A DNA stretch of 64,000 nt from NCBI GenBank assembly GCA_964036195.1, contig OZ038453.1:27151998-27215997 (forward strand). The letters are read 5' to 3'. Made by a program: the position numbers and the translations under genes. This DNA is from Sphaerolaimus hirsutus. Its lineage: Eukaryota; Nematoda; Chromadorea; Monhysterida; Sphaerolaimidae. Each line of letters starts with the position of its first letter. Within the stretch, counting starts at the first letter, position 1. Positions 1 through 64,000 of the stretch are shown here, one piece after another. The notes beneath the pieces were generated by a model, which did no database searches, was not told where the DNA came from, and worked only from the letters and a program-made list of their open reading frames with translations.

Positions 1-652
1 TGGGAGATGTAGCAATCTAAAATTTTGGGGTTGTGTTACCAACACCACTCCCCTACTATACACTATTCAATAATGTGAGATAAATGTGAAAAAGTTCTAA
101 AAAATTCTCTTATTCTCTAAAAAAACACCTATCCCCAATAGATGGATAACAAAAAATTCACTTTTTGCAACTTTTTTAGTAGACACTTTAAGAGCTGGTT
201 TACAATACTTTAAAGGGAATGGTTTGATGTTTAAAGTTATGTAAAGAACCATACCTCTAAAATGCCTGCATTTCAAAATTTACTTAGGGTGAATTTTATG
301 ACATCATAATGACATCATTGCAGGAACAAAAATTAACAAAATTGACACTTTGAAATTCCCCCCAAGTAAATTTTGCAATGCATGCATTTTAGAGGTATGG
401 TTCTTTACATAACTTTAAACACCAAACCATTCCCTTTAAAATATCGTAAACCAGCTCTTAAAGTGTCTACTAAAAAAGTTCCAATAAATGAATTTTTTGT
501 CATCCATCTATTGGGGAGTGGTGTTTTTTTTAGAGAATAAGAGAATTTTTTAGAACTTTTTCACATTTATCTCACATTATTGAATAGTGTATAGAAGGGG
601 AGTGGTGTTGGTAACACATCCCCAAAATTTTAGATTTATACCCCTCCCGCAG
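1..652. repeat. Palindromic foldback element, ~0.65 kb
   Basis: Two arms of about 290 bp are near-perfect reverse complements around a centre near 320. The left arm begins near TCTAAAATTTTGGGG and the right arm ends with its complement near 637; weaker complementarity (GGGAG...) runs on to about 652. The left end is at or beyond the window edge. The centre contains GACATCAT words also found in the palindrome at 47240-47480, so the two are probably one family. No coding capacity; likely a non-autonomous foldback transposon. Confidence 0.8.
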
Positions 653-888
653 CTCAGAAATCAGTGGGTGCTGGACCTGCTGTGGGACACCATAAAAGCC
701 GAAAAAAAATTTGCACTTGGGGCGACCCACCCTGAGAGGGGTCGCCGCGACCCCCCAAATTTATGCGAAGTAGAGGGGGGTTGCGCCAATATCTCCCTCA
801 AGTTTCAGCCTCTGGGGCGCCCTAGAACTGGGGATAGGATGTAAGAAGTAAAATCAAAAATAGGGAGCCGGACGTGATCCGGAAGGTG
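653..888. other. Intergenic, nothing recognised
   Basis: Short G/C-richer stretch with GGGGTCGCC and GGCGCC words. An 85-codon frame crosses it but starts inside the preceding palindrome and shows no recognisable motif. Confidence 0.4.
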
Positions 889-1383
889 TTTACAAATACT
901 GGTATTTTTGGAAAACGTAAACGTAAACGTAAATACCTTTTCTAAATTGTGAGTATGAATACTGAAAACGTAAAATACTTCAAAATACCCGGGTAAACAT
1001 AAAAAAACGTAAACGTAAAAATTTCTTTCAAGTGCACCACCCATGATCAAGTGCATTGAAAAACACTTTTGTTTTTCCTATTTCAACCATTTCTCTGCTA
1101 ATACGATCACATTCTTGCTTATCTATGTTATTTATCAAACAATTGAGTAGATTATTGGCCAAAAACATAAATTGTACGTATTGTATCAGAAAAAAGGTCA
1201 AACATGCACTGTTTTTGTGCATTTTCCATACGATTTTTACGTTTTCTCTGGTACCCGGGTAATTGTGCCAGGAAAACGTAACAAAACGTAATGGTATTTT
1301 TGGAAAACATAAACGTAAACATAGATGTAAATACCCAAATAACCGGGTATTTCAGGTAAACGTAAATACGTTGTTCCAACTCT
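889..1383. mobile_element. Non-autonomous hAT-like element, CGTAAA-word family
   Basis: Interior is made of imperfect ACGTAAACGTAAA words and ACCCGGGTA motifs. Its ends resemble those of the elements at 55312-58664 and 58680-59419: the right end reads ...CAACTCTG, and the left carries AATACTGGTATTTTTGG, found inverted at the ends of the others. The flanks TCCGGAAG and TGGGGAAG match at 6 of 8 positions, compatible with a decayed 8-bp target duplication. No long ORF. Confidence 0.55.
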
Positions 1384-2100
1384 GTGGGGAAGACAGTTCA
1401 CCCAGAATCTCATGATGTTGGTGGAAGCACGCTGCTTCCATGCGCTTTATGGGCCCAATTTTTTGTTGTGACATTCATGCTTTGTGTTTGGGTCTGATAA
1501 GTGGAATGCATTTACATTTACCTAATTGCAATGTGTGATGGAATGTGCATGTATTGTCCGTGTGCATAACACATTGTGTGAAATCATTTCATAAAATGTG
1601 ACATATCTTCAAATGCATTACATTTCATGAGTAGCATAATTTGAAAGGAGAAATACATTTTCAAAACAAAGTAAACACAATGTGTTTCTGCAGTGGACAG
1701 CCTGTCCAAGAGTGAATATAATGTCTTTTATAATAATTGAATTTTTCTACAATGGCTCTGGTTTGTTGACAAAATTATATTCAACATGAATATTGTTCAG
1801 TCAAGTGTCTCACAAAAATTTTGGTGTCATTTTCCACCCTTTTGAACAATGACAAAGGTCAGCCCCAGTGCATGGAGGTCTATGGATTGACCAGGATGCA
1901 TTTGACAACGTGTAAAGCTCTGGGTAGTTCCCTGCCTCAGTATCTGTTGTTTCCATTGCTTGGACATTTTCATTCCCTCAGTTGATACAGTGTTCAGTTC
2001 CAACACTACCATCTGACCATTGGAAATAAAAAATTGAATTTGTCAAAGATATCTGTTTTATCTCTATAAAGCCAGATTTACAGCACAACAATAAATGGAT
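1384..2100. other. Intergenic, nothing recognised
   Basis: About 700 bp of AT-rich sequence without coding signature, tandem repeat or clear inverted repeat. The 61-codon minus-strand frame at 1827-2012 has no visible domain. Confidence 0.4.
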
Positions 2101-2522
2101 GGCGATACAACAAATAAAACATCACTGAGAAATTCATTATTTTCTTTTTTATTTTTTTTTTATTAAAAATTTGTGTTTAATAATCAATTTCTGTGCAAAA
2201 ATCTCATGTAGTATGAGCTGTGAAATTTGAATTTGAATGAAAAACGTTCAATGAAAAATGGTCCATCAACAAATCGATTTCATAGTGAGGCCCTAAAATC
2301 AATTTGTCAATGGCCATTGCATGCAATGACTGCTGACAAATTGATTTTAGGGCATCACCATAAAATTGATTTGTAGGCGGACCATTTTTCTTCAAACGTT
2401 TTTCATTCAAATTTGAATTTCACACCTCACACATAATAACATTTTGTTAATAATAAACATGAATTTCTGATAAAAATGTGAAGACATGAATTTTTCAGTG
2501 ACGTTTTATTTGTTGTATCACC
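2101..2522. repeat. Palindromic MITE-like element
   Basis: Ends are inverted copies: GGCGATACAACAAATAAAAC at the left and its near complement ending at 2522. An inner palindrome (about 2208-2430) carries GCCCTAAAATCAATTTGTC facing its complement, around a centre near 2315. No coding capacity, so a small foldback element is the most economical reading. Target duplication not resolved. Confidence 0.7.
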
Positions 2523-2563
2523 TTTTATGGAGGCTATTTACACAGGTCCCAGCCAGGGACCAG

Positions 2564-3194
2564 GGGCCAGATTTAATACTCCCTACAGATTTGTAGGGTA
2601 GGGCATACGCCCGACAGATTTTCTAAAGTTTAGCCGCATCGACGCACATGTACCGAGAGCAAGGCGGTTCGTAAAATATACGAAACCATCCCTTAAGGTT
2701 GCCGATATTGCAATATGACGTATATCACTTCGATTTTGGCCCGGAAATCACGATTTCGTCATTTCTTGACCGTCTGCCAATTCGTTTTTTATTTTATTTT
2801 GTCGGGCGGGTTACTCGCATAGGTCACGCTTTTGTGTAGTCAGGTGGTCACTTTTTTAGTGTTCACTGTCTGCAACCAAAACCATGAGGGCAGCGACAAG
2901 AAAGAACTGCATGCACGAGCGTACAAAAGCGCGACTTATGCGAGTAACCTGCCCAACAAAATAAAATAAAAAACGAATTGGCAGACGGCCGAGAAATGAC
3001 GAAATCGTGATTTCCGAGCCAAAATCGAAGCGATATACGTCATATTGCAATATCGGCGACCTTAAGGGATAGTTTCATATATTTTACGAACCGCCTTGCT
3101 CTCGGGCCATGTGCGTCGATGCGGCTGAACTTTAAAAAATCTATCGGGCGTACGCCCTACCCTACAAATCTGTAGGGAGTATTAAATCTGGCCC
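2564..3194. mobile_element. PIF/Harbinger-like MITE inserted in a foldback element
   Basis: Arms of about 270 bp (2564-2835 and 2930-3194) are inverted copies beginning GGGCCAGATTTAATACTCCC. The element is flanked by CAG on both sides (2561-2563, 3195-3197). CWG target triplets and GGGCC-type ends are known in PIF/Harbinger-type transposons; that assignment is inference. It sits inside a copy of the foldback family seen at 4686-5612, whose CCAGCCAGGGACCAG end lies just left of it and whose interior resumes at 3198. Confidence 0.7.
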
Positions 3195-3197
3195 CAG

Positions 3198-3564
3198 GAC
3201 CCAACAAAAAATTTTTTTTTCCAAAAGTGAATAATTGACGTGTATGGGTTGTTTGCATGTTAATTAGGTGAATTATCACCAAATTAGCATGCACGAAATT
3301 GTTTTGAGACGGTTACACACGCTGATGCATTTTCTTTGGGGGAGTATAAATTTTTTTAAATTTGTCTGAATTTTGGCATGTGAGTACTCCTTCATTTAGT
3401 GAGTACGCATGCCAAATTTCAGCTCAGCGCTGTTACCGGTTGTTATTTTTTTCATACTTCAATTTTTTTTGATCATAGGATCATTTTTGTATAGTGATCG
3501 AAATCCTGCCAGGGACCGGTCCCCGGCAACGTCGAAATGGCCCCGACCGGGGTCAAATGTCCTC
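3198..3564. repeat. Left arm of a foldback element (family of 4686-5612)
   Basis: Matches the left arm of 4686-5612: same order of GTGTATGGGTTGTTTGCATG, ATTAGGTGAATTATCACC, CTTTGGGGGAGT, and the GGACCGGTCCCCGGC block followed by GTCGAAATGGCCCCGACC. The right arm is absent; the copy ends where the 3565-3690 repeat begins. Confidence 0.75.
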
Positions 3565-3690
3565 GGAATTTTCGGTGTCACAAGCAGTAGTACCTATGTT
3601 TACCTAGTAAAAAGTGTCACAAAGTCAAATTTTGGCCAATGTGATTGTGAATGTCACAAGCACAAATTGGGACCTTGCACAGCCTATGTT
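3565..3690. repeat. Dispersed repeat, second copy at 46917-47040
   Basis: About 120 bp nearly identical to 46917-47040, including GTGTCACAAGCA, CATGTTTACCTAGTAAAAAG-like and GACCTTGC blocks. It is rich in TGTGAATGTCACAAGC, a short palindromic word. At the other locus the segment sits between GGCG-rich inverted ends, so this is probably a truncated copy of a small palindromic element. Confidence 0.75.
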
Positions 3691-4685
3691 TGTAACCTAA
3701 CACTTTTGTCATTTATAGGGTCTGACTGATTTGCAGCCTGTCCAGTCACATGCAACAAAAAGCCCTCCTGTTTCCACTTGTCATTTCTCAACAACTCCTC
3801 CACTACTTCAGTGATGTCCACTTCAAGCCATTTTGAGTTACCTGGTGTCAACAATTATGCAAGTGGAAAAGTAAAAACATTTTAGAAGTGAGAAGTATTG
3901 GTCAGTCACAGAAGTTTTGCTGTTTACATATCATCTTATTGCCATTATCATATGTAGTAATGTAAGATTATCATCTTACATTACTACATATTGCCAAACA
4001 TGCACACACACATTGGTTAACATTATTCGGTAAAAATGCAGAGTATGACCTACGGTTGGAAATTTCATAATTTTTGGGTTTGGGTATTGAGTATCTGGTT
4101 CAAAAAATTTCGGGAGGGGTATCATGTATGGTTCCGAAAACTTTGCAGGTTTCGGGTTGGGGTTAGGGTTTTGGTATTGAGGTCTGGTATCCAGTCAGGT
4201 TTTCAGGTCAAAATGTTGGGTATCGGTAAAATAATTGTCAGGTATTGGGTAATAGAATTGTTATGTATCAGGTAATAGAACCATCTGGTATTGAATTTAA
4301 CAACAAAAATACAGCATGGTTTAGTGTATCTATCACAAGATGCATAACTAAGTGGAAATACACATACCTAGAGACAGCAGTTTAAAAAAATTATCTTGCT
4401 CAAGGAAAAAGCATGACCACTGAATTGTGATGGCTGCATATGTTTGGGCATAGTCTCTTGCCATGGCTGCTGAAGCCCCAACAATGCTGTTACATATTTT
4501 TTTTTCAGGTTTCATTTTGCCCACTGTTTTTACCTCAGTATGTTTGGGTAAAAACCAGTGACAAACTTTAATATCTATATTTAAATACTAAACCCACCAA
4601 AAAACTTCAACAGTGCTTGAAACATCTTAGTTGATGGTGGCAGTATTCCAGTGGCCTTCACAGAATTACACATGGGCTAATTACA
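3691..4685. other. Intergenic; hairpin and GGTATTGGGTA-like word cluster
   Basis: No gene is supported. At about 3956-3995 a perfect hairpin is formed by TAATGTAAGAT and its complement. Between about 4047 and 4300 the plus strand contains imperfect GGGTATTG / GGTATCGG / GGGTTAGGG words, similar in style to the word-built interiors of the hAT-like elements elsewhere, but no inverted ends or target duplication were found. The rest is featureless. Confidence 0.45.
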
Positions 4686-5612
4686 CAGGCCCTGCCCAGC
4701 CAGGGACCAGTCCCCGGCAAAAAAAATATATTTTTTCAAGACTCAATAATTGGCCTGTATGGGTTGTTTACATGTTAATTAGGTGAATTATCACCGAATT
4801 AGCATGCACAAATTTTTGCAAGACAGGTAACACGCGCTGATGCATTTTCTTTGGGGGAGTGTATAATTTTTATTGGAATTGTCAGAATTTTGGCATGTGT
4901 GTACTCCTTCGTTTAGTGAGTACACATGCCAAAATTCAGGTCAACGCTGTTACTGGTTCTTTTTTTATTTTTACTTTAATTTTTATGATCACTGTATTTT
5001 TGTATAGTGATTGAAATCCTGCTGGGGACCAGTCCCCAGCAATGTCGAAATGGCCCCAACCGGGGTCAAACGTTCGCCATGAGAAATTTATTTTCAGTAA
5101 ACAAATAAATTTGATCCCTGACTGGGGACATTTGTCCCTGAAAGGGGACAAATTTTTAGTCCCCTGTCGGGGACAAACGTCCCCAGTCAGGGACCAAAAT
5201 TCATTGTCTACTGAAAAAAAATTTTTCTGACCATTGACCCCGGTCAGGGCCATTTCGACATTGCCGGGGACTGGTCCCCAGTAGGATTTTGATCACTATA
5301 CAAAAATACAGTGATCGACAAAAATTAAAGTATAAATAAAAAAGAACTGGTAACCGCGCTGACCTGAAATTTGGCATGCGCACTCACTAAACAAAGGAGT
5401 ACACACATGCCAAAATTCTGACAAATCCAATAAAAATTATACACTCCCCCAAAGAAAATGCATCAGCGCGTATAACCGTCTCACAAAAATTTTGTGCATG
5501 CTAATTTGATTATAATTCACCTTATTAACATGCAAACAACCCATACACGCCAATTATTGACTTTTGAAAAAAATAATTTTTTGCCGGGGACCAGACCCTG
5601 GGTGACCAGTCA
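4686..5612. repeat. Foldback element with GGGGAC-word centre
   Basis: Left arm (to about 5115) and right arm (from about 5190) are inverted copies; both carry the pair TTGCCGGGGACC and GTCGAAATGGCCCC. The centre (5115-5190) is built from GGGGACAAA / GTCCCCT words in alternating orientation. ORFs on both strands are by-products of the symmetry. A partial second copy lies at 2537-3564. Confidence 0.8.
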
Positions 5613-5787
5613 GACTTTGCACTCAAAGGTGTAGCACAGCAAAAAATAGCTGTGTGATATGTCGTGAAACGCCTTGAAGTGTCTTCATGCTGACACTTCC
5701 CGACACTTCACGAAGCTGGTGGCGCTTTCCAGCGCTTCACGAATATTGGCATGAATTCACATAACAGACACATGTGTCAACACACTG

Positions 5788-5958
5788 TGTTGCATTTATG
5801 ATAGGTTTACTTGTCACGTTGCAACGTAGTGTCCAAGAGGATTTTCATATCTTTATTCGTCGGTCAAGTGTACTCGAATTCACACATTAAATAACCACAA
5901 GCACATCAATCGAACGCTAGCGCGCTTCTCAAATATAATAACTTATCACATCCCAACA
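5788..5958 (-). repeat. Gypsy 3' LTR
   Basis: 171 bp, TGTTG...CAACA ends. It matches 25164-25334 except for CCAAG versus CCGAG near position 5832. The minus strand carries AATAAA (plus positions 5852-5857), a candidate polyadenylation signal. Confidence 0.92.
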
Positions 5959-6095
5959 CATTCCCCCCTGATCTCGAGGGTGTAACAAAACAAGTGTGAT
6001 ATACCTTTCAATACAACAAGTTAACAAATCACATTCTCACCGATATTACCAGAAAAACACCAAAACTTTTCAAGAAAAAACTCTCAGTCAAAATT

Positions 6096-6708
6096 TCACT
6101 CAAAATTATCACCACCACCATCACAATTCTTTTCATTTTCAACTACCCCCTCCTCCAATAGATTGTCTTCGAGAGGCGATTCGCTCTCAACTACAGGAAT
6201 TTTAGCAGGAATTTCCATAGGCGCGGCCGACGCACCTTTCTGATCGTACAAGTACATCAGTTCGGAAAATTTACGGCGCAAAGTCCCCAACTCATTTTTG
6301 AGATTTTTACACTTCAAATTTGAAGACTCTAACAACGAATTGACATGGATAGGTGAACTGAGAATTGCGAACTGAAAGAACATGCAAAGTACTGTCAACT
6401 GAAAATACGGTTCTGCGTCAAAACGAAATACATGACTTTAACCCAAAGCAGACAGCAGAAAAAGCTTTAAATGTTGAACAAAAAATGAATAAGTGCCAGC
6501 CAACGTTTTTGTCATCTTGAGTTGACGATTTCAGCATGAAAAACTTTTCGGCATAGTCAACTGGGGCGGCAACTGGCGGCGGCTGTTGAATTCCCGGGCG
6601 GCTGACGTGATCGCCGTAAAAACTAGAATAACCACGCTGGAACGAGTTGACAGCCGGGCGGCGATTATATTCTCGGTTAACAGGCGCACGCCGATCCAAG
6701 GGATTCAT
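6096..6708 (-). pseudogene. Extra ORF between Gypsy integrase and 3' LTR, broken
   Basis: Two minus-strand frames follow one another: 6418-6708 starts ATG (MNPLDRRAPVNREYNRRPAV) and is rich in Arg, Pro and Tyr; 6096-6398, in a different frame, contains a leucine/lysine-rich stretch (SLLESSNLKCKNLKNELGTL) that could form a short coiled coil, then an acidic tail. They probably formed one ~200-residue protein before a frame break near 6400-6500. The position is that of an env or accessory ORF in some Gypsy elements, but no signal peptide or membrane segment is clear. Function unknown. Confidence 0.45.
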
Positions 6709-6880
6709 GTCGACAAGTTAACAAGTTGAAGAATTTATCAATTAGACCTTTGTTTACATTTAGAAACATGTGTACATGTGGCGGAGTGCCAAAACGAGTA
6801 AACTGAAGTGCATGTATGCACTTTTACAGCACGGAAGTGGGTGGCAGTTTCCACACAAAGCGTTGTGGAACTGTAAAAGT

Positions 6881-7683
6881 CTATTCTTCATTGGATCCAA
6901 TTAGGAGTAGATTGCTGCCAGAAGTATTGACCACCTTAAAAGGACCATCAAATTTTGGAGAATTTTTATCCATTGAAAAACGCTTGACCATGACATAATC
7001 TCCAGCAGAAATTTCAACATGATGTTTTCTGTCAAAGTATTGTTTGTATAGGGAACGATTTTTGTCGCTTTGTGTTCTGGCAGCTGCAAAAAACAGGTTC
7101 CAATGGGGTAAATGTCCAAATACCAAATAAAAAGGACAACACCCCGTCATTCGGTTCATCGCTAGATTGTAACGCAAAGTGGCAAAGGGAAGTAAATCAT
7201 GCCAAGTTTGTTGTGGAAAGTCTAAAATACTCAAATTTAGTAAACTTCTGAGTTCGCGATTGGCCCTTTCAACAAGACCGTTCGCCACTGGATTGTGTGG
7301 CAAGACAGGTGCATGAGTAACTCCGAAATTTTCACATAAAGCATGCATCTCTGAGTTGACAAATTCCCTACCTCGATCAGTAACGAGAACACATGGAGCG
7401 CCAAGCAACATGAAAATGTATTTGTAAATTGTCTTGGAAATGGTGGTAGCATTCAAAGATGGCACTGCGCAGGTAACCAAATACCGAGTGAAAGCATCGA
7501 TAGCAACTAGAATTTGAAATTTCGATTTGAAGTCAAAATGCAAAATGTCCATGTGAAAAACTTAAAAAGGTTGTGTTGGAGTTTCGATATTGCCTAGCGG
7601 TGCAGCATTAATTCGATGCGGTTTGCATTGCATGCATTCTGAGCATGAGCTGCAAAATTTCAGAATATCCGCCTTCATAGTGG
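6881..7683 (-). pseudogene. Gypsy pol, integrase part (left of the BEL insertion)
   Basis: Minus-strand frame with the retroviral-type integrase core: AIDAFTRY (first Asp), TDRGREF (second Asp) and NGLVERANRELR (Glu), then a C-terminal GDYVMVKRF/GPFKV block. Upstream, 7565-7683 encodes the CSSCSECMQC half of the HHCC zinc finger; its His half lies beyond the BEL element near 19.95-20.0 kb. A stop at 7562-7564 and a frame change separate zinc finger and core, so this copy is inactive as read. Confidence 0.8.
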
Positions 7684-8782
7684 TGTAAAATAATACGGAA
7701 CTTGTTGAAGTGACTTGTGAACTAGCTCCTATTCCTAGCTGAGGAAGAGGACAAATGTGAACGTATGAAAGTTGACGTGAAGCGTCGTCTCTAGTTGACG
7801 TTCCGTTATTTTATCAAATGTGATTAGTTGAGTTGAAGTGAATTGACGTGAGTTAGTGTGAAGCAAATTTAGATTGTTTACAAAAGATTTTGACGAACGT
7901 TTTTATTTAGACAATTAAATACAAAGAAATAAGTGTAAATAAAATATATATAAAATTATACGTAAACAAGGGAATTAATTTACAACTAAATTAATTACTT
8001 AATTAAAACGTAAAAGAAGCTCTAATTACCGGAGAAATAAGGCAATTAAAAGAAGGCACTTAATTACGACAAAAGGCGACAATTAAGTGGCGCGGTTGTG
8101 AGAAAAGGCACCTTAAACAGCGCAGGTGTGAATAAAGCACTGAGGTGACTTAAAGCACCAAGAGTTAAACTTAGCACCAAAAACAAGCGACTTAATAAAG
8201 TGACAACGGCGCTTATTTAGATCCTAGGAAGAGATTCGTGGGAAGTTGACGAGGTTGCAAACACTGCCGATTTTAGCTGTGAAATCGGCTTTTAAGGGCC
8301 AGACCGATGGCGATTGACTTGGCGCCAATCGGTCGGCTCTAATCTCTGATTTTTACCCAACATTTCCAATTGTGAAAGTTCAATCCTTGCCCGCTCGCTT
8401 CTCCGATGAAAAGCGAGCTAAACTGGCAAGATAGTGAAAATGTGAGACAAGCCAGACAGCATTTGAAATGGCGTGCGGGCCCGGCCCCCCACTCGGGTCG
8501 AGCCCGGCGCTTAACATAAACATGACGGCGTATTTGCGTGCTGCTTGTCAAGGAAATGTGGCGGAATGTGAGCAATGACTAAGATCTAAATATGTGAGCG
8601 ATGTAAAGCGCACGTTGTAAACAACGTCGCTTGAGATATTAAATAACGAATGTGAAGATGTTAAGAAATGGAATGTCAATAAAAATGGAATCTTGATAAG
8701 TTGAATTAATTAAATATAAAAGCGAACATAAAGACGTTAACTTAAATATTAAAGGTTTTACATTTTACGATAATGTTACACA
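7684..8782 (-). repeat. BEL 3' LTR
   Basis: 1,099 bp, a duplicate of 18843-19941 with scattered substitutions (near 7874, 8236-8241, 8286, 8346, 8473, 8514-8522, 8640, 8681). A 78-codon minus frame (8339-8575) occurs in both LTRs but is conserved only because LTRs are duplicated. Rich in TGTGA words on the plus strand, like the rest of the element. Confidence 0.93.
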
Positions 8783-8865
8783 CTCCCGAAACTAGAATAA
8801 AAATTAAATTAAATTAAATTTTATCTCAGCCAATCTCGGCAAATTGATGTGAAACAAAATCAAAA

Positions 8866-11800
8866 TCAAACGCCTGTGATACTCTCATCACTCCTGTGGT
8901 AGCAGATCGTCGGCGTCTTCGACGCCGGCATTTTCCCGGCCCTCCTCATGATGTTCGTCCATGGGTTCGACGGCATCCTCCTCAGGTTGGCTGCCTTCCC
9001 CGTGCCTGGGCGCCTGGTCTTCTGTGGCCCCCGCTGGTCTGCCTGGCCAGTTGGGGAGCTTCTCAGATTCCTTGGCGAGCTGCTCGAAAGCTTGTCGGAG
9101 CGTGTCAGTCTTGTCGACGCTCGTCTTTGACGGCTCGGTGGGCTGCCATTGCTCCGTTGCTGCAAGCGGTTGGCTTGATAGCAAGGGGACATGGGAGGTT
9201 GTGAATGAGGTCGTACACTGTGAAGTGATTGAGTTGAATTGGTCAAATGGTACGGAGGGGGATCTAGATCTTGATCGTGACTTTCTTCCGTCTCTCCGAG
9301 CTCTATGTCGGACTGTGAAGGTGTTTGTTTGAGGAAGGTCACGGATCTTTTTAGATCGTTTAACTTTTGATTTGACCAGTTTTTGATTGATGTTATTGAA
9401 TTTGTGAAAAGTTTGGGGTATAAAGGAAAATGTCTGGTGTGACGATTGCTGCTCACCTGGGAGCCCTGCGACTCCAGTGAATCTCTTGAGTCGCTTTTGC
9501 AAGGGCTCGCGGTCAGGGATCGCGTCTTCCATTGTGACCTCCGTTGTGACAGGCTCGGTGACTGTGAGTCTGGCGTTTGGTGACGAGCTCTGCGCTTGTG
9601 ACTCGCAGGGGGGTGCAGATTTTGTGACCCGGCGCGCACCCGTCTCCATTTCGATTTCTTCGGCGCGTTCGGTACTATAACCGACCAGGGGATCCGATCT
9701 AGGCTGTACCGAGCGTCCTGAAAGCCGTTTGAATGGAGAAACTCGCTTGAGGGGTGTGACAAACTTTGAAGGTAACTGTGACGAACTTGACGATTGTGTG
9801 ACGGTTTGACTTGACAAAGCGGGTTTGTTGAAGCCGCTTTTCGGTTTCTTCTGGCGGTTACGTCGCCGTCGCTTACCGATTTTTCCTTGCTGAACGGACG
9901 GTGTTCCCATTTGTTTGGGCTTTTGTCCCTTCTGCCCTTTCTTCGGAAAAAGCCCTTGATGTCTGGCAGCATACCCCTGCCGGTTACGAGCCGCCACTGC
10001 ATGTAAACATAACCAATATACCCAATACAAGCAATTGTGATAATAATGAGTATGATGTTCACAGCTGTTTGAAGTGGCCCAGTAAGTAACGTGTCTAATG
10101 CAGACGCACCACCTGTGACACTACCGTGAATGATGTGACCCAATTCTTTTCCTACACCTTCAAAATATGCACCAACCCCTTGGCCGATGCCAGCAATATA
10201 TGCTTGCACGGCTTTAGGATCGTTGGATTTTGTTGCGATATAATCGACTGAACGTGTGACTTGTTGTTCGAGTCGTTGCAAATTTCGAAAGTGATGATGT
10301 GCAGCCATGATACTGAATGCAATGTCAGTCATGCTTACACCTGGTGACCCGGAAACATTTAGTGTGAATGGTTTCCACGAGCCAGCCCAAATTAATTCGA
10401 TTGGGAGTTTTGTGACGTGTAAATTCGTTGGTCCGTTTTCGTTGGCCCATGAATTATCATTTAATTGATAATATTTGTGATCTTTCATGAGACAATGATC
10501 TATTGGTGAATGTGTGATTAGATCATTGGTACCAGGAGCAACAAACATAATATGTGGGTGGTCTGTGACTTTGACCGGCAGAAATTTATAACAAGTATTG
10601 TTATATTCATGTTGAAAATAAATAATTTCTGCTGTGACAGGTTTACAATCCCAGAACATCAATATATATCCATGCCATTCAGCATAGAGATTTTGACGTC
10701 CTAGCAATGCTCGCAAGCCAAGCGTGGGATTGAATGTGACAATTGCATGGATTATATCTAGCTGGGTCTGACGGATGTGACATAATTGTTGCCAGATTGA
10801 TCCAAATTGTTTTTGTTCTAGATGTGCAATTTTGTCAACTTCATATTGTTGACGGGCTGTGAGCAAGTGAAATACACCAACATCAAGATTTGGTGCTAGT
10901 TTGAAATGAAGAGGAGCTTTTTCGGTTTCAGGTTTTTTCAATTTCTTAAGTTGATATCGAAGAAATTGAATGAATGCCGAACCCTGGTCAATATATTTTG
11001 CGTCTTTTGGTACACATTCTGCATTATTTGGAAATTGTTGTGATCTCCATGTGACCGAAAATGCAGCTTGCAATTTTTCCACTATGTAATGATTTTGTGA
11101 ATATTGCGCATCAAATTGACCAATCTCTTGGAATGCACATTGTTTGTTAAAAGCAGTAGCATTCCATAAAGAGACGCCATTGTCGCTGTCATAACAATAG
11201 CCGGCTTGTGGGTTGCAATGTGACAGATCTTGAATTTCGGAAACAATTTTCTTTCCGTCAAGACTTGCGACCACACCTTCTTCAATGTGAAAGTTCATCA
11301 CTGTGTTACTCAGATTGTGACAAAAGTAACAATAGTCGATGTGAAGTGATTTGTTAGTGCTCCACAATGCATGACCGATTTTTATTAAGGGTTCGCCTTT
11401 CCAAGTTTTATTTTGGTAGGCGATCATGCAATCGTAGGTTGTGACTCTGTGGTTTTTAATGATTTCTGGTGGCAGCATAGATTTTCCGCCCACCAGACTC
11501 ATATATGTAACTATAGTATGCTCTTGTTGAAAGCATCTATAAATTGGTGTTGTTTGCGGTTGCACACGCAACGTCCATATGGATACCACAATATCCTCTA
11601 TGGCTGTGACTTGAGGAAAGTGACATGTTACTTTTTCCGGAAGTTGAATTGCGTGACCAGTGCGTGTTTTATGGCACAGATTGAAAGTTTTGTGATATTG
11701 ATCTGTCCATGTGAGCGCGTTGGCTAATTTTGATTGTATTAGCAACGTTAGTGCCATTAAATGCGAGACGTTTCCCCAGAACGAATATGTGCCAGTGTAG

Positions 11801-12789
11801 CGACACGTTCGACGTGGGTTTGCGCGTCTTGCATCTTGTTGTGAAGATTGTGATTGTTGATGTGATTGATCTGTTTGTGAATCATCACCTTTATCAGGTG
11901 AAGGTTGTGATTTATCATCATCTTTTACCTCAGTGTCGATTTTATATTCAACACCGTCCTCTGTGTCGATTTCAAGAGGCACTAGGTTAGATGGAGATCT
12001 ACGTGTACGACAGCCGTTACTTGACAATACTGTGACTGCACGTATTTTGCCATCGCTTGACACATGTATCTCGTGAACGCGGCCCATTTGCCACATGCCG
12101 CGTGGTTGTTTATCATCTGTGATTAACACTACTTGGAAACGTTTGGGAGCTTTGTTGATTGTGCCTTTTTTCAAGTGTTGATTTTTTGCTCGATCTTTGA
12201 GTAGGTCAATGTATTGACGTGACCACTCATACCAAAGCACTTCACGATTGTGACGAATTTGGTCCCAAAGTAATGTGATGTCATCTCTGTCCTTTTCAGG
12301 CACAGAGTTGAGTGCAATTTCGTCAATGCAGTTGACGTCATTGACACGTGGAGGTGTGAGTGTGTAGGATTTTCCGATTTGTGAGGGTGTGAGATTGAAA
12401 GATCCGTCCGTCAGCTTATCCCATTCCTCTTTTGGAATTTTTCGCATGGGTTCAATCGTGGTGGAATCGAGTTCCATCTCACGTTTTTCATCCATGTAAC
12501 ATGGTGGTGGGGTGCCCCAAAGAAAATGTATTGGGCGCAGTATCGCTGCACCAATGTCCGTGTTTGACAAATATGACAATGGTCGCGTGTTGACAGAGAA
12601 TTCGACGTCAAGCATGACTGTGAGAAATTCATGCCATGTGAGACAACGTCGTCCGCATGCTTTTTTGAGCAAGCGTTTGACTAATCCTACCATGTGTTCG
12701 TACACGCCGCCTTGCCAAGGACTATTGGCTGTGATAAAATGCCATTTTACGTCCGGCAGCAATTTGACAGTTTTTGAACGCGGGGGCAT
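8866..12789 (-). CDS. BEL integrase C-terminus plus envelope-like glycoprotein
   Basis: One long frame. Residues 1-270 are the end of the integrase: SPWQGGVYEHMVG contains the catalytic Glu region, followed by the C-terminal Pao-type domain (to about SPSNLVPLEI). Around residue 320 a basic stretch precedes a hydrophobic segment (LMALTLLIQSKLANALTW, ~344-361) resembling a signal peptide. Residues ~362-905 form a Cys-rich ectodomain (at least 14 Cys) with several N-x-S/T sites. Residues ~908-930 are a strong transmembrane segment, preceded by a Gly-rich IAGIGQGVGAYFEGVG stretch. A basic ~375-residue tail follows with a PPPY motif. This looks like a captured viral envelope; its family is not recognised. 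The ORF start at 12789 is not a gene start, because a frame break at 12771-12775 separates it from the rest of pol. Confidence 0.8.
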   Translation of the reverse strand: MPPRSKTVKLLPDVKWHFITANSPWQGGVYEHMVGLVKRLLKKACGRRCLTWHEFLTVMLDVEFSVNTRPLSYLSNTDIGAAILRPIHFLWGTPPPCYMDEKREMELDSTTIEPMRKIPKEEWDKLTDGSFNLTPSQIGKSYTLTPPRVNDVNCIDEIALNSVPEKDRDDITLLWDQIRHNREVLWYEWSRQYIDLLKDRAKNQHLKKGTINKAPKRFQVVLITDDKQPRGMWQMGRVHEIHVSSDGKIRAVTVLSSNGCRTRRSPSNLVPLEIDTEDGVEYKIDTEVKDDDKSQPSPDKGDDSQTDQSHQQSQSSQQDARRANPRRTCRYTGTYSFWGNVSHLMALTLLIQSKLANALTWTDQYHKTFNLCHKTRTGHAIQLPEKVTCHFPQVTAIEDIVVSIWTLRVQPQTTPIYRCFQQEHTIVTYMSLVGGKSMLPPEIIKNHRVTTYDCMIAYQNKTWKGEPLIKIGHALWSTNKSLHIDYCYFCHNLSNTVMNFHIEEGVVASLDGKKIVSEIQDLSHCNPQAGYCYDSDNGVSLWNATAFNKQCAFQEIGQFDAQYSQNHYIVEKLQAAFSVTWRSQQFPNNAECVPKDAKYIDQGSAFIQFLRYQLKKLKKPETEKAPLHFKLAPNLDVGVFHLLTARQQYEVDKIAHLEQKQFGSIWQQLCHIRQTQLDIIHAIVTFNPTLGLRALLGRQNLYAEWHGYILMFWDCKPVTAEIIYFQHEYNNTCYKFLPVKVTDHPHIMFVAPGTNDLITHSPIDHCLMKDHKYYQLNDNSWANENGPTNLHVTKLPIELIWAGSWKPFTLNVSGSPGVSMTDIAFSIMAAHHHFRNLQRLEQQVTRSVDYIATKSNDPKAVQAYIAGIGQGVGAYFEGVGKELGHIIHGSVTGGASALDTLLTGPLQTAVNIILIIITIACIGYIGYVYMQWRLVTGRGMLPDIKGFFRRKGRRDKSPNKWEHRPFSKEKSVSDGDVTARRNRKAASTNPLCQVKPSHNRQVRHSYLQSLSHPSSEFLHSNGFQDARYSLDRIPWSVIVPNAPKKSKWRRVRAGSQNLHPPASHKRRARHQTPDSQSPSLSQRRSQWKTRSLTASPCKSDSRDSLESQGSQVSSNRHTRHFPLYPKLFTNSITSIKNWSNQKLNDLKRSVTFLKQTPSQSDIELGETEESHDQDLDPPPYHLTNSTQSLHSVRPHSQPPMSPCYQANRLQQRSNGSPPSRQRRASTRLTRSDKLSSSSPRNLRSSPTGQADQRGPQKTRRPGTGKAANLRRMPSNPWTNIMRRAGKMPASKTPTICYHRSDESITGV
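8888..9910 (-). CDS. Overlapping ORF within the BEL envelope tail, unknown function
   Basis: A second frame stays open opposite the cytoplasmic-tail coding part of the envelope-like region. The frame is open from about 10030; the first ATG is at 9910, giving 340 residues. It is strongly basic in its first two thirds (GKIGKRRRRNRQKKPK, SRSRSRSPS) and acidic at the end (EEDAVEPMDEHHEEG). Such composition suits a nuclear or nucleic-acid-binding accessory protein, but no family is recognised. It may instead be a by-product of low-complexity coding; the ~50-bp difference in stop positions and the length favour testing it. Confidence 0.4.
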   Translation of the reverse strand: MGTPSVQQGKIGKRRRRNRQKKPKSGFNKPALSSQTVTQSSSSSQLPSKFVTPLKRVSPFKRLSGRSVQPRSDPLVGYSTERAEEIEMETGARRVTKSAPPCESQAQSSSPNARLTVTEPVTTEVTMEDAIPDREPLQKRLKRFTGVAGLPGEQQSSHQTFSFIPQTFHKFNNINQKLVKSKVKRSKKIRDLPQTNTFTVRHRARRDGRKSRSRSRSPSVPFDQFNSITSQCTTSFTTSHVPLLSSQPLAATEQWQPTEPSKTSVDKTDTLRQAFEQLAKESEKLPNWPGRPAGATEDQAPRHGEGSQPEEDAVEPMDEHHEEGRENAGVEDADDLLPQE

Positions 12790-15700
12790 TGTCGGACCAA
12801 ATTGTGTCCAGCATGCCTCGACGCATAATGAAACGATTTAGAGCCATAATTGTGTCGGCTGTTGAGACACTATTAGTTGACTCTAAATGAATGGCGCGTG
12901 TACTGAAGCATGTGAGCAACAAAATGTGTTGACTGTGACGGGTACCGTTTTGTGAATAAATTAACGGTCCCATATAATCAATGCCAATGTGTTGAAATGG
13001 CTTGATTTGTGATTGAGTTTGAGTGACAGGTAGTGTGTGAAAATCAGGTAATGTGAATGGACCTCCTTCCGCTTTGCGGCATGTGACGCATTTGCGCAAA
13101 ATTTTAGCAACTACCTGCTTGGCACTTGACAACCAGCAGTGTTCGCGTAAATCTGCTAAAGTGTGAAGCATGCCACTGTGACCAGCAAGCTCATGAAAAT
13201 GAGTAACTACCAGCGTTGTTAACCACCCGGTCTTTGGCAGGTAGTAAAACAACGAAGGGTTTCGGTGTTCTTTGTGAGACACACGCGTGACACAATATAA
13301 TAAATTATTCCACGCGTCCCATTTGAGCATGTGGTGCTTGCCAAGTTGCGCTTGTGAAATGCAACCGGCGCATTCCTCTGCTTGTGAAATGCGCAACACA
13401 TGTCTAAATGCTTCGTTCAAATCAGCTTGTGTGATAGGTTTTGATAAATATTCGCTTTCGCGCTTTGCAGCTTTATGCATAGAGCGATTTAGCCAATATG
13501 TTTTGACACGAAGTAGATAAACAACAGTGCGCAGCAATTTTGACAATGTTGAAAATCGTCGAATGTCGATTTCGAACGGATTTGAAGGGATATGACGTTG
13601 TCGACTTTCGACAAACGGATTTTGAGGAGTGACATTTTGTGACAAATTGGGGTCCAAATTGACAGGCACTTGTTGTGCAAGAGCATTAGCTGGTTGTGAA
13701 ACAGGCTGTGAAGTTACTGCTCCAGCGTATAAAGGTCGACTGATGTGAGTGTCGCCTTTCGCTAGCTCTTCGGTGACAGGTTGCGCTTGATATTGCGAAA
13801 TGTCAAGCATGGTTGATGTGAAGGGTTCAGCGAAAAATGTTGGTCCTGTGAACCACATTGTTTCGATCATTAGTTGATCAAAAGTACATCCTCGTGACGC
13901 AATGTCAGCTGGATTGTCTTTTGTAGCAACTTTGCAAATTTGAATGCAGTGTTTTGACATTAGTGAATGGATTTTTGTGACCCGATTGTTGACAAAAGTA
14001 GCCAGCGGCTTCGAAGTATATAGCCAGCCGATGACAACTGTACTATCGGTCCAGAGGAAATTACTGTGAATTTTCCATCCACCCAGCTCAACGAGTTCAT
14101 GATGTAAATAATCGATGAGCTGTGCACCAATTGTGACACCAAGCAATTCCAAGCGTGTGATTGTGAGGGGTTGACTTTGTTTTGACGGAAGCGGGGCTAG
14201 TTTTGTGCGAGCTGTGAGAAAACCACTAAAATATCGGTCATCTTCATAGCCATATTCATCAGGTGAGATCGCTTGTTGACGCAAATAAGCGCAAATGGCG
14301 TATCCATCTTTTGAGGCATCACAAAACACATGTAACTCTAATGGGCGTGTTTCGGCTTTGACATCGATGCCAAAAGAGTGATATGAGCACGGGAATTTGA
14401 TTTGACTTATGGACGAGAGATGTCGTTTCAAGTCGTCCAGTAAATCATCCGCCTCTGGGTCTTCGATGAGTTCATCCCATGTTGTGATATTGCACCTTTG
14501 AATTATTTGTGACACGCGAAATTTCAACCGAAATAACGCGGGTGCTGTGATGCCAATAGGATCGTATGTTGAAGCCAGCAATTTGTTCAAATTGCAACGT
14601 GTTGCTGTGACAATGAGCGTGAAATCTTTTTTGGGAGCTGGCACTGCAATGGTGTCTTCAATGTGATCGTAAACAAGACCCATTACTTTGATGTATTGTG
14701 ACTGTTTCGGGTTGAGATCATCAGGTTTGATTTTCTCCGAAACAATACGCGAATTTGTCATCCATTCGCGCATGTTGAAATTTGCTCTTGCAAAAACAGC
14801 TTTAATTAAGCGATAGAGCTGTATTGCATATTTTTCATCATCTACGCTGATAACTAAATTATCGACGTAAATGCTGTTGAGCAGCAGTTCCAGTTTCGAT
14901 CGTTCATGTGTCTCAGCGGGATGCATGTGAGCTAATTCCGCTTCCAGGTGATATTTAATAACAGTTGACAAAATGGATGGACTGCATGTGAGACCAAATA
15001 GCACCCTTGTGAATTGCATCATTTGAATATTGTCTTCGTGAGTCGGAATAGTGTCATCGCGCAGCCAATAAAATTTTGTGAAAGCGCGTGATTTTGGGTG
15101 AAGAGCAATTTGTAAAAATGCTTTCTCAATATCTGCTAATAACACCACTTTTCCGGCTCTGAAACGAAGCATTAATCCGAGCGCCAGTGGTGTGAGAACT
15201 GGGCCTCGAAATAAGCAATTGTTGAGACTTGGCTTGCCTGCAGAACCATCATACACTATTCGACATGTTGTCGATCTGCCAGGTGTGATGACAGGTTGGT
15301 GAGGTAAGATGTGTTCTTGCAAACCATCTTGTGAACCATAGACGGGTTCTATGACACCCTTGTGAAGTTGATCTGAGATGACTTTCGCATATGTGGCGAA
15401 TAAATCGGGATCTTTTCGAAACCGTTTCAACAGTGACAGAAAGCGGCGAAATGCTTCTGCATTGTTGGTTGGCAATTCGTGAATTGTTGATTTGAATGGC
15501 CAATCCACGCTATAGCGTCCAGTTTCTGGATCAAGAGTAATTGATTCCAGAATTAACTGTTCAGCTATGTCGTCATCATGTGATAATGGATCATCTGTGA
15601 TACCTATTGACTCGAGACTGTGAAATTGAAATAATGTCTCTTGGCCAACAGCAACAGCTGATGAAGCATGTGAACTACCTGAAACCATGAATTGATGTGG

Positions 15701-17098
15701 CGAAATGTCGGGTGTTGTGACAAATGACTGTGATGACACATTTCCGCCTAGCATCAATCCAAGTATTGATTCAACTATGATCAATCCAGATGGGAGTTCG
15801 ATTTCTGTTGGTCGAATGTCGAACTTCCAATAATAGTCTTGACCAATGATTACATCTGGTTGACATAGTTTGTGACAAAACTCATCAGTCATTTCTGTCA
15901 ATTCAAGCGGTTCCGCGAATTGTTCTTGTGCGTGTTCACCGTACACAATATAAATGACTGTTTTGTCATCTTGTGACAAAGGAGGTGGGCATGCATATGT
16001 TGCCAAATTATCAACTGCACGTAACGTGAGTGGAATTTGTAACATATTGCCCTTATTGTCGACGTGTTTGTAAATAGGCATGACGGCCTCGACCAAAAAC
16101 GTATTGACGGTGACAGGCGTTTTTGTCGCAAACACGTTCATTTGAAGAACAACATCTCCTTTGTTTTCAAAGTTATACTCATTTGCCACGGATGCTTTAA
16201 TGTATGAATATTCGCATCCAGTGTCAAAGAATATTAACAAAGGGTCTGTGACTCGATTTAATTCAGCGTCTTTATTAATTAATGAAGCCTGGGCCACTTG
16301 CAAACGAACAATAGGCGCAAAATCGAACTCACATTCTTGTTCGGCCTGCTGCCTGGTAGCGGTGTTGGGGTTACCGTAACCCGCTTGTGCGCTCAGCACC
16401 TCCACCGTGGGCCTGTGACTGGGTTGAAGTGGCACCGACAATGACATTTGGTTCGGGTTGAGGTGTGGGTACACCTCATACCGTTTCTGCTGGAAGCCGC
16501 GGATTTTGGCTTCGACGGTCTCCATGTTCATGCCGTCCTTGATGAGGCCGGCGCGGAGCGTCGTCCACAGCTCGTTTTCACTGTGATACTTGCGGGCTTC
16601 CTCTTGAGCTTTCGCCTGGAGCTCGTTAGCGGGCTTCGGCCACTCGCCCATGTCCAGCGGACCGTCCATATCCATTTGATACAGCGTCTGCTGTCTCCAC
16701 CGAAAATCGTTGTCGTCCGGTGGGATGACACACACGCTCATCGGTTCCGTGTGTGAAGGCGGATACGATGGCGGTGCATGTGACGAAGCTGCGCCCGTTG
16801 TGATTACCTGAGCGTTGACAAAATTAGCGCTCGTTGCTTTGACAAAGGCTTTATTTTGTGAATTGTTTACCTGACGCCTTGCGGGTGCCTGTCTGGTAGG
16901 ACAGAACGCCCCGTGATGCTGACCAATCTGGCGACAATAGTAGCAACTCAGTCGTTGAGTGCACTGTTCCGCTTGATGGCCTCTGCGTGTGCAGCGTGTG
17001 CACACGTCGCCCAAAGCTTGCAACCGTTCGATGCGCTCTCTCGGTGTGACGTATTGAGGGCAATCGGTGGTGTAGTGCTCTTTGATGCCACAGAACAA
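12722..17098 (-). CDS. BEL pol: zinc knuckles, protease, RT, RNase H, integrase N-part
   Basis: Frame open over 1,458 codons; it also extends upstream of 17098 to about 17345, so 17098 (a TTG) is not the true start. Domains in order: three CCHC-type knuckles (e.g. CTRCTRRGHQAEQC), aspartic protease with FDTGC, RT with LLADIEKAFLQIAL and YVDNLV, RNase H with FCDASKDG and LWTDSTVVIGW, integrase zinc finger (HELAGHSG ... CVTCRKAEGG) and the first two catalytic Asp regions (HIGIDYMGPL, WSDNAPAF). The RT box reads YVDN rather than YVDD. The frame is lost in an A run (plus 12771-12775) just after the second integrase Asp; the remainder continues in 8866-12789. Confidence 0.9.
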   Translation of the reverse strand: MFCGIKEHYTTDCPQYVTPRERIERLQALGDVCTRCTRRGHQAEQCTQRLSCYYCRQIGQHHGAFCPTRQAPARRQVNNSQNKAFVKATSANFVNAQVITTGAASSHAPPSYPPSHTEPMSVCVIPPDDNDFRWRQQTLYQMDMDGPLDMGEWPKPANELQAKAQEEARKYHSENELWTTLRAGLIKDGMNMETVEAKIRGFQQKRYEVYPHLNPNQMSLSVPLQPSHRPTVEVLSAQAGYGNPNTATRQQAEQECEFDFAPIVRLQVAQASLINKDAELNRVTDPLLIFFDTGCEYSYIKASVANEYNFENKGDVVLQMNVFATKTPVTVNTFLVEAVMPIYKHVDNKGNMLQIPLTLRAVDNLATYACPPPLSQDDKTVIYIVYGEHAQEQFAEPLELTEMTDEFCHKLCQPDVIIGQDYYWKFDIRPTEIELPSGLIIVESILGLMLGGNVSSQSFVTTPDISPHQFMVSGSSHASSAVAVGQETLFQFHSLESIGITDDPLSHDDDIAEQLILESITLDPETGRYSVDWPFKSTIHELPTNNAEAFRRFLSLLKRFRKDPDLFATYAKVISDQLHKGVIEPVYGSQDGLQEHILPHQPVITPGRSTTCRIVYDGSAGKPSLNNCLFRGPVLTPLALGLMLRFRAGKVVLLADIEKAFLQIALHPKSRAFTKFYWLRDDTIPTHEDNIQMMQFTRVLFGLTCSPSILSTVIKYHLEAELAHMHPAETHERSKLELLLNSIYVDNLVISVDDEKYAIQLYRLIKAVFARANFNMREWMTNSRIVSEKIKPDDLNPKQSQYIKVMGLVYDHIEDTIAVPAPKKDFTLIVTATRCNLNKLLASTYDPIGITAPALFRLKFRVSQIIQRCNITTWDELIEDPEADDLLDDLKRHLSSISQIKFPCSYHSFGIDVKAETRPLELHVFCDASKDGYAICAYLRQQAISPDEYGYEDDRYFSGFLTARTKLAPLPSKQSQPLTITRLELLGVTIGAQLIDYLHHELVELGGWKIHSNFLWTDSTVVIGWLYTSKPLATFVNNRVTKIHSLMSKHCIQICKVATKDNPADIASRGCTFDQLMIETMWFTGPTFFAEPFTSTMLDISQYQAQPVTEELAKGDTHISRPLYAGAVTSQPVSQPANALAQQVPVNLDPNLSQNVTPQNPFVESRQRHIPSNPFEIDIRRFSTLSKLLRTVVYLLRVKTYWLNRSMHKAAKRESEYLSKPITQADLNEAFRHVLRISQAEECAGCISQAQLGKHHMLKWDAWNNLLYCVTRVSHKEHRNPSLFYYLPKTGWLTTLVVTHFHELAGHSGMLHTLADLREHCWLSSAKQVVAKILRKCVTCRKAEGGPFTLPDFHTLPVTQTQSQIKPFQHIGIDYMGPLIYSQNGTRHSQHILLLTCFSTRAIHLESTNSVSTADTIMALNRFIMRRGMLDTIWSDNAPAFKNCQIAAGRKMAFYHSQ

Positions 17099-17443
17099 GC
17101 ACTCAAATTTCGGCTTGCGATAGTCAGCAGCAGGTTGTGAGAACTGCTTTTGACTAGTCGCTCCGATCGCGGGAGTTCTGGGAGGTTGAGTGGAATTTTT
17201 ATTTTTTCCTTGTGGTTTACCAACATTAGCATTGGTACCAGCAAAAGCAACCGTATTGTGAATAGGTTTTTGTTTTGAAAAGGTATTTTGTGATTTATTT
17301 CCCTTTTTCTTTTGCTGTTGCCAACCACCTCCATTTTGTGGCTTTTTTTAACGATGAATTTTGTGATTTCTGAACAACATTTGAAGATTGTGAACTTTGT
17401 TGTTCAGTTTTCATCGCATCTAACCGAGCACGAGCAATGGTAG
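17099..17443 (-). pseudogene. BEL gag/pol junction with frame breaks
   Basis: The gag frame stops at 17444-17446, but a neighbouring frame is open and continues with a Gln/Lys/Asn-rich linker into the zinc knuckles. A further shift occurs in the A run at about 17344-17350. In most BEL elements gag and pol are one frame, so these are read as mutations or consensus errors, though a programmed shift at the A run is not excluded. Confidence 0.6.
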
Positions 17444-18565
17444 TTAATCAACAAACCTGACGACTGTGAGTTCTGTGTCGTCGGTTGCAGCAGTGCGCAT
17501 CGAATTCCGGTGTTCTTCTGTGACGGCAAGAACAATATTATCGGGAAGATAACCACGAATTATTCTTAACACTGCACCAGAATCGACACTTTCACCCCTT
17601 TCTTTTAGTTGATTGAGAGTTGACAAAAGGGTTCGTGTGAAAGTTGTGAGAGAGTCTCCTCTTGACGAAGGCTTTTCGAGTGAATACAATTTATCCCAAA
17701 GGGCTGCTTGTACCCGATGCGTTTCACCAAAGTTTGATTTTAACATGGTGACCGCTGTGATGTAATCTCGACCATCACCTTTTAATCCGGCCAGCAGTTC
17801 TGCTGCTGGACCGATAAGGCTGAGCTTGAGGTATGTATATTTCATACCATTTGACAAATTAGCTCGGTCGTGAATTTGAGCTCGAAAAATTTCCCACCAA
17901 GCTGCCCATTCTAACGGATCACCGTTATATTTAGCAAGCTCGATTTTAGGTAACTTTAACAAAGTTTCCGGTTGTGAAGGTTGAGAACTACTTCCCATGT
18001 TGACATTGTTGTAGGGTGGTTGTGAAGGGGGTTGGGTAGTTAAATCAACATTTGACTGACCTTTCAAGGAAAGTATCAACCTTTCCGCGGATTTGATTTG
18101 CGCTTGGGCGGTCGCCATCCTCGATTCCAGCTCATCCATGAGCATCATCGCATTATTCGAGCCCGAGTAGAGTGCCCGCTCTAATTTGGTGTTGGCACTC
18201 TTCGCTTCTTCGGCCGCTCCGTCTTGATCTCTGTCCAGGCTTGTGATGTGATCTTGGACAATAGATGTGAATCTGTCCATAGCCGTGGACAGGTCCGAGC
18301 GTTTCAGCTCAGCTTGGTAGACGTAGGCCTGAAGTAATTCTAATACTTCCTCCGCCGCGCGTAAGTTTACGGCGGCGGGTTGTGACTCGTCTTTGATGAT
18401 TTTAGGAATCAGTTTGGTTGTGAAACGTAGCACTCCGTTGCGCACTCCAGTCAGCGCCCGGCTATGTTGAGTCAACGGATGAGTTGTGTCGGACTCATCT
18501 ACGTTGCTCAAAGGCATAGCTGCGGCGGCTGGGGCGCCTCGTTGAGCGCGTACGCGTTCCTCCAT
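17444..18565 (-). CDS. BEL gag
   Basis: 373 residues from an ATG at 18565, about 280 nt inside the 5' LTR boundary. Central part has the BEL/Pao gag signature: LPKIELAKYNGDPLEWAAWW, followed by F...I...ANLSNGMKYTYLK and LLAGLKGDG. The first 180 residues are helix-rich. The zinc knuckles that usually end gag are encoded further on in the pol frame. Product would form the particle shell in the cytoplasm. The stop at 17444 is probably a frame break rather than the natural end. Confidence 0.82.
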   Translation of the reverse strand: MEERVRAQRGAPAAAAMPLSNVDESDTTHPLTQHSRALTGVRNGVLRFTTKLIPKIIKDESQPAAVNLRAAEEVLELLQAYVYQAELKRSDLSTAMDRFTSIVQDHITSLDRDQDGAAEEAKSANTKLERALYSGSNNAMMLMDELESRMATAQAQIKSAERLILSLKGQSNVDLTTQPPSQPPYNNVNMGSSSQPSQPETLLKLPKIELAKYNGDPLEWAAWWEIFRAQIHDRANLSNGMKYTYLKLSLIGPAAELLAGLKGDGRDYITAVTMLKSNFGETHRVQAALWDKLYSLEKPSSRGDSLTTFTRTLLSTLNQLKERGESVDSGAVLRIIRGYLPDNIVLAVTEEHRNSMRTAATDDTELTVVRFVD

Positions 18566-18820
18566 AGCAAATTTCGATCGATAGATTGCTTATTAGCAAA
18601 GTGGTAGCTAGCTGTGAACAAAATAAAATAATAAAAATAAATATTTCGTTACTTGTGACTTGTACTTGTAAAATCGTAAGTAAATATGCACGCGTTACTA
18701 ACGATTTTGCGTCCAAAACCGTATTACCGTAACCTCGTGCGTGTGACTCAGGCTGTGAAAAACAATTTCCAATGAAATTTCGCGCGAGACGACTTAATTA
18801 GAGTGACCAATTAATTAATT

Positions 18821-18842
18821 AGTCACCCTGCTCGCTGCGCCA
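18821..18842 (-). other. BEL primer-binding site
   Basis: Immediately inside the 5' LTR, the minus strand begins TGGCGCAGCGAGCAGGGT. The initial TGG matches the CCA end of a tRNA; the tRNA species could not be assigned by eye. Confidence 0.65.
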
Positions 18843-19941
18843 TGTAAAATAATACGGAACTTGTTGAAGTGACTTGTGAACTAGCTCCTATTCCTAGCTG
18901 AGGAAGAGGACAAATGTGAACGTATGAAAGTTGACGTGAAGCGTCGTCTCTAGTTGACGTTCCGTTATTTTATCAAATGTGATTAGTTGAGTTGAAGTGA
19001 ATTGACGTGAGTTAGTGTGAAGCAAATTTAGATGGTTTACAAAAGATTTTGACGAACGTTTTTATTTAGACAATTAAATACAAAGAAATAAGTGTAAATA
19101 AAATATATATAAAATTATACGTAAACAAGGGAATTAATTTACAACTAAATTAATTACTTAATTAAAACGTAAAAGAAGCTCTAATTACCGGAGAAATAAG
19201 GCAATTAAAAGAAGGCACTTAATTACGACAAAAGGCGACAATTAAGTGGCGCGGTTGTGAGAAAAGGCACCTTAAACAGCGCAGGTGTGAATAAAGCACT
19301 GAGGTGACTTAAAGCACCAAGAGTTAAACTTAGCACCAAAAACAAGCGACTTAATAAAGTGACAACGGCGCTTATTTAGATCCTAGGAAGAGATTTGTGT
19401 GAAGTTGACGAGGTTGCAAACACTGCCGATTTTAGCTGTGAAATCAGCTTTTAAGGGCCAGACCGATGGCGATTGACTTGGCGCCAATCGGTCGGCTCTA
19501 ATCTCCGATTTTTACCCAACATTTCCAATTGTGAAAGTTCAATCCTTGCCCGCTCGCTTCTCCGATGAAAAGCGAGCTAAACTGGCAAGATAGTGAAAAT
19601 GTGAGACAAGCCAGACAGCATTTGAAATGGCGCGCGGGCCCGGCCCCCCACTCGGGGCGAGCCCGCCGCTTAACATAAACATGACGGCGTATTTGCGTGC
19701 TGCTTGTCAAGGAAATGTGGCGGAATGTGAGCAATGACTAAGATCTAAATATGTGAGCGATGTAAAGCGCACGTTGTAAACAACGTCGCTTGAGATATCA
19801 AATAACGAATGTGAAGATGTTAAGAAATGGAATGTCAATTAAAATGGAATCTTGATAAGTTGAATTAATTAAATATAAAAGCGAACATAAAGACGTTAAC
19901 TTAAATATTAAAGGTTTTACATTTTACGATAATGTTACACA
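18843..19941 (-). repeat. BEL 5' LTR
   Basis: 1,099 bp, partner of 7684-8782; followed on the plus strand by the target duplication AGTGG. Contains about eight TGTGA words in its first 600 bp. Confidence 0.93.
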
Positions 19942-22230
19942 AGTGGGCCACGCAAAATACTGGCAAAGCAGATGGAGGGTACGCTGTTGACTTCCATGGC
20001 TGGCGTATACTCCTAGGTGTGCCTGCATCAAACATGCCTCTTTCCAGCATGCCGGTGGCCAAATGGCTAAATGATTTGAAGACACGGGCGCACGATAGTA
20101 CAACACATCGTTTATGACAAACGCATTGGGAACCGAATCGGGATTTTGGGTCAACTTTGAGATAACATTTGAAAGCTCAGGATCTTGTCTTTGAATTTGT
20201 CCCCAGTCAATCACAGTGCTCACAGACAACACAGGTTTAACTCTAGCACATTTTGCAAAATCAGACCGCCCATTCACAATGTCAGTAGGTACGTCCAACT
20301 CATCCTCACCAAACTCATTTTCAGAAATCGGATTACGCGACAATGTGTCCGCCACTATATTCTCCGAACCTGACTGGTGGACAAAGGAAGTAATTTTGTC
20401 CTGGACAAACATTGCCCAACGTTGTAATTTACTCACATGCGGACTGTGTAAAACCTGTTGTATACCACTATTGTCCGTGATTACTGTAACTTTCTGACCC
20501 TCAACATAGTCGGCAAAACGCCTCAACGCCCAACAAATGCACAAAGCTTCAAGAGAAGCAGCAGAGTATGATGTGTGAGGGTGTGTAAGGCGTTTCAAAA
20601 TGTAGGATACAGGATGCAATTTTCCATCGGCCAGTTTTTGAGATAAAACCGCCCCCAAACCAAAACCACTGGCATCTGTTTCCAAAACAAAACCTTCAGG
20701 TGTGTCAAAAACTGGGTGTGCAAGCACTGGTGCTGTGGACAACAGATGTTTTAAAGTGTCCCACGCCATCAGCATGTCTTCTGACCATTCAAATGGCGTT
20801 GACCCATGTTTCGGAACCGATCCGCGCAATACCGAATACAATGGCGCCGAAATATGACTAAAATTTGGAATAAAATGTGAATAATAAATGCATTTCCCTA
20901 GGAATCGGCGGAGATCCTGCTTTGTATGCACTTTCGGTTGCTTGATGACTGCCCAAAATCTCTGAGGGGCAGGAAACAACCCCGCCGCTGACACTTGATG
21001 TCCCAAATATTTCAGTTCCGATGCGAAAAAATTACATTTTTTCGGCTGAATTTTTAAATTAGCCCATCTCAAGCGATTCAACAACCTCCGCAAATGAATG
21101 AAATGTTCAGAAATGGTATAACTACTGCATAAAATATCATCAATATAAGCTCGAACCCATGGTTTTGCGGGATCTTTGTTAAATCCCGACAAAATTATGG
21201 ACATGAGTCGGGAAAAAGTGGCGCCAGCGTTCACGGGTCCGAACGGCATTCGGGTATATCGGAATTGCCCTAACGAGCACACAAACGAAGTTCTCTCATC
21301 TGCAAGCGGTACATTGTAATACCCATGGCGAATGTCCAACGCTGTAAATACTTTCCTACCGGCAAATTCTGCCAGCAATTCTGCAATGCGAGGTAGTGGG
21401 AACGAATCGATTTTGGTAACCAAATTCACAAGTTTAAAATCTACACAAAATCTAAAATCGTCAGTTCCCTTGGGCGCTATTGTTATAGGTGATGCCCAAG
21501 CACCATCAGAGGGTTCAATGATTTTTTCTCTCAGCATCGATTTTACAGTTTTGTAAATGAACGCCCTCCTGTTGCGAGCCTCATATCTAGCCGCCTGTTT
21601 GATGGGAGGATGTTTTGGATCGGTGATGATTTGATGTGACACTAGTGGCGTCTTTCCCACATCATAATCATCACAACTAAAGACATCATGAAATTCAGAA
21701 ATCATTTTGTGGTATTCATTTGTTTCTTCTGTAGACATAGAAATTCGTGGCAATGGTTCCAATACTTTCCAAATATGTTCTGCTCTTTCTTCCGGAGTGG
21801 TAGGGGAATTTTCATCTTTCACTTCGACCGGAGTGTCAGGTGGTGATGGTAATTCGATCGCCCCACTAGCGCGACTCATTCCGAAACACGCTACATGAGA
21901 ATTATCCTTGAGAAATGCAGAAAAACTGTTCCCTGGCACAAAAATTGCATCTTTAGAGTATACATCACACGTAAACAGGGGAATACCGACTGGTATCTGA
22001 ATTGAATAGCTATGAATGTTGAAGAAATGAACAGATAAAGTTTTCGTGGTATTCAAAGGTACCATGGTGTTATACATGGCCAACCCTGAATGCGGAATAT
22101 CCACATTAGACAAAACGCAACAAGAGCGTGTCCAATCTGAGGTATGAACATGTGTAGGCTTCTTGGGCACTGGACAAGAAAACATTTGCATGCCGTTTGC
22201 AGGAACAAAAATAGACTTTGTGGACTGCAC
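19942..22230 (-). pseudogene. Gypsy pol: RT, RNase H and start of integrase, cut by BEL
   Basis: Open from 22230 down into the BEL LTR. RT shows DFRFCVDFKLVN, FTALDIRHGYYNVPL, MPFGPVNAGATFSRLM and the catalytic YIDD; connection and RNase H follow with LETDASGFGLGAVLS and VITDNSGIQQVL. The last residues before the BEL junction contain HLGVYASHG, the His half of the integrase zinc finger. The beginning overlaps the protease frame stop at 22230-22232 in a different frame, so translation from gag-protease would need a shift near 22240-22265. The interruption abolishes a complete pol. Confidence 0.88.
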
Positions 22231-23255
22231 TAGCTCAGTATATTGAACTTGAAATTCCCTTCCTTTTGAGCGATATCAGCGGTTAATTGGTCATCGTGAG
22301 GAATTGGTGCTGAACTATTTTTTTCTAGAATGATGGGAATCAACCATGTGAGTTTCAAAAATGGCATTATGTCAGTACCCAGCAAAATGTCTGATAATGC
22401 GCCTGGTGTATTATTAACAAGAAAAACGGCCCTGACACGTCTGCAAATCAAATCAACTGGTGACAAATGTGAAATATCTAAATTGATTTCCGACAAATCT
22501 CCATCCTTTGTCTGGCCATTAACTGTATCTAAACACACTGACGATTTAGTTAGACAGTCCGACAATACAATTCCTGAGTTCGCAGAAATTTGTTCTAAAA
22601 TGGACAAAGGCATGAGAGAGCGTGTACAACCACTGTCAAGAAGTACACGACAGGGTACGCCAGCTATGTCCACTGTGGTATACACCAATGGCCCGTTATT
22701 AGCCACAATTTTAACGCAAAGTCTTTGATTCGCTCCAATATTTGTATGAGCTGAAAATCCAGTTTTTGCCCAAATTACACCATCTTTTTCATTTGACAAA
22801 TGACAAATTTCACCAGCTAAAAATTTCGAACCACATTCAAGCATTGTAGAGTTATCATTCATTTTTGGATCATTCGAATCAACGTGTTCATGTTCACTCT
22901 CCCTGATTTTCTTCGGGTGTGATGTCACCGAAGGCACTCGTGAAGAACTCTCCAATTTTGGTGTCACATGCGTCTGAGTGAATGTATGAAATGCACGTGC
23001 GAAACGGGAGTGAGCATGATGGAACATACTGGGATCATCATAGATCATTTGAGAAATTCTATGCCTGAACTCATTGACATAAACGTCACATGGGTCATTA
23101 TTCTCAGGCACATTGTTGTCATTTATCACAGGAGCGCGAGTATTAGTATTGTCATTTGTCAATGCCGTTTGTGCATTGTTGTCATTGTAAATTTCTAAAT
23201 TGTCATTGATCACTGTGTTCACAGAATTAGCTTCATTCGCGGCTTTGGCTTGCAT
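22230..23255 (-). CDS. Gypsy protease region
   Basis: 341 residues from ATG 23255. The N-terminal 60 residues are Asn/Asp-rich and repetitive. The aspartic protease active site is VLLDSGCTRSLM around residue 208, with DSG in place of the commoner DTG, and the second half ILLGTDIM near residue 293. Ends at a TAG overlapping the RT frame by one base. Likely part of a gag-pol polyprotein. Confidence 0.75.
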   Translation of the reverse strand: MQAKAANEANSVNTVINDNLEIYNDNNAQTALTNDNTNTRAPVINDNNVPENNDPCDVYVNEFRHRISQMIYDDPSMFHHAHSRFARAFHTFTQTHVTPKLESSSRVPSVTSHPKKIRESEHEHVDSNDPKMNDNSTMLECGSKFLAGEICHLSNEKDGVIWAKTGFSAHTNIGANQRLCVKIVANNGPLVYTTVDIAGVPCRVLLDSGCTRSLMPLSILEQISANSGIVLSDCLTKSSVCLDTVNGQTKDGDLSEINLDISHLSPVDLICRRVRAVFLVNNTPGALSDILLGTDIMPFLKLTWLIPIILEKNSSAPIPHDDQLTADIAQKEGNFKFNILS

Positions 23256-23570
23256 ACGTGAAGGTAAATTGTGTGTCTGTTGCGGCCCGAAGCGCCGAAC
23301 CTGACCATACCCCTCTGACTTATCAGTGGCCGGAAATGAATTTGGTGCCGGTGCCGTTGGAATTGCGTTTCAATTCATGCGACACTGGCTAGTTCAGTGC
23401 CCAAAATGCCCCTGGCGCGGGCACCACGGATCCCAGTCATTAAATGTTTGTAACATCTGTCTGACGTTGGGGCGTGTCAGAGGTGTCCTTGTAGCGATGT
23501 TTTGAGGTGCTTGTCGGACAAATTCATAAAAGTAGTCATCCACAATACGCACAGCACTCGGCAGACTGAC
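23256..23570 (-). pseudogene. Gypsy gag C-terminus / zinc-knuckle remnant
   Basis: Between gag and protease, no frame is fully open. One minus frame near 23390-23440 reads a Cys/His cluster (DPWCPRQGHFGH, stop, TSQCRMN) of the kind seen in atypical gag zinc fingers of Gypsy clades such as CsRn1. Stops show that the copy is damaged here. Confidence 0.5.
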
Positions 23571-25100
23571 TTAGTTGGCGACAAACTGCTTGCGAAAGTT
23601 TGCAATGACAAACTTATCAAATCGCACAGCATCGTACCGGGACCAAATTTTCACAGAAATGACAGCTTCAATGTTGTCCCTGGAAAATCCTAAACTCGAC
23701 TTCAGTTCGACTGGCACGTTGGACAGTAACCGCAGATAAAAGTCCGAAAAACTTTCTGTCCGGGACATTGCCGCATTGTCCCATTCTAAGGTGGAATAGT
23801 TGCGCGGTTTGTCCTTAAAAATGTCCAAAAGTGACGAAAGAACAAATTCAACCTCACAAAGCTTTTCTGGCGGAATGATCGTTTTCAAGACTTTATGAGC
23901 ATCCCCGTTCAACTTTGTTGCAAACACTTCATCCCAAAAATACCCCTTCAGAGTTTTGTCAATCAATGAATTGGCAACCAATTTTACTTGTCGCATCCAC
24001 TCGTTAAACGACAGAAGTTTATCCCCCTTGCCTGAATAAACAGGTATTTTGTCCAAAATGTGAGGTCGTAACATCATCCACTGTTTCAAGTTGTCCACTG
24101 ACGCGGATTTTTCCACAGCTATCGGCATCAAAGACATGTCACGCAATAACCATGGATCGAGATCAACTGGAGCGACACTTTGCGCTAAGACCGGTTCCGG
24201 GACCAGAGTGGATTTGATAGAAGACGAAGAAACGTTTTGTGCCAAAACCGGTGATGCTGGGGCTGCTGTGACTTTGACTGATGAAGTAGTAACGTTTTCT
24301 GGGTTGGTGGAGTTGTCTTGGTGCACGGACAAAGTCGACAATTTCTGCTCAAATGACTCCAAACATTCATCCATTTTCATGATTATTTTCATCACACTGG
24401 TCTGAAAATCGTCGCTTGTCGATTTGTCAACTTGCTCCAATTTTTGGACAACAAACTTTTCATCATCACTCAACAGCAATAAGGGTTCCTCCATCACATA
24501 ATGTCTATCCGTAAAATGGTCCACAAAAGCCACTTCTTTCAAGAACTCACCCACTGGGAAAAGGTCCGAATCCACGCAAAATGCAGTCCTATGATGAGGC
24601 AACAATAAGTTCACATTATTGACTCCGACTGCAATGTTCATCTGAAAAGGCTGGTTCGAACACTGAAACAACTTCAAATCCCGACATGCAGCTTCTGCAA
24701 ATGTCCTCCGCGGCGGAGGAACATCTGTACGCAACTGGCAGGAAACGGCACCACCAGATTGGTCGACACGCATCGGCGGCAAAACAAAGTTGGACCTGGG
24801 CCACGATTGAGCGGAACGAGAGACTGTCTGGACAACACTCTCACGAACGGGAGAAGATTGGATAGATCCATCCAAAACTTGGGAAGCTGGTCGCCAGAAC
24901 AAATCGCTAGGCACCCTCTGCGCAACACCGGGGCGAACAGCAACTCTCAAAGCTTCTTCCTGACGCTGTCGTTCTGCGGCACAATCCATGGGCAACTGAG
25001 AAACCTGATAAGATGGATGAGCGCGAGTATGACGAGAAAACACGACTCTGGAATCCACTCCTTCTTCAGATTGTGCCGTTGACACGGAACGAGAACTCAT
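23571..25100 (-). CDS. Gypsy gag
   Basis: 509 residues from the ATG at 25100; the frame is open further into the LTR but without an ATG. The conserved-looking part is the C-terminal third: KIPVYSGKGDKLLSFNEWMR, SLIDKTLKGYFWDEVFATKL and the EWDNAAMSRTESFSDFYLRL stretch, consistent with a retrotransposon capsid. A diverged copy of the last block lies outside the element at 25854-25976. Ends at TAA 23571-23573. Confidence 0.72.
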   Translation of the reverse strand: MSSRSVSTAQSEEGVDSRVVFSRHTRAHPSYQVSQLPMDCAAERQRQEEALRVAVRPGVAQRVPSDLFWRPASQVLDGSIQSSPVRESVVQTVSRSAQSWPRSNFVLPPMRVDQSGGAVSCQLRTDVPPPRRTFAEAACRDLKLFQCSNQPFQMNIAVGVNNVNLLLPHHRTAFCVDSDLFPVGEFLKEVAFVDHFTDRHYVMEEPLLLLSDDEKFVVQKLEQVDKSTSDDFQTSVMKIIMKMDECLESFEQKLSTLSVHQDNSTNPENVTTSSVKVTAAPASPVLAQNVSSSSIKSTLVPEPVLAQSVAPVDLDPWLLRDMSLMPIAVEKSASVDNLKQWMMLRPHILDKIPVYSGKGDKLLSFNEWMRQVKLVANSLIDKTLKGYFWDEVFATKLNGDAHKVLKTIIPPEKLCEVEFVLSSLLDIFKDKPRNYSTLEWDNAAMSRTESFSDFYLRLLSNVPVELKSSLGFSRDNIEAVISVKIWSRYDAVRFDKFVIANFRKQFVAN

Positions 25101-25163
25101 GCCAACGAAAGATCCACAACTACACCTCTCCAGGTTCAAAATGGAAGGTTGTCCACCAAAAAA

Positions 25164-25334
25164 TGTTGCATTTATGATAGGTTTACTTGTCACGTTGCAA
25201 CGTAGTGTCCGAGAGGATTTTCATATCTTTATTCGTCGGTCAAGTGTACTCGAATTCACACATTAAATAACCACAAGCACATCAATCGAACGCTAGCGCG
25301 CTTCTCAAATATAATAACTTATCACATCCCAACA
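25164..25334 (-). repeat. Gypsy 5' LTR
   Basis: 171 bp pair of 5788-5958; minus strand carries AATAAA (plus 25228-25233). Followed on the plus strand by the target duplication CACTG. Confidence 0.92.
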
Positions 25335-25853
25335 CACTGCACAATGTTTGTGAATTGTCTTCGATGTGCCAGCGTTGGGAAGCGTCTTGCGAAATTGCGT
25401 CTTCGTGAAGCTAGGTGAAGTGAGTGAAAGACACCAGCAAAAACTTTGTAGTGTGCATAAGTGAGTGGAAGTGTCATCAAAGTGTGCTTCCACACACTTC
25501 ACAACCTATTTTTTGCTGTGTAGGTGCCATAACGGAGGTTGAATTTTTAATGCTGGGTTAATCTGCATTGGCTTGCCTGGTGACCAATGTGTCCCACCCT
25601 CTGGCACCAGGGATCTGCATTTGCATCCCTACCTAAACATCGTGCAAACTGAATTTCAGGCCACTTTTTTACTGCCACAATAGCATTTGCCTTTTTTACA
25701 TTCCAAAAATACTTCATACTACAAAAATATTTGCACCACTTGATTCAGTGGCATTTCTGTGTGACTATACCTACATGGAAATTTGCTAGCAGGTGCTGAT
25801 CAAAGTGGCTGTCTTCAAAACCTCCCCAAATTTTAACAGCGACCAACCCATCA

Positions 25854-25976
25854 ATGCATTTTTTCACACAAAACACTATCTGGTAATTCCACAGTCATCT
25901 TTGACAAAAGTGAAAAATAAAAATCGACAAAATTTTCTGCCCAGGCCATGGTAGCATTATCCCACTCAAAAGCTGT
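25854..25976 (-). pseudogene. Gypsy gag relic
   Basis: The minus strand encodes EWDNATMAWAENFVDFYFSL followed by LSKMTVELPDS, recognisably related to the EWDNAAMSRTESFSDFYLRL...VPVEL block of the Gypsy gag at 23571-25100 but diverged. It is a fragment of an older insertion of a related element, cut on its left by the MITE at 26000. Confidence 0.65.
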
Positions 25977-25999
25977 GTGAGTTTCACTTTGGTCACTTT

Positions 26000-26304
26000 C
26001 ACAGGAAAATGTACCTTGCTGACAACTCGCTGCCAACTTGCTTGCCAAGCAGTGAAAATCAGGCCTAGCTCGCTGACAACTTTTTTACACCTCGCTGCCG
26101 GCTTGCTGACATGTTTTTTTAATGCTGTAATGTGTTCATAAAGTACATACTTTCAGCAAGCTGACAGCTCGCTGCCAACCACACTGCAGCTTTTCCCAAC
26201 TCGCTGCCACACGCTGAGAACTCGCTGCAAATTGTAAACAACTGCATGTCAGTTTGTTGTTTTTGAGCTGGCAGCGAGTTGTCAGTAAGGTACTTTTCCC
26301 TGTG
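26000..26304. mobile_element. CACAG-ended MITE with CTCGCTG words
   Basis: Inverted ends: CACAGGAAAATGTACCTT at the left, complemented by GGTACTTTTCCCTGTG at the right, flanked by TTT on both sides. The interior repeats CTCGCTGCCAACT / GCTTGCTGACA words. CACAG ends and 3-bp duplication match the group of 38954-39257, though the internal word differs. Confidence 0.65.
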
Positions 26305-27273
26305 TTTGTTGGTGCACAGGGTTCTCACAGCCTGGCGCACTATGGTTGTCATGATATTTCATGCAAAAATACATTTTTATGTAAATAAATCAGTTTTTCT
26401 GAGAATGAGAATTTTATTCAAAAGCAAATAAAGGATGTAATAATGAATAAATGTATTGCACACTTTTTTATATGGTTTAGCAGACAACTAGATTAACATA
26501 AGAAACAGTCATTTAAATATATTGTTGAACATGATCCATTTCCATGCAAAAAATCACCTGCTAGTGGTGCACAGTTGTGAAATAAAATTGTAGATACTTA
26601 CTTTTACTCAAAATATGTACCTATTTCTAGTTTAAATTTCTCATCTCAGCATTTTTTCAACAGCTTGAATTCATATTACATTATGACAACATACAATGTT
26701 CATAAATTTTGTGTAGAAAATACTAATAATTCAAGTAAACATTTTTGAGCGTTAACATTCTATTTTCTGACAGCTTACATTTATCTCTACATTTTATTTT
26801 TTTATTCTCTAAGATTTTTTTCACCCTAGTACAGATCCATCTTAGGATGTTGATTTCATTTTGAACACTTTTGTAGGCTATAAGCAACACTCTGTTTCCA
26901 GTCTCATATAGCTGTTGTATTGACCAAAAACCATGGGCTAAAAAAACGCCATCCTTGAATCTCCTTTTAAAAATTTGCTTGTTCTCTGCATAAATGATTG
27001 TATGTAAATAGATAATTCAAAAAAGAATTGAATTATTATTTTCTCATACAGCTAGTAATTTTGATGCTCATAAAGCCGGTCTCTCTAACATACATAAGGC
27101 AAGACGAGCTGAAGATAATTCAAAAACAATGTAATTACCATTTTCTCATAAAACTGGTATTTATTTTGATGGTCTTCCGAACATATATAAGGCATGACAA
27201 GCTGAAAATAATACAAGGAAAGCTACTATAACACAAGGAAAATTCAAAAATACAGATTTAAATCTGTTTCAAA
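26305..27273. other. Intergenic, AT-rich, nothing recognised
   Basis: About 970 bp of AT-rich sequence. A loosely repeated ~110-bp segment (around 27030 and 27130: TTCTCATA, ACATA.ATAAGGCA, AGCTGAA.ATAAT) occurs twice. No coding evidence. Confidence 0.4.
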
Positions 27274-27420
27274 ATGCCATCAGTTGCCATCTCCACATGC
27301 GTGACTTTGCTGATTTTCGCATCACTGGCCTCACAGGCGCCAGCAATATCCAGTGGCATTTGCCCGTGGTTTAGAAGTTGGTTCAAAGTGATTTTGCATT
27401 ACTGCCTGAAAAAATACTGA
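27274..27420 (+). CDS. Possible small secreted peptide or leader exon
   Basis: ATG in a reasonable context (CAAAATGC), 48 codons, stop TGA at 27418. The first ~22 residues (MPSVAISTCVTLLIFASLAS) look like a signal peptide; the rest is short, with Cys and aromatic residues (GICPWFRSWFKVILHYC). It lies about 2.1 kb upstream of the exons at 29561-30106, same strand, so it could be the leader exon of that secreted protein, spliced before the stop; the GT sites available are weak, so the link is not established. Confidence 0.35.
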   Translation: MPSVAISTCVTLLIFASLASQAPAISSGICPWFRSWFKVILHYCLKKY

Positions 27421-28050
27421 TGTCACTGTACTGTATTGTGTATAATACTTCCTTGAAATACACCAACCCCTAGAATAACCAGAGTTGTTAAAAGTACCGA
27501 ACTGTTTTCGAATAATTTTTTTAACTTTTAAAGAGTAAATAACTTTTTTTCCCACAAAGCATAAATGTGACTATTTTTTCTCAGGAAAGCGTAAAAGTGG
27601 GTAAAATTACTTTTTCTTTCTGGAAAAAGTAGATGGGGCAGACTGTCTGCGAGGGTTCCGCACGTACGTTTCCGCACACAAGCACGTAAAAAGCTGCCAA
27701 ACGAGCACACAGACGCGTAATTTTTTGTTTATGGGTACTACAGGGGTCACCCAACGGACACACACACACATTCTGACACGCAACTGCGTGCAAAACATTG
27801 GCTGTGAGCGTGTAGCACGCGACCTGTGTCTGTCTACGCGCTCGCGTAATTCATTCATAAAATGGCTGTGTGCGAAAAAAAAACAAGTTCTGCACACAGA
27901 AAAATCACTCGGTTTTGGTCAACTCCATCAAACGCGCAGAAACGACTATTTTTCCGCGCGCACATAAGTTGTTGCAAGTTTGGCAGTATTTTCATTGCAA
28001 ATTAACTGGAAGTACTGAAAGGTGGAATGAAAAGAACTGCGAATACCATG
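27421..28050. other. Intergenic, nothing recognised
   Basis: Overlapping frames on both strands (27528-27967) are short and lack domains. CGCACACA-type words with alternating purine/pyrimidine occur at 27660-27860. Confidence 0.4.
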
Positions 28051-28665
28051 AGTGGGCCCCACTAGCTACTGTATTTCTTCTAATAGAAGGGTGCCCTTCT
28101 ATTTTTTTCCCGTCAACTTTTTTACCCGCCCTTCTATTGGAGACACCGTTCTATTTATTTCATCATTTTTTCAGCATATTTTTTTCACTTTCTTCCAAAG
28201 TTTTTCAAGGTGTTACGTAACAGATATTTTAAAGAATAGCGATTCGTAGAGTCCATTCAACATCTGATGTTAAAATAGCACCAGATCAATGGACCAAAGC
28301 CACTAAATCGCAGCATCCACTAATATTTTTTATATGCATTTGGCACAATTCCAGCACTATCCGTACCTTCTATTGGAGAAGGCCCTTACCTATATTGATT
28401 TTGTGGCCCAAATAAAGTCGAAAAAGTGTACCTTCTATTGGAGAGGCCCTTCTATTGGGGACCCGCTCTTATATTAGAAGAAATACAGTAGTTGACATCG
28501 CAAATTTGTGTCAACTGAATGTCCAATAATGTCAACTAAATAACACAAAAAAATTAAATCATCACACTTAATGGAGACAACGAAAATTGCAAAATATAGG
28601 AATGTTGAAATAATGTAGTTGACATGAATTCAGTTGACATCCAACTAGTGGGGGCCCATTATGTC
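28051..28665. repeat. Element with GTGGGCCCC ends, carrying a nested MITE
   Basis: GAGTGGGCCCCACTAG at the left faces CTAGTGGGGGCCCA at the right. The right part has CAGTTGACAT / GTCAACT words; most of the left part is missing. The MITE at 28069-28488 sits inside. Boundaries are approximate. Confidence 0.45.
28069..28488. mobile_element. TA-flanked MITE, CTTCTATTGG words
   Basis: Inverted ends CTGTATTTCTTCTAATAGAA and its near complement ending TTCTAATATAAGAG inward, flanked by TA on both sides. Subterminal CCCTTCTATTGGGGA words repeat near the ends. The ends resemble CCGTATTTCCTCGAAATA of the C-tract MITEs (33002, 34665, 47704), so it is a divergent relative. Confidence 0.7.
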
Positions 28666-29560
28666 AGAAATAACGCATCATTAATATGAATAGGAAACAT
28701 TTATTTATCAATCATAAGAAAGTTGACTCAACACAGTTGACCTGACACGTTACTTAACAGTTTACAGATAATATGATAATTACCCCCCCCCCCACTAATC
28801 GTGTAATAGTGACAGCAATTAAATTATTCTTGCGCCAACAGTTCGCGGCTGGCAATTAATTACGTAATTGTGGTGCCAAATTGGCCCAAATCGCATGTTG
28901 CCCATGCCATAAAACTTTAATTGACCAGTGCCAGCTGCAAACTGCTGGCATAAAAATCACTTAATTGCCCATTAACTAATCAACTGCTCTCGCTTATGCC
29001 AGCTGCAAACTCCAATAATAATCTAATTGCACGTGGGGCTTTGAAGCCAGGAACTGTGCAATGATGTTCACCACTGAATGCTTAATTAACCATGCTTCAG
29101 ACGGGGGGCTGCTTTCAAGTAAATATTTATGTTTTGAGGGGTTGTTCATTATTTTCTCAGCAAAATTTTAGGGGTTTCAGTAGCTTTCGCGAACACATGA
29201 GCAGGTAAATATTTTCATCTTTGTGCGAAAACGGTTTGGCGAGCGCACAGAGTGTTTGCTACCGTGAAAAAAAACACATTTTCCGTGCGCTGCATCATTT
29301 GACCTTTGTGTAAACGCGCGCATTGACGCGTAGCTCAGTGCTCGTTTTTTTCTGTGAACCTAATGTGCGCGCGTAGGAATATACTCTACCTGAGCCAGCC
29401 TGAGTTGGGGGTATTCTAATTTTTTTCCCTGAACCACAAAAATATTTTTTTTTCTTTTAGTAGGTATGCTATATTTTTGTGCACATCAGTATAACATTTA
29501 TCACCTTAATGAATCTATCAACATTTATCTATCTGTACAAATGCATATCAAATTTGGCAG
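28666..29560. other. Intergenic / putative intron, nothing recognised
   Basis: AT-rich sequence with a C run at 28782. A possible 44-bp exon (29161-29205, between TTTTCTCAG and GTAAAT) was considered, but its frame does not continue into 29561. If 27274-27420 is a leader exon this stretch would be intronic. Confidence 0.4.
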
Positions 29561-29729
29561 GCGCTGCCTACAAAGCGCAGTGGCCAAAACTGAAGTCTGC
29601 GGGGAAACTCAGAGCGAAGTGTCAGATATACCATGATGAGCTATGGGATGTTCAATATTTTACTCTCCATTTTGGCGGAAAACTGAAAGAAATGGAAAAA
29701 TGGCGTGGACATCCAAAACGTTTTATTGC
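29561..29729 (+). CDS. Host gene exon, penultimate (secreted-type protein, partial)
   Basis: Opens after an acceptor (TTTGGCAG) and ends at a consensus donor GC|GTAAGT. It reads AAYKAQWPKLKSAGKLRAKC and WDVQYFTLHFGGKLKEMEKW. Incoming phase leaves one base in the previous exon; outgoing phase leaves two bases that join the C at 29818 to keep the frame open across the junction. That double agreement is strong evidence for a real spliced gene. The upstream exon(s) are not securely found. Confidence 0.65.
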
Positions 29730-29817
29730 GTAAGTGGCTACCAGCCTTATTTGTTTACATACTTTTCATCCATTTATTTTTTTTCCTTTCCATTTCTGTA
29801 TAATCACAATTATGCAG

Positions 29818-30106
29818 CGAAAAATTGTGCAAACTACAACTAGCTTTTACTCAGTTTGCGTTACACAGGACGTACTGCTCATTGCAGTGCAGAGATGACC
29901 CCGCGTGTGCTCATCTGCACCTTGACATGGGACACATAATGCAGAAGCTAAAAGTGCATGATTATTACATATACCATCTAGAGTATGTGGAACTGGTGGA
30001 TGCGACTTGTGTCAATGGCGGTCACCGACCTCAAGACGTCACCAAAATGATATGTCATTGCAAGTCAAGATATGGAAGGTTAGCCAATTGTCAACTTGTT
30101 AGATAA
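29818..30106 (+). CDS. Host gene terminal exon with EGF-like C-terminus
   Basis: Follows acceptor AATTATGCAG; 96 codons to TAA. A Cys-rich stretch (YCSLQCRDDPACAHLHLD) recalls PAN/apple-type extracellular modules, and the end (ATCVNGGHRPQDVTKMICHC then KSRYGRLANC) has the C-x-NGG ... C-x-C ... C spacing of an EGF-like domain. An extracellular or secreted role is inferred from this. The module assignment is by eye. No polyadenylation site was pinned down. Confidence 0.6.
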
Positions 30107-31853
30107 ATGTAAAATTGAGAATATTTCCAGATCCTTTGGATTTTTTTTGTGACCAGAAAAATGCTTCATCAGAATTTTTTCCATAAGTTCTTGTTTATCT
30201 AACCTCCAGAAGAGGTATTTTTTTTTGGTGCGATTGTGCAGTCATCTGAATACATTGACATTTGCTTATGACAGACATTTGCAAAAAGACATGTAAACTC
30301 GGCAGACATGCACGAGTCAGTGATTCGGCCCTTGGTTACCAAAGACATGTTTTTTAATTCAAACTTGAATGGACAGATTCTATTTGGTTCATGAATCATG
30401 ATACATTTGATTCAATCCAATTTTTATGCGAGAACAATATGAGTTTGATAGACAAATCGTTATAGAAAGTTAGATTGTAAGGACTTAGATTGGATCTAAT
30501 CATCACAGCCTGAACAAATTCCTCCAAAAAGTACGATGAATTTGGCACACATCCAAATTCCTTGCGTTTCATAAGAGATTGCTACATGAAAAATACAAGC
30601 CCATGAAACATACATGCACACAGTGTTATAGCTATGCATTAGTGCTGCAATGTGTCCACTGATAATTTGATAATTAGAGTAGTGATAATTACTATGATTG
30701 GCTTATCAGCAACTTCTATCAAGTCATACATGAAATATCCGTTGTTCACCAAATAACATGCCATTTTTGTTCAAATCCAACGGAACAAATTGATCATATG
30801 CATGAAGGGGATTTACTCAGGGGGGGTATTTTTCCTCACATGTCTAACAGGGGGAATTAATCAAGCAAATACAGTACTTTGTTACCCAAATAAGCATCCC
30901 AGGAGTAATGTTTGTATTATTATTATCAACTTTTTACTTGCTTTTCAATGAGAATTTTTAAAAAGTGAGAAGTTATATAATGTGTGCACATACATGGGTA
31001 AATATAACACCACATGTGTGTACATGGACTTGTATGTTTCATGCACTTGTATGTTTCATGGGATCCTCCCTTATCGGTGACATGAACAGAAATTGTGTGT
31101 CTTTAAACTTGAGTGTATGAAACACAAGGATCTTGGATGTATGCCAAGTTTATGTATTCACACTTGTACAAAAACCCTGTAGAACAATGACTTCCAAAAA
31201 GTCTGCCGAGTTTTATACATAAATATTACAAAGCCTTGAGCTTTGGGAAACTGATTCTGTAGGTGTAAAGATTCAGTTTGGATAAGTGTTGATCACAGGC
31301 GTAAAAAATAAAAAATGTACATGGTGCATGATAGCACTTTATAAATCACTTTCGGCAAAGTGTCTTGGTGTATCCGAAGTAATTTAGTAGGAAACTTTAG
31401 TAGGAAAACCACCAAAAGAAGTAACTAAATGAAAACAAAAAACCTAAATGCAGAACTTGCACAACTACTGGTGTTACTAGCAAATCAAATCGAATCAAAG
31501 TGTTTACTGGGTGCGAACCATCAGGTAGCAAATCATGGTATCAGTTATTTGAAGAGTACAAGCGGAGTTGTCATACAAACTTGAAAGACGAAGATGAAAT
31601 ACGAATGCCATGATGCAGGTGATTTGAATTCTGTGATGAATGGCTTTTGAATAATTCTGATTACAGTGTGAACAATACAATCACAACACATTTTTTTCTG
31701 AATTCATATTCAGACATATTCATAAGATAACCATTTTGCTTCACGTCCTTTGTCCACACAATAATTTCTTAATGTTAGAACCTTGGTCAACAAATAAGAC
31801 ATTTACAATTACTCAAATCAATCCAATTCTGCAATTTCAAATCATTACAAGCA
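30107..31853. other. Intergenic, nothing recognised
   Basis: About 1.75 kb of AT-rich sequence, presumably 3' flank of the host gene. No open frame with protein-like composition, no inverted or tandem repeat of note. Confidence 0.4.
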
Positions 31854-31977
31854 ACCCAAAGCCCTGTGAAGTGTAAAGTAAAGTGTCAACCAAAACAAAA
31901 AAGAAAACATTGTTTTGCTGAACTTTGCATGCAATTGACAGTTTACTTTACATTTGACACTTTACAGGGCTTGGGAC
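31854..31977. repeat. Small palindrome with GTAAAGT words
   Basis: Left arm CCCAAAGCCCTGTGAAGTGT and right arm ending CACTTTACAGGGCTTGGG are inverted. The right flank GACTGCCACCTGG matches the caps of the PIF-like palindromes (32152, 53644, 56129), suggesting a truncated member of that set. Confidence 0.5.
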
Positions 31978-32151
31978 TGCCACCTGGTGATTTTGTGATT
32001 TCACTGTATCCAATCTGGAGCTTTATCTTCACTTTGTCCGCACTGGCATTACCGCAAGCTGAGTACTAGTTGTACATTTTTTTTAACAAGCTGTGGCAGT
32101 GTTTTTTGTTTGCAGTGCTTTGTCAGAGCATTGCACCGAGCTGCATCACAG

Positions 32152-32372
32152 GTGCCGGTTCCGCAAATTGAGAAGTAAAGTGGCAAATGCGAAGTGAATT
32201 GAGAAGAAAATTGGCAAAAGCAAAGCGAAATGGCAAGTAAATTGGAAAAAAAGCGAAGTAAAAAAAAAAAGTGACTTCCCTTTGCATTTGCCAATTTCCT
32301 ACTCAATTCACTTCTCATTTCAGTTCGCATGTGCCATTTCACTTCTCACTTCTCAATTTGCGGAACTGGCCC
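32152..32372. mobile_element. PIF/Harbinger-like palindromic MITE, GAAGTG/GGCAAA words
   Basis: Ends GTGCCGGTTCCGCAA and TTGCGGAACTGGCCC, flanked by CAG on both sides (32149-32151, 32373-32375). The body is a palindrome of GAAGTGAA, GAGAAG and TTGGCAAA words. Same end sequences with other words occur at 53644, 56129 and 62699. Confidence 0.7.
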
Positions 32373-33001
32373 CAGGTTGAAGGGTGACATTGTCAGGAAT
32401 GTGCTCCAACAGTGCAACTGAGAAATGGGTGTTTATTACAGATTATGTCAATTGATGTAGGGAATGTTGTGACTAGCATTCGAAAAATAACCCGTGATTT
32501 ATATTTTCGAAAATCACAATAAATATAAATAACCCGTGATTTATATATATTTATATTTTTTCCAAATTCTGAGTGATATATTTATATATATTTTTTAAAT
32601 TAGAAAAAAAATCACTGAGAAAATCACTCATACTTGATACATTGTGGTGCAATTATTGTGCTTTATGACTAAAACATGTAATCTGTGCAAGAGAAATTTG
32701 CGAGTTATTTTCTCCAGAAAATCTCTCTGTTCATGTAGAGCATTATTGGGTTAAAATTGTATTTGAAGCAGGTAAATATTGTGCCTACACACTAGTTTTA
32801 ACCCTGACTTTTTTGAAAACTGAAATGGCCAAAAATGGTGACATGTTTCCACTACTGAAAGCTATGTACAGGGTGGCGCACGTCAGGCGCATGGTTTCAA
32901 TCTGCTCTCAACAAGTCAATTTTAAATGAAACCTGTTCAAATTTGGTATGGCAGTAGATAAATGCACCCCATTTAGTACGTTAAGAGCACACATTCATAT
33001 A

Positions 33002-33422
33002 CCGTATTTCCTCAAAATAACCCCCGGGGGGGTGATTGTTTCATAGTGCTCCCAAGAGGGGGGGTTAAACAAGGAGGGGTTATTATTTCACAATAACTTT
33101 TCTGAAATCCTACTACAAAATCGTTGTTTGTGATGTGCGCTGGGGTATAAAAATGCATCAATAACTGACATGTAAAGACTCCTGTAGACTAATATTAGTA
33201 CGTAGATGGTATAAACACTGTTCTAATGTGATTCCAACATTGTTTTAACGTGTGTTCTGCACTACGCAGTACACAAACTGCAGTATTTGTCATGTACATT
33301 CTCTTTACACTCAATTTGGGGTGGGGTATTTCGAGGGGGGGGGTGATTGTTTCATAGTGGTCTCGAGAGGGGGGGTCAAACGAGGGGGGTATTTCGAGGG
33401 GGGGTATTTCAAGGAAATATGG
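33002..33422. mobile_element. C-tract MITE (TA-flanked)
   Basis: Ends CCGTATTTCCTCAAAATA and TATTTCAAGGAAATATGG, flanked by TA. G-run words (GAGGGGGGGTATTTCGAGG) cluster near each end; the core contains TTAACGTGTGTTCTGCACTA, shared with 34665, 37036 and 47704. Confidence 0.8.
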
Positions 33423-34354
33423 TAGCAAGATTTTTATGTTGGAACGTGTAGCACGTTGAATGAATGTTTTCCTTTGGAGTTATGTGAAGGAGAAGGTCCA
33501 CAGTCCACAGTTGCCCAAAATGATGGACATTGAGCAGTTGAAGCATCTGATGGTCCAGCAGTTCAATGAAATTTTGCCTAGCATGCATTGTGGGTGAAAT
33601 GCTTAATCATTTGGGTATTGTCATATTGTGATAATGATGGTGGTTCTGTGGAGTGACGTTCTTTCATACGGTTTGATGTATGTGAAAATTTAGAGATATG
33701 AATGTGTGCTCTTTACATACTGATTGGGGTACATTTATCTACTGATTTACCAAATTTCAGCACTATTCATTAAAAATTGACATGTTGGGAGCAGATTGAA
33801 ACTGTGCGTCTGACGTGTGCCACCTGGTGTGTTCAGTTTTCACAAATGGCGTGAATTTTGGTGGGTGGTGTTGGCAAATCACTAGTTTGATTGCAACTCA
33901 AACTCAAATGATGACAAATGGTGACATCACCATCAATTAGTTTTCATTTTGTATGTGACAAAAATGTAAACTGTTTTAGTAACTTTTTATTTATGTCATC
34001 CTGCTATGAATTCTATGGCTATCTTTTAGGTATAAAGCATCTCTCTATCTCATAACATACCTTTCTGAAATAAAACTTGACTTTGAATAAAAAAATACCA
34101 ATTTGATGTGATCAAAATTTATCTACAGTAATTGAAAGCTCAGTTTACCATTTTTGAAAACTGACAATGCTTGGTCACATGCACCAATGTGAGCTGTTTT
34201 CAAATATGGGGAACAATTGTGGAAAACTGTCACCATGGTGTCACCAGTGCCACTAGTGTCATCACAATGTTCCCAAAATGTAGCCATGTGTCCAAAAATG
34301 AGTTTTCACAGCACATCACCATTGAAAAAGTGCTGAGCATGAGCACCTATTTAG

Positions 34355-35757
34355 TAGTGATGTAAAGGCACCGGGGCACCGGTGCCCCGGTGCTGGGCAC
34401 CGAAGGGCACCGGTGCTGGTGCGGTGCCATTGCAATCTTCAGGGGTGCCATGCCGGTGCCGGTGCTATTTTTTTCAGAATAGCACCAGTGCCGGTGCGGT
34501 GCGGTGCCATTTTTTTGCTGGTGCCAAAGGTGCTAGCACCAGGGCCAAAGTAAAAGGCACCAGGAAAGGCACTGGCCAAAGCTTCATGTGCTGTGCGATT
34601 TTGTCCATAATATGTGCTTATTCATATTTCAAAAAACAAACCTGTGCTTTTTTTGTTTGATATACCGTATTTCCTCGAAATACCCCCCCCCCCTCGAAAT
34701 ACCCCCCTCCCCCTCGTTTGACCCCCCCCCTCTCGAGACCACTATGAAACAATCACCCCCCCCCCCTCGAAATACCCCCCCCCCAAATTGAGTGTAAAGA
34801 GAACGTACATGACAAATACGGCAGTTTGTGTTCTACGTAGTGCAGAACACACGTTAAAACAATGTCGGAATCACGTTAGAACAGTGTACATACCATCTAC
34901 ATACTAATATTAGTCTACAGAACCTTATAAATGGCGGTTTTTGTTGCATTTTTCGACGTCTGCGTACGTTTCAGACGACAATTTTGTACTTGGTTTTCAA
35001 AATTTTTCTTGTGAAACAATAACCCCCCCCCCTCGAAATACCCCCCCCTCGTTTAACCCCCCCCCCTCTCGGGACCACTATGAAACAATCACCCCCCGGG
35101 GGGTATTTCGAGGAAATACGGTATTTACCCAACCGTTTTTACCTATTTTGTAAACCTCCCATCAAAAAAATATACTTACTGTGAAATCCATTATACCCTG
35201 ATTCGTGATCTGATGAGCGAATCTAAAATTTTGTTGAATTTTAAATCATCTTTATATTTTATATTTATTTTACTTTTTTGTTCAAAAGTTGTTGTCAGTT
35301 TATGACAGAGATAGTTCCATTCTCTGTACAGCAACGACTCCGATCAGTAGACAATAGTGGCTATGGACATTGTAGTGAATTAAATATTTTATCTTTCATT
35401 TGTAATCATTGTAATTGCTTCATAAAAGTGATTGCCACGTGATCATGTTAAGTGCTCAACCATCAAAATCGGTTGAAAATTCATGGAAATATGCACTTCC
35501 AAAGGTGAGACCACTGAGAAACTGCCCGATATTCACTTCAGAAATTCCAGCCCGGTGCGGTGCCTTTCGGTGCTAGCACCGGCAACCCGCCGGTGCCCTT
35601 CGGTGCCGGTGCCATTTTTTCCAAAAGGCACCGTTGCTGGTGCGGTGCGGTGTTATTTTCTGGCCGGTGCCCCAGGGTGCCAGGTGCACTTTTCATGCGT
35701 TGGCAAAGGTGCCGGTGCGGTGTGGTGCCATTTTTCCCGTTGCCTTTAACATCACTA
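34355..35757. mobile_element. hAT-like element, GGTGCCGGTGC-word family
   Basis: Inverted ends TAGTGATGTAAAGGCACC and GTTGCCTTTAACATCACTA, with an exact 8-bp duplication CTATTTAG (34347-34354, 35758-35765). Both subterminal regions (34375-34570, 35550-35740) are GC-rich series of GGTGCCGGTGCGGTGCC words, starkly different in composition from the surroundings. A C-tract MITE is inserted at 34665-35121. It lies inside the hAT-like element 32474-36194. Confidence 0.82.
34665..35121. mobile_element. C-tract MITE (TA-flanked)
   Basis: Ends CCGTATTTCCTCGAAATA and its complement, TA on both sides. Subterminal C runs of 8-10 alternate with TCGAAATA, TCGTTTGA and TCTCGAGACC. The centre shares CTACGTAGTGCAGAACACAC with other copies. 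Confidence 0.85.
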
Positions 35758-36202
35758 CTATTTAGTCAAACATCCATTGCCACAACCAGGCGTTATAGGT
35801 TGAGTGCTAAATATTTGCAGTGCAAAATATTTTTGAAGTTTTCATTGAGGTTGAACTGAAGGTTGAATTTTTCTGTGATATTTGCTTGATGTTTTCACTT
35901 GTAAAATATTGGATAACTGAATACTGCTTGTGGAATGATAATAAATGGACTGTGGTATATTAGTACATTTTTTGTGCTTGCAAATGGTAAATAAAGCCCA
36001 GAATATTGTTTGAAATTGAAATAAAGCACAAGTGATTTTTTGAGATTTTTTTCGAGCTTAGAGTTATTTTTTCAGTAATTTAATTATATTTTCTGGAGAC
36101 CTAGAGTGATTTATATATATTTATATTTTTTCCAATGTTGGAGTGATATATTTATATATATTTTCCAAAAAATCGGTGATTTTTTTGAATGCTAGTTGTG
36201 AC

Positions 36203-37034
36203 TGATATTGACGGACTGGTGAAACAATAAAGACAAAATGCAAAGATACAAATATATACAAAACTTTCAAAACTTTTTATGAAAACACGCCCCTGCTCTG
36301 AGTGAGCCCACTGCCCAGGACACAATTAACCCCAAGTTCAAAATACCACATCACAACTGTGTATATTGTAAATTCTCTAATAATACCTAATAATCAATTC
36401 TCTAATTCATCCTACTATTGTTTTCAGCACATTTTTGGGGGTCGCACAATTGGAAATGTCACATTATCTTATCCCTTGAATCATAAACTTCACTGTCCAC
36501 ATCACTCAAATGTGAGCATGACCATAGACATAAAATAGTCCAAAATTCTGGTGGTGACAGTGAGTGACAGGCATTTTGGTGGCGGTGACAGCAATATATA
36601 CAGGGGTGGGCATTTTCAGTTGCCGCTGAAAAAACGCGATAGCTGAAGCTACAGTTGAGCTATAACAAAGAAATTTTGACACAATAGAGTTGACTCAAGA
36701 GTACACCTATTCTGAAGTTTGCAACCCAAACGGCCACATTTTGGGTAAGTTGTGGAACACACAGTTTTTACTGTAATTTTGCGATTGTCACCGCGATGAC
36801 ACCTCATTTTGTGGCGGTGACATCCGAAAAGCAGGCGGTGACAATCACTGCGTCACCGCCACATTTTATGTCACTGCAAATTGCAATATATCGATGTAAA
36901 CATCTCTGACAGAAATTGAAGAGTTGCATTCACATAATGCTAACAATGGCAAACCGTCTGGAAAAAGTATTATTTGTGACTGCTATTGACGGATTGGTGA
37001 AACAATAAAGCAGACAAAGTGCAAATATATACAT
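36203..37034. repeat. Duplicated flank and GGTGAC-word palindrome
   Basis: The segment TGATATTGACGGACTGGTGA with the following AACAATAAAG... (36203-36245) recurs in near-identical form at 36975-37020, a local duplication about 770 bp apart. Between them, about 36528-36880, GACATAAAAT and ATTTTATGTC ends enclose GGTGGCGGTGACA / GTCACCGCC words; no target duplication was found for this inner unit. Confidence 0.45.
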
Positions 37035-37425
37035 ACCATATTTCCTTGAAATACCCCCCCCCCCTTGAAATACCCCCTCGTTTGACCCCCCGCTCTCGAG
37101 ACCACTATGAAACAATCAACCCCCCCTCAAAATACCCCCCCCAAATTGAGTGGAAAGATAACATACATTACAAATGCTGCAGTTTATGTTCTGCATAGTG
37201 CAGAACACACGTTAAAACAATGTTGGATCACGTTAGAACAGTGTTTATACCATCTACATACTAATATTAGTCTACAGGAGTCTTTACATGTCAGTTATTG
37301 ATGCATTTTTCTACCCCAGCGCACATCACAAACAACGATGTTGTACTAGGATTTCAAAAAAGTTCTTGTGAAATAATAACCCCCCCTCGAAATACCCCCC
37401 CCCCTCGTTTAACCCCCCCCCTCGT
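37035..37425. mobile_element. C-tract MITE, right end truncated
   Basis: Left end CCATATTTCCTTGAAATA with C runs, shared core (TTCTGCATAGTGCAGAACAC), second C-run block, then ends without the right inverted terminus. Confidence 0.7.
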
Positions 37426-38097
37426 TTTATACATACAAAATCCCAATAAAATAAACAATAAACAAGGGAAACAGTAAACCTGTAACGTGGGGAACTAGGT
37501 TTCTGTATGCAAAAAGGTGTGAAGTCTTAATCGTGACTTGCCTAGTTTGATTGCAACTGGATATTTGGGTCGCGTTAATCGGTTTGTTGGTTGCAATCAC
37601 TTTACTGTAAGCCAGTTATCAATTCAGTTATGGAATTGCTCGCCACCTGTTTTGGTTTAGAACAGGAACTAAATTTCAGTTATTTCAGTTGACAAAATGA
37701 GCAATGCAAATTGAGAAATTTTATTTCTGAGTTGTTGGTGCTCAAAATAGACTGAAAAAACTGTCCCAGAATTGGGTAAAAAGGAAAAATGCAAAATAAT
37801 GTAAAAAACAAATCCTTGTACGTCAGAGGTTGATATTCAAGCATGAATAAATACAATGAGATGAAGGATATTGAGATGCACTAATCTCAAACAGTAAAAC
37901 AGTGGTTTCAATATTAAATAAAATCAAGATACTTTTATAATTGTGTTCATATATAGTGTAGATAATATAGTTCAGAGTGTATGCCACTGCTAAATCTTGC
38001 CCTTTTATATCCCTTCCCAAGCACAGTTGATGATTCACCATTAGTTGACAGCCTACTATTTTGATAAATATGCACTATAATATGCTAAAATGTGTAT
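37426..38097. other. Intergenic, nothing recognised
   Basis: AT-rich stretch without coding or repeat signature beyond short A runs. Confidence 0.4.
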
Positions 38098-38360
38098 AAC
38101 AAGCCCTATTTCTGGTGAACCACCTGTTGACAGTTGCTAACAGTTGCTAACTTTCCACAACATTCTACACTTTTATGGTCAAATGTGTCAACAAAACCTT
38201 TACATTTGGTTAGCCACCTGTTGGCAGTTGTCAACAGTTGCTATATAAAACCTTTACTTCTGGTTAACCACCTGTTAGCAGTTGTTAACAGTTGCTAACT
38301 TTCCAGAAACATTCGTTACTTAAATGGTCAAATGTGTATACAAAACCTCTAATTTGACCA
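38098..38360. repeat. Tandem repeat, ~105-bp unit, about 2.5 copies
   Basis: Three successive, imperfect units share GGTTAACCACCTGTTAGCAG, CAACAGTTGCTAACTTTCCA and ATGGTCAAATGTGT; the middle one is shortened. Confidence 0.7.
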
Positions 38361-38953
38361 GTGATTCACTCCTACCAACTGTAAATTTAGTAGTAAAATA
38401 GCCCTCTAATGCACAGCTGCACCTTAACTCTATGTTTACTTCACTGAATACTTTCCCAAAATGACATCACTTTATATAATTAAATGATGTCACTGGATGA
38501 CATCATTTGGACTACCATAAAAGTTGGCACACTTTGTACTGTGTTGAATTTGGCAATCAATAAATTCCACCCTCTGTGCTTTCTCAAGCTAGGCATTATA
38601 AAGGGAGTGTGAATGACAGTCATTGGTAGAAAATTGGACAGTCATAGGCAGATAAACAAACAGAAAACACTCTGTATTGATCATCTGTGAAGAACTATCA
38701 TGTGTAGCCCACTGTCATCTATCAAGGTATTTAACATTTTTTGGGATTACCACTTTAGCAGGTTACAAACCCCAAGTTCAAAATACCCCACCCACACCTG
38801 TGTATATAATGAAAATGGTATGTTGTGGAATACACATAGGTAAATTGTTATTAGGGAAGCCATACTTGTTTATACTTATGACTCCTTATTTGGAGCCAAA
38901 TCAACACATAAGTAACATAAAATCTGAAGCAGTTTTTGCACACACTTCACAGG
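38361..38953. other. Intergenic, nothing recognised
   Basis: Unique-looking sequence. The words CCCCAAGTTCAAAATACC near 38770 also occur near 36330, suggesting an old dispersed copy of the same DNA. Confidence 0.4.
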
Positions 38954-39257
38954 CACAGCAAAAAATGCGCTGGTGATCAGCCGTGATCTGCGGTGAAGTG
39001 CCTTCACCCTGACGCTCGCAGGCACTTCAACGCACTTCACGAATTTCTGATTTTTTATTTCTGTAAACAATTTAGTAATAAAATTCGTGAAGTGTCGGTG
39101 AAGTGCATTCCATCCGTGATCAGGCGTGATCAGGGTCTGAAGTGTGATCACGGGCCGTGAAGTGCCTGGTGATCAGGCGTGATCAGGCTCTGAAGTGTGA
39201 TCACAAGGGGCACTTCAGACCACTTCAGTGCACTTCACGAGCACATTATTTGCTGTG
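38954..39257. mobile_element. EnSpm/CACTA-like MITE, GAAGTG/GTGATCA words
   Basis: Ends CACAGCAAAAAATGCG and ATTATTTGCTGTG, flanked by AGG on both sides (38951-38953, 39258-39260). The body is a set of CACTTCA / GTGAAGTG and CGTGATCAGG words in both orientations around a centre near 39080. Same end sequence as 5635-25520 and 57892-58181. Confidence 0.75.
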
Positions 39258-39331
39258 AGGATCCACAGCACACTTCTCCCACAAAAATGCTTAACTTTTA
39301 TAAACACCTGCTGGAACAAGTTCGGCCCTCT

Positions 39332-40143
39332 ATTTTAAGGTTTTGAATTTTGTCAAAAAGACGCTGGTTGGCGAGCTTTTATCGCCTGGTCGAAAAGTTC
39401 AACGGAAGTTTTTTGTGGATTTTTAGTGATTTTACCGTGTGACCAGCACCTCGCGCCGGTTTAAGCGTTTACCAGCTTAAATCGTGTCTGAGTTTTTTTG
39501 TGTATCCAAAAGTTGTGTTTTTGTGAAAAAGATAATTTTTCACGTTCCTCGACTACTATAGAAGTCAAGTAGGTACCCTATGCACAATTCTCTATAACCG
39601 CAGACACTAATGTCTGCACCCAAATTACCTCAACGCCGGTGGCGTAGCGGCGCGGCTTCTTGGCAGACGGCGCACCCGAGTCGTCGGTTGCCGGCGGCAC
39701 GAATTTTGCAGACTTTTTCGGGATGCGACCCAACGAACTGCCTCGCTGCGGTGGAGCCATGCTGGAGAATGAGCTAAGTCTCGGGGCCAAGCGTTGTCGA
39801 ATGAATTTTTTTGGGTTTTGCTGTGGCTTTTATATCCCTGTGACTGCTCAAGATAATCGTTTTTTGTTTTCCCATTGCAGCGCGCAAGATGGCGGCTTCC
39901 CTTTGATCGTGGTGGATTATCTAGCCGTGTCCGCTCAGCAGAGCTCGACGTTCGTTTTGGCACGTGGTTAGTTCTTTGTTGCGTGTGCACTTATTGCAAT
40001 CAATGTGTGCCATCGGGTGGATTAAGTCGTTGGATAGTTTTGTCGAAATTTTATTAGCGATACCGGGTGGTCTGTTTTTGTTATCTTGGGGGGATTTTAT
40101 GTGTGTTGATTTGCGTGTGTGATTAAGTGTGGGCCCCCAGACA
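39332..40143 (-). repeat. Penelope-like pLTR, downstream copy
   Basis: Near-identical to 45837-46638 apart from one patch in exon 1 (10 bp longer here). Contains a TATA box on the minus strand (plus 39827-39834) and, in this copy, an intact 44-codon exon 1 (39629-39760: ATG at 39760, donor GAG|GTAATT). Confidence 0.88.
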
Positions 40144-40159
40144 ACCGGTATTCCCTAAT

Positions 40160-43081
40160 TTATACGGATTTTTTAATGGTGTCTATCCATTTGCAAATGT
40201 CCGCGGATTTACACATTCCGTGTTTTGTGGGTAAATTCGGGTAATTTATGCATAGTTTTAAAAGGGTTGTACACATTTTGTCAATGTTAAATTCCATAGA
40301 ATGAAGATTCCTCATCATATCAAGTATCCTTCGGGAGCTGTCTGATAAGTTCGTGCACACTTCCATGTATCTCTTGCTTTGAGAATACAGTGTGTTGTAA
40401 CCAAGTTCTGGGGGGACGTTGCTGGAAACGTGCGTGTTTTTTACTATACTGAATTTGTAATCGTCTGTTTTATTCCACAGGTTGAATAGTGGCCAGTTGT
40501 TCTGCACCGATACGTCCAGGTCTAGGAAGTGTACCTTGCTGCCGCCCTCGTTTTTGTCTGGTTCAAGGGTTAGTTCGGTTCCGTAGATGTCTTGTGAGAT
40601 GGTTAAAAAGTCTGGCTTGTTTATTACGAGTATATCATCTACGTATCTCTTTGTGCGGTGTAGGGTTCTGGCCTTTATATTGTTTTCTTTGTTTCCCAAA
40701 TATCTGTATTCCATGCCAGCAAGCGTTAGATTCGCAATGTCGCTGGAGGCACTGCCTCCCATTGGAATGCCTAGCGTTTGCTGGTATATGAATCCGCAGA
40801 ATTTGATGTGTGTGTTTTTTAGTACCATGTCTAGTAGGTTTTCTGCGTTTGGTACAGATAATATTTTTCCTGGCTTGTTTGAAGAGTTCTGTGTTGCTCC
40901 AGATTTCGTAATTCGAAAGCAACCGTTTTTTATGATGAGGTCCATGAGGAAGTTTATGTTTGTTTTGATTAGGTGGTGTGGTAGCGTGGTGAACATGTTG
41001 GCGAAGTCGTAGGTGTGTATGCTATTGATTTTGTGTTGTTTTTCTAGCGTTTTTGCGACTTCTATACTGTTTTTGCACAGCCAATATCTATTTGTGCCGT
41101 TGCGTTTAGAAATTACTTTACAGTATGTTTCTAGTCTCGTAGTGAGATATTGCAGTATTTTGTGTAAGTCCCATGCGAGACTGTTGATGTTGGAGCATTT
41201 GCTACCAGCTATGTATCTGAATTTTATGGGGTTCTTGTGGAATTTGGGCGTGGCGTATATGATAGGGAAAGTTTCACTGAATCGGTCCATTTCCCCGTCG
41301 TGATTTTTTGTTTCCTGTAATAGTTTTTTAGATATCCCCTCGCCGTGTGTATTTGTATGTCCGATGTATTTGTATGTTTCATTTCCACTTTTTTCGAATA
41401 TACCGTCTTTAACCCCGAGTTCTTTTGCAATGATTTGTATGTAATATTTTTTGCAGATGAACGCGTAGGTGGCAGCTGCTTTGTCGATAGGGGTGATTAC
41501 ATACTTTTCTTGCAGTTTTGTCAGGGCTCTGGTAATTTTTTCTTTGTCATAATTAGCTGTTTTATTCGTGCACCCGTATTTGATCCGTCTAGTAATGAGA
41601 TTAGATGCTTTGTTGTGCCAGATGTTGATTTTTTCTGAGTCTGATGTGTGTTTTGACATAAGATATGATTTTATTTCATTTAGTATGCCCTGGCTTTTCG
41701 TTAGTGTTGATTTTTTACACGGAGGGTTTGGTATTCTGTAGTTAGCTCCGTAGCTTAGTATTTGTGCTAAGTCTTTGTCTTCGCATATTTTTAAGTCGCC
41801 TGTTATGACATGGCCATGATGTGAGTCTATGAAGCTACTGTTAACGCAATCACATGCTTTATTTTGAATGTATTTGTATTCTTCCAATTCTAGATTTTTT
41901 AGAACTTTATTGTAGTTAAATGCTGTGACGCCGAAAGGTGTTTCATATTTGGTCGAAATTAATATTTCGCTTAGTGTAGATTTCAATTCCGGAGGCAAAT
42001 GTGAGGTAGTACTCTGGCTTTTCAGTGTTTTTGTTAACCCATTTATACCATCGGTCGGGTTGGAGTATTGGTATACGAATATTTTCGGGTGTTTGGGTTT
42101 TGTTGGTTTGTACACGGCTTTCTGCCTTTTAGCGCAGAGTAGGGCTGTGTACTTGTTGTATGTGTTCCAGTTTATGTTTTTTGCATTTAGTTGTTTCAGA
42201 ACCTCATTGATTGCCGTTTCCGTATTTTTTGTTTTCTGTTTGAGGCATTTTTGTAAAATTTGGTAATTTGTGTCGTTGTTGGACGGTTCAATCCCGTTAG
42301 GTGTCTGTTTTTTACGTAGTGTTTTTTTCTTTCTTTGTCCAATTCTAGGTAGTGAAAAGTTGAGGAAGGGTAGTCGTGAGTGTTTGTTGGTGATGTCTAT
42401 TTCAGTTATGTTCCCCAGACCTTTAATAATGCTGTTACCTCCCATTGGGTATGCAGTCGTCAATGCATTTATGTATTGCATTTCAGACTCAGCGAATAGT
42501 TGTGGTTTATGTGTTCCTATGTCGGCGTCGGCGATTTTTTCCAGTATATCCAGTGTTATTGATGACGGGTCACATTTATTTGTATAGAAGTGTCGGTAGA
42601 AGTGGGTGTCTACCCTATGTATGCCTTTTCTCGAGTTTTTAATGTGCCCCATGTGTTGTGCAAAACGTGTTTTAATTTTTTGCTTAGTTTCCCCCACATA
42701 TTGCATTTTGCAGCAGCCACAAGTCATAAGGTAAATGACGTTGTTTGTGGTGCAGCTTAGGTTTTCATGGTGTATGAATTTAGCTCCAGTGGTGGTGGAG
42801 CAGTAGTATCGATCCTTGCTGAGATGTGTGCAGGTCGTGCACCTGTGCGACTTGCACTTAGTGTGTACTGCACCTTGCGTTATTTCGACTTTTTCAACGG
42901 TCAGGTCATTGCGTGTTTGCAATTTCCAAGCGTTTTCACTCGACCTGGTAGCCCTTAGAAGGGCTGTTGGATTAATGTGTAGTAATTTTGGCACGTGTGC
43001 AACATTCATGCGTCGCTGGGTGGCATCGGTTGCCCCGGATGCGGTAGCATGAGTCGAGTTGCTTGTAGTGCTAAAATTCAT
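40160..43081 (-). CDS. Penelope-like ORF: GIY-YIG nuclease + reverse transcriptase
   Basis: 973 residues from ATG 43081, uninterrupted. A Cys cluster (C76, C81, C84, C94) precedes the GIY-YIG nuclease: VIYLMTC (115-121), QYVGET (127-132), R139 and H143, E198/E200, and PMGGNS near 212-217. After a ~300-residue linker the RT follows: TPIDKAA, YATPKFHKNP, YDFANMFTTLPHH, LGIPMGGSASS and catalytic YVDD (813-816), then HFLDLDV and a basic C-terminus. Canonical Penelope has the nuclease after the RT; here it is before. The element would nick DNA with the nuclease and prime reverse transcription there. The absence of internal stops suggests a recently active copy. Confidence 0.9.
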   Translation of the reverse strand: MNFSTTSNSTHATASGATDATQRRMNVAHVPKLLHINPTALLRATRSSENAWKLQTRNDLTVEKVEITQGAVHTKCKSHRCTTCTHLSKDRYYCSTTTGAKFIHHENLSCTTNNVIYLMTCGCCKMQYVGETKQKIKTRFAQHMGHIKNSRKGIHRVDTHFYRHFYTNKCDPSSITLDILEKIADADIGTHKPQLFAESEMQYINALTTAYPMGGNSIIKGLGNITEIDITNKHSRLPFLNFSLPRIGQRKKKTLRKKQTPNGIEPSNNDTNYQILQKCLKQKTKNTETAINEVLKQLNAKNINWNTYNKYTALLCAKRQKAVYKPTKPKHPKIFVYQYSNPTDGINGLTKTLKSQSTTSHLPPELKSTLSEILISTKYETPFGVTAFNYNKVLKNLELEEYKYIQNKACDCVNSSFIDSHHGHVITGDLKICEDKDLAQILSYGANYRIPNPPCKKSTLTKSQGILNEIKSYLMSKHTSDSEKINIWHNKASNLITRRIKYGCTNKTANYDKEKITRALTKLQEKYVITPIDKAAATYAFICKKYYIQIIAKELGVKDGIFEKSGNETYKYIGHTNTHGEGISKKLLQETKNHDGEMDRFSETFPIIYATPKFHKNPIKFRYIAGSKCSNINSLAWDLHKILQYLTTRLETYCKVISKRNGTNRYWLCKNSIEVAKTLEKQHKINSIHTYDFANMFTTLPHHLIKTNINFLMDLIIKNGCFRITKSGATQNSSNKPGKILSVPNAENLLDMVLKNTHIKFCGFIYQQTLGIPMGGSASSDIANLTLAGMEYRYLGNKENNIKARTLHRTKRYVDDILVINKPDFLTISQDIYGTELTLEPDKNEGGSKVHFLDLDVSVQNNWPLFNLWNKTDDYKFSIVKNTHVSSNVPPELGYNTLYSQSKRYMEVCTNLSDSSRRILDMMRNLHSMEFNIDKMCTTLLKLCINYPNLPTKHGMCKSADICKWIDTIKKSV

Positions 43082-43297
43082 ATTGGTTGTGGTTTGGGTT
43101 TTTTTTCGTTTTCATGCAGAAAACTTTAATCGACCTGAATTTGTTTTATTTGTGTCTGTTTTTGTCAACAGGTGCATGAAAGTGGTGCAGAAAGTTTGGG
43201 TGGCCCGTGGTCAGTCGGGCGTGTTCACCATTGTGTCGAAAAGTGCTATGAATTTGATCGATGTTATTAGAAAAAATGCAAAAAGCGCGTGATGGTT

Positions 43298-43327
43298 TGG
43301 TGACTGGCCGGGTTTCGAACCCGCGGT
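43298..43327 (-). other. tRNA T-arm-like sequence ending in CCA
   Basis: The minus strand reads CGGGTTCGAAACCCG, a perfect T-stem/loop and B-box match, then GCCAGTCACCA, like an acceptor 3' half with CCA. No matching 5' half (GACTGGC) was found, so this is not a complete tRNA gene. Confidence 0.45.
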
Positions 43328-43594
43328 TGTCGCGTGGGAAAAAAGTCTTGCGACATTGGTGGAGATGCGACGTAGGGTTTCGTGTGTTGTTTTTTGAGTG
43401 TTTTGCTGTTTTATGTGTATTAGTTGACTTGATGTGTTGATTGTGAGAAAGTGGAAAAAATCCTGGCGAACTGGAAAAAGTCAGCTCAGCCTGATTTTTA
43501 TATCACTGAAGAGCCACTATCTAAAAAACCCTTTCAAAAGACCCTATTCCAGCTTGTAAGAATTTTTTTGGTCATCATCGCCGACTCAAAATTA
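43328..43594. other. Penelope-like spacer, nothing else recognised
   Basis: Non-coding part of the spacer between the two tRNA-like motifs. It holds a TGTCGC/GCGACA hairpin next to the T-arm-like sequence. Confidence 0.4.
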
Positions 43595-43640
43595 GGAAGC
43601 TCCCCCACCCCGTAGCGCTAACCACTACGCCATAGCTTCC
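43595..43640 (-). other. tRNA-like mini-cloverleaf with A box
   Basis: On the minus strand GGAAGCT and AGCTTCC pair as a perfect 7-bp acceptor-like stem around TGGCGTAGTGGTTAGCGC, a full A-box/D-arm match. Only 46 nt, so anticodon and T arms are absent. Could act as an RNA polymerase III promoter element or primer-like structure in the Penelope-like spacer, or be a chance or SINE-derived remnant. Confidence 0.4.
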
Positions 43641-44465
43641 ACGCTTATCTTTTGTTTTAAGTGAAAAATGTATCGATAATCGAGTGTGTGGCTTAGCGTG
43701 CGGTTCGCGGTGTAATGCCTTATCAGTACCTCGCGATTAGGGTTTTCGTGTGTTTACATTGGTGTCGCGTTGAATTTGCGTGTCCCTGGGCTTAGTGTTG
43801 TACAGTGTAACTAGCAGAGATGACTATTATTAGATGTTTTTAGGCCGAAAAAGTGTTTTGGATAGAAATAGGCATTTTTTTGCTGGGGTTTTTTTTGTGC
43901 GATTTGCAGGGTGTGCGAGATGGATAGAGGAGTGTGTTTTGTTTCATGTGTTATTTGTGAGAGGTAAATTGAAGTCTAGATGATTGCTATTTTGTTTGTT
44001 TTTTTCGATTTATTGGGCGGTAAGGGTAAACAGTTTAGTATGAAAAAAAGACCCAGTGTAAGTATATTACAGTTAAAAATAGGGCGTGTGTGACACGACA
44101 GAATTAACAAGTTGTGAGTAGACAAATTACCAGTAGACGATAGGCCAGCGTAAAAAATGCAAGTAAAAAAATGTGCCAGTAAGCTACCACGATTCAATTA
44201 GTCACGAAAAAAGCGGGATTATCACTTAGTCGTTTTGTAGGTACCCGACCTCGGCGTGTCGGGCGCGTTGGTGGCGCGGCGCTTGCTTTTGTGTCGCCCG
44301 CGGACGGTTTGCCAGTTGCCGTTAGAGGTGCCAGGGGGATCTGGTGGGTGGGGGGGTTGGTGTGGTTAGGTCTGCCGGACTTTGCATGTTTGCAGGGTTC
44401 GGCATAAGAGCATATTAAGATCCACCTTGAACTTAGTCCAAAAGCTAAAAGCGGCCTGGGTCAAG
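43641..44465. other. Penelope-like spacer between ORF1 and ORF2
   Basis: Non-coding spacer, except that 44366-44686 holds a second minus-strand frame which continues the Pro/Asn-rich composition of ORF1 exon 3 in another frame and may be its true end after a frame break near 44680. Confidence 0.5.
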
Positions 44466-45062
44466 TCACCTTGGCTTTGGCTGGCGCCGCGTCTCGGGTC
44501 GCGGTGGTTGTTGTCGGGTGCAGTGGCTTGCGGTACGCTCGGCGGGGGGTTCGCGGTGGGGTTCGGGTTGGGGCGCGAGTCTGGGATGGCCATGTTGACC
44601 GATCGCTGGCGCAGCAGAGCATTTTTCTTCTGCATGGCTTTCGGATCCGCCTGAGTGGGTTTGTGGGTGTATGATGATGCGTACATCGGGGAGATCGATG
44701 ATACGTAACATCTTTAAGACAAGCTTATCCCGATTGTGACGGACCTTGGCCTTGATTCGGCCATCGGCGATTAGGTCGGCGTATTTCAATTCGAATTCGC
44801 CCGCGTAGAGAACTTCTAGCGGTTTTGAGTCGCGGGGCGCGTCTATGGGCGCCGAGCCAATTTTGGGCCCGTTTAGCATGAAAAATCGGTGGGAATCGCT
44901 CGAAAGGGTAGCAAAAAAGGCCAGACTTTTACAGCTGGATTCTTCCGCGAGTTCCGTTTTTGTTTTGTCTTTTTGAAGTTGGATTTTACCGTCCCCCACG
45001 TTTCTCAACCGAGGGGCGTTTGCAAGCAGCAACTCGGCTGCCGTGCAGGTGGCAAATTTGGT
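44466..45062 (-). CDS. Penelope-like ORF1, exon 3 (function unknown)
   Basis: Starts after acceptor CCCCTCGCAG in phase 0, matching exon 2. Reads TKFATCTAAELLLANAPRLR, KSLAFFATLSSDSHRFFML, EFELKYADLIADGRIKAKVR and LKMLRIIDLPDVRIIIH: well-formed globular composition with no recognised domain. The end turns Pro/His/Arg-rich to a stop at 44466; the alternative frame ending at 44366 looks equally protein-like, so the natural C-terminus is uncertain. Confidence 0.6.
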   Translation of the reverse strand, partial: TKFATCTAAELLLANAPRLRNVGDGKIQLQKDKTKTELAEESSCKSLAFFATLSSDSHRFFMLNGPKIGSAPIDAPRDSKPLEVLYAGEFELKYADLIADGRIKAKVRHNRDKLVLKMLRIIDLPDVRIIIHPQTHSGGSESHAEEKCSAAPAIGQHGHPRLAPQPEPHREPPAERTASHCTRQQPPRPETRRQPKPR

Positions 45063-45259
45063 CTGCGAGGGGGGAGAAGGAAGGTATTTATGTTTTGTGT
45101 CAAAAAAAAGAGGGGGGTCAAAATGAGGTAGTAGCTGAACATGGAAAAGAAGTTGCGTGAAGCATGGAAAAAAGTTTGCGTAGATCTTTTTTGCGTCTAT
45201 TTGCACTAAAAACATATTTTTTGGCATATACCCAACCCCACATGCCCCGTTTTACATAC

Positions 45260-45490
45260 CACCATGGCGGTGCCGCGGAAGTCGATGGTGTCGAGTTCGC
45301 GTACGCATTGGTGGTCGCCGCCCAGCCCCATGCTGCCCGACATTAGGTTCCGAACAATGGATTTGATGTCTTGTTTGCTGTTGGTGCGGGGGTCGATGCC
45401 ATGATGTTTCCAGATGACGTTGTAGCGGTTGATTTCTCTTGCGAGAAGTTTGATGGCGGCGGCATTGGACTCGGGGGTGGGGGCCTCGGG
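45260..45490 (-). CDS. Penelope-like ORF1, exon 2
   Basis: Between acceptor CCCCCCTCGTAG and donor GTG|GTATGT; 231 nt, phase 0 at both ends. Encodes 77 residues: PEAPTPESNAAAIKLLAREI, NRYNVIWKHHGIDPRTNSKQ, SIVRNLMSGSMGLGGDHQCV and ELDTIDFRGTAMV. The intron to exon 3 is 197 bp. Open frame, consensus sites and phase match on both sides support genuine splicing. Confidence 0.65.
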
Positions 45491-46133
45491 CTACGAGGGG
45501 GGTGAGTGGGATATGTGTGTGAGAATTTGCAAATAGGTGCATGTGTAAATACAAAATTGTGTACAAATCCTACATGATCTCTATAGCTGGCAGGGACCAA
45601 ATCGCGGTGTGCCAACTTTTTCTAGAGATAGGGGTGGTTTTCTGTTGGTGCCCAAACCACTGATAAACCCGACTGGCGAATAACAGTGTGAAGGCCGACC
45701 TGCTAGGTACCACGCAGTCATTCGCTACGTGAGTACTGTCGCAGGATTTGTATGAGGATTTTGTAAGTCAGAAGCGTGACACACGCTGTATATGCAGTGC
45801 CGGAAGCACTAGCGACTGCACATTGACAACGGAATCATTTTAAGGTTTTGAATTTTGTCAAAAAGACGCTGGTTGGCGAGCTTTTATCGCCTGGTCGAAA
45901 AGTTCAACGGAAGTTTTTTGTGGATTTTTAGTGATTTTACCGTGTGACCAGCACCTCGCGCCGGTTTAAGCGTTTACCAGCTTAAATCGTGTCTGAGTTT
46001 TTTTGTGTATCCAAAAGTTGTGTTTTTGTGAAAAAGATAATTTTTCACGTTCCTCGACTACTATAGAAGTCAAGTAGGTACCCTATGCACAATTCTCTAT
46101 AACCGCAGACACTAATGTCTGCACCCAAATTAC

Positions 46134-46255
46134 CTCAACGCCGGTGGCGTAGCGGCGCGGCTTCTTGGCAGACGGCGCACCCGAAACAGGGGCACGAATT
46201 TTGCAGACTTTTTCGGGATGCGACCCAACGAACTGCCTCGCTGCGGTGGAGCCAT
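46134..46255 (-). pseudogene. Penelope-like ORF1 exon 1, frame-shifted copy
   Basis: ATG at 46255 (MAPPQRGSSLGRIPKKSAKF), donor GAG|GTAATT at 46134. In the downstream repeat the same exon is 132 nt (44 codons, phase 0, with a basic KKPRR motif near its end). Here it is 122 nt because of a 10-bp loss, so it does not join exon 2 in frame. Confidence 0.55.
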
Positions 46256-46321
46256 GCTGGAGAATGAGCTAAGTCTCGGGGCCAAGCGTTGTCGAATGAA
46301 TTTTTTTGGGTTTTGCTGTGG

Positions 46322-46329
46322 CTTTTATA
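46322..46329 (-). promoter_or_regulatory. TATA box of the Penelope-like pLTR
   Basis: Minus strand TATAAAAG, about 70 bp upstream of the exon-1 ATG at 46255; identical in the other repeat at 39827-39834. A position typical of an RNA polymerase II core promoter. Confidence 0.6.
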
Positions 46330-46638
46330 TCCCTGTGACTGCTCAAGATAATCGTTTTTTGTTTTCCCATTGCAGCGCGCAAGATGGCGGCTTCCCTTTG
46401 ATCGTGGTGGATTATCTAGCCGTGTCCGCTCAGCAGAGCTCGACGTTCGTTTTGGCACGTGGTTAGTTCTTTGTTGCGTGTGCACTTATTGCAATCAATG
46501 TGTGCCATCGGGTGGATTAAGTCGTTGGATAGTTTTGTCGAAATTTTATTAGCGATACCGGGTGGTCTGTTTTTGTTATCTTGGGGGGATTTTATGTGTG
46601 TTGATTTGCGTGTGTGATTAAGTGTGGGCCCCCAGACA

Positions 46639-46863
46639 TTTAATTGTCACATTTGCATGCCCTATCTCCAGTTCTGGGAGTGGTGGAAAACTAATACTTG
46701 TGGGGTATTTAGGTGCAACTCCCATACTCCTCATGAATGGATGGGGCAGCGGCGACTCACTATAGAGGGTGTCGCCATATATGTGAAGAAAAATTCCAGC
46801 GTTTTCACTGTCCCACACAGGTCCGGCGCCCACTTGATTTCTTGTGCTACGGTTTGAAAAATG
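46639..46863. other. Intergenic, nothing recognised
   Basis: Short unique stretch without coding or repeat evidence. Confidence 0.35.
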
Positions 46864-47045
46864 GGCGCCAGGCATAGGCGGCGTAAGTGCTTGTGCGCTT
46901 GTGAATGTCACAAGCGGAATTTTCAGTGTCACAAGCAGAAATACCCATGTTTACCTAGTAAAAAGTGTCACAAGGTCAAATTTTGGCCAATGTGATTGTG
47001 AATGTCACAAGCACAAATTGGGACCTTGCGCCGCCTATGGCGCCA
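46864..47045. repeat. Palindromic element with GTCACAAGC words
   Basis: Ends GGCGCCAGGCATAGGCGGCG and CGCCGCCTATGGCGCC are inverted; the interior (46917-47036) is the repeat also present at 3565-3690. A run of further GGCGCC words follows to about 47130. Confidence 0.6.
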
Positions 47046-47239
47046 GGCGCCAATGGCGCCACAGTAAATAGGCACCATGGAGCAGCACCGCTTGGCTACC
47101 TCAAATAGCGCCAGTGCCATGGCGCCATTCCGTTACTAACATTCCACAAACACCCACCCTCTAAGCAGCAGACAAGAAAAATACATTTTGCAAATTTAAA
47201 AATGCACTCTTTGCTTTTATTTTTACACACTTCACACCA

Positions 47240-47480
47240 TGGTGAAGGATGTTTTTAAGAGGGGTGTGCAAGGTTCCAAGCTGTGTGAAAAACTTTACCT
47301 CAAAAATGCTTCTTTTGGGAAATTTACTTTGGGTGAATTTTAAGACATCATCATTATCACGATGTTATCATGGGAACTAAAATTTTCAAAATTTACAATA
47401 TCCAATTCACCCCAAGTGAATTTTCTTATGAAGGCGTTTTTTGAGGAAAAGTTTTTTACACAACATGGAACCCTCAACCC
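47240..47480. repeat. Palindrome related to 1-652
   Basis: Inverted arms around about 47365, with CCCCAAGTGAATTTT facing AAATTTACTTTGGGTG. The centre (GACATCATCATTATCACGAT, GGGAACTAAAATT) matches the centre of 1-652. Confidence 0.6.
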
Positions 47481-47703
47481 TCCTCGATAAAACATACAGG
47501 TCACAACTGAAAAGTGTTTATATTGACAGTTGGTGAGTATTGGTATTATCAACTCAATAATTGTACAATGAATGTAAAATGAGTGGTAAACATTGAAAAT
47601 AGTTAATTAATCAGCTGGTTTCTGTCAAAATCACAGTGTAAATTGTCTAATATGAATGGCTACAATTTGCAGATAACTTCCTATCAGTAATCACATTTAG
47701 GTA

Positions 47704-48136
47704 CCGTATTTCCTCGAAATACCCCCCCCCCTCGTTTGACCCCCCTTTCGAGACCACTATGAAACAATCACCCCCCCCCCCCTCGAAATACCCCCCCCCC
47801 CAGATTGAGTGTAAAGAGAACGTACATGACAAATACTGTGTAGTGCAGAACACACGTGAAAACAATGTCGTAATCACGTTAGAACAGTGTTTATATGTAC
47901 CATCTACGTACTACTATTAGTCTACAGGAGTCTATACATGTCAGTTATTGATGCATTTTTCTACCCCAGTGTACATCACAAACGGCGATTTTGTACTAGG
48001 ATTTGAAAAAAAATTTCTGGCGCAATAATAACCCCCCCCCCCTTGAAATACCCCCCCCCCCTTCGTTTAACCCCCCCCCACCTCTTGGGACCACTATGAA
48101 ACAATCACCCCCGGGGGGTATTTCGAGGAAATACGG
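47704..48136. mobile_element. C-tract MITE (TA-flanked)
   Basis: Complete copy: CCGTATTTCCTCGAAATA at the left and its complement at the right, TA flanks, C runs up to 12, and the shared core with GTAGTGCAGAACACACGTGA. Confidence 0.85.
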
Positions 48137-48600
48137 TATGTTTATTTATAGAATGTAAATGGGTCAATCTAAAATTAGGATTCAATTGATTTATATGGCT
48201 GGCTTCAATTTGATCAAAAAGCTGATTTTATCGTCCACAATTATTCTGTTGACTAAAATGCAGCTGGTTTACCACAGGATGCTTTTAGATTGTTCCAGAA
48301 GTTGTATCTAATGGCTTTGCAGAACCCGATATGTGGTTTTAAAAGATTTATATCTGGTTGAAAATGAGCATTTGGAGGGTCGATATTTGGTTGGAAAGGA
48401 GAATGTATCTGTCCAGAATTAGGGTAGAAGGTAGGTCTAAAATATGGTTGATGTAATGGGATCAGGCTGCCTGTTGGTGACATGCGTCAACTGTGAAACC
48501 CATTATAAGTTCGCAATGCAGTTCACATTTGAGGCATCTAGTTCCGTATGTCGGTAAGGACCAAAATGACAAAAAATGAGTTAGGTGCAGATCTGATATA
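48137..48600. other. Intergenic, nothing recognised
   Basis: No coding or repeat signal; the 76-codon minus frame at 48253-48483 has no visible domain. Confidence 0.4.
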
Positions 48601-49313
48601 CCGTATTACCTCGAATTATCCCCCCCCCCTTGAATTAATCCCCCCCTCGAATTAACCCCCCATCAAAATCGGCTGGGGAAATAATAAACCCCCCCCTCGA
48701 AATACCCCCCCCCCTTTCGGAATGATGTACGTCATGTACATAATGGCGCACCGCACACTGAAATTTTGAGTTCAGCGTTCGAACGTTTTTGCACGCTGAA
48801 CTACAAACGCTGAAATCAAAATCTACAGAACAATGCGTTTTTGAAGCGTAAAAATTCGGCTCGCATGGCAATTACGCAAATATTGCAAACTCGGAATTGT
48901 TTTACGCTTCAAAAATGTTAGGTTCTTGATATTTTGATTTCAGCATTTGTAGTTCAGCGTGCAAAAACGTTCGAACGCTGAACGCAAAATTTCAGTGTGC
49001 GGTGCGGCAATAAATACGTCATGTATGCAACTGTACATGATGTATATTACTGTTTATTTGTATTGCAGCTACACATGGACATGTTTGTGTAGCTAATCTA
49101 CGTTTTTATGTCCAAATATATCTTGTTTGGACACATTTAATACCTGTTTTGGGCATGCAAATGCCTACTATTTACTACGATCCTTATGAAAATTTCTGAT
49201 GAAATAATAAGACCCCCCTCGAATAAACCCCCCCCCCCCCCTCGAATTAACCCCCCCTCAAATTTTGCTGGCGAAATAATAAACCCCCATGGGGGTATTT
49301 CGAGGTAATACGG
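48601..49313. mobile_element. C-tract MITE, CCGTATTACC subfamily, with nested palindrome
   Basis: Ends CCGTATTACCTCGAATTA and TATTTCGAGGTAATACGG, TA flanks. This subfamily has TTAC instead of TTTC in the terminus and AATTA words next to the C runs; also at 55535 and 58244. A separate palindrome (48748-49012) with CACACTGAAATTTTGAGTTC facing its near complement around GTTCGAACGTTTTTGCACGC lies inside. Confidence 0.8.
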
Positions 49314-49355
49314 TATGCATATATATTTGTTCATTATAGAAAAAAATTTTTTCTC

Positions 49356-49735
49356 AATATCTCACTCCATTCCCGAGATACAGGGACACCGATTCTTGAA
49401 AAAATTAAAAAAATCATCCGAATGTCGGTATGTCCACCCTGAAATTGATGAAATTTCACTCGAATCTCGGTATGTCCAATAAAAGCCAACATTTATTTCA
49501 CTCGAAACTTGGTATCTCCACTGCCAGAAATCTATTTCCGAATTACGGTATAGAATTGCACGGATTTGTCTAAAACCCAATACAAAATTGGAAAAATCAT
49601 CCGAATTACGGTATAGAAATCTGAACGTGTTTTTTGAAAAAATCACTCAAAACTCGTTATCTCCAAAAAAACTTTTTCCGAATGTCGGTATCTCCAAAAA
49701 ATCTATGTCCGAATGTCGGTATGTCCACTCATAGA
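49356..49735. repeat. Degenerate tandem repeat, TCGGTATGTCCA words
   Basis: At least seven units share CCGAATGTCGGTATGTCCA or variants (CGAATCTCGGTATGTCCA, CGAAACTTGGTATCTCCA, CCGAATTACGGTATAGAA), spaced roughly 25-60 bp. A further short piece lies at 53112-53165 on the other side of the composite palindrome. Confidence 0.65.
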
Positions 49736-49774
49736 TTTACTCTCAGATGACACCATTTTCATAGGGTGGCTTCT

Positions 49775-50230
49775 TATGGAGTGGCGCCATGGGCATGGAA
49801 ACGGCGCCATTTTTATTGAGTGGCGCCATGGATATGGAAACGGCGCCATTTTTATGGAGTGGCGCCATGGACTAGGGAATGGCGCCATTTTTATGGAGTG
49901 GCACCATGAACTAGGAAACGGCGCCATTTTTATGGAGTGGCGCCATGTACTAGGAAATGGCGCCATTTTTATTGAGTGGTGCCATGGATATGGAAACGGC
50001 GCCATTTTTATGGAGTGGCGCCATGGACTAGGGAATGGCGCCATTTTTATTTAGTGGCGCCATGGACTCGGAAATGGCGCCATTTTTATTGAGTGGCGCC
50101 ATGGACTCGGAAATGGCACCATTTTTATGGAGTGGCGCCATGGACTCGGAAACGGCACCATTTTTATGGAGTGGCGCCATGGACTCGGAAATGGCGCCAT
50201 TTTTATGGAGTGGTGCCATGGACTCCAAAA
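49775..50230. repeat. 39-bp minisatellite, left arm
   Basis: Unit around TGGCGCCATGGACTCGGAAA + TGGCGCCATTTTTATGGAG. Because 39 is a multiple of 3, units translate as 13-residue repeats in several frames (e.g. MEWRHGLGNGAIF), producing spurious ORFs. Confidence 0.9.
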
Positions 50231-51338
50231 CTCTTGATCAGCAGATGTTTATTCTGGTGACGTTTCACAGCAATTTTGAAAAAAATTCTAAGTGAAATAT
50301 ATGTAAAATTGGTTCTGCTTGATCAGCAGATGATTATTCTGGTGATGTTCCACAGCAATTTTGAAAAAAATTTTTTTAACAAAAGTGAATTATATGTCAA
50401 ATTGGTTCTGCTTGATCAGCAGATGATTATTCTGGTGATGTTTCACAGCAATTTTGAAAAAAAATTTATAACAAAAGTGAATTATACGTCAAATTGGTTC
50501 TGCTTGATCAGCAGATGATTATTATGGNNNNNNNNNNNNNNNNNNNNNNNNNNNNNNNNNNNNNNNNNNNNNNNNNNNNNNNNNNNNNNNNNNNNNNNNN
50601 NNNNNNNNNNNNNNNNNNNNNNNNNNNNNNNNNNNNNNNNNNNNNNNNNNNNNNNNNNNNNNNNNNNNNNNNNNNNNNNNNNNNNNNNNNNNNNNNNNNN
50701 NNNNNNNNNNNNNNNNNNNNNNNNNNNAAATTGGTTCTGCTTGATCAGCAGATGATTATTCTGGTGATGTTTCACAGCAATTTTGAAAAAAAATTTATAA
50801 CAAAAGTGAATTATACGTCAAATTGGTTCTGCTTGATCAGCAGATGATTATTCTGGTGATGTTTCACAGCAATTTTGAAAAAAATTTTTAACAAAAGTGA
50901 AATATATGTCAAATTGGTTCTGCTTGATCAGCAGATGATTATTCTGGTGATGTTTCACAGCAATTTTGAAAAAAAATTTATAACAAAAGTGAATTATACA
51001 TCAAATTGGTTCTGCTTGATCAGCAGATGATTATTCTGGTGATGTTTCACAGCAATTTTGAAAAAAATTTTTAACAAAAGTGAAATATATGTCAAATTGG
51101 TTCTGCTTGATCAGCAGATGATTATTCTGGTGATGTTTCACAGCAATTTTGAAAAACAATTTTTAACAAAAGTGAATTATATGTCAAATTGGTTCTGCTT
51201 GATCAGCAGATGATTATTCTGGTGATGTTTCACAGCAATTTTGAAAAAATGTTTTAACAAAAGTGAATTATACGTCAAATTGGTTCTGCTTGATCAGCAG
51301 ATGATTATTCTGGTGATGTTTCACAGCAATTTTGATCA
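50231..51338. repeat. ~92-bp tandem repeat, left inner arm
   Basis: Unit starts AAATTGGTTCTGCTTGATCA and contains TTCACAGCAATTTTGAAAAA; spacing of starts 91-92 bp (50728, 50820, 50911). Interrupted by the assembly gap. Confidence 0.9.
50528..50727. other. Assembly gap, 200 N
   Basis: Exactly 200 N inside the tandem repeat; the round number indicates a placeholder of unknown true size. Confidence 0.98.
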
Positions 51339-51757
51339 GAACCAATTTGACAAATATTTTAAAATTGCTGTGAAACATCATCAGAATAATCATCTGCTGA
51401 TCAAGCAGAACCAATTTGACATATAATCCACTTTTGTTAAAAAATTTTTTTTCAAAATTGCTGTGGAACATCACCAGAATAATCATCTGCTGATCAAGCA
51501 GAACCAATTTTACATATATTTCACTTTTGTAAGAAATTTTTTCAAAATTGCTGTGAAATGTCACCAGAATAATCATTTGGTGATCAAGACAAATCAATTT
51601 GACATATATTTATCTTGTTTAAAATTTTTTCTTCAAAATGCTGTGAAACATCACCAGAATAACCATCTGCTGATCAAGCCGAACCAATATTTAATATATT
51701 TCACTTTTTTGATTTTTTTCTTCAAAATTGCTGTGAAACATCTCCAGAATAACCTGA
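51339..51757. repeat. ~92-bp tandem repeat, right inner arm (inverted)
   Basis: Same unit in reverse orientation (AATCATCTGCTGATCAAGCA), about 4.5 units, more diverged than the left arm. Confidence 0.88.
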
Positions 51758-52972
51758 GTTTTGGAGTCCATGGTGCCACTCCATAAAAATGGCGATATTT
51801 TGGAGTCCATGGCACCACTCCATTAAAATGGCACCATTTTGGAGTCCATGGCACCACCCCATCAAAATAACACCGTTTCGGAGTCCATGGTGCCACTCCA
51901 TAAAAATGGCGCTGTTTCCAAGTCCATGACTATACTCCATAAAAATGGCACCATTTCTGAGTCCATGGCGCCACTCCATAAAAATGGCGCCATTTCCGAC
52001 TCCATGGCGCCACTCCATAAAAATAGTGCCATTTCAGAGTCCATGGCACCACTCCTAAAAATAGCGCCGTTTCCAAGTCCATGCTGCCACTCCATAAAAA
52101 TGGCGCTGTTTCCGAGTCCATGGCGCTACTCCATAAAAATGGCGCCGTTTCCGAGTCCATTCCAAGTCCATGGCGCCACTCCATAAAAATGGCACTGTTT
52201 CTGAGTCCATGGCGCCACTCCATAAAAATGGCGCCGTTTCCAAGTCCATGGCGCCACTCCAAAAAATGGTGCCGTTTCTGACTCCATGGCGCCACTCCAT
52301 AAAAATAGCACCATTTCAGAGTCCATGGCGGCACTCCTAAAAATGGCGCCGTTTCCAAGTCCATGGCGCCACTCCATAAAAATGGTGTGGTTTCCAAGTC
52401 CATGGCGCCACTCCATAAAAATGGCACCCCATGGCGCCACTCCATAAAAATGGCGCCGTTTCCGAGTCCATGGCGCCAGTCCATAAAAATGGCGCCATTT
52501 CCGAGTCCATGGCGCCACTCCATAAAAATGGCGCCATTTCTGACTCCATGGCGCCACTCCATAAAAATAGCGCTGTTTCCGAGTCCATGGCGCCACTCCA
52601 TAAAAATGGCGCCGTTTCCGAGTCCATGGCGCCACTCCATAAAAATGGCACCATTTTGGAGTCCATGGTGCCACTCCATAAAAATGGCGCCATTTTTGAG
52701 TCCATGGCGCCACTCCATAAAAATAGTGCCGTTTCTGAGTCCATGGCGCCACTCCATAAAAATGGCGCCATTTTGGAGTCCATGGCGCCACTCCATAAAA
52801 ATGGCGCCATTTTTGAGTCCATGGCGCCACTCCATAAAAATGGCGCCATTTTGGAGTCCATGGCGCCATTCCATAAAAATGGCGCCGTTTCCGAGTCCAT
52901 GGCGCCACTCCATAAAAATGGCGCTGTTTCCGAGTCCATGGTGCCACTCCATAAAAATGGCGCCGTTTGGAG
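51758..52972. repeat. 39-bp minisatellite, right arm (inverted)
   Basis: About 31 units of the reverse-complement unit (CCATGGCGCCACTCCATAAA + AATGGCGCC...). Frames of up to 373 codons on the minus strand are repeat artefacts. Confidence 0.9.
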
Positions 52973-52975
52973 CCA

Positions 52976-53643
52976 CTACATGAAAAAGGCATAATTTCCC
53001 CACCATTGATGCTATACATAGCAAGTCCTTTGTGTAGTATGCCAGCATCAATATATGAATTTCAACACCTTATAGATACGGTATGATGAGGTGGAACAGG
53101 TAATAAATAGGAAGTGGAGATACCGACATTCGAGTGAAATTTCACCCGAAACTCGTTATCTCCACTGAATCTGCTGAGGTGATGTCAAAAAACTCATCAT
53201 AACTATATGTATATATTCCGGCCAGAGGGTTTAAAATATGGAAAATGTAGACAAATTCATAAGCTTTTCAAAAAGTTTTGGGCAAGACTTGTCACTTTAA
53301 AGTTGCCTGCTCGGGCCAACTTTGAAATTTCAAATGCAATTTTGAAAAAACCCAAAATGATGGACTTAACGACATTCGGAACTAGATGCCTCATTTCTAC
53401 TACTATGTTACCATTTTGTCAATGTGTTACCATATTAAGTACTTTTTTGATGTGCACTATACATAGGAAGAGTTTCATAAAATATAATGTTTCTTCCAAA
53501 ACAAAATGCATTTTATGATATGACACAATAAGTTTCACCTGCAGCCAGCCTGGTAGGATTTGAAATTATGTTTAGTATAATTTGGACTTAGGAGTATTTG
53601 AATCACATTCACCCAATCACCGGTCTAATTGGATTAGAACCTG
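52976..53643. other. Intergenic, nothing recognised
   Basis: Unique AT-rich sequence apart from the TCGGTATC-type words at 53112-53165. Confidence 0.4.
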
Positions 53644-53793
53644 GGGCCAGTCCACGACCCTGTAAAATGCCCTGTAAAATGTGGAATGGCAAAATGTATG
53701 TTTGCCATTTTGCAGGGCATTTTACATGACTTTTGACACTTTGCAAGACATTTTACATTTTACAGGGCATTTGACAGTGTCTGGGATTGGCAC
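53644..53793. mobile_element. PIF/Harbinger-like palindromic MITE, TGTAAAATGCC words
   Basis: Ends GGGCCAGTCC and GGGATTGGCAC, flanked by CTG on both sides (53641-53643, 53794-53796). The body folds back with CCTGTAAAATG and CATTTTACAGG words. Confidence 0.65.
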
Positions 53794-54032
53794 CTGGGTT
53801 TTGCACCGGCGTATAGTATATTTCGTGCGCCCAATATGGCGTATATCCGCAGCTGCACAACTTAGCGACAACATTGTGCAGGATATTAGACCTTGTGCCA
53901 ATACCACAAGTGAACAAGTCACGTAAAATGTGGAAAGTGGAATGCAAAGTTTGAAGTGTTGAGCCAAGTGACAAAGAGGCATACATTTCCATACAGAAAT
54001 TCACTTGTCACTTTACTTCACACTTCACTTCA
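53794..54032. other. Intergenic with scattered GTGGAA/GAAGTG words
   Basis: No gene. GTAAAATGTGGAAAGTGGAA and CACTTCACTTCA words suggest degraded pieces of the neighbouring palindromes. Confidence 0.4.
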
Positions 54033-54040
54033 ATCACCAC

Positions 54041-55067
54041 TAACGATGGCAAAAAAAGATTGAAAATTTGAAAACATTTTCGAATTTTCAAATTTTGCAA
54101 AATTTTTGAATTTTTATCTCACCCCTAGAAAAAACACTTAAAAATCGATTTATTTTTCATAAAATTCAAAAATTCAAAAATACTTTTCGAATTTTTCAGG
54201 GAATTCAAGGCAACAAAACGTACTCGTAAGTTCAACGTGCTCAATAAATTGACAATTGGTACGCGGTGCGTATGAAAAAGCGAAACAAAACAAAAAAACG
54301 TCCAAAAACGTTGAAATGTAACATGTGGAATGTCATGCAAGTGTCAAAAGTAATGAAAATGGTTAACATATTTGCAATTTTCCACAGCATTTCCATGACT
54401 TTAGACACTTTGCAAAACATTTGACATTTCACAGAGCATTTTACAGGTGTCTGGGATGGCCCCTAGGAACTGCACATATGTATAAGTAAAAGAGATGTGA
54501 TCAAAGATATTATCAAAGAAGAGTGGTTTGAGAAGTATTTACCTGTATCTTGTGAAGTTAGCACTGTAAGCACTGAGTAGGCTCAGTGCGCTATACTCGG
54601 GCGACATTACACTGTACAGTTTTACTGGAGGTAACACTCCATCATGACATCATAACCGCAGTTGGCAGTGAACTTATGGCTCACTGAACCGGTTCAAAGT
54701 TGGGATGAAGTGGAGTGGAGTGGGGAGTCGGTTCACAAGTTTTAGGTTGGCTGTCTGCCAGCCAAAGACATAGATCATATCTACATATTTGTAGAGTATC
54801 ACATCTGCTGAGTATAGCCACTTCCAAAACAGTCGAAATTCTTCATTTAAAACTTCAGATTCAATATTTTTACAAAAAAAATTCAAAATTATCTGACAAA
54901 AATTCAAAAACTAGCCAAAAAAATCGAAAATTGCATAAAAAAGATTCAAAAATTCGAAAATTCTAAAATTTAATCCGAAGATTGAAAATTCATTACAGGA
55001 AAAATTTGAAAATTCGAAAATTCATTTCAGAAAAAAACACTTTTTTTTGGAGGGTTTGCCATCGTTA
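54041..55067. mobile_element. hAT-like element, AAAATTCGAAAATTC-word family
   Basis: Ends TAACGATGGCAAA and TTTGCCATCGTTA, exact 8-bp duplication ATCACCAC (54033-54040, 55068-55075). Subterminal regions (54055-54210, 54830-55040) are series of AAAATTCGAAAATTC words. The middle (54300-54475) contains part of a TGTAAAATG-word palindrome. No transposase. Confidence 0.85.
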
Positions 55068-55534
55068 ATCACCACTTATCACTCTCATAGCCATTTGACC
55101 ACTTGTGGAAGTGCCACCTGGTTTGCACGGTACCATTGAATATCCTACATTGTACTATTTCGATGGGTGTATATCTGTATGAAGGTGCAGGATGCATGAA
55201 TTCAACATGTGTTGCCGCATTAACTATTAAATATGACAAATTTATAAGTACATGTGGAAACACATGCGCATCTGTTCACATCTTTTTGAGTCAATAGATC
55301 AGGCCTTGAACCAGTGGTGCACAAACATATTAACGTTTACCCGAAATACCCGGTTATTTGGGTATTTATATTTATGTTTACATTTACGTTTTCCAAAAAT
55401 ACCATTACTTTTTGTTACGTTTTCTTGGCACATTTACCCGGGTACCAGAGAAAACGTAAAAATCATAGGGAAAATACCTAGACACAAAATTGCTTTTTGA
55501 AATACCGTATTACCTCTAAAATAGGTATACCTTA

Positions 55535-55978
55535 CCGTATTACCTCGAAATACCCCCATGGGGGTTTATTATTTCGCCATAAAATTTGAGGGGGGGGGGG
55601 GGGGGGTTAATTCGAGGGGGGGGTTATTCGAGGGTTTTTTTTATTATTTCCTCAGAAATTTTCGTAAGGACCGTAGTAAATAGTAGGCATTTTCATACCC
55701 AAAACAGGTAAAAAATGTGTCCAAACAGGATATATTTGGACATAAAAACGTAGATAGCTACACAAACTAGTCTATGTGTAGCTGCAATGTAAATTAACAG
55801 TAATATACATCATGTACATTGCATACATGACGTATTTATCATGTACGTTACGTACATCATTCCGAAGGGGGGGGGGTATTTCGAGGGGGGTTTATTATTT
55901 CCCCAGCCCATTTTGAGGGGGGGTTTATTCGAGGGGGGGTCAATTCAAGGGGGGGGGGGATAATTCGAGGTAATACGG
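55535..55978. mobile_element. C-tract MITE, CCGTATTACC subfamily
   Basis: Ends CCGTATTACCTCGAAATA and ATTCGAGGTAATACGG, TA flanks, G runs up to 15. A stray extra terminus lies just upstream at 55505. Confidence 0.82.
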
Positions 55979-56128
55979 TATATTACTTACATCAGTTCTT
56001 TTCAGCGTTTTGATATACCTTTGATAAGAGGGTACGTTATATCAGAAGTATACTTTTTATTGTTTTCTTCAGATTTTTCAAACGTGTTACCTATCGTGAA
56101 AAATAACCCAATCCATTTTATCGAACTG

Positions 56129-56790
56129 GGGCCAGTTCCGCAAGTAGACAAGTTAAGAGTTAAAAGTTAAGAGTTGAGTAAAATGACAAATGGCAAGTTA
56201 AGAGTAAAGTTAAAGTTTAAGAGAAAAGTTAAAGTTTAAGAGAAAAGTTAAAGTTTAAGAGAAAAGTTAAAGTTTAAGAGTTGAGTCAAAAGTTGAGTTA
56301 AATGTTAAGAGTTGAGTTAAAGGTTAAAGGTGACTTAAAAGTTGATTTAAAAGACAAATGTGTCATTCGTTGCAGAAGCGCAATACGCTGATCTTTGATC
56401 ATATTTTGTCCGCGCACAGCCATTTTGAAACAACGTTCCGCGATTTTTTCTTTTTTAGCGATAATTTTTTTGGATACATTATTTTCAAATGTCGTGCATA
56501 CAACATTGGCAGCATGCCAGCGAACAGCTGTATCAATACCAATTTCACATTTTTATTTTTTTTCCATCATTTTCCACTTGTCTCTTAACTCTCAACTCTT
56601 AACTCAACTCTTAACTCCTCACTCAACTTTTAACCTTTAACTCAACTCTTAACATTTAACTCAACTTTTAACTCAACTCTTAAATTTTAACTTTTCTCTT
56701 AAACTTTAACTTTACTCTTAACTCGCCATTTGTCATTTTACTCAACTTTTAACTTTTAACTCTTAACTTGTCTACTTGCGGAGCCGGCAC
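56129..56790. mobile_element. PIF/Harbinger-like palindromic MITE, GTTAAGA words
   Basis: Ends GGGCCAGTTCCGCAAGTAGA and TCTACTTGCGGAGCCGGCAC, flanked by CTG on both sides (56126-56128, 56791-56793). Arms are runs of AGTTAAGAGTTAAAAG words; the middle 200 bp is ordinary sequence. Confidence 0.78.
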
Positions 56791-56820
56791 CTGGAATATC
56801 TGAAATGGTGAACCAGGCCT

Positions 56821-57257
56821 AATGCTGTGATTACAGCTTGGGCGTAAAATTGACCAGGTGTAAAATTGATTTTTGGGCGTAAAATTAATTACAGGTGAAT
56901 GGATAAAGATATGGCGTTGTAATTTCAGTCAAAGAAAGCGCACATGCAGATGTTGCTTGAGTCCACAGCTCATCAGTTTATTTAAATTGTACTAGAAGTT
57001 ATGAATTTTAATTTTACACCCTAATTTTATGCCAGTTACAGCGCATACCTAATTGGAAAAATTGTGCTAAAATTCATAACTCCCAGTACGATTAAAATAA
57101 ACTCATGAGCTTTGGACACAAGAAACGTCTGCATCTAAGCATTCTTTGACTGAAATAACAATGTTGTATCTTTATCCATTCATCTGTAATAAATTTTACA
57201 CCCAAAATCAATTTTACACTCTGTCAATTTTACTCCCGAGCTGTAATCGCAGCATAA
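56821..57257. repeat. Palindromic element
   Basis: ATGCTGTGATTACAGCTTGG at the left faces CTGTAATCGCAGCAT at the right; arms of about 200 bp share GTAAAATTGA and TGAATGGATAAAGATA words around a centre near 57040. Confidence 0.7.
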
Positions 57258-57891
57258 TAGAAATTGATACAGAGTTGTTTGAGTGCCCTTTGGCACAATT
57301 TTCATCCTTTTCTGCCATGTTTGGCAAGAATTTTTATGATTTTTTACTTTAGGCACACATCCAGATGTGCCTTATATGTATTAGAGGGTACCTTGTATTA
57401 GACATATACCTTATATTGAATAATGATGTCGATGAGGGCTGAATTTTTGAAGTGGCTGAGTTCAAGTCTCAATTATTTTCATAACGTTGCATTGCTCTGA
57501 CTTTGTGCAGATTTTGTGTAATTTGATTTAATTTAATTTAATGATGCAAATGTTTTCAGGCGTTTTTATTTATCAAAATACGTTTAATATGTTGCTCATA
57601 ATGTCCAGTATACAACATTTAACAGCATGTTTTTGTGTGAATACACAAATATGTTGTTAGGCTGTTAGAATAGGCTTTTACATACCCAAAACAGGTAATA
57701 AAAATAGTGAAGAAAGATGAACATCTGCACAAACTGGTTTGTGTAACTTCTATGCAAATCGAAAGCAATTAGCACATCATTTACGTTTCATAAATGAAGC
57801 ATGTTATTCCGAAAACCAGGAGTATTTCGAAAACGGGTGTGGGTTTAGCGCTTTGCAATATTTTCACATTTACGATTTATTTTACGTTTAC

Positions 57892-58181
57892 CACAGCAAA
57901 AAAATGGGTGTGTGATGTGCGGTGAAGTGTCCTGAAGTGACTTCACGCAGACACGCAATGTTGGGGTGAAGACACTTCACTGCATTCCAGATGCTTCACG
58001 GCACTTCACAACCATGCAAAGTATGCTGCAAAGGTTCGTCAAGTGCACTTCACGAATTTCAGTCTTCGTGAAGCTAGGTGAAGTGAGTGGAAGACACTTC
58101 ACCGAAAACTTTGTGAAGTGTGTGGAAGTGAGTGGAAGTGTCTTCACTGAGCGCACTTCCACAAACCCATTTTTTGCTGTG
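57892..58181. mobile_element. EnSpm/CACTA-like MITE, GAAGTG words
   Basis: Ends CACAGCAAAAAAATGGGT and ACCCATTTTTTGCTGTG; flanks TAC and CAC (imperfect 3-bp duplication). The right half shares TCTTCGTGAAGCTAGGTGAA with 25390-25420, the right half of the Gypsy-split element. Confidence 0.75.
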
Positions 58182-58243
58182 CACCCAGATATTTTCAAAG
58201 TATTTCTGCTTTTAGTATCAATACTTTAAATTTAGAAGACGTA

Positions 58244-58615
58244 CCATATTACCTCGAAATACCCCCATAGCAAAATTTGAGGGGGGGGGGGGGGTAATTC
58301 GAGGGGGGAGGGGTTTATTCGAGGTTTTTTATTATTATTTTGTCAGAAATTTTCATGAAATTCATAGTAAAGAATACGCTTTTTCATACACAAAAACAGT
58401 AATACACATGAGAAAATAGGTCATATTTGGGCTATAGGTGTAATTACATCTGTACACAAATGAGTGTATAAGTGTAACTGCAATGCAAATTAGTAGTGAT
58501 AAATACATTATTATTATTATTAGGGGGGTTATTATTTCCCCAGCCCATTTTGAGGGGGGTTAATTCGAGGGGGGGGGGGGTTATTCAAAGGGGGGGGCAA
58601 TTCGAGGTAATACAG
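58244..58615. mobile_element. C-tract MITE, CCGTATTACC subfamily
   Basis: Ends CCATATTACCTCGAAATA and AATTCGAGGTAATACAG, TA flanks, G runs up to 14. Confidence 0.78.
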
Positions 58616-58679
58616 TATCTATATGTTTACGTTTTCCAAAAATACCAGTATTTTAACAACACTGCCTTGAACCCAGGAC

Positions 58680-59419
58680 CAGAGTCGCAAAAGTGTCTTT
58701 ACACTTACCCGAAATACCCGGGTCAATGGGTATTTATATTTACACTTACACTTACACTTTCATAAAATACCCGTACACATTTTTACACTTTCCTGGGCAA
58801 AATACCCAGGTACAGAAAGTGTATTTTTTTCTTTCAGATGGCCCGGTTTTATGCTTTTGAGAAAGCATAAAACAGGTTCATGTACAAAAAATAGCCGCAC
58901 AGAGCACATATACAGTTATGCATTGAATGTAAAAAAAATGTCAAATGTGCAAGCTAGCACTATCTTTGACCTTTGAACAGTACTCATTGAAATTGAAATT
59001 CACCAGCTGGACACAAAGTCAACTGGCTTTTGCATTGATATTTGCTGCATGTACATTCTTGCATTTAAACAGTGTGTATCACATCGCTTTATCAGTAAAA
59101 AATCAACATGAAAAAGTGCCATTATTAGGCAACTTCATACCACTAAATGTGTTACATTCTAAAATGTTTCATAATTGGCAGTAAAATGTGAAATAATGAA
59201 TGAAAATTATAGATAAATTGATCTAAAGGTTAAACGGTGGCGTTTTCTAATGCTCAACAGTGAGAGCTCCTTCTAAAAATGTTTTACACTTACACTTTTT
59301 TACACTTTCCTGGGTATTTTAAAAATACCTTACACTTTGGTATCATTACTTACAATTTGGAAAGTGTATTTACGCTTACACATGCACTTTCCAAAAATAC
59401 CAGTATTTTAACAACTCTG
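58680..59419. mobile_element. hAT-like element, TACACTTACACTT-word family
   Basis: Ends CAGAGTCG and CAACTCTG, exact 8-bp duplication CCCAGGAC (58672-58679, 59420-59427). Words TACACTTACACTT replace the ACGTAA words of its relative at 55312-58664, while ACCCGGGTA and CCAAAAATACCAGTATTTT are shared. The middle is AT-rich and non-coding. Confidence 0.82.
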
Positions 59420-59479
59420 CCCAGGACTCGAGATGTGATTTATTCAAACTCGAGTTTGAGTCACTGTCCTTCACAAAAA

Positions 59480-59596
59480 TTTCTGGCGAAATAATAAACC
59501 CCCTTTGAATAAGCCGCCCTCGAAATACCCCCTTCAAAATTCCTACTCTTAAAAAATAAACCCCCTAGGCTGGAGCTATTTCGAGGAAATACGGTA
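59480..59596. mobile_element. C-tract MITE, right end only
   Basis: CGAAATACCCCCTTC and AATAAACCCCC words followed by TATTTCGAGGAAATACGG. Left end missing. Confidence 0.6.
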
Positions 59597-59875
59597 TGTT
59601 GTATTACCCATAAATTGTGACAGTTCCGCAAGTGGAGAAGTGAGAAGTGGAACAGGAAGTGAGAAGTGAAAATTGAACTGAAATTTTGTCATGAACTTTT
59701 TTGAACAGGTGTAAACTTTCAATTCCAAAGTACCAACATAATGATAAATCGGCACGTTTCCCACTATATAATCAATACCATTATCAAAAACAATGCTGTC
59801 TAGAACCTTGATCGATTACAGCTCAATTGTAAAACAGAAAATACAAATGGAAAATGTTTAACAGTCTCTTCATAT

Positions 59876-61663
59876 ATGCAGGGTCCGATCACGGATGGGG
59901 ACATGGAAAGTAACACTGTGGCAATGACAATATCCACACTAGCAGGAAAAGTGGACATTGTTGCTGTGTACCTCCTAGACAAAGGGTGGATTCAAAGGAA
60001 TAAAAGCCTTTGCAACTCGCAAATTCTGGAAAAGATGGGAGATCTGATTAACTGTAACCGCAGCTCAGGGAGGGACACAATTGTAATAGGGGATTTCAAT
60101 GGTGCTCTAGGAATATATCATTTTGGTCCAGGTCGATGTCACGATACATCAAACAGCAATGGCAAACTGGTCAGAGGCTGGATATTGGCAATGGATATGG
60201 GTGTACTGGATGACATGACAATGGTGGACCTTTGAATCTGGGCATACCAAAACGAGAATATATCATTGTTTAATTGACAACCAGGCTAAAATAGCAAATG
60301 CCACCATGAAGAACCTAGGGCATGGAAATAGTGCACTGATGTTGGATCACAGCTGGGCTAGAAATTGAGATACTTCTGGAATCAAATGGAGCAGATGGAA
60401 AAATTGGATTGACCAGGAACAAGGAGTGGTCAATTAGGGGCAAAGAAAAATCTACAAAGTTTCTGCAAGAGATCGAAAACGTTCTCAACATGAATGAGCC
60501 CCCAACCACCTATGACACCCTGCTTGAATTTTTACAGCAATGGGCAAAATGCTGGTTTGGGGTCAAAGAGCAGAAGAAGAAAGAGACAAAGTACAGCAAG
60601 AAGATACAAGAAATCAAGTGCACTCTCAGTCAGAAGAGCGGCGGAGGAGTTCACGAAGCAGGTTAGGTTTATCAGAGTACCGTGAGCACTGGAAAAAGGG
60701 ACTGGGAGACATCTGGCAACAGGAAAAACAAGCTCATGAAGACAAACTGGAGCAGATTATGGAAAATGTGCTATGGTATGTTATTGAGAACACTAATCTG
60801 TACAAAATGGCACAGAAACTCTGGGAAGCAGATGTGAAATATCCAATGCTCAAAATTGGAAACAGACCATGCAAAGACGACACTGAACTAAAGCAAGTTT
60901 CGATCAACTTCTGGAAAAGGATTCAAAAACCCAATCCCGCTAAAGCAACATTCAAAACAGACATTGGTATGATGGGAGTAATCAACAAAAGCCTAGCAGG
61001 GAAAATGGATAGACAAATATCGACAATCAAAACTGGAGAGGCTTGCAAGCGACTCAAGCTGGGGAAGTCAGCAGGAACAATGGGAATATCACATGAGATG
61101 ATAAGAATGCCTGGATGGAAACTTGTGACTGTTCTGACAAACCATATGAACAGATGGTTCAGCGGGCGAGAAAGAATACCCGATTTGGCAAAAACATGCA
61201 AGCTTGTTTTGCCACAAAAAAAGATGCAAAATCAGACGTTAACAATTACATAACAGTAGGGACACAGTGCAACATCCTCAAGCAATATTGCTCCATCCTG
61301 AACAAACAACTGATGGATGCCTTCAAATGCAACAACGCCTTTGGAGACATGCAAGCGGGGTTCAGAGCAAACAGGAGAACCACAGATAACCATGTTATAC
61401 TGCAGGGATGTTTGACAGAAACACCAACTGTCAACATGTTTCATGGATGTGGTGAAAGCCTTTGACAGAGTAAACAGAGAATGCCCTTGGATGAAGCTAA
61501 AAGACTACGGATATGGAGAAAAGGTTTGCGGGGCAATAAAAAACACTTACACAGATCAAAAATGTTACCTGCAGTATTACAAAGTCTGCACGGAGGAACT
61601 CAATTATGTGCTGGGGGTAAGGCAAGGTTGCTGCCTAAGTCCAACGCTATATGTGCTGTACAT
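59876..61663 (+). pseudogene. LINE (non-LTR retrotransposon) fragment: endonuclease and RT N-part
   Basis: Plus-strand frames 59876-60235, 60540-61253, 61115-61465 and 61443-61660 together carry an APE-type endonuclease piece (VIGDFNGALG), a linker, and RT blocks: CKLVLPQKK, AGFRANRRTTDNHVIL, MDVVKAFDRVN, GVRQGCCLSPTLYVLY. The frame changes several times and the copy ends before the YADD box, so it is dead. Clade not decided. It lies between two isolated PIF-like ends (about 59627 and 61833). Confidence 0.8.
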
Positions 61664-62100
61664 GGCACGCCACCTATGCTACAGAGGCGGCTGGGCTCCT
61701 CACTATTGGGGGCTGACATGCTGCGTCGGCAATGCCCTTAACAGTACAGACTGTCATTGCTCTGAGCCCCTTTGTGAGTGCAACACTGTGCTTTGCACTT
61801 CTCATTTCACTTCTCCAGTTGCGGATCTGGCCCCTGGTGTAGCCTTTTGCAGTACTTTATTTAAATGAAATGAAATGAAAACAAACATATATTATACTGT
61901 AAACAGAAACTCACTTCCAGGGTTGGCAGCATTGCTGACGTTGCATCACGTTAGTGCCAGGAGTTTCAAGTTGAAAGAACTTTGGCGGGATCAGAGAAAT
62001 CGGCTTGCAAGGGTGTAATGGGTCGCAGATATAGGGTGTGATGGACTCTGGCGCCTGTTTGGTGGATACTTGGTATGGTGAGAAAAGATCGACTTTTTGC
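61664..62100. other. Intergenic; isolated PIF-like end
   Basis: CACTTCTCCAGTTGCGGATC followed by TGGCCC ends at 61833, then CTG; matches the right cap of the PIF-like palindromes. Nothing else recognised. Confidence 0.45.
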
Positions 62101-62290
62101 TTTATGTCTGGAATAGTGATGGAAAACGTGCAAGGACTTTGGCGCCAAGCGCCAAAAGAACCATGGCACTTTTCCAAACCCCAGCGCCAAGTGCCAATGT
62201 GCCAGAGTCACATGGTGCCAAGCGTCAGTAGCGCCATGGCGCTTTTTATGTGTGTGACGCCAACCGCGAATGGTGCCATAGCAAAATAAC
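62101..62290. repeat. GGCGCCAAGCGCC-word cluster
   Basis: Series of GGCGCCAAG, AGCGCCAAGTGCC and AGCGCCATGGCGC words in both orientations. Comparable to 47040-47130; no clear ends found. Confidence 0.5.
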
Positions 62291-62698
62291 GCAAAATAAG
62301 CAAAAAATTGATCCTTCATATGTACTTTTGTAAAGGAAAAACAATGAAAAACTAAAAAAAAATTGTCTATTTCAAGTAATGTTCAGCAAATCGAAAATTC
62401 TACAGAAAATTATTTTATCAGTCTGATTGTTTCAGTGTCTGATTGTCAGTGTCTGAGTAGCTGAATTTTCAGTGTCTAATCCACTGGATAGAACAAGAAT
62501 AAAATGGCCCATCCCTAGTGCGTTGAAATTTATTTCTGGGGTTGGTTCAGGTTTGCAACGGGGTTTGCCAAACAGGAAGGGTGTTTGCCTGGGATTCCGT
62601 TCATAAATTCTTTTCACTGTGTCCAGTTGTAATATCATCTGAGCATTGAAAATGGAAACATTGAGTTTAGATTGCAGGGGGGCACTACCGGTAACTAG
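62291..62698. other. Intergenic, nothing recognised
   Basis: Unique AT-rich sequence with a CAGTGTCTGA word repeated three times at 62434-62480. Confidence 0.35.
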
Positions 62699-62902
62699 GT
62701 GCCAGTTCTGCAAGTGGAGAAGTGAGAAGTGAACTGAGAAGGAAATTGGCAAAACCGAAGGGACATCACTTTTTATTATTTTTGTTTTTACTTCGCTTTT
62801 GCCAATTTACTTGCAATTTCACTTCGCTGTTGCCAATTTTCTTTTCAATTCACTTCGCATTTGCCACTTCACTTCTCACTTCTCAATTTGCGGAACTGAC
62901 AC
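62699..62902. mobile_element. PIF/Harbinger-like palindromic MITE, GAAGTG/GGCAAA words
   Basis: Ends GTGCCAGTTCTGCAA and TTTGCGGAACTGACAC; flanks TAG and CTG (imperfect). Same words as 32152-32372. Confidence 0.65.
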
Positions 62903-63102
62903 CTGGACACATCCTGCAGAATGTCAAGTGCCATGCAATATGTTAAAATTAATGCAGAATACACTGTAAAGTGTGAAATGTCCTGCAAAGTGTTAAAAGT
63001 GTTTAAGTGTTAAATACCCTAGAATGTAGAACTTTATTTGGGCTTGGGCATTTGACCATACTTTTCACACTTTGCATGACATGACTGAACAGTGTCTGGG
63101 AG
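62903..63102. other. Intergenic with GTGTTAAA/TGCAAAGTG words
   Basis: Possible degraded arm of a TGTAAAATG-word palindrome; no ends identified. Confidence 0.35.
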
Positions 63103-63911
63103 TAGGATGTCAAAAACATTTTTTTACAGAAAACGGAAAGGTAAATTTTTTTCACTTTATGGAAAACAGAAAATGGAAAGGTAAAAAAAAATTTCTGCCA
63201 GAAAACGGAAAACGGAAAGGTAAACAAATTTCACTCAGCAGAAAACGGAAAGGTAAAAAAAAATTGTGGCCGGAAAACGGAAAAATGAAATGCCGGAAAA
63301 CGGAAAGTGAAATTTTCACAGAAACGGAAAAAATAAAGTGAAATTTGCACGGTAATAGACAAATTTGCAGAAGGAAAACCTGCATGCAGGTTTGCCTGTT
63401 TGGCTTTGATTGTGGAAGCTGTACATTCTGCAACTATGGATCATGCCAGTAACTTCACTTGTAGTTCAAGCTTAACTGAACCCACAAAAATCATCAAAAG
63501 GTAGCAAAAATACACTACAACAACAATAAGAATTTAGCAAAAGTGAACTTTCATGTAACTGAACAGTAAAAAGTATACTCAGCGGACTGCAAAGTTTGTG
63601 TCCAAAATTACTTTGTGTTTTTTACAGATTTGGATACAGATAAAAATTATGAATGACGGAACAACCTTGTAGTTAAAAACGCGACAGTGGAAAAAGATAA
63701 ATACAGATTGGAAACACAATTGAAAAATGGCCTGGTAAAACGGAAACGGAAAGGTAAAAATTTTTCAGCCGGAAAATGGAAAAATGGGCCGGAAAAACGG
63801 AAATGGAAAGGTAAAATTTTTTCGGCTGCCGGAAAATGGAAAACGGAAAGGTAAAAAATTTTCCTGCGGAAAGGCGGAACCGGAAAACAGAAACAGAAAT
63901 ATGACACCCTA
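63103..63911. mobile_element. hAT-like element, GGAAAACGGAAAGG-word family
   Basis: Ends TAGGATGTCA and TGACACCCTA, exact 8-bp duplication TCTGGGAG (63095-63102, 63912-63919). Both subterminal regions (63125-63350, 63725-63895) repeat GGAAAACGGAAAGGTAAA words. The middle is unique and non-coding. Confidence 0.85.
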
Positions 63912-64000
63912 TCTGGGAGTGACCACTGTTACAATTATCAGTGCAAGAGTAATTAAGCATAGGTCTAAAATGCATTTACACTTTTTACACTTGCATTTAA

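Follow-up and report, generated by a model that had tools for sequence, protein, structure and literature searches.

How introns survive RNA-based copying in Penelope-like elements is an open question; introns do occur in these elements, and it has been proposed that the template is antisense or unspliced (PMC3846280). According to a 2019 review, elements that bear an endonuclease have one ORF, and those with two ORFs are without the endonuclease (PMC6431247). Endonuclease-bearing elements with additional coding parts are nevertheless already known, because Neptune-like canonical elements of fish and molluscs encode esterases according to a 2017 paper (PMC5408684). A Poseidon element begins copying within its own RNA, and target-primed copying has been carried out in vitro for an Anolis element (both PMC11167929). 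The BARE LTR retrotransposon produces a spliced subgenomic RNA for Gag and keeps a separate RNA pool for copying (PMC3735527).

Here we describe a Penelope-like element with an intron-bearing upstream ORF (ORF1) in a 64,000-nucleotide stretch of DNA from the nematode Sphaerolaimus hirsutus (the window). The original prediction, made from the window alone, had proposed an ORF1 of three exons and two introns that begins in the direct repeat of the element.

Organization and class assignment of the element

The whole element occupies 39332–46638 on the minus strand in the order pLTR, ORF1, ORF2, pLTR, as delimited by its direct repeats, its ORFs and copies in the same genome. The 5′ pLTR (45837–46638, minus strand) contains the promoter, exon 1 of ORF1 and the start of intron 1, and is 98.3% identical to 39332–40143, the 3′ pLTR on the same strand, in which repeat comparison located an open copy of exon 1 (39629–39760). 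In addition to these direct repeats of the window element, tandem units were found in copies L013 and L014. Of the 17 copies with a placed exon 1 start, 16 have a TATA[AT]A motif 73–92 nt 5′ of the ATG; the single miss is L009, which is without a 5′ exon 1. In the window copy the distance is 74 nt, matching the TATA box proposed ∼70 bp upstream of the ATG. Both this box and exon 1 lie within the pLTR, and ORF1 thus begins in the direct repeat as had been suggested.

ORF2 (40160–43081, minus strand), identified from the ORF list and by protein alignment, spans 983 codons from stop to stop and is read as an N-terminal GIY-YIG followed by a reverse transcriptase (RT). Pfam gave no hit for the window ORF2, and against a model of group II intron RTs it reached E 9.8e-6, which is below that model's cut-off. 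In the protein database five proteins aligned with it at 24–29% identity, covering 62–90% of its length. One of these RT relatives, P0002, matches RVT_1 at 569–782 (20.4 of 29.6 bits) and GIY-YIG at residues 73–166 (19.0 of 22.6 bits), both below the Pfam cut-off. The ORF2 motif VIYLMTC..C.MQYVGET precedes the RT and is aligned to P0002, which places GIY-YIG N-terminal to the RT. GIY-YIG before the RT is the permuted order that Craig et al. in 2021 are said to have reported for the Naiad/Chlamys group. ORF2 is assigned provisionally to the Penelope-like RTs, on the basis of the pLTRs and the GIY-YIG. Rfam detected no hammerhead ribozyme in the pLTR at the gathering score in the window, and relaxed thresholds returned weak, unrelated matches only; a hammerhead, reported for several Penelope-like elements, is not known to be a requirement for every member.

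A conserved hairpin lies between ORF1 and ORF2 (43640–43300 in the window, minus strand), with the sequence GGAAGCT...AGCTTCC, or GGAACT...AGTTCC in L017–L021. It surrounds a tRNA D-arm-like stretch, GCGTAGTGGTTAGCGC, and in the window a T-arm-like GGGTTCGAAACCC follows ∼300 nt past that stretch, being less clear in some copies; ARAGORN called no tRNA. Just 5′ of the element a 125-bp stretch (46915–47039) is 94% identical to 3564–3688 in the window. Repeated IKMAPFPSPWRHS-like units are present within an open frame at 49703–50050 on the minus strand.

Exon–intron structure of ORF1

For comparison of copies the 348 Mb genome, including the window, was searched, and 20 stretches were fetched and compared together with the window. 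Read from these alignments, ORF1 is almost certainly a gene of five exons and four spliceosomal introns that belongs to the element. Exon 1 (46134–46255, minus strand, as for all ORF1 features below) encodes a basic segment that looks NLS-like by eye. It had been placed correctly, and repeat comparison confirmed that the 5′ exon 1 of the window copy is frameshifted relative to the open downstream copy. Its donor, GAG/GT (the slash marks the junction), occurs in 27 of 28 exon 1 matches that reach the junction, counting both pLTR copies; the lone miss is the 3′ copy of L020. Intron 1 (45491–46133), which carries a conserved RNA fold, is followed by exon 2 (45260–45490, 77 codons), flanked by AG on its 5′ side and GT on its 3′ side in all 18 copies that hold it, the window included. 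Intron 2 (45063–45259 by copy comparison) varies from 197 to 339 nt in the 17 copies measured, and no loss of it was seen among the copies read. The acceptor AG of exon 3 is present in all 20 copies that hold the exon 3 start, L015 being truncated there. The four predicted junctions GAG/GTAATT, TAG/CCC, GTG/GTATGT and CAG/ACC, in phase 0 throughout, were confirmed at their proposed positions, as were exon 2 and the exon 3 start at 45062.

Downstream of this point the model had to be revised. The two exons and the exon 3 start of the original prediction stood, and its count of three exons and two introns gave way to five and four. Its end of ORF1 at 44466 proved wrong, since a frame arrives at that stop only if a 94-nt intron (44744–44651) is left in place and exon 4 is entered in a different frame; the true end is at 44222, in exon 5. 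Exon 3 (44745–45062), the conserved core, comprises 106 codons, and after the last of these AAG/GT (44744) is found in 17/17 aligned copies. At the other end of this intron 3 (44651–44744) a pyrimidine-rich AG at 44652 is likewise present in 17/17 aligned copies, and the conserved frame DPKAMQKK... of exon 4 (44470–44650, placed by copy alignment and pN/pS) then begins. In the window this frame is out of frame with exon 3; the two frames coincide in L010–L014, L025, L027 and L028. In each of the four distant copies L029–L032 the exon 3 homology stops 1–3 codons from the 44744 donor, and the next exon follows in another frame behind an AG. A candidate intron 3 donor at 44684 (GAT/GT) was rejected, as it is absent in L018, L020 and L021 and is only 34 nt from the acceptor.

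Exon 4 ends with the donor CAAG/GTGACT (44469) in phase 1, which matches the phase of exon 5. Intron 4 (44341–44469, phase 1) contains a second donor at 44425 that is kept in 17/17 copies. Copy alignment and pN/pS place exon 5 at 44222–44340, encoding the basic C-terminus WQTVRGR.KSKRRA... and ending with the stop TGA at 44224–44222. Introns 1–4 of ORF1 were present in the copies read. When 20 copies were spliced in silico 14 could be assembled; for L009, L016, L019, L023, L026 and L028 one part was absent or escaped the script. Of these 14, 11 have a spliced frame that reads without interruption into the conserved C-terminus, and one of the 11 (L012) has a GTG start in its 5′ copy. The broken frames are those of the window copy (in exon 1) and of L021 and L022 (in exon 4). 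Splicing of exon 1 onto ORF2 was also considered and rejected: inspection of the window by eye revealed that the stretch from the last in-frame stop to the ATG of ORF2 contains no AG.

Conservation of ORF1 and the predicted protein

A genome search with 44466–46255 gave at least 90 matches (40 of 112 candidates scored). At least 22 stand-alone matches start at query positions 736–764 and end at 966–1014, where predicted exon 2 corresponds to 766–996, and most third-block matches start at 1174–1191, close to the exon 3 start at 1194. Matches limited in this way to exons indicate that the exon prediction goes beyond chance. We then computed pN/pS over ten representative copies for each predicted frame. 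Values in frame were 0.29 for exon 2, 0.21 for exon 3 and 0.27 for exon 5; exon 4 gave 0.15 in its first 30 nt and 0.57 in its last 27 nt, and the other frames gave 1.07 or more. The ORF1 exons are under purifying selection. Chance open frames are ruled out by these ratios and by the exon-limited matches.

It had been asked at the outset whether other copies might lack the exons or carry stops in them, or whether the exons might belong to an unrelated host gene. The exons are present and mostly stop-free, and they accompany the element in most copies. Exon 3 matches 36 places in the genome (36 of 36 candidates scored), 35 of them stop-free, and for at least 31 of the 36 the 3′ flank contains an RT match within 6 kb, at 1.5–3 kb downstream; five are without an RT match among the matches listed. 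In the reciprocal direction, with 47 of 508 RT candidates scored, 26 of the listed RT matches exceed 2.8 kb and 22 of these have exon 3 upstream. Upstream stretches were fetched for the other four: L034–L036 look 5′-truncated, and L033 has the RT and no ORF1 within 3 kb upstream. A foreign pLTR lies upstream of the truncated-looking copy L035. Because exon 3 places go with the RT and RT matches go with exon 3, ORF1 is, as judged from these sequence matches, a core gene of the element and not a passenger.

The linkage of ORF1 and RT spans copies from 100% to about 52% RT identity. The distant copies L029–L032, whose RT identity is 52–54%, do not represent four independent families, L030 and L031 being near-identical. 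Exons 2–4 were seen in all four, with exon 2 partial in L032; exon 1 is clear in L030 and L031 only, and the last block with WQTV was found in L029 only. With the closest copy set aside, identity to the window is 75–92% for exon 3 and mostly 60–68% for the RT, and by this comparison the exon 3 core is more conserved than the RT. We consider it likely from these patterns that a permuted Penelope-like family possesses in ORF1 a true second gene, and that this gene predates the split of the families in this genome.

A captured host gene that kept its introns and now sits between the pLTRs of a few copies would fit the introns and the absence of retroelement domains, and has a precedent in a rotifer, from which an NRPS gene between Pen3a repeats is reported (PMC3846280). 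We regard such a capture as very improbable here, given that ORF1 lies upstream of 22 of the 26 listed RT matches above 2.8 kb and is present in copies at about 52% RT identity, and that exon 1 is encoded within the pLTR itself. The linkage to the RT and the spread over families disfavour a recent capture in particular; an ancient one, before the families split, is possible.

The spliced ORF1 protein (ORF1p) would have 316–339 residues, a pI of 9.7–10.1 and a basic C-terminus. In Pfam it has no domain above cut-off, RRM and zinc knuckle included, in agreement with the earlier failure to recognize one; matches below cut-off were to NAM-associated (E 0.073) and to a phage ssDNA-binding protein (E 0.17). 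The best match of an exon 3 profile to the PDB reached only E 0.27, and both AlphaFold models of ORF1 were unusable, with mean pLDDT values of 39 and 34. A protein database search, which reaches relatives sharing short words, returned no relatives of exon 3, and viral contigs contained none of exon 3 and none of the RT. As these searches gave no domain above cut-off, no usable fold and no relative, the role of ORF1p is a guess. Its charge and position tentatively suggest, as the likeliest role, a basic protein resembling a nucleocapsid or RNA chaperone, a reading that may well be wrong.

Within the predicted introns, two stretches carry a coding-like signal. Intron 3 gives a pN/pS of 0.27 in the nearer families over its first 75 nt (44744–44670), and a value of 0.28 was obtained for 45 nt that start at the donor of exon 4 (44470–44426), this second stretch ending at the 44425 donor that is conserved in 17/17 copies. 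A constitutive intron would not account for such a signal, and the behaviour of intron 3 therefore counts against our model. Perhaps both stretches reflect alternative splicing or intron retention that gives rise to isoforms. ORF1p might then be a regulator or host-interaction protein that steers splicing or export of the element RNA or counters silencing. Retention of intron 3 and use of the donor at 44425, both of them conserved alternatives, would fit this role by suggesting isoforms, as would the nuclear-looking basic N-terminus. We nonetheless think it rather unlikely, as the core is conserved beyond the RT, which is less usual in host-interaction proteins.

Conserved RNA fold, proposed mechanism and known systems

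Covariation identified a conserved and probably pseudoknotted RNA fold of 127 nt at 45863–45989 (minus strand), in the part of intron 1 that lies in the pLTR, with a second, 3′-terminal copy at 39358–39484. Another hairpin of intron 1 (45784–45835, minus strand), just inside the pLTR end and outside the direct repeat, also shows double changes. No Rfam family matches the intron 1/pLTR fold. A covariance model built from an alignment of twelve copies matched 25 of 29 sources, among them L029, L030 and L031 with values of 1e-12 to 1e-14; it found no fold in L032–L035. In 20 distinct rows 96.5% of the cells pair, 9 of the 22 pairs change on both sides and the covariation score was reached by 0 of 500 shuffles, in an alignment that was fitted to the covariance model and so leans towards it. 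When MAFFT was used for the alignment, 4 of the 22 pairs had changes on both sides, a number reached by 238 of 500 shuffles; paired cells, double-change cells and covariation score were each reached by 0 of 500. Most double changes in the MAFFT alignment set one group (D) apart from the rest and may represent few events.

Base pairing is possible between the first hairpin's loop and the end of the block, which gives a candidate pseudoknot. Its two sides appear to co-change in L030 and L031, as judged by eye with a hand-placed gap, and the 20-row counts contain no double change in this helix. In L021 the fold is tandemly duplicated in both pLTRs (7622–7847 and 911–1136). A weaker match (E about 1e-5) at 165–281 of L036 lies on the plus strand, opposite to the nearby RT, and may belong to a further pLTR or to another family.

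We propose that the element probably yields ORF1p from spliced RNA and copies itself from unspliced RNA, since the four introns are kept in the copies examined. Transcription would start from the pLTR. The spliced RNA would be translated into ORF1p, which with its basic ends and conserved middle could serve as a nucleocapsid- or RNA-chaperone-like partner of the ORF2 protein (ORF2p), and the unspliced RNA would both encode ORF2p and act as the copying template. ORF2p, with or without ORF1p, may grip the 3′-terminal fold, target-primed copying beginning just beyond it, and if the RNA so copied is unspliced the introns are copied along.

The introns might instead be kept because the template is an antisense or never-spliced RNA, with no selection of unspliced sense RNA through an intronic signal. 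Arkhipova et al. 2013 argue that the intron retention of Penelope is compatible with antisense templates (PMC3846280), and the 3′ fold stays on spliced RNA as well, so that the fold alone would not exclude spliced templates. Covariation does not decide the strand, because complements pair too. The 3′ end of the element, on the other hand, lies 20–34 nt downstream of the fold in the sense orientation in 13 of 15 copies, the exceptions being L013, a tandem unit, and L021 with its doubled fold, and on this evidence an antisense or never-spliced template seems to us a less probable explanation.

Copying from unspliced sense RNA could also be tied more closely to the fold. The pLTR fold might cleave itself or grip the RT, as a kind of RNA not described before that takes the place of the hammerhead of other Penelope-like elements, its 5′ copy in intron 1 letting splicing sort transcripts into those that make ORF1p (spliced) and those that are copied (unspliced, with the full signal). 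This idea is doubtful; if true, transcript sorting through an intronic fold would explain why introns are kept in these retroelements. The family offers a conserved gene with a predicted spliced structure and four introns, together with a fold of which one copy lies in intron 1 and the other is 3′-terminal. It also provides testable handles in the form of predicted junctions, an assayable protein and a compact RNA.

The element shares pLTRs, tandem units and introns with canonical Penelope/Poseidon elements (PMC3846280, PMC11167929). Those are described as having one ORF with a C-terminal GIY-YIG and, in several cases, a hammerhead, whereas the window element has two ORFs, the permuted order and another fold. 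Athena/Terminon elements of rotifers resemble it in having ORFs besides the RT and a 3′-terminal RNA fold, in their case a hammerhead, but are described as telomeric and without an RT-fused endonuclease (PMC6431247), in contrast to the GIY-YIG-bearing window element. Neptune-like elements similarly possess an additional coding part, reported as a GDSL-type esterase, while no Pfam domain was found in the window ORF1. The original view of ORF1 as a non-standard part accordingly agrees with the 2019 review, with the qualification that some Penelope-like elements are known to have additional ORFs. BARE, in which splicing has been shown (PMC3735527), is an unrelated element and offers an analogy only, splicing being predicted in the window element.

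Among the titles found in the literature, whose scope did not extend to Craig et al. 2021, none reports a spliced ORF1 in a permuted element, and we claim no priority. LINE ORF1p is a nucleocapsid-like RNA chaperone. Like the window ORF1 it is a basic protein encoded by an upstream ORF; no sequence relation between the two was found, and LINE ORF1 is not known to contain introns. The Naiad/Chlamys group has in common with the window element a GIY-YIG N-terminal to the RT in one ORF, as well as pLTRs. To the extra ORFs reported for Penelope-like elements, the present family would add a multi-intron ORF1 without known domains.
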